Shown here: piece by piece, positions 1 to 39,568 of the stretch
How the letters are laid out: every line of letters starts with the position of its first letter
Position numbering within the stretch: position 1 is the stretch's first letter
Assembly (NCBI RefSeq): GCF_937891065.1
Contig: NZ_CALAEQ010000195.1
Span: forward strand, 1-39,568
Length of the DNA: 39,568 bases
Origin: an uncultured Lutibacter sp.
GTDB lineage: Bacteria; Bacteroidota; Bacteroidia; Flavobacteriales; Flavobacteriaceae
Direction: 5' to 3'
The notes under the pieces: model-generated
What the model saw: the letters and a program-made list of their open reading frames with translations, nothing else
Databases searched by the model: none
What the model was told of the DNA's origin: nothing
Position numbers and translations under genes: made by a program

Positions 1-32
1 ATAAATAAATTACTAACTAAAAAAACCTTCTT

Positions 33-2228
33 ATGAAAAAAATAATATTTTTTATTTTTTTTGTGTCTGCAACTGTTGGGTATTCACAAAAAAAATCAAA
101 TGATTTAAAAACAAGTGATATGAGCTTGATTGAAGTAATGGTTGCTGCTGGTATGTCAACTGGAATGTCAACATTTAGTGATAATTCTTATGCTGGTAAT
201 GGTAGTTATTTTGAGTTATCTTCAGCTTATTATTTTTCTAAAATAGGTTTAGGAATTTCACTTGGAAGTTTTTCAAACCCAACAGAAAGTAATTTATTGG
301 ATTTTGCAAATCAAGCTGCTTACCCAATTGCATTAAATTCAGAAGAATGGAAAACATCTTATTATGGAATTGGTCCAAATTTTAGAACAACTATTGGAAG
401 TATAGAAACTACTATTTTTGGTCGTGCTGGTTTAATGTCTATTAAACCAATCTCTTTAGAAGGAAATTTCATTTCTGAAAATGCAGATGTCTCAACAACA
501 GTTCCTGTATATAATTTTAGTACAGAAGAAACTTCAAGCGTAGGATTTTATAATGCTGGTATTAGACTTGGTTATAAATTAAATCCAAATTTAGGTCTTC
601 ACATTTCAGCAAATTACATATCTGCCTTATCTGATGGTATTATTGCACAAGATGGTCGCAAACAATTTACAGATATTGACAAAGATGGTGTAATAACAGA
701 AATAGATATCATTAGACAAGATGGTGTACAAGTAGAATTCCAATACACGGAAAAAAACATAAAACCGCAGGTATTTAATTACGGTTTTGGATTAAGTTAT
801 AGTTTTGGAAAAAGAACTATTAAAATTGGAGGCGCTGAAAAACCTTATGCCAGAAGTACTACCAATCCATATTTTGTTTCTAATGAATTAGCAGGTGAAA
901 TGACGTCTGCAAATCCTGGCGGTGGCAGTGGAAATGGAAATAATGAAGGAATAAAAAACGTTTATGTAGGCAAAAATAGAATTTCTGTAGACCTAACGAA
1001 TCCATCGAAAGAAGAAGCTAAACAAAAAGACCAACAAGTAAAATTAATAAACGTACTACCAAAAAACAACAGTAACTATAAAAGCACAAATGAAATAGGC
1101 TCATTCAATTGGAAATTAATTGGAACTAAAATTCCAAAACCTAACTATATAATTGAAGTAACTAAATTAAATAATGCGAAACAACCTCAAAGATCTTACG
1201 CTAACCAAACTTTAAAAAATAAAATAGATGCAAATTCTATTTTTAAAGATGATAAATTAAGTGATGGTAATTATAGCTGGAAAGTTACCGAAACAACAAC
1301 GGGAGTTTCATCAAATCCAAGTTATTTTACAATGACTCAATGCGAAATTGATTTCACCATTGCAAATGAAGAGATTGAATGTTTAGGCTATGAACAGGAA
1401 AATAGAAAGTTTAAAATTTGTTTTAATGTAACTTATGCAAGTACTTCAGGCGATTTAACATTTGTAAATCCAGGTACTGGCTTATCAGTTTATGACCAAA
1501 CATATGCATCATTATCATATACTTTGGTAAGCCCAAATCCAACATTAGTTACACAAATTGGCGCAACTACATCTACAGTTAGTTATTGTTTTGAAGTAAC
1601 GGTATCAGCAAGTGTAACCTCTATAGGTTTTGGGTTACAAGGTGACGATTTAGACCCAAGTCCAATAACTTGTCAACCAGGTGTTAGTCAACTTTTTGAT
1701 GAATTACCAAGCTGTTTATGTGATGATTGTGAAGATATTGAAGTTTCTTTTGATGATTTTAATATTTCATTAAATGGAGGAACTGGAAATCAATTCAACT
1801 TTAACGGAAACATCAATATAAATGTTCCAATTTACGGAATGGAATTTCAAATACAATCGTACACTTATTCTGCTGCTCCATCGGCTTGTTCAGAAGGTGT
1901 TAGTAGTGTTGAAGAATCTGGTATGATTTTAATGCCAGGAACAAGCATTAATGGTTCAACATCCTTACAGTTATTCAATGAAACTGCTTCAGGAAGTGCA
2001 AGTTCAAATGATAATGCTACAAAAGATATAAAATATACGAGCAATTCACCATTAACAGGCCCAATTCCAGTCAATTTAACCATTGGCTTGCCAGGCCCAA
2101 TATCAGGTCTCGATCCAAGTTGTTGTATAATTGATTATACGGTATGCATTAAGGTAAAAGTATTTTACGAAGAAGGTAATTGTAAATCGTGTGTATTTAC
2201 GCAATGCTTTAATTTTAATAACCAATAA
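33..2228 (+). CDS. Outer-membrane beta-barrel protein with Cys-rich C-terminal region
   Basis: 731 residues. A signal peptide spans about residues 1-18 and ends in GYS before Gln. Residues about 28-264 are rich in alternating aromatic/Gly strands and end in a YSFGKR-type strand, as in an OmpA/porin-like outer-membrane barrel. An EF-hand-like calcium loop (DxDxDG-I-xxxD, residues 214-225) interrupts the barrel. After a Gly/Asn-rich linker (about 285-330), the C-terminal half (about 440-731) is Cys-rich and ends with a paired-Cys segment of the form CC-x5-C-x-KVKV…C-xx-C. The downstream gene carries a similar segment. The gap to that gene is 11 bp, so the two are probably co-transcribed and act together at the cell surface. 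No type IX secretion C-terminal domain is seen. The barrel call is inferred from composition; the exact family is unknown. Confidence 0.7.
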   Translation: MKKIIFFIFFVSATVGYSQKKSNDLKTSDMSLIEVMVAAGMSTGMSTFSDNSYAGNGSYFELSSAYYFSKIGLGISLGSFSNPTESNLLDFANQAAYPIALNSEEWKTSYYGIGPNFRTTIGSIETTIFGRAGLMSIKPISLEGNFISENADVSTTVPVYNFSTEETSSVGFYNAGIRLGYKLNPNLGLHISANYISALSDGIIAQDGRKQFTDIDKDGVITEIDIIRQDGVQVEFQYTEKNIKPQVFNYGFGLSYSFGKRTIKIGGAEKPYARSTTNPYFVSNELAGEMTSANPGGGSGNGNNEGIKNVYVGKNRISVDLTNPSKEEAKQKDQQVKLINVLPKNNSNYKSTNEIGSFNWKLIGTKIPKPNYIIEVTKLNNAKQPQRSYANQTLKNKIDANSIFKDDKLSDGNYSWKVTETTTGVSSNPSYFTMTQCEIDFTIANEEIECLGYEQENRKFKICFNVTYASTSGDLTFVNPGTGLSVYDQTYASLSYTLVSPNPTLVTQIGATTSTVSYCFEVTVSASVTSIGFGLQGDDLDPSPITCQPGVSQLFDELPSCLCDDCEDIEVSFDDFNISLNGGTGNQFNFNGNININVPIYGMEFQIQSYTYSAAPSACSEGVSSVEESGMILMPGTSINGSTSLQLFNETASGSASSNDNATKDIKYTSNSPLTGPIPVNLTIGLPGPISGLDPSCCIIDYTVCIKVKVFYEEGNCKSCVFTQCFNFNNQ

Positions 2229-2239
2229 AAATTACTATC

Positions 2240-5200
2240 ATGAAAAATATAATATATACATTCAAAACATATATGTTGCTAGTAATTTTTATGGCAACTT
2301 CAATAGGATATTCACAAATAGCTGTAAATACAACACCAAATACAGCTACTTGTAGTTTGAGCGGAAACACTGTTACTGCATCAGTACCAACTGAAGCTTT
2401 AACAGGTGATAATATTGCATTAAACATTACCTTACCTGGAAGTTATGATGCTGGTTGTGTTAAAACAGTTACCATCACTAAATCTTCAAATTTAGTATTT
2501 CAAAGTTCAGGAGCAATTCCCTTTGCTGATATGGGTGGTGGAACGTACCAAAATACAGCTCCGCCAGTATTAGCAGGTAATGACGGACAAAACTTTAATG
2601 TGTTTTTTAAATTTCCTAATTATACAACTTGCAATGGTGCTGTTGGAACATTTGATGTTACCGTATCATTAGATTGTGCTGGTGTAATAACTACCTGTAC
2701 AACTTCAGTAAATGTTATCGCAAGAGCCGATAATTATTGGTCAATAACAAAAGAATTTGTGACCGGTGATTTAACTTGTGGAGTTTCTAAATGGAAAATT
2801 AAATTGACACATAACAATCCGAATGGTGCTGGCTTAGGTACTTATAAAATTGCTGGGACAATTAATGAAAGTGCATCGGTAACTGTACCTATTGTAAGTG
2901 GAGCTTCTTTTCCAATAAACCAAAATGGGTATTCTAACGGAACTTGGAATAAGTATGTTTATTTACAAAATTGTTCACCTGATGGAAGCGTTTTAACAAA
3001 TATTGCCGATTATAATTTTACTTTAGGCGATGGTTGTGATACAATGATTGGTTCAGTAACTGCAACTTCACCTCCACTGGCAAGTCCAAATGCATCTATT
3101 TCTTTTACAAAATGGGTTTCAAATAGTTATAATACCAACTTAACACCTGGCTGTGATGCACGTTATTATATAACCGTTTGTAACAATGGAAATGTGCCTT
3201 GGACAGATTTAGTAATAACTGACAATCTAAATATCCCGGGAATCACTATTACCAATATTTCTTTACCTGGAGGTTGGACATCAAGTCCAATTGTACCTCC
3301 ATATCCACCAACTACATATACATTTTCTGCAGCTCCTGGCTTTGTATTAAACCCAAGTGATTGCCAAACAATTTATATAGATTTTCAAATTGACGGTGGT
3401 GCAACCATTGGTAGTACCATTTCAAATACTGCTTATTTAAGTTATGTAGCTTCGGGTTCAGGTGGAAGTCCTGGAGGACCGCCAGTTGATCCTTGCCCTG
3501 GAATTAGTTGCCCAACTTTAGATACAACTGTTCAAAATACAGATTCTACAGTAGATTTTGTTGTTGAAGAACCTAAAGCAATTCCATCTATCAAAAAATG
3601 TATTTTAGATCCACCAAACCCTTTAATTCCACCTATTTATCAAATTGGAAATAACATTAAATATAGTATTATGGTTGGGAATTCAGGATCAGGAGATTTA
3701 ACCACAACTATTACTGATGCGTTAGGATCTCCTCAAAATTTAGAAATAAACCCTGGTTCTATATCTTATGATTATTATTCTGATCAAAATGCAGCTTACA
3801 AAAATAGTTGCAGCCCTCCTTTTGGCACTTCAATACCACCACCGTTTTCAGTAGTGGCAAATACCGTTGATTTACAAAATCCAACTTGGGCTATTACAAA
3901 TATGCCTGGAATTTGCGATTGGAATCGGTCAAACTTTTTAATTATTACTTTTGAAACTGAAATATTACCACAACTCTCAGGTTCAAAAACAAATACCGCT
4001 ATGGTTCCTCATGGAGCTGGTACTTTAAGTAGTTTAGTAAATTACAGTATTGATCAAGTTGGAATATTAGCAATTCATAAAGAAGCCGATGCTGAAATTG
4101 TTGAAAGCGGACAATCATTCAATTATACTATTACAGTTTCTAATAACGGAAGTGTACCACTAGATAACATTGTTATTACAGATATGCTACCTGATTGTGT
4201 TTCTATAAATGGTCAGATTAGAATTGAAGACGACCTTGCGAATCCAATTACAAATAGTTCTTCTGGAAATGTAATTATTACTGTTGATCCTTCAACACAA
4301 CTTCTTCCAGGGGATAATTTTATAATTACCATTCCAGTAGTTAAATCTGGTGGTGGGAATTGTTGTAACGAAAGTGTTTCTGTTACTGCTGAAATGACAA
4401 CTACTGATGTTGAGTTAGATGCAAACTTCGGAAGTGAAGAAGCTCCTGCAGCTTGTGTAAGTGGAACAGAATGTTGTGATATTGAAGATTTTGATGCTTC
4501 AATTCAGGAACATAACGGAAGTTTTAATGTTACCATTAACGGTGGAAGTATTCCAATACAAGAAGTAGAAATTTCTATGATTGATTATCACGTTGAATAC
4601 TCAAATGAAGATTGTAAACCTGATGATATGGGTAATTTTGGAACTCTATCTACTTCTAACACAACATTAGTTAATTTAATTTTAAATGCGAGTGATAATA
4701 ACACAAGTAGCCTTACTTGGTTACCTGGATCACCGGGAATTTTAAACAGTAATGTTAACTTAAACATTGTTGATCCACTAACATTAAATTTAGATTGTTG
4801 TGATGTTACCTTCTCTTTCTGTTTAAAAGTTAGAGTGAAAGATGTGAATTGTAATGTTTGTGAAAAAATAATATGTTACTCATCAAATACAGAACCTGAA
4901 CCATGTGAAATAGTCATTAAAGATATTGGTCAAGACAAAAAGTATTGTCCAGGAGATAGTATTACTTTAAATTGGAGTGGATCTCCTTCTCCTGGATTTG
5001 TAAATGTTTCATTGTTTGATAATACAAACAATGTTGTTTATCAAGTTTTAGCAACGGGAATTCCTAATACAGGAGTATTTACGTATACAATTCCAGCAGG
5101 TATTCCTTGTGATCCACCAAGAACATGGTCCTTAATTGTTGAAGATTCCGAAAGCTTGTGTATAGGAAGAAGTAATACCTTTACCATTGAATGCTGCCAT

Positions 5201-6232
5201 CAAACAGATTGCGGATGTGGAGAATGGCTCACAAATTATGTAACTGTAAAAGGTTATATAAAACAAATTCCACAAGACCCTACATTAGACATAAAAATCA
5301 AAGCTAATTTAGCTACGAATGTCAATTGTGGAACCAAAATTACATTAAAGCCATTTATGTATTATTCATTTACAGCACCTAATTACGTTTGTAATCCTGA
5401 AAACTGTAATCTAAGCTATAAGTGGGAGGTTATTGATACTCACAACAATATCATTCAAGCTGGAGTTGGCAAAACTTTTAATTACAATTTTAGTAGTTAT
5501 GGAAATTACAAAATAGTATTTACCCCTATTTGTGGCGGAAAACAATGTGAACCTTGTACTATTTATGCGAAAATTGATAAATTAATTTTACAAAACCCGA
5601 ATAATTTACCTCATGATATTCCTATTGGGCTACCAACTAATGGAGATGTATATAACCCTTGTACAGGTAAAACTTGGATGAATAAAAACTTAGGTGCAAC
5701 ACGTGTAGCAACAAGTCGTAATGATGCATTAGCCTATGGAGATTTATATCAATGGGGACGCTTGACAGATGGACATGAAAAAAGAACGAGTAGTACTACT
5801 TCTACTATGAGCAATTCTGACGTTCCTGGGAATGGAGATTTTATTGTCAATACTTTAATGTCTAATTTAGCAGGAGACTGGCGCAAACCAAAGAACGACA
5901 ATTTATGGCAAGGTGTAACTGGCACTAACAATCCTTGCCCAAGTGGTTATAGAATCCCTACACAGAGCGAATTAGAGGCTGAGCGATTATGCTGGAAATC
6001 TAACGGTGCCGACGGTGCCTTTAATTCGCCTTTAAAATGGACCATTGCAGGTTTTCGACATTGGAATCAAATTAGTGGAAACATTTATGGAACTGGAGCA
6101 ATTGGAAAATATTGGACGAGTCAAACAAATGGATACAAATCGCAATTCCTCACAATCTTTGTAGGAAATGCCTTTATAACAAATGGCCTAGAACGTGCAT
6201 CAGGTGCTTCTGTAAGGTGTATTAAAAACTAA
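2240..6232 (+). CDS. Large secreted protein with DUF11-like repeats, Cys-rich domain, Kre9/Knh1-like domain and FISUMP domain
   Basis: 1330 residues with a signal peptide (about 1-25, ending GYSQ). Three DUF11-like Ig-fold repeats start near residues 285, 447 and 608, with phrases such as ITVSNNGSVPLDNIVITDMLP. Residues about 738-883 form a Cys-rich domain related to the tail of the upstream protein. About 888-985 resembles a Kre9/Knh1-type beta domain (CPGDSITLNWSG). About 985-1118 looks PKD-like. Residues about 1134-1330 are a FISUMP domain (TIGR02145), recognised by NPCTGKTWMNKNLG and NPCPSGYRIPTQSE. The many Cys residues point to a disulfide-stabilised extracellular protein. No T9SS sorting domain follows FISUMP. 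A strong hairpin terminator lies about 20 bp after the stop. Adhesion or matrix function is an inference from architecture. Confidence 0.75.
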   Translation: MKNIIYTFKTYMLLVIFMATSIGYSQIAVNTTPNTATCSLSGNTVTASVPTEALTGDNIALNITLPGSYDAGCVKTVTITKSSNLVFQSSGAIPFADMGGGTYQNTAPPVLAGNDGQNFNVFFKFPNYTTCNGAVGTFDVTVSLDCAGVITTCTTSVNVIARADNYWSITKEFVTGDLTCGVSKWKIKLTHNNPNGAGLGTYKIAGTINESASVTVPIVSGASFPINQNGYSNGTWNKYVYLQNCSPDGSVLTNIADYNFTLGDGCDTMIGSVTATSPPLASPNASISFTKWVSNSYNTNLTPGCDARYYITVCNNGNVPWTDLVITDNLNIPGITITNISLPGGWTSSPIVPPYPPTTYTFSAAPGFVLNPSDCQTIYIDFQIDGGATIGSTISNTAYLSYVASGSGGSPGGPPVDPCPGISCPTLDTTVQNTDSTVDFVVEEPKAIPSIKKCILDPPNPLIPPIYQIGNNIKYSIMVGNSGSGDLTTTITDALGSPQNLEINPGSISYDYYSDQNAAYKNSCSPPFGTSIPPPFSVVANTVDLQNPTWAITNMPGICDWNRSNFLIITFETEILPQLSGSKTNTAMVPHGAGTLSSLVNYSIDQVGILAIHKEADAEIVESGQSFNYTITVSNNGSVPLDNIVITDMLPDCVSINGQIRIEDDLANPITNSSSGNVIITVDPSTQLLPGDNFIITIPVVKSGGGNCCNESVSVTAEMTTTDVELDANFGSEEAPAACVSGTECCDIEDFDASIQEHNGSFNVTINGGSIPIQEVEISMIDYHVEYSNEDCKPDDMGNFGTLSTSNTTLVNLILNASDNNTSSLTWLPGSPGILNSNVNLNIVDPLTLNLDCCDVTFSFCLKVRVKDVNCNVCEKIICYSSNTEPEPCEIVIKDIGQDKKYCPGDSITLNWSGSPSPGFVNVSLFDNTNNVVYQVLATGIPNTGVFTYTIPAGIPCDPPRTWSLIVEDSESLCIGRSNTFTIECCHQTDCGCGEWLTNYVTVKGYIKQIPQDPTLDIKIKANLATNVNCGTKITLKPFMYYSFTAPNYVCNPENCNLSYKWEVIDTHNNIIQAGVGKTFNYNFSSYGNYKIVFTPICGGKQCEPCTIYAKIDKLILQNPNNLPHDIPIGLPTNGDVYNPCTGKTWMNKNLGATRVATSRNDALAYGDLYQWGRLTDGHEKRTSSTTSTMSNSDVPGNGDFIVNTLMSNLAGDWRKPKNDNLWQGVTGTNNPCPSGYRIPTQSELEAERLCWKSNGADGAFNSPLKWTIAGFRHWNQISGNIYGTGAIGKYWTSQTNGYKSQFLTIFVGNAFITNGLERASGASVRCIKN

Positions 6233-6254
6233 TAAAATTTTAAAATATTTATTT

Positions 6255-6288
6255 AAAAAGAGTCGAGAAAAATCTCGACTCTTTTTTT
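6255..6288 (+). terminator. Rho-independent terminator
   Basis: A 14-bp inverted repeat (arms 6255-6268 and 6273-6286, AAAAAGAGTCGAGA and its complement) surrounds an AAAA loop and ends in a T run. It closes the two-gene surface-protein operon. Confidence 0.9.
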
Positions 6289-6323
6289 GTTTTAACTTAA
6301 ATTAGCCCACTTATATATAACAT

Positions 6324-6773
6324 ATGAATTTCCAAATAACCTTTCATACAAAATGGTCAGATTTTGACCCAAACCGTCATATGCGTCACACGGCTTATAA
6401 TGATTATGCAGCTGAAGTAAGAGTGCGCTTTTTTCAAGAACACGGACTTTCAATAAACGAATTTGCAAAACTAAATATTGGTCCAATTTTATTTAAAGAA
6501 GAAACGTCGTTTTATAAAGAAATTCATATTGGTGAAGATATTACCGTAAAAATGGAACTAGAAGGTATTTCAAAAGGTATTGAACGTTGGCGGTTTAATC
6601 ATCAAATATTCAATGAAGATGGAAAATTAGCTGCAGAAATTAAAGTGTATGGTGCTTGGATAGATTTAATAAAACGAAAATTAACTTCACCTCCACCAAA
6701 GTTTGTTTCAATTTTCGAAGATCTTCCTAAAACAAGTAATTTCACAGAAATCCCTCTCAAAAGTGAAAAATAG
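6324..6773 (+). CDS. Acyl-CoA thioesterase-like hotdog protein (4HBT/YbgC type)
   Basis: 149 residues, the usual length for a single-hotdog thioesterase. The N-terminal motif WSDFDPNRHMRHTAYNDYA matches the D-x-N-x-H-xxxxxY active-site region of the 4HBT/YbgC/FadM family, where the Asp acts in acyl-CoA hydrolysis. The rest reads as hotdog strands (KEETSFYKEIHIGEDITVKME, GKLAAEIKVYGAWIDL). The family hydrolyses acyl-CoA thioesters in the cytoplasm, but the chain length or substrate cannot be read from sequence. The 3' end overlaps the likely GTG start of the following nuclease gene by 11 bp, so the two are translationally linked despite unrelated roles. Confidence 0.8.
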   Translation: MNFQITFHTKWSDFDPNRHMRHTAYNDYAAEVRVRFFQEHGLSINEFAKLNIGPILFKEETSFYKEIHIGEDITVKMELEGISKGIERWRFNHQIFNEDGKLAAEIKVYGAWIDLIKRKLTSPPPKFVSIFEDLPKTSNFTEIPLKSEK

Positions 6774-7575
6774 AAAACCTATTTATATCATAATTACATT
6801 AGTTTTCGCTATTGGATTTTATATTTACGATAATTATCTTGTTGAAAATAAAGCGCCCAAAATAGAAGTTTCAGAGAAATCAAACCAAGAAAGTTCAACT
6901 GTTGATTTAACTCCTACATCCACCACAAACCAACTGGTTAAACATAAATATTATTCGCTTTCTTACCATGAAAAATACGAACAAGCAGAATGGGTTGCTT
7001 ACGAATTAAAGAAAGAACAAATTACAAGCCAAAATTTTAAGCGTCCTTATTTTATTTTTGATTCGAAAGTAACTACAAAAAGTGCTCATTATAAAAATTA
7101 CTCAAACTCTGGTTATGATAAAGGTCACTTATGCCCTGCTGCCGATATGAAATTTTCAGAAGACGCTTTTAATGAAACTTTTTTAACTTCGAACATTTCT
7201 CCTCAAAATCACGATTTCAATAGTGGAATTTGGAATAGATTAGAGCAAAAAACACGTTATTGGGCTCAAAGATATGATAAATTATATATAATAACTGGTG
7301 GTGTATTAACTAACAATTTAAAAACAATTGGTAGTGAAAAAGTGGCTGTACCCAATTATTTTTATAAAATTATTTTAGACAATTCTGAGCCTGAAATTAA
7401 AGCAATTGCTTTTTTAATACCACATGAAGAATCGGAAAAAGGATTGTATCAATTTGTTGTAAGCATTGATGAAATTGAAAGATTAACGGGAATTGATTTT
7501 TTCCCAGCCTTACCAAATGAGCTAGAAAATAAACTTGAACAATCTAGCAGTTATTCAAACTGGAGTTTGAGATAA
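6763..7575 (+). CDS. Membrane-anchored DNA/RNA non-specific endonuclease
   Basis: About 270 residues from a GTG start at 6763. The frame stays open upstream to a TTG at 6703, but the GTG places a KNRK charge cluster directly before a single hydrophobic segment (about residues 7-22), as in an N-terminal signal anchor. After a Ser/Thr-rich linker comes a Ser-His-Asn (beta-beta-alpha-metal) nuclease domain. The catalytic motif is YDKGHLCPAADM (DKGH at about 119-122, a form of DRGH), followed by NISPQ and FNSGIWNRLE with the metal-binding Asn and the supporting Glu. The family cleaves DNA and RNA without sequence preference. The anchor predicts action outside the inner membrane, for example on external DNA. 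Next gene: a secreted protein with HU-like segments. Confidence 0.85.
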   Translation: MKNRKPIYIIITLVFAIGFYIYDNYLVENKAPKIEVSEKSNQESSTVDLTPTSTTNQLVKHKYYSLSYHEKYEQAEWVAYELKKEQITSQNFKRPYFIFDSKVTTKSAHYKNYSNSGYDKGHLCPAADMKFSEDAFNETFLTSNISPQNHDFNSGIWNRLEQKTRYWAQRYDKLYIITGGVLTNNLKTIGSEKVAVPNYFYKIILDNSEPEIKAIAFLIPHEESEKGLYQFVVSIDEIERLTGIDFFPALPNELENKLEQSSSYSNWSLR

Positions 7576-7658
7576 ATTAAAATTTAGGGTAACAAAATTC
7601 AGACCTTGTTGATATAGTTATAAAGAAACAAATTTTTACAAACTATAAAACAACTATT

Positions 7659-8174
7659 ATGAAAACTAAATTATTTTTAATCGCAACATTACTTATTTCA
7701 ACAATTACATTTTCTCAAACTTCAAAAAAGGGGTACGATTATTACCAAGCTTCAAGCGACACTAAAATGAATAAAGCTGAACTTGTTGATTCTATAGCCA
7801 AAGATGCAGGAAATTCAAAAACCTCACGTGTAGGAAGAAATCCTCAAACAGGGGCTACAATTAAAGCCAAACCGCGACATAACTGGGTGAATAGCAATAG
7901 CAGATCAAGAGTTTCAAATCAAAAAATTGAACAAACAACTAATTATAAAACTAGGCAACGACCAATTGACGGAAAAAATAAATTTGGACAATCAGATGAT
8001 TTAATTCTTAGAAAAAGACCGGGTAGATCTCAAGGTGATCCAGTTCCTGGAATTGGTATTACCACAGAACAAGGTAAAGTTGGAACTCAAGGGAAACAAA
8101 TTAAAATAAAACCAAAAAGTACCAACGCTACAGATTATAATAGCTCTAGAAGCAATAGAACAACAAATAATTAA
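7659..8174 (+). CDS. Secreted basic protein containing a condensed HU-like (DNABII) segment
   Basis: 171 residues with a clear signal peptide (about 1-19, ending TFSQ). Residues 37-54 read MNKAELVDSIAKDAGNSK, almost identical to the N-terminal helix of HU. Three residues later, 58-71 read VGRNPQTGATIKAK, the DNA-contacting arm of HU with its conserved RNPQTG. About 40 residues that form the HU dimer core are missing between them. The remaining 100 residues are basic and rich in Lys, Arg, Ser, Asn and Gln, probably disordered. The Met at residue 37 (7767) could in principle serve as an internal start. Secretion plus DNA-binding pieces suggests a role with extracellular DNA, but this is inference. 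A bidirectional terminator follows. Confidence 0.75.
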   Translation: MKTKLFLIATLLISTITFSQTSKKGYDYYQASSDTKMNKAELVDSIAKDAGNSKTSRVGRNPQTGATIKAKPRHNWVNSNSRSRVSNQKIEQTTNYKTRQRPIDGKNKFGQSDDLILRKRPGRSQGDPVPGIGITTEQGKVGTQGKQIKIKPKSTNATDYNSSRSNRTTNN

Positions 8175-8180
8175 TTAATA

Positions 8181-8209
8181 AAAAAAGCCTTCTAATGAAG
8201 GCTTTTTTT
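8181..8209. terminator. Bidirectional rho-independent terminator
   Basis: Arms AAAAAAGCCTTC (8181-8192) and GAAGGCTTTTTT (8197-8208) enclose a TAAT loop. The hairpin lies between convergent genes and has A and T runs on both sides, so it can stop transcription from either direction. Confidence 0.9.
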
Positions 8210-8210
8210 A

Positions 8211-9116
8211 CTATCCTCCAATAGTTGCTATTATGCCATAATCTTTAAATATTGAGATTACTTTTTGAATCTCATCTTCAGAAGGTGTTTCAAATTCGAT
8301 AAAACTTGCTTCCCCTAACTTTTTATGTTTATTTTCAGCAATATTATGGTACGGCAATAAATTAATTAAATTTCTATTTCCTTCTAATGAATTAATAAAT
8401 TTTGCTGTTACTATTATATTCTTTTCTGAAGTATTTACATTTTTAATTAAAGGAATTCTAAAAATAATTTCACAATTTGTTTTAGCCAATTCAACAATAT
8501 TTGAAATAATTTTTTCATTTGTAACGCCTGTGAATTCATTATGTCTTTTAGAATCCATTACTTTTAAATCAATCAAAAAAAGCTCGGTGTGTTTAGCAAC
8601 TTCCAATAATATATCTTGTTTTGCAAATGCTGTAGTATCAACAACTCTATGATACATTCTTTTTCCACATTCTTTTAGGGCTTCTAATAAATATGCTGAA
8701 TGCATTAAAGGTTCTCCCCCAGAAAATGTAACACCTCCACCCGACTGATCGAAAAAAATAGCTTCATTATCTAGCTGTTTCATTAATTCTGAAATTGAAA
8801 TTGTTGAACCTAACATTTCAAAGGCTTTAGTTGGACAAACCTCAGCACATTTTCCGCACAAATTGCATAAATCATAATTTGTTTTAATTCCTTCTGCAGT
8901 TAACTCTAATGCATTATTAGGACAGTTATCAATACATTTTACAGCTCCAATGCACTTTTTAACATTGTACATTTTCTGCACTTTTGGCGACATACTTTCG
9001 GGATTATGACACCATTTACAAGATAAATTACAACCTTTTAAAAAAACGGTCATCCGTATTCCGGGGCCATCATTTATGGCATATTTTTTTATGTCAAAAA
9101 TTAAACCTGTGCTCAT
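8211..9116 (-). CDS. Glycyl-radical enzyme activase (radical SAM), HypD-activating type
   Basis: 301 residues. The radical-SAM motif C-x3-C-x2-C is at C29, C33 and C36 (GCNLSCKWCHNPE). An inserted ferredoxin-like region follows at about 50-98, with C84, C87, C90 and C94 as a normal CxxCxxCxxxCP motif. The first half of the insert has only C55, C61 and C65, one fewer Cys than a full eight-Cys dicluster ferredoxin. GGGVTFSGGEPLM (GGE motif) binds S-adenosylmethionine. The enzyme makes the 5'-deoxyadenosyl radical that abstracts hydrogen from the glycyl residue of its partner. Its ATG follows the stop codon of the glycyl-radical enzyme gene directly (TAA-ATG), so they form one translation-coupled unit. 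Oxygen-sensitive chemistry is expected. Confidence 0.92.
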   Translation of the reverse strand: MSTGLIFDIKKYAINDGPGIRMTVFLKGCNLSCKWCHNPESMSPKVQKMYNVKKCIGAVKCIDNCPNNALELTAEGIKTNYDLCNLCGKCAEVCPTKAFEMLGSTISISELMKQLDNEAIFFDQSGGGVTFSGGEPLMHSAYLLEALKECGKRMYHRVVDTTAFAKQDILLEVAKHTELFLIDLKVMDSKRHNEFTGVTNEKIISNIVELAKTNCEIIFRIPLIKNVNTSEKNIIVTAKFINSLEGNRNLINLLPYHNIAENKHKKLGEASFIEFETPSEDEIQKVISIFKDYGIIATIGG

Positions 9117-11570
9117 TTAAAACGACTCGTTTTCAGTTCTATCAATAACTTCCTGTTGTAAATCGGCATTCATATCATTAAAATAATCACTATAACCTGC
9201 CATTCTTACCAACAAATCTTTATAATCTTCAGGGTTTTCTTGTGCTGCGTACAATGTGGCTGTATCCACAATATTAAACTGAATATGATGTCCTCCCAAA
9301 GAAAAATAGGATCTAATTAAATTAGTCAACTTTATAAGGTCTTCATCTCGTTTTAATAAACTTGGTAAAAAACGTTGATTCAACAAAGTACCACCAGATT
9401 TTACATGATCAATTTTAGTTAATGATTTTATAACTGCTGAAGGGCCATTTGTATCTGCTCCATGTGAAGGTGATGTTCCATCTGAAATTGATTTTTGAGC
9501 AAATCTCCCGTTAGGTGTTGCTCCCATAATTTTTCCGAAGTACACATGGCAAGTAGTGGACAACATATTTAAATGAAATGTTTCACCTTTTGTATTTGGT
9601 TTTCCATCTATTGCTTCAAACAAATCATTGTAAACTTGCAATGCAATATCATCCGCAAAATTATCGTCATTTCCATAAAAAGGAGTTTTGTTAAGTATTG
9701 TTTGACGTAAAATTTCTTCACCTTCAAAATTCTTTGAAACTGCATTTAAAACTGTATCCATTGAATAGGTTTTATCCTCAAAAACGTGTTTCTTTAGGGC
9801 TGACAAACTATCTGTAACTGTTCCTAAACCTGTGCATTGAATATAATTGGTATTATATCTTGGGCCGCCATTATAATAATCTTTTCCTTTCGTTATGCAA
9901 TCTTCTATAACTACCGATAAAAAGGTTGCAGGACTATATTTTGCAAACATTCTATCTATATAATTACTCACTAAAATTTTCTGATTTACAATGTAATTCA
10001 ACTGTTTTAAAAAGGCATTGTACAGTTCATCATAACTTTTAAAATCTCTTGGATTTCCAGTTTCAATACTTACTTGTTTTCCCGTAACTGGATTAATTCC
10101 ATTATTTAACGTGATTTCAATAATTTTTGGAACATTTAAATAACCTGTTAAAATATAAGCTTCTTTTCCAAAAGCACCAACTTCAATACAACCACTACAA
10201 CCACCTTCACGTGCATCTTCTAAGGTTTTTCCTTGGCGTAACATTTCAGGAATGTAAATATCTGGATTGAAAATAGAAGGATATCCATGACCTTGACGAA
10301 TCACTTTACAAGCCTCTTTTAAAAATCTGTCAGGTGTTTTTGAACTTACATGAACAGAATTTCCTGGTTGAAGAACATGTAATTCTTCAACAATTTCTAA
10401 CATAATATAAGAGACTTCACTTGCACCATCTGCTCCATTTTTTTTAACTCCTCCAATATTAATATTTGTAAAATCGTTATAAGTTCCGCTTTCTTTAGCT
10501 GTAATCCCAACTTTTGGTGGCGCTGGATGATTATTTACTTTAATCCAAAAACAGCTTAACAACTCTTTTGCTCCATTACGAGTTAACGTTCCTGCTGCTA
10601 TTTCCTTTTCATAAAAAGGAGTTAAATGCTGATCAAAATGACCTGGATTCATTGCATCCCAGCCATTTAATTCTGTAATAGTTCCTAAATGTACAAACCA
10701 ATACATTTGTATGGCTTCGTAAAATGTTCTTGGTGCATTTGCAGGAACCCATTTACAAACTTCAGCTATTTTTTGAAGTTCTTTTTTTCGTTGTACATTA
10801 GTTTCAGTTTTAGCTTGTTCTTCAGCCAATTTTGCATGGCGTTCAGCAAAAACAATTGCAGCATCACAAGAAATGGCCATTCCTTCTAATTGCTCTTTTC
10901 GATCAGTAGCTTCTGGGTCGTTTAAAAAATCTAGTTTAGCTATTTCGCCTTGAATTTGCTTTTTAAAATCAAGCATTCCTTTTTCATAAATCTGCCCATC
11001 CAATGCTGTATGTCCTGGTGCCCGCTGCTCCATAAACTCTGTAAACAAACCTGCTTCATAAAGATTACTCCATTCTTTTGGAACATGACTAAAAATACGT
11101 TCTCGCATAGTTTTACCACTCCAATAAGGGATAATTTCACGTTCATACGTGTCAATATCCTCTTGTGAAATGGTATAACGCTGCATTTCACGTGTATTTA
11201 ACACCTTAAAATCTTCTACGCTATGACAGGTTAATTCAGGAAATGTTGGAACAGCCTTTGGTTTTGGTCCACGCTCACCAACAATTAATTCTCCTTCACC
11301 AAGATAAATTGTTTTTTGCTTACATATTTCCAAAAAATTAATTGCTCTTAAAACAGGCATCGCATATTTCCCGTAATTCTGTTTGTAAAACGTTGTTTGA
11401 ATTAGGGCTCTTTCAATAGACAATGAAGGTTCTGATTCAAAACTCAATTTTCTAAGTTTTTGAATTCTTTCATTCATTCCTGGACCTATCTTATTTTTTA
11501 AAGATGAATAGAAATTACCTTCTGATAATGCTGATCTTTCTGGCTGGATGTTTTTATGCACTGTTTTCAT
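9117..11570 (-). CDS. hypD: Glycyl-radical enzyme, trans-4-hydroxy-L-proline dehydratase (HypD)
   Basis: 817 residues with PFL-like and glycine-radical domains. The Cys loop EGGCSGCIEVGAFGKEAY gives thiyl C461 and base E463. The C-terminal RMAGYSDYF gives radical G792. Residues I recall from the Clostridioides difficile HypD structure (F152, H160, D278, S334, F340, C434, E436, T645, G765) all have identical counterparts here at a constant +27 shift: F179, H187, D305, S361, F367, C461, E463, T672, G792. This separates it from choline lyase, diol dehydratase and isethionate lyase. HypD removes water from trans-4-hydroxy-L-proline to give 1-pyrroline-5-carboxylate, which is then reduced to proline. 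The activase gene follows directly. No pyrroline-5-carboxylate reductase gene is in the window. Such enzymes need anoxic conditions. Confidence 0.9.
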   Translation of the reverse strand: MKTVHKNIQPERSALSEGNFYSSLKNKIGPGMNERIQKLRKLSFESEPSLSIERALIQTTFYKQNYGKYAMPVLRAINFLEICKQKTIYLGEGELIVGERGPKPKAVPTFPELTCHSVEDFKVLNTREMQRYTISQEDIDTYEREIIPYWSGKTMRERIFSHVPKEWSNLYEAGLFTEFMEQRAPGHTALDGQIYEKGMLDFKKQIQGEIAKLDFLNDPEATDRKEQLEGMAISCDAAIVFAERHAKLAEEQAKTETNVQRKKELQKIAEVCKWVPANAPRTFYEAIQMYWFVHLGTITELNGWDAMNPGHFDQHLTPFYEKEIAAGTLTRNGAKELLSCFWIKVNNHPAPPKVGITAKESGTYNDFTNINIGGVKKNGADGASEVSYIMLEIVEELHVLQPGNSVHVSSKTPDRFLKEACKVIRQGHGYPSIFNPDIYIPEMLRQGKTLEDAREGGCSGCIEVGAFGKEAYILTGYLNVPKIIEITLNNGINPVTGKQVSIETGNPRDFKSYDELYNAFLKQLNYIVNQKILVSNYIDRMFAKYSPATFLSVVIEDCITKGKDYYNGGPRYNTNYIQCTGLGTVTDSLSALKKHVFEDKTYSMDTVLNAVSKNFEGEEILRQTILNKTPFYGNDDNFADDIALQVYNDLFEAIDGKPNTKGETFHLNMLSTTCHVYFGKIMGATPNGRFAQKSISDGTSPSHGADTNGPSAVIKSLTKIDHVKSGGTLLNQRFLPSLLKRDEDLIKLTNLIRSYFSLGGHHIQFNIVDTATLYAAQENPEDYKDLLVRMAGYSDYFNDMNADLQQEVIDRTENESF

Positions 11571-11752
11571 AATTTTAAATACTAAGTAAACTTCAGGTTG
11601 ATACTTCTGAAAAAAGATAAATTAATAAATTGTTGAGAAAATATTATGAAAGCGAAGAATAGAACATCAAACATTCAAACAATTGTCTGTATGTTTTTGT
11701 TAGTGTAGTTATGTGCTGTTTTTTAAACATCTAATAAAAGATTAATATATCC

Positions 11753-11783
11753 CAAATTTAAGAAAAAAGAATTAATATTTCAA
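11753..11783 (-). promoter_or_regulatory. Predicted Bacteroidota-type promoter of hypD
   Basis: On the minus strand, a TTG -33 element (11783-11781) is separated by 20 bp from TAAATTTG (11760-11753), a full match to TAnnTTTG. Transcription would start near 11747 and leave a leader of about 175 nt before the hypD ATG. Confidence 0.55.
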
Positions 11784-11852
11784 TTCATTTTTAACTTATA
11801 GCAATATTATAAATTCCTAAAATAAAAGTATTATTTTTCTAAACTACCCGAA

Positions 11853-11883
11853 AACATAGAAAACTCAATGGAGCCTCTATGTT
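11853..11883. repeat. Inverted repeat with nested hairpin
   Basis: Arms AACATAGA (11853-11860) and TCTATGTT (11876-11883) are perfect complements around 15 nt. That spacer holds a second small hairpin, CTC-AATG-GAG. It lies upstream of the hypD promoter, on the kinase side, so it could be an operator or a structured leader of the kinase transcript. Confidence 0.5.
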
Positions 11884-12052
11884 GAAAAATATTTCTTTAT
11901 CGCATAAAACAATCCATTTATAATTAAACTCAAGTAATTCATTCAAAATAAATTGTATTTAACAATTATTAATTAGAAAAAAAAAGTACATTGCTATATG
12001 TTTTTTAAAAAAACAGATTAAACACTAAGCAACTCACCAAATAAGTTTCCAA

Positions 12053-15000
12053 ATGAAAGAGAAACCAACTTATGATGAGCTACTGAAAAAGGTTAAATAC
12101 TATGAAGATAACAATTTAATTACAGATGTTAACTCTGCAACTAATATTGATATTCATATAAAACATTTAGAGCGCGTTAATAATATTATTGATGGAAGCC
12201 AGTCTATAATTTACTTAACAAACATTGAAACCTACACCCTTAAATATATTTCCAATAATATTGAAACCCTTTCAGGTTATTCAGCTAAAGATTTTTTAAG
12301 CAATAAAATTACTTTGGCTAAATTAATTCATCCAAATGATTTAGATACTCACAAGTTAGAATTGGCTAAGAATAGAAAAAACAATTCGTTTGCATATAAT
12401 CCTTACAGAATTGTGTGTAAATCTGGTGAAGTAAAATGGATTGAAGATACAGTAAACATCTTAAGAGATAAAAACGGGGAAGCCGTATATTATGAAGGAA
12501 TTATTACAGATATTACTAGGCATAAAAACACGAATGATAAACTTACCCAATTAACAGATATCATTGAAAGAAGTGAATTAGCTGTTATAAAATGGACACC
12601 TAAAGAAAAAAACCTCGTTAATTTTACAACAAATAATATCTCTAAAATTTTTGGATATACTCAAAAAGAATTTCTATCTGGTAAAATTAATTACTTAAAC
12701 ATAATACATCCAGAAGATATTGGTAGTGTTAAAAAAGAAATGGCTAAAAACAATGAAAAAAGGCTAAACATATATATACACAAACCTTATCGCGTTATCA
12801 CAAAATTTGGTGAAGTAAAATGGATAAAAGATGAAACAACTATTGTTAGAGATAAAAACGGTGAAATTATACATGGTGAAGCCATCTTTTCTGATATTAC
12901 CAAAACCTATCAAATTGAACAAACAATACTGAGGCAAAACCAAGATTACGAAATCTTAAATGCAGAATTAAAGGTAAAAGAGCAAAATTACAGATTATTG
13001 TTTGAAGAAAACCCAATGTCACTTTTAGAAGATGATTTTACTGCAACTCACGAAATATTTTCTAAATTAAAAGCTTCTGGCATAAAAAATATTGAGAAAT
13101 ATTTTAAAGAAAACTCAAAAATATTAAATGAGTGTTTTTCAAATTTAAGTATCATAAATGTAAATAATGCCTGTATTGATTTATTTAAAGCTAAAAATAA
13201 AGAACACTTATTAACCAATATTAATAAAATTTTAGGTAGCTATACCTTGCTAAATTATAAAAATATATTAATCGATATTTATAATAATAAATCAGAAATT
13301 TTTAGGCAGGCTACTTTTAAAAACCTACAAGAAGAAGATATTATTGCAAATTTAAGAATTAATATATATAAAAATCAACTTGAAGTAAAAGCAGTTATTT
13401 CTATTGATAACATTACCCAAAAAATAAAAGCTGAAAAAGAAAATAAAAAACTCTTAAAAGCAGTAGAACAAAGCGCAAATAGCATTATAATTACAAATAT
13501 ACAAGGAGATATAGAATATGTAAATCCAAAATTCACTCAAATTACAGGTTATACAAGTAAAGAAGTTTTAGGGAAAAATCCAAAAATTTTAAATTCAGGG
13601 CTGCAATCTAAAGAATATTATACAAACCTTTGGGAAACTATTTCATCTGGAAAAGTATGGAGTGGAGAATTTCAGAATAAAGACAAAAATGGAAAATTAT
13701 TTTGGGAACAAACAACTATAACTCCAATAAAAAATGAGAATGGACAACTAATTAATTTTTTAGCAATTAAAGAAAATATTACAGCACTTAAAGAGAATCA
13801 AAAATTGTTAAAAAAACAAAATAAAGAATTAAATATAGTTAGCTCAGAGTTATCAGAAAAAAACAGACTGCTTTTAGAAAGTAAAAATAGGTATAGTAAT
13901 CTGTTTGAAAAAAGCCCTGTTTCAATTTGGGAAGAAGATTTTTCAGATGTTATTTATCTTTTAGAAGAAATTAAAAAGAAAGGTCACGATATAAAACTTT
14001 ACATAAATGAACATCCTGATTTTGTAAATGAATGTATTTCAAAAATTAAAGTATTAAATGTAAATAACATTACATTAAAATTATTAGGCGCTAAATCTAA
14101 AGAAGAATTGATTAAACGTCTGAATAAAAATTTTAATGAATCATCTTTTGAAACTTTTAAAGAAGAGCTCGTATCTATAGCATCAAACAATAAAGAATTT
14201 GTTAGAGAAACAGAATTTATTCATGGAGACGGTAGCATTGTTTTTGTAATTATAAAATCTATATTATTAGAAGATAATAAAACGATACTTGTCTCAATGG
14301 TTAATATTTCTGACATTAAAAATGTAGAGAAAAAATTAAAAAAGCAAAATAAAGCACTTATAAAAGCCAAAGAAAAAGCAGAAGAAAGCGACCAATTAAA
14401 AACAGAGTTCTTAAACAACATGTCTCATGAAATTAGAACACCGTTAAATGGTATTCTAGGCTTTACACAAATATTGTGTGATTCAGACACTACGGAAGAC
14501 AAAAGAAAATATTTTGGAAATATTATTAAAAATAGCGGAAATCAATTAATGCATGTTATTGATGATATTTTAGAAATTTCAAGGCTAGGAACAAAACAAG
14601 TAACAGCAAACAATAAGGAAGTATGTTTAAACACCATGTTGCTTCAATTATTTTCAGTTTTTGAAATAAGAGCAAAAGAAAACAAAATACCTTTATATTT
14701 AAAAAATGGACTTTTAGAGGGAGAAAGCACCATTAAAACTGATGAATTAAAACTATTTAAAATACTAAGCAATCTATTAGAAAACGCCTTTAAATTCACT
14801 AATGAAGGTTATATTGAATTTGGTTATATTTTAAATAATAGTAAACCTGAACAACTAGAAATTTACGTAAAAGATACAGGAGTTGGAATAAACAAAATCA
14901 ACCAAAAAACAATTTTTGATCGTTTTTCACAAGAAGAAAAAGAGCTTTCTGAAAAATTTGGTGGTTTAGGCTTAGGTTTATCCATTGCAAAAGAAAATTC

Positions 15001-15520
15001 TGAATTATTAGGCGGAACCATCACCTTAGAATCTAAAAAAGGAAAAGGAGCTACTTTTACTGTTGTTATTCCATACACACCTACAAATCCAATTTTTAAA
15101 ATTTCTAAAGAAAAAATAACACTTGAAACTAATGAGACTAAACCAACAATACTTATTGCTGAAGATGAAGAAGTGAATTATTTATTTTTAGAAACTTTAT
15201 TACGTGACTCTATAAAATTAGATTGCACCATTTTACATGCTAAAAATGGAATAGAAGCAGTAGAAATATGTAGAAATAATTCAGGTATTAACCTTGTTTT
15301 AATGGATATTAAAATGCCTCATATGAATGGTTTTGAAGCAACAAAACTCATTAAAGAAATGAACCCAGATTTACCCATAATAGCTCAAACCGCATATACA
15401 ACATCAAGTGACATTAATAAATCTATAGAGGTTGGTTGCAATGATTTTATTTCAAAACCAATAAGTAAAAAAACCCTAAATGATATATTAATTAAACACT
15501 TAACAAGTAAATCAGCATAA
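12053..15520 (+). CDS. Soluble multi-PAS hybrid sensor histidine kinase with C-terminal receiver
   Basis: 1155 residues with no membrane segment, so it senses in the cytoplasm. Order: short N-terminal coiled segment (YDELLKKVKYYED); PAS about 41-160; PAS about 165-285; PAS-like module about 312-455; canonical PAS about 469-590; a second copy of the PAS-like module about 612-755; coiled linker; HisKA with phospho-acceptor H792 (NNMSHEIRTPLNG); HATPase with N box LLENAFKF, G1 DTGVGI, F box IFDRFSQ, G2 GGLGLGLSIAK; receiver about 1029-1150 with phospho-acceptor D1085 (LMDIKMPHMNGFEA) and a C-terminal Lys in SKPIS. The output partner is not encoded nearby. It is divergent from hypD, but a regulatory link between the two is only a guess. 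Signal unknown. Confidence 0.92.
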   Translation: MKEKPTYDELLKKVKYYEDNNLITDVNSATNIDIHIKHLERVNNIIDGSQSIIYLTNIETYTLKYISNNIETLSGYSAKDFLSNKITLAKLIHPNDLDTHKLELAKNRKNNSFAYNPYRIVCKSGEVKWIEDTVNILRDKNGEAVYYEGIITDITRHKNTNDKLTQLTDIIERSELAVIKWTPKEKNLVNFTTNNISKIFGYTQKEFLSGKINYLNIIHPEDIGSVKKEMAKNNEKRLNIYIHKPYRVITKFGEVKWIKDETTIVRDKNGEIIHGEAIFSDITKTYQIEQTILRQNQDYEILNAELKVKEQNYRLLFEENPMSLLEDDFTATHEIFSKLKASGIKNIEKYFKENSKILNECFSNLSIINVNNACIDLFKAKNKEHLLTNINKILGSYTLLNYKNILIDIYNNKSEIFRQATFKNLQEEDIIANLRINIYKNQLEVKAVISIDNITQKIKAEKENKKLLKAVEQSANSIIITNIQGDIEYVNPKFTQITGYTSKEVLGKNPKILNSGLQSKEYYTNLWETISSGKVWSGEFQNKDKNGKLFWEQTTITPIKNENGQLINFLAIKENITALKENQKLLKKQNKELNIVSSELSEKNRLLLESKNRYSNLFEKSPVSIWEEDFSDVIYLLEEIKKKGHDIKLYINEHPDFVNECISKIKVLNVNNITLKLLGAKSKEELIKRLNKNFNESSFETFKEELVSIASNNKEFVRETEFIHGDGSIVFVIIKSILLEDNKTILVSMVNISDIKNVEKKLKKQNKALIKAKEKAEESDQLKTEFLNNMSHEIRTPLNGILGFTQILCDSDTTEDKRKYFGNIIKNSGNQLMHVIDDILEISRLGTKQVTANNKEVCLNTMLLQLFSVFEIRAKENKIPLYLKNGLLEGESTIKTDELKLFKILSNLLENAFKFTNEGYIEFGYILNNSKPEQLEIYVKDTGVGINKINQKTIFDRFSQEEKELSEKFGGLGLGLSIAKENSELLGGTITLESKKGKGATFTVVIPYTPTNPIFKISKEKITLETNETKPTILIAEDEEVNYLFLETLLRDSIKLDCTILHAKNGIEAVEICRNNSGINLVLMDIKMPHMNGFEATKLIKEMNPDLPIIAQTAYTTSSDINKSIEVGCNDFISKPISKKTLNDILIKHLTSKSA

Positions 15521-15597
15521 CTTTATCAAAATACTTTGTAAAAATTTAAAAGGTTACTGCGTTAAAGTTTAGTTAATGCAATAATCTTTTATACGTA

Positions 15598-15629
15598 TTG
15601 CCTCAAATATTTTTATTTTTATATCTTTA
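15598..15629 (+). promoter_or_regulatory. Predicted promoter for the small secreted protein gene
   Basis: TTG (15598-15600), a 21-bp spacer, then TATCTTTA (15622-15629). This matches TTG-N19-21-TAnnTTTG except for the last base. It lies 36 bp before the ATG, so the gene can be expressed separately from the kinase. Confidence 0.45.
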
Positions 15630-15665
15630 AATTTTCACAGGATAATTTTCTTAATAAATCACTAA

Positions 15666-16283
15666 ATGAAACAAATTAAAAACAATATTTTACTAGTATT
15701 TATAGTAACTTTTTCTACAGTACTTTTTTCTCAACAAAGAGGAAATAACCGAAATTCTTCTCAACAACAAGGGCAAAGTTCACAAATGGCACAAGCTAAA
15801 GTGAACCCTCAAAATATGGCAAGAATTATTATGTATGATTATGAAGCAGTTATTAAAAAATTGAAAATAAAAAAAGAACCTAAAAAATCAATGGTTATAC
15901 AAGCCATTAACAAGCATAATAATAAAATAAATGAAATTAAAACATTTAATTTTGAAACATTTGATGATGTTAGTACGTATTTAACTAAAAAAAGAAATGA
16001 AGCTACGCTAAATCGTGATTTTAGTACCATAAAAGAATCTCAAATACAGGCAAATGGAATGTTAGCGCCTATTCGTGAAAAAGTACTACTACAAAAAAAC
16101 ACTTTAAATACTATTTTTGAAAAAGAACTTTCTGAAAAACAATATAAAACTTGGCTTAAATACCAAGAATCAGAATTGAAAAAATTAAATCCTAAAGCTC
16201 CTCAAACTCAGCAAATTCAAAGTCGCCAACAATCTCAGCGAGGCAGCAGACAACAACAAGGAATGAGTAGAGGTGGTTATTAA
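15666..16283 (+). CDS. Secreted helical Gln-rich protein of unknown function
   Basis: 205 residues with a signal peptide (about 1-22, ending LFSQQ). A Gln/Ser/Asn-rich stretch follows. A charged, probably all-helical core spans about 45-175 (KPKK- and LTKKRNEATL-type helices and a LSEKQYKTWLKYQESELKKL segment). A Gln/Arg/Gly tail ends it. The helical core with a repeated helix-plus-LSEKQ pattern is reminiscent of Spy/CpxP-like periplasmic proteins, but I see no diagnostic LTxxQ pair and do not assign it. It lies 145 bp after the hybrid kinase gene with its own predicted promoter and ends at a terminator shared with the convergent tRNA gene. Confidence 0.65.
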   Translation: MKQIKNNILLVFIVTFSTVLFSQQRGNNRNSSQQQGQSSQMAQAKVNPQNMARIIMYDYEAVIKKLKIKKEPKKSMVIQAINKHNNKINEIKTFNFETFDDVSTYLTKKRNEATLNRDFSTIKESQIQANGMLAPIREKVLLQKNTLNTIFEKELSEKQYKTWLKYQESELKKLNPKAPQTQQIQSRQQSQRGSRQQQGMSRGGY

Positions 16284-16308
16284 ACTTAAATAAAACCATA
16301 CCTTAAAT

Positions 16309-16342
16309 AAAAAAAGCTTCTCAAAATGAGAAGCTTTTTTTT
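16309..16342. terminator. Bidirectional terminator shared with tRNA-Leu
   Basis: Arms 16311-16323 (AAAAAGCTTCTCA) and 16327-16339 enclose an AAA loop, with A and T runs on both sides. It terminates the secreted-protein gene from the left and the tRNA transcript from the right. Confidence 0.88.
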
Positions 16343-16344
16343 CG

Positions 16345-16426
16345 TGCGGGCGGGGAGACTCGAACTCCCACACCTTGCGGCACCAGATCCTAAGTCTGGC
16401 GTGTCTACCAATTCCACCACGCCCGC
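16345..16426 (-). tRNA. tRNA-Leu, anticodon TAG
   Basis: An 82-nt class II tRNA on the minus strand. The acceptor stem GCGGGCG pairs with CGCCCGC at the 3' end, with discriminator A. The D arm has TGGTAGAC. The anticodon stem CCAGA/TCTGG holds the loop CTTAGGA, giving anticodon TAG for CUA codons. A variable arm is present (TGCCGCAAGGTG), and the T arm contains GTTCGAGTC. The 3' CCA is not encoded. Confidence 0.96.
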
Positions 16427-16443
16427 TTAGTTAATTGTGGGTG

Positions 16444-16472
16444 CAAATATACACAATAGTTTAAAATTGCAA
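16444..16472 (-). promoter_or_regulatory. Predicted promoter of tRNA-Leu
   Basis: On the minus strand TTG (16472-16470), an 18-bp spacer and TATATTTG (16451-16444) match the Bacteroidota consensus. It ends 18 bp before the mature tRNA 5' end, the expected position. Confidence 0.6.
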
Positions 16473-16522
16473 AGTAGTTAGTGAATATTTTTTTTATCAA
16501 TTTTAAACCAAATAAAATTTCG

Positions 16523-16530
16523 TATTTTTG
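16523..16530 (+). promoter_or_regulatory. Predicted -7 element of the M20 dipeptidase gene
   Basis: TATTTTTG fits TAnnTTTG and lies 20 bp before the ATG. No TTG is present at the usual -33 distance, so only the -7 half is supported. Confidence 0.35.
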
Positions 16531-16550
16531 AGTAAACAAATTATACTTAA

Positions 16551-17939
16551 ATGGAAAATATTAAATCATATGTAAGTCAACATAAAGACCGATTTATCAA
16601 TGAACTTATCGAACTACTAAAAATCCCTTCAATCAGTGCAGATTCAGCCTATAGCCAAGATGTTTTAAACACTGCTGACGCTGTAAAAAACGCACTTAAA
16701 AAGGCAGGTTGTGATACTGTAGAAATATGTGAAACTCCTGGATATCCAATAGTTTACGGTGAAAAAATAATTGACAAAAATTTACCTACAGTGCTGGTAT
16801 ATGGTCACTATGATGTTCAACCGGCAGATCCTATTGAATTATGGGATTCGCCACCTTTCGAACCAGTTATCAAAAAAACAGAAAAACATCCTGATGGGGC
16901 AATTTTTGCGCGTGGTGCTTGTGATGATAAAGGTCAAATGTATATGCATGTAAAAGCATTAGAATATATGACTGTAAATGGAAAATTGCCTTGCAATGTG
17001 AAATTTATGATTGAAGGTGAAGAAGAAATTGGATCATCTAGTTTGGCTTGGTTTGTAGAACGCAACCAAGAAAAATTAAGTAATGATGTTATTTTAATTT
17101 CCGATACTGGAATGATTTCTAATTTGCAGCCTTCAATAACTACAGGATTACGTGGTTTAAGTTATGTTGAAGTTGAAATTACTGGCCCAAATAGAGATTT
17201 ACATTCAGGTTTATATGGAGGTGCAGTTGCAAACCCAATAAATATTTTAGCAAAAATGATTGCTTCCTTACACGATTCTAACAACCATATTACAATTCCT
17301 GGTTTTTATGACCATGTTGAAGAATTATCTTTAGATGAAAGAGCCGAAATGGCAAAAGCACCATTTTCATTAGATGCCTACAAAAAAGCATTAAATATTG
17401 ATGATGTGTATGGAGAAACTGGTTATACTACGAACGAAAGAAATTCTATTCGCCCAACCTTAGATGTCAACGGAATTTGGGGTGGATATACAGGTGAAGG
17501 TGCAAAAACAGTGATCGCAAGTAAAGCTTATGCCAAAATATCTATGCGATTAGTTCCAAATCAAGATAATTTAAATATTACTGAATTATTCACAAAACAC
17601 TTTGAGAGTATTGCACCAAAATCGGTAACAGTAAAAGTAACACCTCATCATGGAGGGCAAGGTTATGTTACTCCAACAGATAATATTGGTTATAAGGCAG
17701 CAAATAGAGCATATACTGAAAGTTTTGGAGTCCCAGCTATTCCACAACGTTCAGGTGGTAGTATTCCTATTGTGGCGCTATTTGAAAAAGAATTAAAAAG
17801 TAAAATTATTTTAATGGGATTTGGTTTAGATAGTGATGCAATTCACTCACCAAACGAACATTTTGGTATTTTTAATTACTTAAAAGGTATTGAAACCATT
17901 CCTTTATTTTACAAATATTTTTTAGAAATGAGTAAGTAA
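16551..17939 (+). CDS. M20 family dipeptidase (CNDP/carnosinase-like)
   Basis: 462 residues, normal for an M20 dipeptidase with an inserted dimerisation lid. The first metal site is H86-x-D88 (YGHYDVQPAD), the bridging Asp is in RGACDDKGQM (about 125), and E157-E159 (EGEEEIGSSS) includes the general base and a metal ligand. DLHSGLYGG lies in the lid, GGSIPIV lies in the C-terminal catalytic part, and the final metal His is in DAIHSPNEHF. Members are cytoplasmic zinc or manganese enzymes that release amino acids from dipeptides. The gene stands alone with its own promoter signal and terminator. The exact dipeptide preference cannot be told. Confidence 0.9.
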   Translation: MENIKSYVSQHKDRFINELIELLKIPSISADSAYSQDVLNTADAVKNALKKAGCDTVEICETPGYPIVYGEKIIDKNLPTVLVYGHYDVQPADPIELWDSPPFEPVIKKTEKHPDGAIFARGACDDKGQMYMHVKALEYMTVNGKLPCNVKFMIEGEEEIGSSSLAWFVERNQEKLSNDVILISDTGMISNLQPSITTGLRGLSYVEVEITGPNRDLHSGLYGGAVANPINILAKMIASLHDSNNHITIPGFYDHVEELSLDERAEMAKAPFSLDAYKKALNIDDVYGETGYTTNERNSIRPTLDVNGIWGGYTGEGAKTVIASKAYAKISMRLVPNQDNLNITELFTKHFESIAPKSVTVKVTPHHGGQGYVTPTDNIGYKAANRAYTESFGVPAIPQRSGGSIPIVALFEKELKSKIILMGFGLDSDAIHSPNEHFGIFNYLKGIETIPLFYKYFLEMSK

Positions 17940-17987
17940 TTTTTAATCTCGGGTTCATTCGAGAAATCACATTTATTATAAAACTAA

Positions 17988-18019
17988 AAAAGCCTGTAAT
18001 TTTAAAATTACAGGCTTTT
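17988..18019. terminator. Perfect palindromic bidirectional terminator
   Basis: A 32-bp perfect palindrome: AAAAGCCTGTAATTTT (17988-18003) followed directly by its complement (18004-18019). It lies between the convergent dipeptidase and PhnA-like genes and serves both. Confidence 0.88.
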
Positions 18020-18037
18020 AACTTTCTATTTTAAACC

Positions 18038-18616
18038 TTATAATTTCTTCACGTAATCTGTAATAATTACTATTTGAGTTGGTCCTACTTTACCTTCAAT
18101 ATATTTTTCGTTTTCACGATCAAGAGAAATTCTTCTCACAGCCGTTCCTTGCTTCGCAATCAAACTAGAACCTTTTACTTTCAAATCTTTTATTAACACA
18201 ACCGAATCTCCTGCTTCTAAAATAACACCATTTACATCTCTATGAATTACTTTATGCTCCTCTTCAACACCTTCACCTGTCGCTTTCGCCCATTTTAAAT
18301 TCTCCTCATCTAAATACAGCATATCCAACAAATCTTGAGGCCAACCTTCTGCACGTAAACGTGTTAACATCCTCCAAGCAACAACCTGAACAGCCGCAAC
18401 TTCACTCCACATACTGTCATTTAAACATCGCCAATGATTTGCATCAACATTATCCGGATTTTCAATTTGGTCAATACAAGTTGCACATGCAAATACACTA
18501 TCATCTACAGTCCCAACAGGCATTGGAGGCAATTTATAGATACTTAAATTTTCTTCTGAAGCGCACAATTCACATTTATTCCCACTTCTTTCTTGTAATA
18601 TATTTAAAATACTCAT
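18038..18616 (-). CDS. PhnA/YjdM-like zinc-ribbon protein
   Basis: 192 residues. The N-terminal PhnA-type zinc ribbon has two CxxC pairs, C15/C18 (KCELC) and C44/C47 (FACATC). A middle segment (WRCLNDSMWSE, VQVVAWRML) follows as in longer Bacteroidota versions. The C-terminal PhnA domain is recognised by AGDSVVLIKDLKVKGSS and by YIEGKVGPTQIVI. Despite the historical name, PhnA/YjdM has no proven part in phosphonate breakdown, and its molecular role is unsettled. No phn genes are nearby. The gene is monocistronic. Confidence 0.88.
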   Translation of the reverse strand: MSILNILQERSGNKCELCASEENLSIYKLPPMPVGTVDDSVFACATCIDQIENPDNVDANHWRCLNDSMWSEVAAVQVVAWRMLTRLRAEGWPQDLLDMLYLDEENLKWAKATGEGVEEEHKVIHRDVNGVILEAGDSVVLIKDLKVKGSSLIAKQGTAVRRISLDRENEKYIEGKVGPTQIVIITDYVKKL

Positions 18617-18690
18617 TTATTAAATTTTAGAATTGCAATAATACATCTAATAAATTGGTGACACAACCTCATTTATAAATCAATAAGTTT

Positions 18691-18768
18691 TGGGCGTTCC
18701 CTTCGGTCGGGCTTTCTGTTACAAGTCCTCGCTATCGCTGCGGGCTTTTCACTACAATCCCTAACGCA
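18691..18768 (+). repeat. GC-richer intergenic repeat of flavobacterial type
   Basis: A compositional island in AT-rich DNA. It starts TGGGCGTTCCCTTCGGTCGG, contains GCTATCGCTGCGGGC, and ends with AATCCCTAACGCA. From memory, similar GGGCGTT…CCCTAACGCA elements recur between genes in marine flavobacterial genomes. A partial inverted copy lies at 32718-32750. No open frame runs through it. Confidence 0.5.
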
Positions 18769-18875
18769 ATAAAAGACAGTATTTACAGTTATTTAAATAT
18801 ACTTCCCATTTTAAGAATACTTTAAGATACTATTTTTTACAATTTTACGTTATTTGCATAACAAACTACTATGTT

Positions 18876-19979
18876 ATGCTTAAACAATTCTTTTGGATGT
18901 GCTCAGGCGCAGATACCGATATATTACAAAATAGCTCAAAAGCTGAACAAACTAAATATGCAGGTATTGGCGGAACTGTATTTTTCACAGCAGTGATGGC
19001 TTTTATAGCTTCAAGCTATGCACTTTATACAGTATTTGATAATTATTTAACAGCCATATTCTTTGGCTTAGTTTGGGGTTTGCTAATTTTTAATTTAGAT
19101 CGTTTTATTGTTTCAACCATTAAAAAAAGTGATAGCAAATGGAAAGAAATATGGCAAGCAACACCTAGAATTATTTTAGCTATTATTATTGCCGTGGTTA
19201 TTTCTAAACCTTTAGAAATGAAAATTTTCGAAAAAGAAATTAATCAGGTTTTATTAAAACAAAAAAACGAATTAACACTCGCCAATAAAGATCAAATTGC
19301 GGCTCAATTTACTCCTGAAATTACTGCTTTTCAAAACGAAATCAATCAATTAAAACAAGAAATTGTCACAAAAGAAACTGAATCTAATGCCTTATATGAT
19401 ACGTATATTTCTGAAGCCGAAGGAACAGCAGGAACAAAATTATTAGGAAAAGGACCAGTATATAAAGAAAAAAGAGAAAAACACGATGCTGCTTTAGCTG
19501 AATTACAACAATTAAAAATAGAAAATAAAACAAAAATTACAGAAAAAGAAAATCAAATAACTGTTCTCACAAAGCAACAGGATTCACAAGTAACAACAAC
19601 ACAACCTATAATTGATGGATTTGATGGATTGATGGCAAGAATAAACGCCTTAAACGATTTACCTTGGCTTCCATCCTTTTTTATCTTCTTGTTATTTCTA
19701 GCTATTGAAACTTCTCCAATTTTAGCTAAATTAATAGCTCCAAAAGGAGAGTACGATTTTAAATTACAAGACATAGAAAATGCAGTAAAAACTTGGGTAA
19801 CACAAAAAGTAAATCAGCGTGAACAAGTTTTAAAAGCTGATACTATTTTAAACGAAAACATATATAACGATTTGGCTGATGAAGAAGAATTGTACAAATA
19901 TAAAAAACAAAAAGCACGAGAAATTATGCAATTTCAAGCAGATGCATTTTACAAAAGCCAGAAGAATGTAATTGGGTAG
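18876..19979 (+). CDS. DUF4407 family membrane protein with long coiled coil
   Basis: 367 residues. The start MLKQFFWMCSGAD and the first two membrane segments (about 30-52 and 57-77), followed by NLDRFIVSTIKK, are typical of DUF4407. A third hydrophobic segment (about 103-118) follows. Residues about 125-245 form a long charged coiled coil. A last membrane segment (PSFFIFLLFLAIETSPILAK, about 266-288) leads into a charged C-terminal tail. The family is widespread in Bacteroidota, with no established biochemical role. The coiled coil between membrane segments suggests a structural or scaffold part in the envelope. The gene is next to no partner of recognisable function. Confidence 0.85.
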   Translation: MLKQFFWMCSGADTDILQNSSKAEQTKYAGIGGTVFFTAVMAFIASSYALYTVFDNYLTAIFFGLVWGLLIFNLDRFIVSTIKKSDSKWKEIWQATPRIILAIIIAVVISKPLEMKIFEKEINQVLLKQKNELTLANKDQIAAQFTPEITAFQNEINQLKQEIVTKETESNALYDTYISEAEGTAGTKLLGKGPVYKEKREKHDAALAELQQLKIENKTKITEKENQITVLTKQQDSQVTTTQPIIDGFDGLMARINALNDLPWLPSFFIFLLFLAIETSPILAKLIAPKGEYDFKLQDIENAVKTWVTQKVNQREQVLKADTILNENIYNDLADEEELYKYKKQKAREIMQFQADAFYKSQKNVIG

Positions 19980-19990
19980 TTTAACAATCC

Positions 19991-20209
19991 TTAATTTAAA
20001 TCTTCTACCAATTTTTTTATTTTAATAGCTTTTTCAAAATGGTCTAATTTATTTGTTTTAATCCACCATTCCGCAACTTCTAATAATAAATCTGGGGTAT
20101 CATTTTTATTGGAAAAAAAGGCATAAAAAGACAATCCTACATTTATCCCTTTATTTGCAATTTTATCATTACAAATAGTTATCATTTTTTGTTTAAATAT
20201 TAAATCCAT
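19991..20209 (-). CDS. DUF6500 family small protein
   Basis: 72 residues. The sequence contains NVGLSFYAFFSNKND, EVAEWWIKTNKLDHFEKA and a final IKKLVED, which I recognise as the DUF6500 family of roughly 70-residue cytoplasmic proteins. No catalytic motif is visible and its function is unknown. The ATG is well placed (20209-20207), and the gene ends 11 bp from the convergent DUF4407 gene. It starts 12 bp after the stop of the S37 peptidase gene, so it is probably the last gene of that transcript. Confidence 0.75.
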   Translation of the reverse strand: MDLIFKQKMITICNDKIANKGINVGLSFYAFFSNKNDTPDLLLEVAEWWIKTNKLDHFEKAIKIKKLVEDLN

Positions 20210-20221
20210 AGCTTTATTAAA

Positions 20222-21544
20222 CTAATTTTCTAGAGGATAAATAGTAACACTATACCCTAACCAATTTTGCAGTTTGTTATAAATTAGTTGTTTTTCTTCA
20301 GTAGAAAAATCTTTAATTCTAGTGCTATGAGAACCTCCTTTTAAAACCATTTTAACAGCATTCACATGAGGTTTTGGATTTGGAGCACAAGCACCCCAAG
20401 TATCATATTCGCCATAAACATAAAGTATTTTATGTCCTTGATTTTCAACAAAATTTCTAACATCTTTTATATAATCAGGGTTATAAGTCAAGTCTGTATT
20501 TTTTGGTGCAAAACGTAAGTTTGTAGGTTCATGAACTACTTTAATTAAATCTTTAACTGGTGTTGTATCAAAGCCATAATAACCTAATTCAGTCATATGT
20601 TGGTAATACGAAGGCAATAAATCGTAATAAGTTTTATCATTATAAAAACTAATACCAACAATACTATTTACATAGTTAAACAATTCTTTAGCAGTGGCAT
20701 TTTCGCTTGGAATTTCTTCACAATTACCTCCCCATTGCCAAAAAGAAAATGGAAATTCTAACACTGCATATTCCAAAGCTTCTTCAGTAGAAAGTTCAGT
20801 AAAACTCATATTTTTCTCTTCTGCATAAGTAGAAATTTCATTTAAAATTGCTTCACGATTTTCTAAAATTAGCCTTTGAAGTTTAATAATCTTCGCTCTA
20901 CATTCATCGCTTCCAACTGTATTAATATGTTCTTCAGTTCTTATATCTTCTTGTGAATCAATTAAGGGAGCTACATAAGGAACTGCAACATCCACATCGT
21001 AAGGATATTTGGATTTGTAAATTAAAACTGTTTCACCTCCTTTACTTATTCCTGTTGAAATCCATTTACCTTTATACAACGATTTTAGTTTTGTTACTAA
21101 TTGATGATAATCTTCAATAGCCTTATCATTTTTCAAGTATTTCCATTGAAGAGAATCTGGACGTGATTTTCCATAAAAACGATATTCAACCTGCACCTGA
21201 TTTCCTTTAAATATTTTACTTAATTCATAAGTACTTGGATTCGCATTATAACCTTCAGTGATTAATACCATAGGCTTTTTCACATCAGTATGTGACAAAT
21301 AAACATAATGTTTAAATGTACCAGCATCATAATTATTGTGATCTAAAGGTTCATTTAAAATTAATTGAAATGCTTTTTTAAAATGATCTTTTACATCCAT
21401 TTTAGTTATTTCGGCATCAGGAAAAAGTTGCTCTAATTTTTGTTCAAAAGTTAAAATCTCAATCGGATCTAACTTCACAACACGACAACCAACAATAGTA
21501 ACACTTAAAACAACAAACAGAATTAAAGACTTGTAAAATTTCAT
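20222..21544 (-). CDS. PS-10/S37 family serine peptidase lipoprotein
   Basis: 440 residues. The N terminus is a lipoprotein signal with lipobox TIVGC (Cys20). An alpha/beta-hydrolase fold follows. The nucleophile elbow is STGISKGGET (Ser167), the late Asp is in YVYGEYDTWGACA and the catalytic His is in KGGSHSTRI. These motifs and the length match Peptidase_S37 (PS-10), known from the Streptomyces tripeptidyl aminopeptidase. Members release short N-terminal peptides outside the cytoplasm. The lipid anchor puts this one in the periplasm or at the cell surface, consistent with peptide feeding. A DUF6500 gene follows on the same strand. Confidence 0.85.
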   Translation of the reverse strand: MKFYKSLILFVVLSVTIVGCRVVKLDPIEILTFEQKLEQLFPDAEITKMDVKDHFKKAFQLILNEPLDHNNYDAGTFKHYVYLSHTDVKKPMVLITEGYNANPSTYELSKIFKGNQVQVEYRFYGKSRPDSLQWKYLKNDKAIEDYHQLVTKLKSLYKGKWISTGISKGGETVLIYKSKYPYDVDVAVPYVAPLIDSQEDIRTEEHINTVGSDECRAKIIKLQRLILENREAILNEISTYAEEKNMSFTELSTEEALEYAVLEFPFSFWQWGGNCEEIPSENATAKELFNYVNSIVGISFYNDKTYYDLLPSYYQHMTELGYYGFDTTPVKDLIKVVHEPTNLRFAPKNTDLTYNPDYIKDVRNFVENQGHKILYVYGEYDTWGACAPNPKPHVNAVKMVLKGGSHSTRIKDFSTEEKQLIYNKLQNWLGYSVTIYPLEN

Positions 21545-21724
21545 AATGAAAATTCCTTTTTTTAGGTTTTAATTTTAGATTACGAATATAATATTCTTTT
21601 CAACTTAAATCATTCTAATTTAATTAAAAATGATAACTAAATATGGTTTTAACAAACTGTAAAGTTGTTAAGATTTGTTAATTTTTTTATAGGATGAATT
21701 TGTTTGATTATATTTAATTCATAT

Positions 21725-22234
21725 ATGAAAAAAATAGTATTATCATTATTTATTATAACCTTAGTTTCCTGTAAGAGTGACAATAAACAAGTAGAAAAAA
21801 AAATTGAATTAGAGGTAAAATCTTATACCTATAAAACTCTTGAACCTATTTTAAATAGACAAGATAACAAAACGTATATTATTAACTTTTGGGCTACTTG
21901 GTGTAAACCTTGTGTTGAAGAATTACCTGTTTTTGAAAAAATTGGAGAACTCTATAAAAATAAGAATGTTGAAGTTATTTTAGTGAGTTTAGATTTTCCA
22001 AATCAGCTAGAGACTCGATTAATTCCATTCATTAAAAAACATAAATTACGTTCTAAAGTTATTTTAATGACAGATACCGATCAAAATACTTGGATACCAA
22101 AAATTAGTGAAAAATGGTCAGGAGCTATTCCTGCAACACTAATTTATAATAAGAACTCAAGAGAATTTTATGAGCAATCTTTCACTATTGATTTGCTGCA
22201 AAAAGAATTAAATAAATTTATTAAAACCAATTAA
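21725..22234 (+). CDS. TlpA-like thioredoxin-fold lipoprotein
   Basis: About 169 residues from the ATG at 21725. The frame extends upstream to 21704, but only the later start gives a proper lipoprotein signal, MKKIVLSLFIITLVSC (Cys16). The redox motif is WCKPC within FWATWCKPCVEELPVF, and the cis-Pro is in GAIPATLIY. TlpA/ResA-type proteins are periplasmic thiol-disulfide reductants, for example in cytochrome c maturation or repair of oxidised proteins. The target here is unknown. The stop lies 2 bp before the start of a second thioredoxin-fold gene, so they form an operon. Confidence 0.88.
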   Translation: MKKIVLSLFIITLVSCKSDNKQVEKKIELEVKSYTYKTLEPILNRQDNKTYIINFWATWCKPCVEELPVFEKIGELYKNKNVEVILVSLDFPNQLETRLIPFIKKHKLRSKVILMTDTDQNTWIPKISEKWSGAIPATLIYNKNSREFYEQSFTIDLLQKELNKFIKTN

Positions 22235-22236
22235 TT

Positions 22237-22848
22237 ATGAAAACATTCAAAACACTTTTTATTTTAACCATTTTTACAATTGTGTCTGCATTTACACTAA
22301 AAACTTCATCTGAAGGTTATAAAATTGGAGATACAGCTACTGATTTCAAATTAAAAAATATTGATGGAAAAATGGTTTCAATGGCTGATTACAAACATGC
22401 CAAAGGCTTTATTGTTATTTTTACCTGTAACCATTGTCCTTATTCTATAGCTTATGAAGACCGTATTATTGAATTGGATAAGAATTATAAAGAAAAAGGG
22501 TATTCTGTAATTGCAATTAACCCTAATAACCCAGAAATATCAAAAGGTGATGATTTTATTTCTATGCAAAAAAGAGCCAAAGAGAAAGGGTTTACATTCC
22601 CTTATTTATTTGATGACGGACAAAATATTTATCCGCAATATGGAGCTTCAAGAACACCACACGTATTTTTATTAAACAAAGAAGGTAAAGATTTAAAAGT
22701 AGCATATATAGGTGCAATTGACAACAATTATTCTGATGCCGAAGCAGTTACTGAAAAATATGTTGAAGATGCTATAAATGCTTTAATTGATGGTGAGAAA
22801 CCAAATCCTAATTTCACAAAAGCAATTGGTTGTTCAATCAAAAAGTAA
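22237..22848 (+). CDS. Exported peroxiredoxin/redoxin-like protein (PRX_like1 type)
   Basis: 203 residues. A hydrophobic N-terminal segment (about 5-20) acts as signal or anchor. An AhpC/TSA-like fold follows with FTCNHCPYSIAYEDRI (C64 and C67), the CNHCPY signature of the PRX_like1 group, then a conserved TPHVFLL strand and the C-terminal IGCSIK. Family members are thought to be thiol peroxidase or thiol-disulfide proteins, with poorly defined substrates. Direct coupling to the upstream TlpA-like lipoprotein suggests that one may reduce the other outside the cytoplasm. Confidence 0.85.
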   Translation: MKTFKTLFILTIFTIVSAFTLKTSSEGYKIGDTATDFKLKNIDGKMVSMADYKHAKGFIVIFTCNHCPYSIAYEDRIIELDKNYKEKGYSVIAINPNNPEISKGDDFISMQKRAKEKGFTFPYLFDDGQNIYPQYGASRTPHVFLLNKEGKDLKVAYIGAIDNNYSDAEAVTEKYVEDAINALIDGEKPNPNFTKAIGCSIKK

Positions 22849-22897
22849 TGTAAAAGAGACTGTTTAAAAATAGAATAAAATTCATTTTATTAAACTA

Positions 22898-22950
22898 AGC
22901 CTATCGAAGTTGATTTAGAATATCAATTACTGAATATATTTCGACAGGCT
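22898..22950. repeat. Interrupted inverted repeat
   Basis: Arms AGCCTATCGAA (22898-22908) and TTCGACAGGCT (22940-22950) match at 10 of 11 positions around 31 bp. The TTCGACAGGCTCA end resembles a dispersed intergenic repeat I recall from Bacteroidota. It lies between convergent genes and could also aid termination. Confidence 0.4.
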
Positions 22951-22998
22951 CACTAGGACATAAAATTGCACCTTTTAAAAAGCCTCTATTAATTCAAT

Positions 22999-24291
22999 TT
23001 AAGCATTCATTATTGCTTCAATTTCATCTATTTCAATCGGCATTGCTGCTGTTAAATTCCGAGTACCATTTTCTGTGATTAAATAATCATTCTCTAAACG
23101 ACATCCTATTCCTTCTTCAGCAATATAAATTCCTGGTTCACAAGTCACTACCATTCCAGCAGTAAATGGCCTTGTATATAAACCAACATCGTGTACATCT
23201 AAACCTATATGATGTGCTGTTCCGTGCATGAAATACTTTTTATACAATGGATTTAAAGGATCTTGCTTTTTAATTTCTTCAGCCTTCAACAAACCTAATT
23301 TTATCAATTGTTCTTCTACTAAGCCAGCCATTTGTTTTTCATAATCAGCTGATAATACACCTGGTTTTATCAGTTTTGAGCCTTCCTTTAAACAATGTAA
23401 AACTGAAATATATACTTCTTTTTGACGTTTACTAAACTTCCCGTTTACAGGGAAACAACGTGTAGTATCAGAATTATAATTCGCATAACAAACACCAAAA
23501 TCCATAAGTATCATATCTCCATCATTACAAATATGATCATTTGTATTGTAATGCAATGCACAAGCATTAGCACCTGAAGCAACTATTGGCATAAATGCAT
23601 GACGCTTTCCTCCTTTTCTAATAAGTTCGTATGCTAATTCAGCCTCTAATTCAAACTCATTCATTCCTGGTTTTACAGCTTTTAAAACACGCATAAAACT
23701 ACCAACACTAATATCTGCAGCTTGTTGCATTAAAGCAACCTCTTCTTCTGATTTTATCTGACGTAATTCACGTGCAATTTTTGCAGCGCGCTTATAATTA
23801 TGAAGTGGGTATTTTTCTTTACAGAAACTTATCATTCTGTCTTGCTGCGTATTTACTTCTGCTGTTAATGTTTTTTTATGCTCATTATGTCCAAGATAAA
23901 AAGTATCAGCATCAAATGCCATATATTGTAATGCAAGTTCAAAATCTTGAACCCATTTTACATTTTTAATCCCTGAAACTTCAAAAGCTTGCTCTTTTGT
24001 CAACTTATCACCTTCCCAAATTTTAATAAGATCACTCGTTTCTTTTACAAATAAAATTTCTCTGTTTTCAGGTGAAGCAGCATCTGGATACAAAACCAAT
24101 ATTGATTCTTCCTGATCAACACCACTTAAATAAAACAATTCATTGTTTTGAGCAAATCCCATAACATCATCTGCATTATTAGGCATTATATCATTTGATG
24201 TTAAAATAGCTATGGAATTAGGTTCCATTTTAGCTGCAAAATTTTGTCGGTTTTTTATAAATAAAGATGAAGGTATTTTAGTGTAACGCAT
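22999..24291 (-). CDS. pepP: Xaa-Pro aminopeptidase (M24B)
   Basis: 430 residues, the length of aminopeptidase P with its N-terminal creatinase-type domain (about 1-170) and a pita-bread catalytic domain. The metal ligands are visible: two Asp in LMDFGVCYANYNSDTTR, His in the HGTAHHIGLDVHD segment, Glu in CEPGIYI and Glu in GCRLENDYLIT. The His that contacts substrate is in the same HGTAHH segment. It removes an N-terminal residue before proline in the cytoplasm and helps finish digestion of proline-rich peptides. It has the same strand as the racemase operon upstream, with a 136-bp gap and no clear terminator between. Confidence 0.92.
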   Translation of the reverse strand: MRYTKIPSSLFIKNRQNFAAKMEPNSIAILTSNDIMPNNADDVMGFAQNNELFYLSGVDQEESILVLYPDAASPENREILFVKETSDLIKIWEGDKLTKEQAFEVSGIKNVKWVQDFELALQYMAFDADTFYLGHNEHKKTLTAEVNTQQDRMISFCKEKYPLHNYKRAAKIARELRQIKSEEEVALMQQAADISVGSFMRVLKAVKPGMNEFELEAELAYELIRKGGKRHAFMPIVASGANACALHYNTNDHICNDGDMILMDFGVCYANYNSDTTRCFPVNGKFSKRQKEVYISVLHCLKEGSKLIKPGVLSADYEKQMAGLVEEQLIKLGLLKAEEIKKQDPLNPLYKKYFMHGTAHHIGLDVHDVGLYTRPFTAGMVVTCEPGIYIAEEGIGCRLENDYLITENGTRNLTAAMPIEIDEIEAIMNA

Positions 24292-24427
24292 AATTGTATT
24301 TTTATTAAATTCTATCTGTCAAAAAAGAATTTAAATTTAAGGAAGTTTTTTCGCTTTGAAATCAATTTTGAAGTAAATTTTATCCCTTCAAATACTATCT
24401 TTAATAACCGAGAGATAAAGCAATACA

Positions 24428-25501
24428 TTAAATCAATTTCTTTTCAATATACTCAGAATTCATAATACGCAAAGCGCCCATGTATTTCATTTTAAAGCTT
24501 ACCAAGTCTCCAACTTTATATTTTTTATTCGTTCTGCTTAAATCTACAATCAGCATATCAGAACTTGCTCCAATAAATGAAATCTCTTTATCTACCGGAA
24601 TCAAAAAATCAGTTTTAGAAATATCCAAAAGCCCTATATCTAAAATTCCTCTACTATGATTTCTCCCGTAATCTTCAGGGTCAATATCAAGTGTTTCTCC
24701 CGATGGATTTTCTTCCATATCTCCATAAGGGACAATAGATTTTTCTGTTATTTCAATGATTTCAGCATACAACAAGAAAACATCATTCTTCATTTTAGGA
24801 ATTGTTTTATTTGTAAATAAATCAACACCAAAAAATAATGATTCTCCAATTCTGAAATGATTAACCCCCTTTGGAATTTGTCTTTTTAATAAAAGTGGAA
24901 TCATCACGGATGATCCGCCGGAAACGTAATCAATTTTCTTTCCGAATTTTGCTTCAATCAATTGCTCATATAAACTCAGTTGAATTAGTTTATCTTTACT
25001 AGGCATTATACCACTCAAACAATTTAGATTTGCTCCAATACCTGATACTAAAATATTAGGCAGTTCAAATATTTTTTTATAAAATGCCATTAAATGCTCT
25101 CCCAAAATTCCTTCACGTAAATCACCCAATTCTATCATAATTATAATTCGGTGGATTTTATCTTGTTTTATAGCTTCTTCAGACAGCCATTTAATGGTCG
25201 TAAATTCTGTATTAAAACTAACATCCGCATATTTAACTACATTTTTTATACTTCTTTTTGCTGGTGGTTTTATATAGATGGTTTCTTTAGTAGGATTTAT
25301 AGATTTTATTTTTTTTAAATTTGTTAGCCTGGCATCACAAACTTGTTCGTTTCCTAAGGATAAAACAAATTCAAGATACATCTTATTTCCACAAAGCATC
25401 TTCAAAACAGGTGCCCATTCAATACCGTTTTTTTGAAACAATTGTTGAAGATAACTATAATTAATTGCTAATGATTTTCTGTTTAAAGTTATATATGCCA
25501 T
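24428..25501 (-). CDS. Ornithine/alanine racemase-family PLP enzyme
   Basis: 357 residues. This is an alanine-racemase-type TIM barrel of the Orr/YhfX branch rather than Alr. The PLP lysine is K34 in PVLKMLCGNK. The phrases VKYADVSFNTEF, IIMIELGDLREGI and VSGGSSVMIPLL are characteristic of ornithine-racemase relatives. The C-terminal beta domain is present (about 230-357). The family interconverts L- and D-forms of amino acids such as ornithine, but its specificity cannot be predicted well. The start is 2 bp after the stop of a true alanine racemase gene. Two racemases in tandem suggests different substrates or a heteromeric enzyme. It is the last gene of the six-gene minus-strand run. Confidence 0.82.
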   Translation of the reverse strand: MAYITLNRKSLAINYSYLQQLFQKNGIEWAPVLKMLCGNKMYLEFVLSLGNEQVCDARLTNLKKIKSINPTKETIYIKPPAKRSIKNVVKYADVSFNTEFTTIKWLSEEAIKQDKIHRIIIMIELGDLREGILGEHLMAFYKKIFELPNILVSGIGANLNCLSGIMPSKDKLIQLSLYEQLIEAKFGKKIDYVSGGSSVMIPLLLKRQIPKGVNHFRIGESLFFGVDLFTNKTIPKMKNDVFLLYAEIIEITEKSIVPYGDMEENPSGETLDIDPEDYGRNHSRGILDIGLLDISKTDFLIPVDKEISFIGASSDMLIVDLSRTNKKYKVGDLVSFKMKYMGALRIMNSEYIEKKLI

Positions 25502-25503
25502 AA

Positions 25504-26652
25504 TTATTTAATTATAATTCGAGGGATGTCTTTATCAATTCTTGATAAAACTTCGTAGTTAAGCTGATCTGTATTATTACAAAATGAAGATAAAGGGATG
25601 TCTAAATCAGTACTCGACCCAATTAAAATTACTTCATCATTTATATCAATTGAATTACTTGACGTTATATCTACCAGAAACATATTCATATTGATTGTAC
25701 CTATTACGCTATATCTATTATTATTAATAATAACCCTTCCTAAATTACTTAAGCTTCTGCTATATCCATAACCATAGCCAATTGGGACAGAAGCTACTAT
25801 AGTTTCATTTTCTGCTAAAAAAGAACTACCATATCCAATAAATTCACCTTTAGACACATGTTTAATATCCATAATATACGATTTCCAACTTAATACTGGT
25901 TTTAAAGGATTTGTATTAATATTAAGTTTAGATATATATGCAATAAAAGCTTCTCTACTTGGCCACAAACCATATTGTAAAATTCCTACTCTAACCATGT
26001 CATAATTTTTGTTAGAAAATGCTAAAACAGCAGCGCTGCATGAGCAGTGAATTTGTTGTGGAATAATTTCTTGAGATTTAAAAAAAATAATTGCCTTATT
26101 AAATACTAATTGTTGCTTTTTTACCCTAACATAATTATTTAAACTCTCTGCACCTGCAAAATGAGTACATAAACCTTTTACTTTTATAAAATCTTTATTT
26201 GCATTCACTAACTGAATAATCTGAAGCCAATCCTTTTGATTAAATCCTGTTCGGTTCATTCCAGTTTCTATCTCAATATGAATAGTTAAAACCTTCTTTA
26301 TTTTCTTAGCTTTTGAAAGCATTCGTTCCAATCTCCCTATGTTAAAAACATAAAATTCTATAGAGTTATCAATAATCCAATCCTCATCACTACCGCTAAT
26401 ATCTCCCATAATCATTATTGTAAAGTCATTTTTTACAACTTTAAATACTTCTTTTGCTTCAAAAGAACTATATACTGAAAAATGATTAACGTTAAGCTCC
26501 TGCAATATAGGTACCATTCCAATAATGCTATGTCCATAAGCATTACCTTTTACAACAGATGATACGATTACAGATTCATTAATTAATGATTTTATAAAAT
26601 CTATATTATTTTTTAATGCTGATTTGCTTATTTGAATAATTGAATTATGCAT
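25504..26652 (-). CDS. Alanine racemase-like PLP enzyme
   Basis: 382 residues, the normal Alr length, with barrel and C-terminal beta domain. The PLP lysine is K35 in VVKGNAYGHS. MNRTG and RVGILQYG carry the conserved Arg residues. The opposing catalytic Tyr is kept in PIGYGYGYSRS, but the usual GYxDG is changed to GYGYG. The usual CMDQ loop reads NMNMF, so Asp is replaced by Asn near the substrate entry. Alr normally makes D-Ala for peptidoglycan. These changes and the catabolic-looking neighbours suggest a specialised or broad-range racemase rather than the housekeeping copy. The ATG overlaps the end of the M20D gene by 8 bp. Confidence 0.85.
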   Translation of the reverse strand: MHNSIIQISKSALKNNIDFIKSLINESVIVSSVVKGNAYGHSIIGMVPILQELNVNHFSVYSSFEAKEVFKVVKNDFTIMIMGDISGSDEDWIIDNSIEFYVFNIGRLERMLSKAKKIKKVLTIHIEIETGMNRTGFNQKDWLQIIQLVNANKDFIKVKGLCTHFAGAESLNNYVRVKKQQLVFNKAIIFFKSQEIIPQQIHCSCSAAVLAFSNKNYDMVRVGILQYGLWPSREAFIAYISKLNINTNPLKPVLSWKSYIMDIKHVSKGEFIGYGSSFLAENETIVASVPIGYGYGYSRSLSNLGRVIINNNRYSVIGTINMNMFLVDITSSNSIDINDEVILIGSSTDLDIPLSSFCNNTDQLNYEVLSRIDKDIPRIIIK

Positions 26653-27799
26653 GAATTAATTTGATTATTGAATGAAACATTTTTACTCCATAAGGTGTTA
26701 TTTCATCAGGAAAATCGTAATCTGGGTTATGTAAAGCTGGTGTTTCTTTTCCTGAACCCACAGCAAACATTGCGCCTTTATATTGTTGGGTAAATGCTCC
26801 AAAATCCTCACCCCATTTAAATGGGGTTTGCTTTTCTAAAACTTTAAAAGAATTGGAATTTGCTGCTTTTACTATATAATCAACTGCTTTGTCATCATTA
26901 TTATTTGAATCAAATTCAAAAATCCAATTCAACGTGTGCTTCAGCTGATGTTTTTTACTAATATTTTGTACTGTAGTTGAACTAATTTCTTTTATTTTTT
27001 TCAATTGCTTAGCTGTCCAACATCGTATTGTAAAATGCAATTCGGCATAATCTGCTGAAATACCATAATCTTCAGATCCTAAGTTAGCATAAACCGTTGT
27101 TACTACAGTAAATGTTTCACTATCAACATTATTATCAGCCAACCCTTTAATTGCAACTATTATTTCTTGTAAAGCTAAATCTGGATTTATACCATTTTCT
27201 GGTTCTGCAGCATGAGAAGTTTTTCCTTTCAACGTAATTTTTAAACTTGAAACTGAAGTAGTAAATGAATTATTTTTTACTATAATAGTACCTTTATCAT
27301 AGTCTGGTACATTATGCAAAGCAAAAACAAAATCGGGTTTAATTGATTTAAATTTTTCATCGGCTAAAACTGCTTTTGCACCATTTCCATTTTCTTCTGC
27401 TGGTTGAAATAATAAAATAACTTCTCCTTTTAAAAGAGGATTTAATTTTAACATTCTTGCCAAACCAATTAACATAGTGGCGTGTCCATCGTGACCACAT
27501 TTATGAGAAATTCCTGAATATTTAGATGTATGTTCAAATGTATTTTCTTCTTGAATAGGTAAAGCATCTAATTCTGCCCTAAAAAGTATAGTCTTACCTT
27601 TTAAAGGGCTCTTAAAAATAGCAGCAACACCGTGTCCTCCAAGTTCAGTAATAATAGTTGTTGGATTGCATAATTTTAACTCATCAACAAGGGCTTCAGC
27701 TGTTTGCTTCTCTTCACCCGATAATTCAGGGAATTGATGCAATTTTTTTCTAAAGTTTGTTAAATAATTTATTTCTTCAACATTTGATATACTTATCAT
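26645..27799 (-). CDS. M20D amidohydrolase (N-acyl-amino-acid deacylase type)
   Basis: 384 residues, typical of the AmhX/HipO/YkuR group. Motifs: RAELDALPIQE, KCGHDGHATM (C101, H103), QPAEENGNGA (E135, E136), LHNVPD (H162), SHAAEPENGINP in the lid and ALHNPDYDFPDE at the C terminus, a complete dinuclear metal site. Enzymes of this type remove acyl groups from N-acyl amino acids in the cytoplasm (acetyl-diaminopimelate, hippurate and similar). The substrate is not readable here. It lies 17 bp after the symporter gene and overlaps the racemase start, which places deacylation between uptake and racemisation. There is no signal peptide. Confidence 0.88.
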   Translation of the reverse strand: MISISNVEEINYLTNFRKKLHQFPELSGEEKQTAEALVDELKLCNPTTIITELGGHGVAAIFKSPLKGKTILFRAELDALPIQEENTFEHTSKYSGISHKCGHDGHATMLIGLARMLKLNPLLKGEVILLFQPAEENGNGAKAVLADEKFKSIKPDFVFALHNVPDYDKGTIIVKNNSFTTSVSSLKITLKGKTSHAAEPENGINPDLALQEIIVAIKGLADNNVDSETFTVVTTVYANLGSEDYGISADYAELHFTIRCWTAKQLKKIKEISSTTVQNISKKHQLKHTLNWIFEFDSNNNDDKAVDYIVKAANSNSFKVLEKQTPFKWGEDFGAFTQQYKGAMFAVGSGKETPALHNPDYDFPDEITPYGVKMFHSIIKLIHA

Positions 27800-27816
27800 G
27801 ATAATTTTGTTCTCGT

Positions 27817-29220
27817 TTATTTTTTAACAAATAAATACGTTACTAAAGATAGTGAAATCCCAACTAATATCGGGTCGAAACCATATGGGATTTCTACGCC
27901 CATAAATGTCAAAATTAAAGTAGAAGATCCGCCAATTATCATTGAGGATAAAGCGGCTATAGGTTTTCTTTTTTTTGATAATAATATCCCTAAAACAGGT
28001 ATTAAAAGTCCAGAAACCATGAAAGAGTATGATAATAACATCAATTCTAATACACTTTGCATTGTAGTGGCAATAATAATTGCAACTCCTCCAACCAAAA
28101 AAGTAACAATTTGAGAAATTCTTATGGTTTTTTTATTAAGTTCTTTTAAACCTAAAATATCTGTTACAAAATTACCTGATGATGCCAGTAAACAACTATC
28201 TGCTGTAGACATTATTGCTGAAAAATAAGCTGATAACATCAAGCCCATTAAACCTACTGGTAATACATGTTTTAAAAGCAAAGGCATTCCCATTTCAGGA
28301 TCCATTCCAATTTCGCTTTCAAATCCATCAGAAATAAAAACTCCTTTTGCTGCAGCTACACGTGCAAATAAGCCAAGAATTACACCCATAAATGCCATTA
28401 TTGGGTATTCAAAAAGTCCAGCTATAAACCAAGCTTTTTTTGCGGTTTTTTCATCTTTACAAGCATATATTCTTTGATAAAGTGTCATTCCAACAAACCA
28501 AATAGGAACTATAATTACAAACCAATTTACGATTTGAACAAATGAAACATTTTGTAATGAAAAATATTTTTGAGGAAGTATTTTAACTATCTCTTCATAA
28601 CCTCCTAAATAGTTATAAGCAAAAGGAATCCCTATAAAAATTAAGCCAACCATTAAAATTATCCATTGAAAAGTGTCTGTGTAAATTACAGCTTTCATAC
28701 CTCCAAAAACAGTATAAATAAGGGCAATACCTCCCATTATCAATAAAGCTGAATTCAAATCAAGTGAAGGAAATGTACCAACTGCTAATTTTGCACCTGC
28801 CAGAAATTGGGATGAAGTAAAGCCTAAATATCCAATAAAGGAAATAATACCAGCAACCATAGCTACAGTAGTACCGTAACTGTGTTTTAAAAACTCTGGA
28901 AATGTTAAAAAGCCGTGTAAATTACCTAATTTCACAACCTTTGGAATCAAAAAAACAGCGCTTAACCAAGCGCCTATAAGGCCTGTAAATAACATCCAAG
29001 AACCTGAAATTCCCATAACAAAACCAAGTCCACCTAATCCAATTGAAAATCCGCCTCCAACATCTGTTGCAACAACGGATAATCCAACATGTAAACTGCT
29101 CATTTCACCACCACCAATGAAATAGTCTTTAACAGTTTCATTTTTTTTAAAAAAATAAAACCCTATCCCTAAAACAGTGATCATGTAAACCACAAAAACA
29201 ACAATATCTAAAAAAGCCAT
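27817..29220 (-). CDS. Sodium:solute symporter (SSS family)
   Basis: 467 residues with about 13 hydrophobic segments. The N-terminal VKDYFIGGGEMSS and the Gly/Ser-rich stretch after it (DVGGGFSIGLGG) are typical of the sodium and substrate site of SSS proteins. The mid-protein GGMKAVIYTDTFQWIIL is the family signature, and YFSAIMSTADSCLLASSG is the second conserved segment, with Ser/Thr of the Na2 site. The family takes up proline, pantothenate, sugars or other small solutes with sodium. The operon suggests an amino acid or N-acyl amino acid. It sits 5 bp after the GNAT gene and 17 bp before the amidohydrolase gene. Confidence 0.9.
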   Translation of the reverse strand: MAFLDIVVFVVYMITVLGIGFYFFKKNETVKDYFIGGGEMSSLHVGLSVVATDVGGGFSIGLGGLGFVMGISGSWMLFTGLIGAWLSAVFLIPKVVKLGNLHGFLTFPEFLKHSYGTTVAMVAGIISFIGYLGFTSSQFLAGAKLAVGTFPSLDLNSALLIMGGIALIYTVFGGMKAVIYTDTFQWIILMVGLIFIGIPFAYNYLGGYEEIVKILPQKYFSLQNVSFVQIVNWFVIIVPIWFVGMTLYQRIYACKDEKTAKKAWFIAGLFEYPIMAFMGVILGLFARVAAAKGVFISDGFESEIGMDPEMGMPLLLKHVLPVGLMGLMLSAYFSAIMSTADSCLLASSGNFVTDILGLKELNKKTIRISQIVTFLVGGVAIIIATTMQSVLELMLLSYSFMVSGLLIPVLGILLSKKRKPIAALSSMIIGGSSTLILTFMGVEIPYGFDPILVGISLSLVTYLFVKK

Positions 29221-29225
29221 GGCGT

Positions 29226-29675
29226 TTAGTGTTGTTTTTTAAGGCGCATTTCTAAGTATTTGTTTTCAAAGCCTAATTTTTCATATAAAAATTTTGCAGG
29301 ATTGTTTGGTTCTACATGCAATGCAATATCTCCATCAGCCAACTCAATGGCTTTATTCATTATTTTTTTACCAATACCTTTACCTCTAGCATTTTCATGA
29401 ACAGCAATATAAACAAGTATATTTTCAGGAATAAAACCTCCCATACCTGTTTTATTAACTATTGTGATTCCATTAATTTCTCCATTTTCATGAAGAATCA
29501 ATACAAATCCACCAAGCCCTTCCTTAGAATCCTTTACTGCAAAATCAAAACATTTGCTAATATCTTCTGTTTTATCACCATATTCTTGTAGATGCTGAAA
29601 CAAAAACGCAACAACTTCTTCCTTTTCTTGTTCAGTTGGTTTAAATGCTTTGTTGTAAATTTTAAAATTGTCCAT
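29226..29675 (-). CDS. GNAT family N-acetyltransferase
   Basis: 149 residues. The acetyl-CoA-binding motif A is ENARGKGIGKKIMNKAIEL, with the R-x-x-G-x-G pyrophosphate loop, preceded by the NILVYIAVHE beta-strand. The C-terminal VEPNNPAKFLYEKLGFE is the usual GNAT ending. The family transfers acetyl groups to amines. The acceptor is unknown, but an amino acid or D-amino acid would fit the racemase/deacylase operon, and a ribosomal protein is also possible given the next gene. Only 1 bp separates it from the bS21-like gene upstream, so the two are tightly coupled. Confidence 0.85.
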   Translation of the reverse strand: MDNFKIYNKAFKPTEQEKEEVVAFLFQHLQEYGDKTEDISKCFDFAVKDSKEGLGGFVLILHENGEINGITIVNKTGMGGFIPENILVYIAVHENARGKGIGKKIMNKAIELADGDIALHVEPNNPAKFLYEKLGFENKYLEMRLKKQH

Positions 29676-29676
29676 C

Positions 29677-29871
29677 TTATTGATTTTCTTGTTCTTGCAA
29701 ATGTTGTTTATAGCAAGCTTTTCCTATTTGTTTTCTTCTTTTTACAGATTTTTTTGTGTAATGTTTATTCTCTCTTAAATTATTTAGAAGCTTCGTATTT
29801 CTTACTTTTCTCTTATAACGTTTTAAAGCTCTATCAATATTTTCACCTTCTTTTACTGGTATTATTAACAT
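29677..29871 (-). CDS. Divergent bS21 ribosomal protein (rpsU-like), first gene of the operon
   Basis: 64 residues. The N terminus MLIIPVKEGENIDRALKRYK is a clear bS21 start. The second half departs from what I recall as the usual flavobacterial bS21: the KTG turn is RNTKLL and the KPS motif is KKS (HYTKKSVKRRKQIGKACYKQ). bS21 binds the 30S platform near the 3' end of 16S rRNA and in Bacteroidota helps mask the anti-Shine-Dalgarno. Housekeeping rpsU usually sits elsewhere, near hpf/xerC/tuf in flavobacteria. This copy leads an amino-acid-related operon, so it may be a paralog. No Shine-Dalgarno is seen; a perfect inverted repeat lies directly before the start. Confidence 0.82.
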   Translation of the reverse strand: MLIIPVKEGENIDRALKRYKRKVRNTKLLNNLRENKHYTKKSVKRRKQIGKACYKQHLQEQENQ

Positions 29872-29875
29872 ATAT

Positions 29876-29900
29876 GTATTTTAGATTTCTGCTAAAATAC
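29876..29900 (-). promoter_or_regulatory. Perfect inverted repeat directly upstream of the bS21-like start
   Basis: Arms GTATTTTAG (29876-29884) and CTAAAATAC (29892-29900) are exact complements around 7 bp. The repeat ends 4 nt before the ATG. In mRNA it would form a 9-bp hairpin over the ribosome-binding region. As DNA it could be an operator. Confidence 0.65.
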
Positions 29901-29906
29901 AAAATT

Positions 29907-29929
29907 GTTTCTATAGAAACTATTAATAG
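29907..29929. promoter_or_regulatory. Two abutting perfect palindromes upstream of the bS21-like gene
   Basis: GTTTCTATAGAAAC (29907-29920) is a perfect 14-bp palindrome. CTATTAATAG (29920-29929) is a perfect 10-bp palindrome sharing one base with it. Their position 36 bp before the start codon suits an operator or a promoter overlap. No TAnnTTTG element is recognisable here. Confidence 0.45.
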
Positions 29930-30020
29930 CAAGTAAGGTTTAATGATTAGATTTTAACAAAAAACGTTATGATTAGTATTTATAGTATGAATTTTAACTA
30001 ATTTCCACTATAAATATATA

Positions 30021-30033
30021 GTTCTTATAGAAC
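30021..30033. promoter_or_regulatory. Palindrome similar to the one at 29907
   Basis: GTTCT-TAT-AGAAC (30021-30033) has perfect 5-bp arms and resembles GTTTCTATAGAAAC about 110 bp away. Two related palindromes between the MarR gene and the bS21-like operon suggest a pair of operators. Confidence 0.35.
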
Positions 30034-30078
30034 ACATTTAGAGTTAAAAAAAATAAATAGTAAAATATTACTGATTAT

Positions 30079-30555
30079 TTAATTGGAAAGATATTCTTCA
30101 GAAGTTATTATTGGCGACGCATCAACTTCATCAACTTCCATTATACTCGTTAGAATATCAATTCCATCAATAATTGTTTGTAATTTTTCTGGAGGAAGTG
30201 CTTGTAGTTTTTCACTTAATTTTTGTTGAAAAGTTATTGGTGCAGATTGAAGCAATTCCATTCCATTAGCGGTTAATGAAATTAGTGTCACCCTTTTATC
30301 TGAGGCTTTTGGAAGTTTAGCGACCAACCCTTTCTTTTCTAATCTTCTTAAAATACCAGAAATAGTACTCGCATTTAAATTTAAAAACGCTTTAAGTTTA
30401 ACTGCATTTGTTCTAAAATCTTCTTGCTCAGCTAAAAACTGTAAACATAGTAATTGAGGAATACTTACACCTTGCTCTTTTTCAACTCGTTTACTTTCTA
30501 AGTTAACGGATCGTACAATTTTTCGCAATTTTATTAAAATATCAATAAAAGTCAT
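30079..30555 (-). CDS. MarR family transcriptional regulator
   Basis: 158 residues from the ATG at 30555. An in-frame TTG 6 bp upstream is less likely. The winged-helix pattern is VSIPQLLCLQFL, then LKAFLNLNASTISGILRRLEKKGLVAKLPKASDKR (recognition helix and wing, about 60-95), then VTLISLTANG, with helices for dimerisation at both ends. MarR proteins usually repress nearby genes by binding a palindrome and release it on binding a small ligand. It is on the same strand as the bS21-like operon, 207 bp upstream, with palindromes between. It could also control the VOC/dehydrogenase pair 107 bp upstream of it. The target is not proven. Confidence 0.88.
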   Translation of the reverse strand: MTFIDILIKLRKIVRSVNLESKRVEKEQGVSIPQLLCLQFLAEQEDFRTNAVKLKAFLNLNASTISGILRRLEKKGLVAKLPKASDKRVTLISLTANGMELLQSAPITFQQKLSEKLQALPPEKLQTIIDGIDILTSIMEVDEVDASPIITSEEYLSN

Positions 30556-30668
30556 TTTCAAAAGTAACCAAAAAAACTTAACAACTCTTAAATTCGTTAA
30601 TGTTAATCAATGTTTTATTTCCCTTAATCAACTCAATTACTACTTTTTTACTCAACTTTACTTAGTAC

Positions 30669-31058
30669 TTATTTTGGTTGAATTAAATCCCAAAGGTTAC
30701 CATATAAATCTTCAAAAACAGCTACTGTTCCATATGGTTCTTCCTTTGGTTCTCTAATAATCTTAATACCATTTTCTAATAAATTTTGATAATCTTTTTC
30801 AAAATTATCCGTATTTAAAAATAAGAATACACGACCACCAGATTGATTTCCTACAAAATTTTGTTGCTTTTCTCCATCAGCTTTTGCCAATAAAATTGAA
30901 GAACTCTTGTCAACATCAGGTGACACTATCACCCATCGTTTGTGTTCATCTAACTTTGTGTTTTCAACTAGCGTAAATTTTAATTTATTTACATAAAAAT
31001 TAATTGCTTCATCATAATCATTAACAACTAAAGCAACATGTGCAATTTTTCTTTTCAT
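30669..31058 (-). CDS. VOC (glyoxalase/dioxygenase fold) family protein
   Basis: 129 residues with two beta-alpha-beta-beta-beta units. IAHVALVVNDYDEAINFYVNKL starts the first unit and holds the usual metal His. GTVAVFEDLYGNLWDLIQP ends the second; the usual metal Glu position here reads as Asp-Leu-Ile. VOC proteins include glyoxalase I, dioxygenases and antibiotic-binding proteins, and the substrate cannot be assigned. It follows the dehydrogenase gene by 11 bp, so it is probably co-transcribed, perhaps handling a reactive carbonyl from the same pathway. Confidence 0.83.
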   Translation of the reverse strand: MKRKIAHVALVVNDYDEAINFYVNKLKFTLVENTKLDEHKRWVIVSPDVDKSSSILLAKADGEKQQNFVGNQSGGRVFLFLNTDNFEKDYQNLLENGIKIIREPKEEPYGTVAVFEDLYGNLWDLIQPK

Positions 31059-31069
31059 ATTTTTAAAAC

Positions 31070-32644
31070 TTAAAATGTTTGTACTCCATCAACTAAACGC
31101 GAAATTTTTAATGGATTTTCATTTTTTAATTCATCTGGTAATAACTCATTTGGCCAATTTTGGAAACTAAATGGGCGAACCCATCGTTTAATTGAATTAA
31201 TACCAACTGCTGTAAATCGACTATCAGTTGATGCTGGATATGGGCCACCATGAACCATCGCCGGGCAAACTTCAACTCCGGTAGGTACACCATTAAAAAT
31301 TATACGCCCTACTCTATTTTGAAGTGCACTTACTATATTCTGATAATTTCTAATTTCATTATCTTCAGCTAAAATTGTACCTGTTAATTGTCCTTCTAAT
31401 TTTGAAATTATTAGTTCTAACTGTTCAATACTTTCACATTGTACTATCATTGAAAACGGCCCAAAAACTTCTTGATGCAATACTGTATTTTCTAAAAAAG
31501 TAGCTCCTTCAACAGTTGTTATCATTTGACGACCGTAATTAGCTGATACATCTTTACTAACATTTGCAGTTGTCTCCAATCCTTTTTGGTTTTGCATATT
31601 GGCCTTATTACTTTCGTATGCTCCAATAATATTTGGGTGCAACATGCAACTTGGTTCTATTTTTACAATTTCTTCCGATAAAATATAAATGAAATTAGCT
31701 AATTCATCACTTTTAATTCCTAATATTAAACCTGGGTTTGTACAAAATTGTCCCGAACCCAGTGTAATAGAATCCGCATACGTTTTTGCCCATTCATTTC
31801 TTTTATTTTTTGTTGCTTTTGGCAATAAAACTACAGGATTTACACTTCCCATTTCAGCAAATACTGGAATTGGTTCATCTCTTTGAGCAGCTATATCATA
31901 CAAAGCTCTTCCTCCACGAATACTTCCAGTAAAACCAACTGCTTTTACTTCTGGGTGTTTAACCAGTATTTGTCCAACTTCAATTCCGCTGCTGTTTAAA
32001 TTTGAGAAAACTCCATTTGGCATTCCTGTTTTTAAAGCTGCATTTATAATTGCTGAAGCAACTAACTCACCAGTACCTGCGTGCATTGGATGTGATTTTA
32101 CAATTACAGGGCAACCAGCAGCAAAAGCTGCAGCCGTATCACCACCAGCAGTTGAATATGCTAACGGAAAATTACTTGCCCCGAACACTACAACAGGTCC
32201 TAAGGGTATCAGCATTTTACGAATATCTACTTTCGGAATTGGTTCTCTATTTGGTTGTGCAGTATCAATAGTTGCTTCAACCCAAGAACCTTCTTTTACC
32301 AAATTAGCAAATGAGCGAAGTTGGAAAATTGTTCTACTTCTTTCTCCTATTGCTCTACCTTCTGGCAATCCCGATTCTGAACAATACATTTTGATGAGTT
32401 CATCTCCTAATGCTTCAATTTCATTTGCAATTTCATTCAAGAAATTATTTTTTTTATCACCTGAAACTATTTTAAAAGTTTTAAATGCTTCTGTTGCTAA
32501 TTCTACTGCTGCTTGAATTTCAATAGTGGAAGCTTCAGTATAAATAATCTCATTTTCTAGGTTGGTTTGTGGATTGAATGTTTTGTAGGTTATATTTCCT
32601 AGTGATGACAATACATTACCGATATAATTTTTTCCTGTAATCAT
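31070..32644 (-). CDS. 2,5-dioxovalerate (alpha-ketoglutarate semialdehyde) dehydrogenase
   Basis: 524 residues, the longer length typical of the NADP-dependent 2,5-dioxovalerate dehydrogenase branch of the aldehyde dehydrogenases. The catalytic Cys is C301 in GSGQFCTNPG, the general base is E264 in FAEMGSVNPVVLLP, and the oxyanion Asn is N158 in FGASNFP. The MGSVNP and SGQFCTNPG phrases are diagnostic of this branch. It oxidises alpha-ketoglutarate semialdehyde to alpha-ketoglutarate, the last step of oxidative 4-hydroxyproline, L-arabinose, D-xylose and glucarate routes. None of the earlier genes is in the window. An AraC regulator is divergent. Confidence 0.88.
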   Translation of the reverse strand: MITGKNYIGNVLSSLGNITYKTFNPQTNLENEIIYTEASTIEIQAAVELATEAFKTFKIVSGDKKNNFLNEIANEIEALGDELIKMYCSESGLPEGRAIGERSRTIFQLRSFANLVKEGSWVEATIDTAQPNREPIPKVDIRKMLIPLGPVVVFGASNFPLAYSTAGGDTAAAFAAGCPVIVKSHPMHAGTGELVASAIINAALKTGMPNGVFSNLNSSGIEVGQILVKHPEVKAVGFTGSIRGGRALYDIAAQRDEPIPVFAEMGSVNPVVLLPKATKNKRNEWAKTYADSITLGSGQFCTNPGLILGIKSDELANFIYILSEEIVKIEPSCMLHPNIIGAYESNKANMQNQKGLETTANVSKDVSANYGRQMITTVEGATFLENTVLHQEVFGPFSMIVQCESIEQLELIISKLEGQLTGTILAEDNEIRNYQNIVSALQNRVGRIIFNGVPTGVEVCPAMVHGGPYPASTDSRFTAVGINSIKRWVRPFSFQNWPNELLPDELKNENPLKISRLVDGVQTF

Positions 32645-33067
32645 TTATTTTTTTCAGTTGTTCTTTTATTTTGTGTTAGCGATTGAAGTGATATCCTTTT
32701 TATATGGTAAAAAGATTTAACGAAAAGCGCGACCGCTTGCGGTAACACCCAAATTTACAAACTTCAAACTATTATAGTCTGATAATTTTGGTCTTTTTTT
32801 AAACCCAATTCAATAATTGCCAACTTAATATATTGTACTAATTTAGTGTTTATATCTAACTCTAACAACCGCAAAAACATCAATAAGTTCTTCGACATAT
32901 CTTACATTAATTCTATGGCATAACACCTGCAGGATTATTTTAAATCATGATTGATAACTTTATACTTTCAGTTGTTATTTTTATATTTTCCAATAATTAA
33001 TAGTATTATTTTACCTTATTATATGTACTTTAGCGGCGTATTAGAATAATATTTACAATTTGTTTGA
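32645..33067. other. 423-bp divergent intergenic region
   Basis: It lies between the dehydrogenase and AraC-regulator starts. I see no coding frame. It holds a partial repeat at 32718-32750 and a CAAATTTA (32750-32757), which is a minus-strand TAAATTTG -7-like element for the dehydrogenase without a -33 TTG at standard spacing. No clear AraC operator repeat was found by eye. Confidence 0.5.
32718..32750 (-). repeat. Partial degenerate copy of the 18691 repeat
   Basis: Read on the minus strand, this segment starts GGGTGTTACCGCAAGCGGTC and runs through a GCTTT to end in GTTA. It aligns with the first 30 or so bases of the element at 18691 with a few changes. It is GC-richer than its surroundings. 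Confidence 0.35.
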
Positions 33068-33919
33068 ATGAAAGTTTTACCATTTAAAATTCCGAAACCA
33101 GAAAATATTACTTTATATGTTCAACATTATAAAGGAGAGAACTTTTATGAAAAACTACACCAACATAAAGAAATTCAAATTAGTTTAATTGCTGAAGGCG
33201 AAGGCACTTATATTATAGGTGATTGTGTGGGTGAATTTAAAAAAAATGATGTATTTGTAATAGGTGAAGATTTACCACATATTTTTAAAAGAGACGCTTC
33301 CATTGAATCTGAAACCGAAATGGTTTCGTTATTTTTTTCTAAAAATTCTTATGGTGAAGGTTTTTTTAATTTACCTGAATTTGAACATTCTCAAGATTTT
33401 TTTAATGAAGTTGGTTTAGGACTTGAAATACTTTCAAATAAGAAAAAACTTTTTTTATTATTATCTCAAATTAATAATATTTCAAAATACGATCAATTCA
33501 TTTCTTTCTTAGAAATTATAAAATTGATTTCTGAGGCAAAAAAGCAATCGTTATCATCGCTTATAAACCTTAAAAAGTATGCAGGAAACGAAGGAAAACG
33601 TATGAGCGATATTTTTCAGTATACTATGAATAATTATCATAATGATATTAGCTTAGCACAAGTTTCTGATATTGCCAATATGACTCCAAATGCTTTTTGC
33701 AGATATTTTAAACAACGAACTAATAAAACTTTTGTGAATTTTTTAATTGATATACGAATTGGAAATGCGTGTAAATTATTAACTAAAAATAACGATTTAA
33801 ATATTACTGAAATATCTTATAAATCTGGCTTTAATAATTTAGCTAATTTTAATAGAAAATTTAAATCTATTAAAGGCGTTACTCCCTCTGATTATCGTAA
33901 GAAACACTTAATTAATTAA
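33068..33919 (+). CDS. AraC family transcriptional regulator
   Basis: 283 residues. The N-terminal cupin sensor domain (about 1-150) includes LHQHKEIQISLIAEGEGTY and a GDCVGEFKKNDVFVIG turn. The C-terminal double helix-turn-helix is at about 183-280, with ISLAQVSDIANMTPNAFCRY and ITEISYKSGFNNLANFNRKF followed by GVTPSDYRKK, the AraC signature. The cupin probably binds a small metabolite and adjusts DNA binding. Its divergent position suggests that it controls the 2,5-dioxovalerate dehydrogenase/VOC pair. Confidence 0.92.
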   Translation: MKVLPFKIPKPENITLYVQHYKGENFYEKLHQHKEIQISLIAEGEGTYIIGDCVGEFKKNDVFVIGEDLPHIFKRDASIESETEMVSLFFSKNSYGEGFFNLPEFEHSQDFFNEVGLGLEILSNKKKLFLLLSQINNISKYDQFISFLEIIKLISEAKKQSLSSLINLKKYAGNEGKRMSDIFQYTMNNYHNDISLAQVSDIANMTPNAFCRYFKQRTNKTFVNFLIDIRIGNACKLLTKNNDLNITEISYKSGFNNLANFNRKFKSIKGVTPSDYRKKHLIN

Positions 33920-33951
33920 AAATTACCATCAACAATTTTTAAAATAATTCT

Positions 33952-34308
33952 TTACAAAAATCCCAATTCTTTTTGGAGCTTTTTAGTCAATCCTTTCACC
34001 ACTAAATCATAAGAATGATCTATTAATTCTTTTATTAATTCATTTGACAAACCACTTTCTATTGTCATGGTATTCCAAAGTTTTTTGTTCATATGAAAGC
34101 CTTCAATAATATCGCTATACTCCTCTCTTAACTCAATGGCTCTTTCTGGATCACATTTTAAATTAACTGTTGCAGGTTGATGTTCTAAGCCTGATAATGC
34201 AAACATTTTATTTGCAACTTTAAACACTAAGGTTTTTTCGTCAAACGGAAAACATTCTGTCACATATTTTTTAGATAAACAGTAATCTCTAAATTCTTCA
34301 ATATTCAT
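33952..34308 (-). CDS. MmcQ/YjbR family protein
   Basis: 118 residues. The phrases FRDYCLSKKYVTECFPFDEKT, FALSGLEHQP, VNLKCDPERAIELREEY and KKLWNTMTIESGL mark the MmcQ/YjbR (CyaY-like fold) family, commonly annotated as DNA-binding although the activity is not well established. It is preceded on the same strand by hemW with a 10-bp gap, so the pair is likely one transcript. No catalytic residues are evident. Confidence 0.88.
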   Translation of the reverse strand: MNIEEFRDYCLSKKYVTECFPFDEKTLVFKVANKMFALSGLEHQPATVNLKCDPERAIELREEYSDIIEGFHMNKKLWNTMTIESGLSNELIKELIDHSYDLVVKGLTKKLQKELGFL

Positions 34309-34318
34309 CTTTCAAAAA

Positions 34319-35458
34319 TTAAATTACAAATAAATCACTCGCAATACCATCTGCTAAAAACTTTCCTTTTTGTGTAGTAATTAAAGTACCGCTTGAAAAA
34401 GAATGTAGTTCAATCTCTAACAACCCTTTTTCTAAAAAGGGTTGTGCATTTTTTTTTAATATTTCTAAATATTGAGCCCCAAATTCAGCTTCTATTTTTT
34501 CAAACGAAACTCCCCAAATTGTACGTAAACCTGTCATAATATATTCATTAAACCTATTGTTTATTGTTAATATTTCACTTTCAGATGGTAAGCTATTTTT
34601 AAGTAAACTGTTTATATATTTGGTGTTATTTGAAACATTCCAAGATCTTTCTATACCGTTAAATGAATGTGCTGATGGACCAATACCTATATATTTTTCA
34701 CCTTGCCAATAAGAAATATTATGTTTTGAAAAATATTTAGGCTTACCAAAATTAGAAATTTCATAGTGCACAAAACCTTGCTTTTCAGTCTCTTCAACCA
34801 ATATATTAAAATGCTCCAAAGCTAAATTTTCATCAACTGGTGGTACTTTTCCATTCTTTATAAAACTATGCAATACTGTTTTTTCCTCAACCGTTAGTGC
34901 ATAACTTGAAATATGAGGAATCTCAAATTCAAATGCTTGTTTCAAATTAGCTAACCATTTTTCGTTACTCATATTTGGAACACCGTAAATTAAATCAATA
35001 GTAATATTATCAAAATATTTTTTTGCTTCAATCAAACATTTTTTAGATTCATCTGCTGTATGTGCACGATTCATAAACTTTAAATCATCCTCAAAAAATG
35101 ATTGAATTCCAATACTTAATCTGTTTATTGGTGATTGTGCCAGTTCTTTAATTTTTTGAGTAGATAAATCATCGGGGTTTGCTTCCAGCGTAATTTCCGC
35201 ATTGTTAACAACCAAATAATTTTCATAAATAGTCCCTATTAATAATTGTAATTCTTCAATTGTTAATAAAGATGGTGTTCCACCTCCAAAATAAATAGTT
35301 TCAATTTGCTCATTACCAAACTCATTTTTTCTTAACAGCAGCTCTTTTTTTATTTCATTTAATAATTCTTCCTTCTTTTTTAAGGAGGTAGAAAAATGAA
35401 AATCGCAATAGTAACATGCTTGTTTACAAAATGGTATGTGTATATAAATTCCTGCCAA
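34319..35458 (-). CDS. hemW: HemW, radical SAM heme chaperone
   Basis: 379 residues. The radical-SAM cysteines are C11, C15 and C18 in PFCKQACYYCDFHF. The Phe at position 20, where coproporphyrinogen oxidase HemN has a fourth Cys, marks HemW. YFGGGTPSLL is the SAM-binding GGG motif, and IGIQSF and YGVP follow, with a C-terminal HemN domain. HemW binds heme and delivers it to respiratory enzymes. The start codon is TTG (35458-35456): an in-frame TAA lies four codons upstream, no ATG intervenes, and MAGIYIHIPF is the usual beginning. Confidence 0.9.
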   Translation of the reverse strand: MAGIYIHIPFCKQACYYCDFHFSTSLKKKEELLNEIKKELLLRKNEFGNEQIETIYFGGGTPSLLTIEELQLLIGTIYENYLVVNNAEITLEANPDDLSTQKIKELAQSPINRLSIGIQSFFEDDLKFMNRAHTADESKKCLIEAKKYFDNITIDLIYGVPNMSNEKWLANLKQAFEFEIPHISSYALTVEEKTVLHSFIKNGKVPPVDENLALEHFNILVEETEKQGFVHYEISNFGKPKYFSKHNISYWQGEKYIGIGPSAHSFNGIERSWNVSNNTKYINSLLKNSLPSESEILTINNRFNEYIMTGLRTIWGVSFEKIEAEFGAQYLEILKKNAQPFLEKGLLEIELHSFSSGTLITTQKGKFLADGIASDLFVI

Positions 35459-35547
35459 TTCTTTAAATTATTATTTGTTAAATGTACATCTTTTAAAAAA
35501 AAATACAAAAAGTGATTTTTGTTATCTTTTTAATGAAATCTGTATTG

Positions 35548-35555
35548 TAAATTTG
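35548..35555 (+). promoter_or_regulatory. Predicted -7 element of the Dabb gene
   Basis: TAAATTTG is a full match to TAnnTTTG 16 bp before the ATG. The nearest upstream TTG (35519-35521) is 26 bp away, longer than the usual 19-21, so only the -7 part is well supported. Confidence 0.4.
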
Positions 35556-35571
35556 ATAAAAACATAAAACC

Positions 35572-35859
35572 ATGTATACGCATATTGTTTCATTTAAAGT
35601 AAAAGAGGGCGAAGGGATTACTTTTGTTGAATTGCAAAAATTTGAAGAACTAACAGAAGCAAAACCTGCTGGATTAGATCATTTCCATATTTTTAAAGAT
35701 AGAAAAGAGGCAAATCGTTATTTTTTAATTGAATATTGGAATTCAAAAGAAGATAAAGATAAAATGGAAGCTTCTAAAGAACACCAACTTTTTCATGAGC
35801 ACAGAAAATTAATAATTGAAAAAAAATATGAAACTTATGAGTGCGATGTAATAATATAA
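35572..35859 (+). CDS. Dabb (stress-responsive A/B barrel) domain protein
   Basis: 95 residues, a single dimeric alpha/beta-barrel domain. It begins MYTHIVSFKVKEGE and carries GLDHFHIFKDRKEANRYFLIEYWNSKEDK, the Dabb pattern of a central strand followed by a helix with charged residues and a late HQLFHEHRK. Functions in the family vary (stress proteins, polyketide cyclases), and none can be assigned. The gene stands alone; its stop abuts the end of the convergent ruvC gene. Confidence 0.8.
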   Translation: MYTHIVSFKVKEGEGITFVELQKFEELTEAKPAGLDHFHIFKDRKEANRYFLIEYWNSKEDKDKMEASKEHQLFHEHRKLIIEKKYETYECDVII

Positions 35860-36414
35860 TTACTTTTTCACTCTATCTCCATTCTGTTTAACAAAAGCTC
35901 CCCAACCTGTATAGCTTTTTCCAACAGATACATTTCCACTATTATAAAAATGGCAAACTGCCGCAGCTAAACCGTCCGTTGAATCTAAATTTTTAGGCAA
36001 TGTTTTAAGTTTTAGCAAACTCTGCAACATTTTGGCAACTTGCTCTTTACTCGCATTACCATTCCCTGTAATTGCCATTTTTATTTTTTTTGGAGAATAT
36101 TCAGTAATTGGAATTTCTCTAGACAAACCCGCAGCCATTGCTACACCTTGTGCTCTACCTAATTTTAACATAGATTGCACATTTTTACCGAAAAAAGGAG
36201 CTTCAATTGCAATTTCGTCTGGATGATAGGTTTCAATTAAATGAATAGTCCGCTCAAAAATTATTTTTAGCTTCACATAATGGTCATCGTATTTTTTTAG
36301 TGACAATTCATTTAATTGAATTAACTCCATTTTTTTATCTACAATTTTTATCAACCCAAACCCCATTATGGTAGTTCCAGGATCAATTCCTAATATGATT
36401 TTTTCTGAACTCAA
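35860..36414 (-). CDS. ruvC: Holliday junction resolvase RuvC
   Basis: 184 residues. The RNase H-like acidic residues match the E. coli set (D7, E66, D138, D141): D11 in GIDPGTTIMGFG, E71 in IAIEAPFFGKN, D144 and D147 in LDSTDGLAAA. The NVQSMLKLGRAQGV segment contacts the junction. RuvC cuts four-way junctions with RuvAB. The start appears to be TTG (36414-36412), directly after an in-frame TAA. The next Met is inside the catalytic motif, so no ATG start is possible. Only 24 bp separates it from a divergent gene. Confidence 0.93.
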   Translation of the reverse strand: MSSEKIILGIDPGTTIMGFGLIKIVDKKMELIQLNELSLKKYDDHYVKLKIIFERTIHLIETYHPDEIAIEAPFFGKNVQSMLKLGRAQGVAMAAGLSREIPITEYSPKKIKMAITGNGNASKEQVAKMLQSLLKLKTLPKNLDSTDGLAAAVCHFYNSGNVSVGKSYTGWGAFVKQNGDRVKK

Positions 36415-36438
36415 TTATTCGTTTATTTGTAAAACCAA

Positions 36439-37401
36439 ATGTACAATATCTCATACAAATATAAACGTCTCATTTTTTTACTACTAAAATTAGTGTTAGT
36501 ATTTGGTGCTTTCTATTTTATTTATCTAAAATTAGTAAGCAATCATCTTTTATCATTTACAAATTTACAAGAGCAACTTTCAATACTATTTTCAAAAAAT
36601 AGTTGGTTACTTATTTTTTTACTTTTATTTACAGATGTTAATTGGTTATTGGAAATTTACAAATGGAAACTATTGGTTTCCATTGAAAAAAAAATCACTT
36701 TTTTTGAAGCTTATCAACAAAGTTTAGCTTCGCTTACAGCTTCAATAATTACACCTAATAGAATTGGAGAATATGGCGTAAAAGCACTCTATTTTAAGAA
36801 AGAATCTAGAAAAAAAATAGTGTTATTAAATCTTATTGGAAACATGTGTCAATTGGCTGCAACAACTTTTTTTGGACTTGTAGGATTGCTGTTTTTATTT
36901 ACTAATTATACAATTCAAATTCCTCAATTAAATATTGAAAAATTACTTATATTAATTGCTGTTATAAGTGCTCTTTATTTTGTTAGTGTAAAATTAAGTG
37001 TGAATATAACTATTAAAACTTATTTAACTAAAATAACTACTTATCTAAAACAACTTCCAACAACTATTTATGTAAAAGTAATTGGTTTATCATTTTTACG
37101 TTACTTAGTTTTTTCACATCAATTTTACTTTTTATTAAAACTACTTAGTATTGAAATAGATTATTTCACAGCAATGAATTTACTTTTTTGTATTTATTTT
37201 ATAGCTTCAATAATTCCAAGTTTAAGTATTTTTGATTGGGTAATTAAAGGTTCTGTTGCTGTTTTGATTTTTAGTTATATTGAATTAAATGAGCTCACAA
37301 TTGTTACAATTACAACTATAATGTGGTTGTTAAATTTTGCGCTTCCTGCTTTATTAGGAAGTATATTTGTCTTAAATTTTAAATTCATAGACAAAGAATG
37401 A
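36439..37401 (+). CDS. LPG-synthase-like multi-spanning membrane protein
   Basis: 320 residues with about eight hydrophobic segments. The first is at about 10-30 (FLLLKLVLVFGAFYFIYLKL). SLASLTASIITPNRIGEYGVKA between segments is the conserved stretch of the lysylphosphatidylglycerol synthase transmembrane (flippase-like) family, which in Bacteroidota is common without a catalytic domain. Such proteins probably move or bind lipids or lipid-linked sugars. The last four bases overlap the start of a glycosyltransferase gene (ATGA), suggesting joint work on a lipid-linked saccharide. Confidence 0.8.
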   Translation: MYNISYKYKRLIFLLLKLVLVFGAFYFIYLKLVSNHLLSFTNLQEQLSILFSKNSWLLIFLLLFTDVNWLLEIYKWKLLVSIEKKITFFEAYQQSLASLTASIITPNRIGEYGVKALYFKKESRKKIVLLNLIGNMCQLAATTFFGLVGLLFLFTNYTIQIPQLNIEKLLILIAVISALYFVSVKLSVNITIKTYLTKITTYLKQLPTTIYVKVIGLSFLRYLVFSHQFYFLLKLLSIEIDYFTAMNLLFCIYFIASIIPSLSIFDWVIKGSVAVLIFSYIELNELTIVTITTIMWLLNFALPALLGSIFVLNFKFIDKE

Positions 37402-38525
37402 TTTATATTTCAATTTTCATATCAATCATATATTTTATAATAATTATAGCTTTTATCTTTGGCTTTAATAAAATTGACAGTATACAAAATAAAAATACGA
37501 CACCTAAAAACGCTTTTTCAATTGTAATTCCTTTTAGAAATGAAGCTCACAATTTACCCCATTTATTAAATTCACTCTCAGCCATTAAATACCCAGTTGA
37601 GTTATTTCAAGTGCTGCTTATAAATGATAAATCTAACGATAATTTTAAGCGAATTATTGAAGATTTTATAATGTTAAATCCAAATTTAAACATTTCTTTA
37701 ATTCATTCTATAAAAAGTACAAATTCACCAAAAAAAGAGGCCATTACCTTTGCTATAAAACAGTCAAAATTTGAGTGGATTGTTACTACTGATGCAGATT
37801 GCATAATACCCAGCAAATGGTTGCAGCTATTTAACCAACACATTGAAGAAAAACAGCCTTTTCTTATAAGTGCTCCAGTAAAATTTAAAGCACAAAACTC
37901 TTTTCTTTATCACTTTCAAAATTTGAATTTTATAAGCTTAATTGGAAGTGCAATTGGTGGTTTTGGATTAAAAAAACCATTTATGTGTAATGGAGCAAAT
38001 TTATGTTATCGTAAAAATGTATTTATGAAAGTTAATGGATTTGAAGGAAATTCTATGATAGCAAGTGGTGATGATGTTTTTTTATTGGAAAAAATAAATT
38101 CGTTATTTCCAAATAGAGTTTGTTATTTAAAATCTAATGAAGCTATTGTATTAACAAACGCAGAAAATAGTTTGAATTCTTTCTTTAATCAACAAATTAG
38201 ATGGGCATCTAAATCTACTGCTTATAAAAGTAATTTTTCAAAATTTATAGGCCTTATCGTATTTTCAATGAATTTTGTATTAATTACAGGAGCAATTGCA
38301 GCAATTTTAAATCCATTTTTATGGAAATACCTATTTATTATTTTTATTCAAAAAATAGTTTTAGATTTTATTTTAATTTTAATAACTGCTACTTTTTTGA
38401 ATAATATACGTTCTTTAAAATACTATATATTTATTAGTTTGTTATATCCCTATTTTATAGTTTTTACAGGATTTCTCTCATTGTTTAAAAGCTACGAGTG
38501 GAAGGGAAGAAATTTCAGGAAATAA
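37398..38525 (+). CDS. Family 2 glycosyltransferase, membrane-bound
   Basis: 375 residues. An N-terminal membrane segment (about 2-22) is followed by a GT-A domain: FSIVIPFRNEAHNLPHLLNS, LLINDKSNDN, the DxD-type metal motif TTDADCI (about 132-136), GANLCYRK, SGDDVFLLEK and QQIRWASKS (Q-x-x-R-W). Two or three membrane segments close the protein (about 290-370). This is the layout of processive or lipid-acceptor GT2 enzymes. Donor and acceptor sugars are unknown. Coupling with the LPG-synthase-like membrane protein suggests envelope polysaccharide or glycolipid synthesis. Confidence 0.88.
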   Translation: MIYISIFISIIYFIIIIAFIFGFNKIDSIQNKNTTPKNAFSIVIPFRNEAHNLPHLLNSLSAIKYPVELFQVLLINDKSNDNFKRIIEDFIMLNPNLNISLIHSIKSTNSPKKEAITFAIKQSKFEWIVTTDADCIIPSKWLQLFNQHIEEKQPFLISAPVKFKAQNSFLYHFQNLNFISLIGSAIGGFGLKKPFMCNGANLCYRKNVFMKVNGFEGNSMIASGDDVFLLEKINSLFPNRVCYLKSNEAIVLTNAENSLNSFFNQQIRWASKSTAYKSNFSKFIGLIVFSMNFVLITGAIAAILNPFLWKYLFIIFIQKIVLDFILILITATFLNNIRSLKYYIFISLLYPYFIVFTGFLSLFKSYEWKGRNFRK

Positions 38526-38533
38526 ATATTTAT

Positions 38534-38670
38534 TATTTCACTCCAAAAAAGCTAGATATCAAGCTATCTGCATTCATCCATAAATACAAAATAACTCCCA
38601 ATAGAATAACTAAAAGTAATCCTCTTTTGTAATTTGGCTTTTTACGTTTTTTAAATCTTTGTTGTTCCAT
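38534..38670 (-). pseudogene. Small single-pass membrane protein frame, apparently broken by a 1-nt deletion
   Basis: From the ATG at 38670 the frame reads MEQQRFKKRKSQITKEDYF and stops. If the four-A run (minus strand; 38643-38640) had one more A, the frame would continue from KKPNYKRGLLLV through a hydrophobic helix ending LYLWMNADS to a stop at 38534, about 45 residues in all. Without the shift, the second frame has no start (a TAA lies at the A run). A basic head followed by one membrane helix is a typical small membrane protein layout. It starts 15 bp after mnmD on the same strand. A sequencing error in the A run is as likely as real decay. Confidence 0.5.
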
Positions 38671-38685
38671 ACTTCTATTTATTAA

Positions 38686-39345
38686 CTATTTTTTTCCTCT
38701 TAACATTTCGCGTTTCCCAGGTGGACCAGGCAACCTCTCAACAGTAAAACCAACCGACTGCATAGCTCTTCTTACACTTCCTTTCGCGCTGTAAGTTACT
38801 AAAACCCCTTCTTTTTTCAACGCTGAATACATTAATTTAAAAATGTCTTCAGTCCATAATTCCGGTTGAACTTGTGCTCCAAAAGCATCAAAATAAATTA
38901 AATTAAATTTATTTTGATCATTTATTTCAGTAAAAAACTGATTGCGCTTAGTTAAAGAAAAGCTGGTTGAAATTTTGTTTTTCACTTCCCATTCTTGCTG
39001 ATGCATTTCTGCAAAAACTTCAGTAAATTCTATTGCGTCCAACTCTGAAACATAATTTAATTTTTCAATTTCTTCTGAGACAATTGGATATGCTTCAATT
39101 CCAACATAATCTACAATTAAATTTAATTTCTTAGCTTCTAAAAATGTGATAAAACTATTTAATCCTGTACCAAAACCAATCTCTAAAATTGAAAGTTCTC
39201 TTTCAGAAAAAAGTGACAAACCGCTCTTAATAAACACATGTTTTGCTTCTTGAATTGCTCCATGAACCGAATGATAATGTTCGTCCCATTCTGGTAAATG
39301 AATAGTTGAAGAGCCATCTTCAGTTATAATTATTTTTCTTTCCAA
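38686..39345 (-). CDS. mnmD: MnmD, tRNA 5-methylaminomethyl-2-thiouridine methyltransferase (MnmC methyltransferase domain alone)
   Basis: 219 residues. The start ERKIIITEDGSSTIHLPEWDEHYHSVHGA is the conserved beginning of the MnmC/MnmD (DUF752) family. LSILEIGFGTGLNSFI is the SAM-binding GxGxG loop, FNLIYFDAFGAQVQPELWT holds the catalytic Asp region, and the end SVGFTVERLPGPPGKREML is diagnostic. There is no FAD oxidase half, so it does only the last methylation of wobble mnm5s2U. The start is TTG (39345-39343); an in-frame stop shortly upstream leaves no ATG. Confidence 0.9.
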   Translation of the reverse strand: MERKIIITEDGSSTIHLPEWDEHYHSVHGAIQEAKHVFIKSGLSLFSERELSILEIGFGTGLNSFITFLEAKKLNLIVDYVGIEAYPIVSEEIEKLNYVSELDAIEFTEVFAEMHQQEWEVKNKISTSFSLTKRNQFFTEINDQNKFNLIYFDAFGAQVQPELWTEDIFKLMYSALKKEGVLVTYSAKGSVRRAMQSVGFTVERLPGPPGKREMLRGKK

Positions 39346-39536
39346 GTTTAGAATCTATATTTCTTACTTTAAAACAGCCACAAAACAGTGCGTTTCAGTA
39401 AAATTAAACTTATTTTTCGATGTTGATTTTTTACAAAAAAACAAATTAATTAACCTAATATCTGATAATTATGCAATTTTATTTTATCGCAATTAACTTT
39501 ATTAATATTTTTAATCAAATATATTAAAAATAAGGC

Positions 39537-39568
39537 ATGAGCTTCAAAAAAATTAAAATTAAAAACTA
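39537..39568 (+). CDS. Possible start of a gene cut by the window edge
   Basis: ATG at 39537 is followed by ten open codons reading MSFKKIKIKN before the window ends. It is too short to identify. The preceding 190 bp (39346-39536) hold nothing I can name apart from AT-rich DNA. Confidence 0.25.
   Translation, partial: MSFKKIKIKN

What the first reader, a model, noticed from the sequence alone, without database searches (positions are those of the whole stretch)
24428..29871. Six-gene operon joining a bS21 ribosomal protein to a transporter, deacylase and two racemases
Six minus-strand genes are packed with gaps or overlaps of -8 to 17 bp: bS21-like, GNAT, SSS symporter, M20D amidohydrolase, Alr-like racemase, Orr-like racemase. 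Family knowledge suggests import of an amino acid or N-acyl amino acid, removal of an acyl group, and L/D conversion, with the GNAT able to run the reverse acylation. I know of no described system with this combination or with a ribosomal protein at its head. It may be a D-amino-acid salvage or signalling unit coupled to translation state.
Basis: partly seen in the sequence, partly recalled or inferred. Interest (0 to 1): 0.72.

Follow-up and report, generated by a model that had tools for sequence, protein, structure and literature searches.

The report
Second bS21 heads ornithine-racemase-type operon
In marine Lutibacter bacteria, a spare copy of a ribosomal protein is the first gene of a small, probably switchable operon whose other genes look like a transporter and enzymes that flip and trim an ornithine-like amino acid, so a nutrient signal may also change what the cell's ribosomes are made of.

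Summary
The six ORFs are real, at the stated coordinates (gaps 1, 5, 17, -8, 2 bp). The window is a Lutibacter-type flavobacterial contig.

The bS21 gene is not the canonical rpsU, which lies elsewhere (acaD-rpsU-xerD-tuf) with the extended Shine-Dalgarno (SD) that drives bS21 autoregulation. It is a second, SD-less paralogue ("rpsU2"); 137 of 397 sampled Flavobacteriaceae genomes carry two or more bS21 genes. The widespread core of the rest is a GNAT-Orr pair (58 of 62 loci), often with SSS, less often with M20-Alr.

bS21 joined this core about three times on an Orr tree. In three genera the cassette lies at the ancestral rpsU2 site; in Lutibacter rpsU2 and cassette sit beside a MarR gene. 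A 14-bp palindrome, found once in the draft genome, begins 49-60 bp before bS21 in 25 of 25 Lutibacter-type loci. Of 38 Lutibacter genomes, 24 have Orr, the bS21 paralogue and MarR; 14 have none.

Ornithine is the likeliest substrate: argBDCJ lies inside the operon in two species, and ornithine aminotransferase lies near 12 loci of one other family. Substrate, ribosomal incorporation and regulator identity are inferred. Whether bS21 is functionally coupled or a carried-along promoter gene is open.

The parts
29677..29871 (-). rpsU2: second, SD-less bS21 paralogue, first gene of the operon
   Evidence: PF01165 62.7 bits; duplex with 16S tail -2.3 kcal/mol against -21.0 for the canonical copy of the same genome (rows L001 and L002); Y54 kept; canonical copy on G000:C183
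29907..29920 (.). Palindromic operator GTTTCTATAGAAAC beginning 49 bp before the bS21 start; followed by TATTTTAG, a Bacteroidota-type -7-like element (consensus recalled)
   Evidence: 0-1 mismatch in 25 of 25 Lutibacter-type clusters; at best 4 mismatches within 200 bp upstream of 7 other cluster, 18 stand-alone, 21 canonical and 5 unclassed bS21 genes; one site in the 95%-complete draft genome with up to 1 mismatch
30079..30561 (-). MarR-family regulator, likely controller of the operon (inferred)
   Evidence: PF01047 48.0 bits; found at E <= 1e-20 in 24 of 24 Orr-positive and 0 of 14 Orr-negative Lutibacter genomes
29226..29675 (-). GNAT N-acetyltransferase, partner of Orr
   Evidence: PF13508 50.8 bits; GNAT in 58 of 62 Orr loci; model mean pLDDT 87.4, GNAT-fold matches
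27817..29220 (-). Sodium:solute symporter (PutP/PanF-like), optional
   Evidence: PF00474 157.6 bits; in 45 of 62 loci
26645..27799 (-). M20D amidohydrolase (N-acyl amino acid deacylase-like), optional
   Evidence: TIGR01891 231.6 bits over 153.75; 31 of 62 loci
25504..26652 (-). Alr-type fold-III racemase, optional; conserved MD motif of alanine racemase changed to MN
   Evidence: TIGR00492 279.5 over 168; MN in 36 of 36 cluster Alr proteins aligned; another alanine racemase C-domain at G000:C99
24428..25501 (-). Orr-like fold-III PLP racemase
   Evidence: NF040742 310.8 bits, below cut-off 480; K34 invariant in 12 of 12 aligned; model pLDDT 85.3; fold matches alanine racemases and D-threonine aldolase

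Best explanation
A MarR-switched operon that joins a second, feedback-free bS21 to an ornithine-type racemase/acetyltransferase module. SHOWN by sequence: gene order conserved; one palindromic operator at a promoter-like site before bS21 and no room for a promoter between bS21 and GNAT; bS21 is a distinct SD-less paralogue that keeps Y54; bS21 joined to GNAT-Orr in three separate branches of the Orr tree. INFERRED: the SSS symporter imports an ornithine-like (possibly N-acylated or D-) amino acid, M20D removes the acyl group, Orr and Alr interconvert D and L forms, and GNAT N-acetylates one of them. The adjacent MarR senses the substrate and releases the promoter. Induction also makes rpsU2 protein, which enters 30S subunits in place of, or in addition to, canonical bS21, keeps the anti-SD tail sequestered, and thereby lowers SD-driven translation of canonical rpsU.
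For: Lutibacter co-occurrence: Orr, bS21 paralogue and MarR in 24 genomes, none of them in 14. Operator in 25 of 25 Lutibacter-type clusters and at one place in the genome. Canonical rpsU SD duplex median -20.5 kcal/mol (21 genes) against -2.0 for cluster (32) and -1.95 for stand-alone (18) paralogues; residue 54 is Y in 21/21, 31/32, 18/18. Position 24 is D in 21/21 canonical but R in 28/30 cluster and 18/18 stand-alone proteins. At least three changes of the bS21 label on the Orr tree. Purifying selection on rpsU2, median dN/dS 0.16. Ornithine: argB-argD-argC-argJ inside the operon of L. flavus and L. maritimus, the L. flavus genes all over their cut-offs; argJ in 12 of 24 Orr-positive and 0 of 14 Orr-negative genomes; ornithine aminotransferase 2.1-5.4 kb from Orr in 12 of 62 loci, all of family f24. 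Autoregulation of canonical rpsU by bS21-lacking ribosomes: PMC9976891 (passages and Discussion read).
Against: No expression or biochemical data. Orr fails its curated cut-off. GNAT-Orr occurs without bS21 in most lineages, and rpsU2 occurs without the cassette in most genomes that have it. In three genera the cassette simply lies downstream of rpsU2 at its ancestral site, so adjacency could have begun as promoter capture. Co-occurrence in Lutibacter is of linked genes, and relatedness was not corrected. SD strengths overlap at the edge: one stand-alone paralogue (L133) has -9.8 and the weakest canonical gene (L131) -9.7. OAT lies on the other strand or apart, in one family only. Hydroxyproline genes beside the locus in 10 of 22 Lutibacter-type stretches point to proline-family substrates as an alternative.
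Confidence: 0.45

Rival explanations
1. bS21 is a passenger. A horizontally spreading GNAT-(SSS)-(M20-Alr)-Orr cassette landed downstream of the stand-alone rpsU2 gene, used its promoter, and later moved together with it. There is no functional link to translation.
For: rpsU2 stands alone before DUF2797 in 14 of the 19 paralogue stretches looked at; in L035, L166, L167, L186, L187 the cassette lies between rpsU2 and DUF2797 (one small ORF extra in L167); bS21 is absent from 71 of 99 Orr rows.
Against: In L190 the cluster's bS21 is a different copy from that genome's DUF2797-linked one in L197; in L194 the bS21 lies inside the unit after GNAT, where promoter capture would not put it (GNAT there reads in two frames). 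In Lutibacter the upstream region is different and carries the operator, yet bS21 stayed first in 25 of 25.
Confidence: 0.35
2. The module makes and recycles an ornithine-derived compatible solute (such as an N-acetylated D- or L-ornithine): argBDCJ supplies ornithine, Orr and GNAT modify it, SSS takes it back up, M20 breaks it down, MscS releases it.
For: argBDCJ inside the operon in two species; elsewhere in the genome in others, followed by an MscS channel in 4 of 7 stretches examined, including argJ-MscS in the window's own genome.
Against: No osmotic regulation seen; MscS absent from the other 3 of 7 stretches; nothing here ties the many clusters of other taxa to salt; OAT neighbours fit a catabolic reading as well.
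Confidence: 0.12
3. The unit belongs to proline/hydroxyproline-peptide catabolism: it helps use Pro/Hyp-rich peptides, with ornithine-like chemistry incidental.
For: In 10 of 22 Lutibacter-type stretches a 4-hydroxyproline epimerase (example 589.5 bits over 376) lies upstream, typically as DapA-like, KGSADH, epimerase, D-amino acid dehydrogenase-like, MarR, bS21...Orr, PepP; SSS is nearest PutP among named equivalogs.
Against: The window, L097, L111, L112, L114 and L168 keep MarR-bS21-Orr where no epimerase was found; none of the four hydroxyproline genes was found at E <= 1e-20 in the 61 other loci of the phylum-wide set.
Confidence: 0.1
4. The GNAT acetylates bS21 (RimI-like), so the head of the operon is a ribosome-modifying pair.
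For: Weak RimI profile hit, 31.7 bits under an 86.4 cut-off; RimI 5isv among Foldseek hits; bS21-GNAT adjacency.
Against: GNAT is paired with Orr in dozens of loci without bS21; polyamine acetyltransferases score similarly.
Confidence: 0.05

Closest known systems
Canonical rpsU/bS21 of Flavobacterium johnsoniae (autoregulated by an extended SD; PMC9976891)
   Same: Same protein family, similar length, Y54 kept; best PDB sequence hit is 7jil chain z, a ribosomal bS21 (that 7jil is F. johnsoniae is recalled)
   Different: No SD, different locus, D24 to R and other paralogue-specific residues, in an operon with metabolic genes
bS21 paralogues in other phyla, which PMC9976891 (Discussion read) lists and proposes as translation regulators
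   Same: Extra bS21 gene proposed to substitute in the ribosome
   Different: That list names no Bacteroidota; here the paralogue is tied to a probably MarR-regulated amino-acid operon
Ornithine racemase Orr of clostridial oxidative ornithine degradation (pathway recalled)
   Same: Nearest curated family of the last gene (NF040742, full length, 310.8 bits)
   Different: Below the family cut-off; genome context GNAT/SSS/M20/Alr; D-ornithine aminomutase was not searched for
rpsU-dnaG-rpoD macromolecular-synthesis operon of E. coli (recalled)
   Same: Stand-alone rpsU2 lies about 30 bp after an rpoD-like gene in several flavobacteria
   Different: Order reversed, no dnaG seen, second copy only

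Membership tests
bS21 ribosomal protein | Profile score over curated cut-off | tested here: met
   PF01165 62.7 over 27; TIGR00030 51.8 over 28.95
bS21 ribosomal protein | Residue Y54 that contributes to anti-SD sequestration in Bacteroidia | tested here: met
   Y54 in the window copy and 31 of 32 cluster copies
Canonical flavobacterial rpsU | Extended SD upstream and acaD-rpsU-xerD-tuf location | tested here: not met
   -2.3 against -21.0 kcal/mol for the genome's two copies; canonical copy on another contig
bS21 ribosomal protein | Incorporation into 30S subunits | not testable with these tools
   Needs ribosome proteomics
Ornithine racemase Orr (NF040742) | Score over curated cut-off 480 | tested here: not met
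   310.8 bits; hence 'Orr-like'
Ornithine racemase Orr (NF040742) | Fold-III PLP barrel with an invariant lysine near the end of the first barrel strand | tested here: met
   K34 invariant in 12 of 12; Foldseek to alanine racemases and D-threonine aldolase, prob 1.00
Ornithine racemase Orr (NF040742) | Racemises ornithine | not testable with these tools
   Gene context only
Alanine racemase (TIGR00492) | Score over cut-off 168 | tested here: met
   279.5 bits
Alanine racemase (TIGR00492) | GYADG and MDQ motifs (their roles recalled) | tested here: not met
   0 of 36 cluster Alr proteins has GYADG or MD at these places; the window has GYGYG and MN; specificity for alanine doubtful
M20D amidohydrolase (TIGR01891) | Score over cut-off 153.75 | tested here: met
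   231.6 bits
DoeB2 N-acetyldiaminobutanoate deacetylase | Score over cut-off 550 | tested here: not met
   199.1 bits
RimI bS18 acetyltransferase | Score over cut-off 86.4 | tested here: not met
   31.7 bits
PutP proline symporter (TIGR02121) | Score over cut-off 515.5 | tested here: not met
   140.5 bits; TIGR00813 157.1 under 184; SSF PF00474 is met
Oxidative ornithine degradation (Orr-OraSE) | D-ornithine aminomutase present | not tested
   Not searched

The most novel reading that the evidence does not exclude
Metabolite-controlled ribosome composition: an ornithine-family signal, read by MarR, induces an SD-less bS21 together with the genes that use the signal; the new bS21 replaces the canonical one, silences canonical rpsU through the anti-SD feedback, and gives ribosomes tuned for growth on that substrate. 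Independent recruitment of bS21 to GNAT-Orr clusters would reflect selection for this coupling.
Probability: 0.2. Interest if true: 0.87.

Novelty: new variant of a known kind. Interest (0 to 1): 0.62.

Why it matters
Whether bacteria use alternative ribosomal proteins to reprogramme translation is open. Flavobacteria offer a sharp test because bS21 controls access to the anti-SD and regulates its own synthesis (PMC9976891). A widespread second bS21 outside that feedback, placed in Lutibacter under a probably regulated promoter with amino-acid genes, makes the question directly testable. The GNAT-Orr module itself looks like a little-studied piece of amino-acid metabolism found in many Bacteroidota; my paper searches found no description of it.

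Tried and rejected
Considered and set aside. Canonical rpsU misread: the canonical gene is elsewhere. Phage origin of the bS21: the neighbours of L190 and L194 look chromosomal by eye, and three of the L190 neighbours have ordinary Pfam families. Ectoine use: DoeB2 and ectoine hydrolase profiles far under cut-off. Peptidoglycan salvage: an M23-type gene recurs in 25 of 62 loci, but the best NCBIfam hit of the one tested is a multidomain hypothetical (PRK06148) and I saw no obvious signal peptide by eye; left open.

Led nowhere: PDB sequence search with Orr gave no hit; GNAT structure hits mix protein and polyamine acetyltransferases; sigma-70 promoter scan at chance, 37 against 35.7 (this phylum uses another promoter type, recalled); terminator-like sites 5 against a mean of 2.0, all inside genes; the plasmid search found one record, a cluster without bS21. 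Paper searches listed no description of the GNAT-Orr cluster, and 29 and 89 none of flavobacterial bS21 paralogues in their titles or abstract starts; these were search listings. PMC9976891: passages and the Discussion read. PMC9600857: two passages read, where acetylornithine appears only through an aminotransferase.

The 395- and 397-genome samples are, in the tool's words, drawn evenly from a larger group. Of the 62 non-window genomes with Orr, 60 were fetched (G119 and G123, both at contig ends, were not); with the window and the Persicobacter plasmid this makes the 62 loci. The 28 bS21-bearing loci leave out L185 (the same contig as L112). L108 is scored 'no bS21' in the Orr tree because its contig ends first; the same genome has the paralogue on another contig (G791). 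Of the 14 Orr-negative Lutibacter genomes, the single bS21 was seen in canonical context in 6; the other 8 are judged by identity (58-61%) and copy number only, and four of the 14 are under 90% complete. The dN/dS comparison uses largely different species for the two paralogues. The chance calculation rests on assumed adjacency rates and a hand-counted 12 lineages.
Full report
OBSERVATION. The six ORFs are present exactly as described, with family assignments over curated cut-offs except the last gene, which is Orr-like but below the Orr cut-off. The window is contig G000:C195 of a 3.2-Mb, 276-contig genome; its nearest named relatives are Lutibacter.

TWO KINDS OF bS21. The genome has two bS21 genes. 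The other lies on C183 in acaD-rpsU-xerD-tuf with GAAAGGAGGTG before its start. Across 76 distinct bS21 genes fetched here, predicted pairing of the 25 upstream bases with the 16S tail has a median of -20.5 kcal/mol for 21 canonical genes, -2.0 for 32 cluster genes and -1.95 for 18 stand-alone paralogues. Five genes in no class are outside this comparison; one of them (L214) has a strong SD and is a near copy of a canonical gene, four have none. The ranges touch: the strongest stand-alone gene has -9.8 (L133), the weakest canonical one -9.7 (L131). Y54, the residue whose loss impairs anti-SD sequestration in PMC9976891, is kept in 21/21, 31/32 and 18/18. Position 24 is D in 21/21 canonical proteins (L214 counted in) but R in 28/30 cluster and 18/18 stand-alone ones. 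In the bS21 tree the 20 canonical rows plus L214 form one group (99/98), though with 64 columns many forks are unresolved. rpsU2 evolves faster than rpsU (mean pairwise identity 73.6% over 12 sequences against 88.4% over 9, median dN/dS 0.16 against 0.06; species sets differ) but under purifying selection. Of 397 Flavobacteriaceae genomes, 376 had a match and 137 had two or more. PMC9976891 (Discussion read) lists extra bS21 genes in six other groups and names no Bacteroidota.

WHERE rpsU2 CAME FROM. In 14 of 19 paralogue stretches rpsU2 is followed by DUF2797, usually then GH3, and several lie just after an rpoD-like gene (Pfam). In five genomes of three genera (L035, L166, L167, L186, L187) the GNAT-...-Orr cassette lies between rpsU2 and DUF2797, with one small extra ORF in L167. 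In the Lutibacter genomes and g361 searched, DUF2797 is not beside the cluster (in G649 it is about 20 kb away on the same contig): I infer that rpsU2 and cassette moved as a unit. Two more genomes join bS21 with a more distant Orr: L190 (bS21-GNAT-SSS-Orr, with a separate DUF2797-linked copy in L197) and L194 (GNAT-bS21-SSS-Orr, GNAT reading in two frames; bS21 with H54). On an Orr tree of 99 rows (short search, SH-aLRT support only) the bS21 label needs 4 changes, at least 3 by supported branches; the fourth is L108, whose contig ends before bS21. Of 17 Flavobacteriaceae genomes with Orr, 10 have bS21 in the cluster and 7 do not. If adjacency by chance were 0.2-1% per lineage, three of twelve lineages would have probability 2e-6 to 2e-4 (assumed rates, rough). 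In the phylum-wide set of 62 loci only the window and L035 have bS21.

REGULATION. Every distinct Lutibacter-type cluster bS21 gene fetched (25 of 25, g361 included) has GTTTCTATAGAAAC with at most one mismatch beginning 49-60 bp before the start; in the 200 bp upstream of 7 other cluster, 18 stand-alone, 21 canonical and 5 unclassed genes the best match has 4 or more mismatches. In 10 of 22 regions it is the perfect 20-bp palindrome ATAGTTTCTATAGAAACTAT. With up to one mismatch it occurs once in the draft genome. A TATTTTTG/TATTTTAG element follows it, matching the Bacteroidota -7 box as I recall it. The upstream MarR gene (E <= 1e-20) is in 24 of 24 Orr-positive and 0 of 14 Orr-negative Lutibacter genomes, and so is the bS21 paralogue; Fisher p for 24/0 against 0/14 is 1e-10, but the genes are linked and relatedness is not corrected. 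G799 (62% complete) shows only the paralogue, and G802's Orr is cut by a contig end. bS21-GNAT gaps are -20 to 26 bp. That MarR binds this site is inferred.

THE METABOLIC MODULE. In 62 loci (60 of 62 non-window genomes with a hit among 395 searched, plus window and Persicobacter plasmid) GNAT is present in 58, SSS in 45, M20 in 31, Alr in 26, an M23-type gene in 25, and an ornithine aminotransferase in 12. The 12 OAT genes are 66-100% identical to the one that scores 672.7 bits over the 378.4 cut-off, lie 2.1-5.4 kb from Orr, and all come from one family, f24. Some contigs end inside the stretch, so the counts are lower bounds. In L. flavus (L096) and L. maritimus (L110) argB-argD-argC-argJ lies between Alr and Orr in the same tight run (L096 genes over cut-off). 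argJ occurs at E <= 1e-30 in 12 of 38 Lutibacter genomes, all Orr-positive (p = 0.001, same caveat). In seven further stretches argJ lies elsewhere, with MscS after it in 4 (L279, L282, L284, L285) and not in 3; L282 is the window genome's own argJ-MscS, argJ cut by the contig end. This makes ornithine the best candidate substrate. Against it: Orr misses its cut-off, and in 10 of 22 Lutibacter-type stretches a 4-hydroxyproline epimerase lies upstream with its pathway genes, so a proline-family substrate is possible; none of these genes was found in the 61 other loci of the phylum-wide set. The cluster Alr proteins have MN where alanine racemases have MD, in 36 of 36, and lack GYADG, arguing against plain alanine racemisation; the genome has another alanine racemase C-domain at C99. 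Structures predicted for GNAT and Orr are fairly confident and of the expected folds but do not settle substrates.

VERDICT. A real, conserved, probably MarR-controlled operon with an unexpected leader: an SD-less bS21 paralogue. That rpsU2 is a distinct paralogue and that the unit is conserved are well supported. Functional coupling between bS21 and the metabolic genes is suggested by repeated joining and by its place at the head in Lutibacter, but promoter capture remains a serious rival. Ornithine as substrate is likely but unproven.

Noticed in passing
window 32664-32738 (+): Flavo-1 RNA (RF01705, 49.9 bits) just upstream of the aldehyde dehydrogenase gene.
   Followed up: no
window 8211-11570 (-): Pyruvate-formate-lyase-like glycyl radical enzyme with an adjacent radical-SAM activase-like gene.
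   Followed up: no
L096 4618-8963; L279, L282, L284, L285: argBDCJ ornithine-synthesis genes, in several Lutibacter followed by an MscS mechanosensitive channel; argJ found only in Orr-positive genomes of the 38 searched.
   Followed up: partly
L095, L098-L102, L104, L107, L109, L113 upstream of MarR; window 31070-32644: A 4-hydroxyproline catabolic operon beside the cluster in 10 of 22 Lutibacter-type stretches; in the window only the aldehyde dehydrogenase of it was recognised.
   Followed up: partly
L130, L133, L135, L140, L141, L149, L150, L182, L199: Stand-alone rpsU2 lies about 30 bp after an rpoD-like sigma factor gene in several flavobacteria.
   Followed up: partly
L047 7594-8244 (-) and the same family in 25 loci: M23-type gene, in L047 18 bp after Orr; nearest NCBIfam model is a large multidomain hypothetical, PRK06148.
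   Followed up: no
window 22999-24291 (-): Xaa-Pro aminopeptidase-like gene directly after the operon, also next in many other Lutibacter loci.
   Followed up: partly
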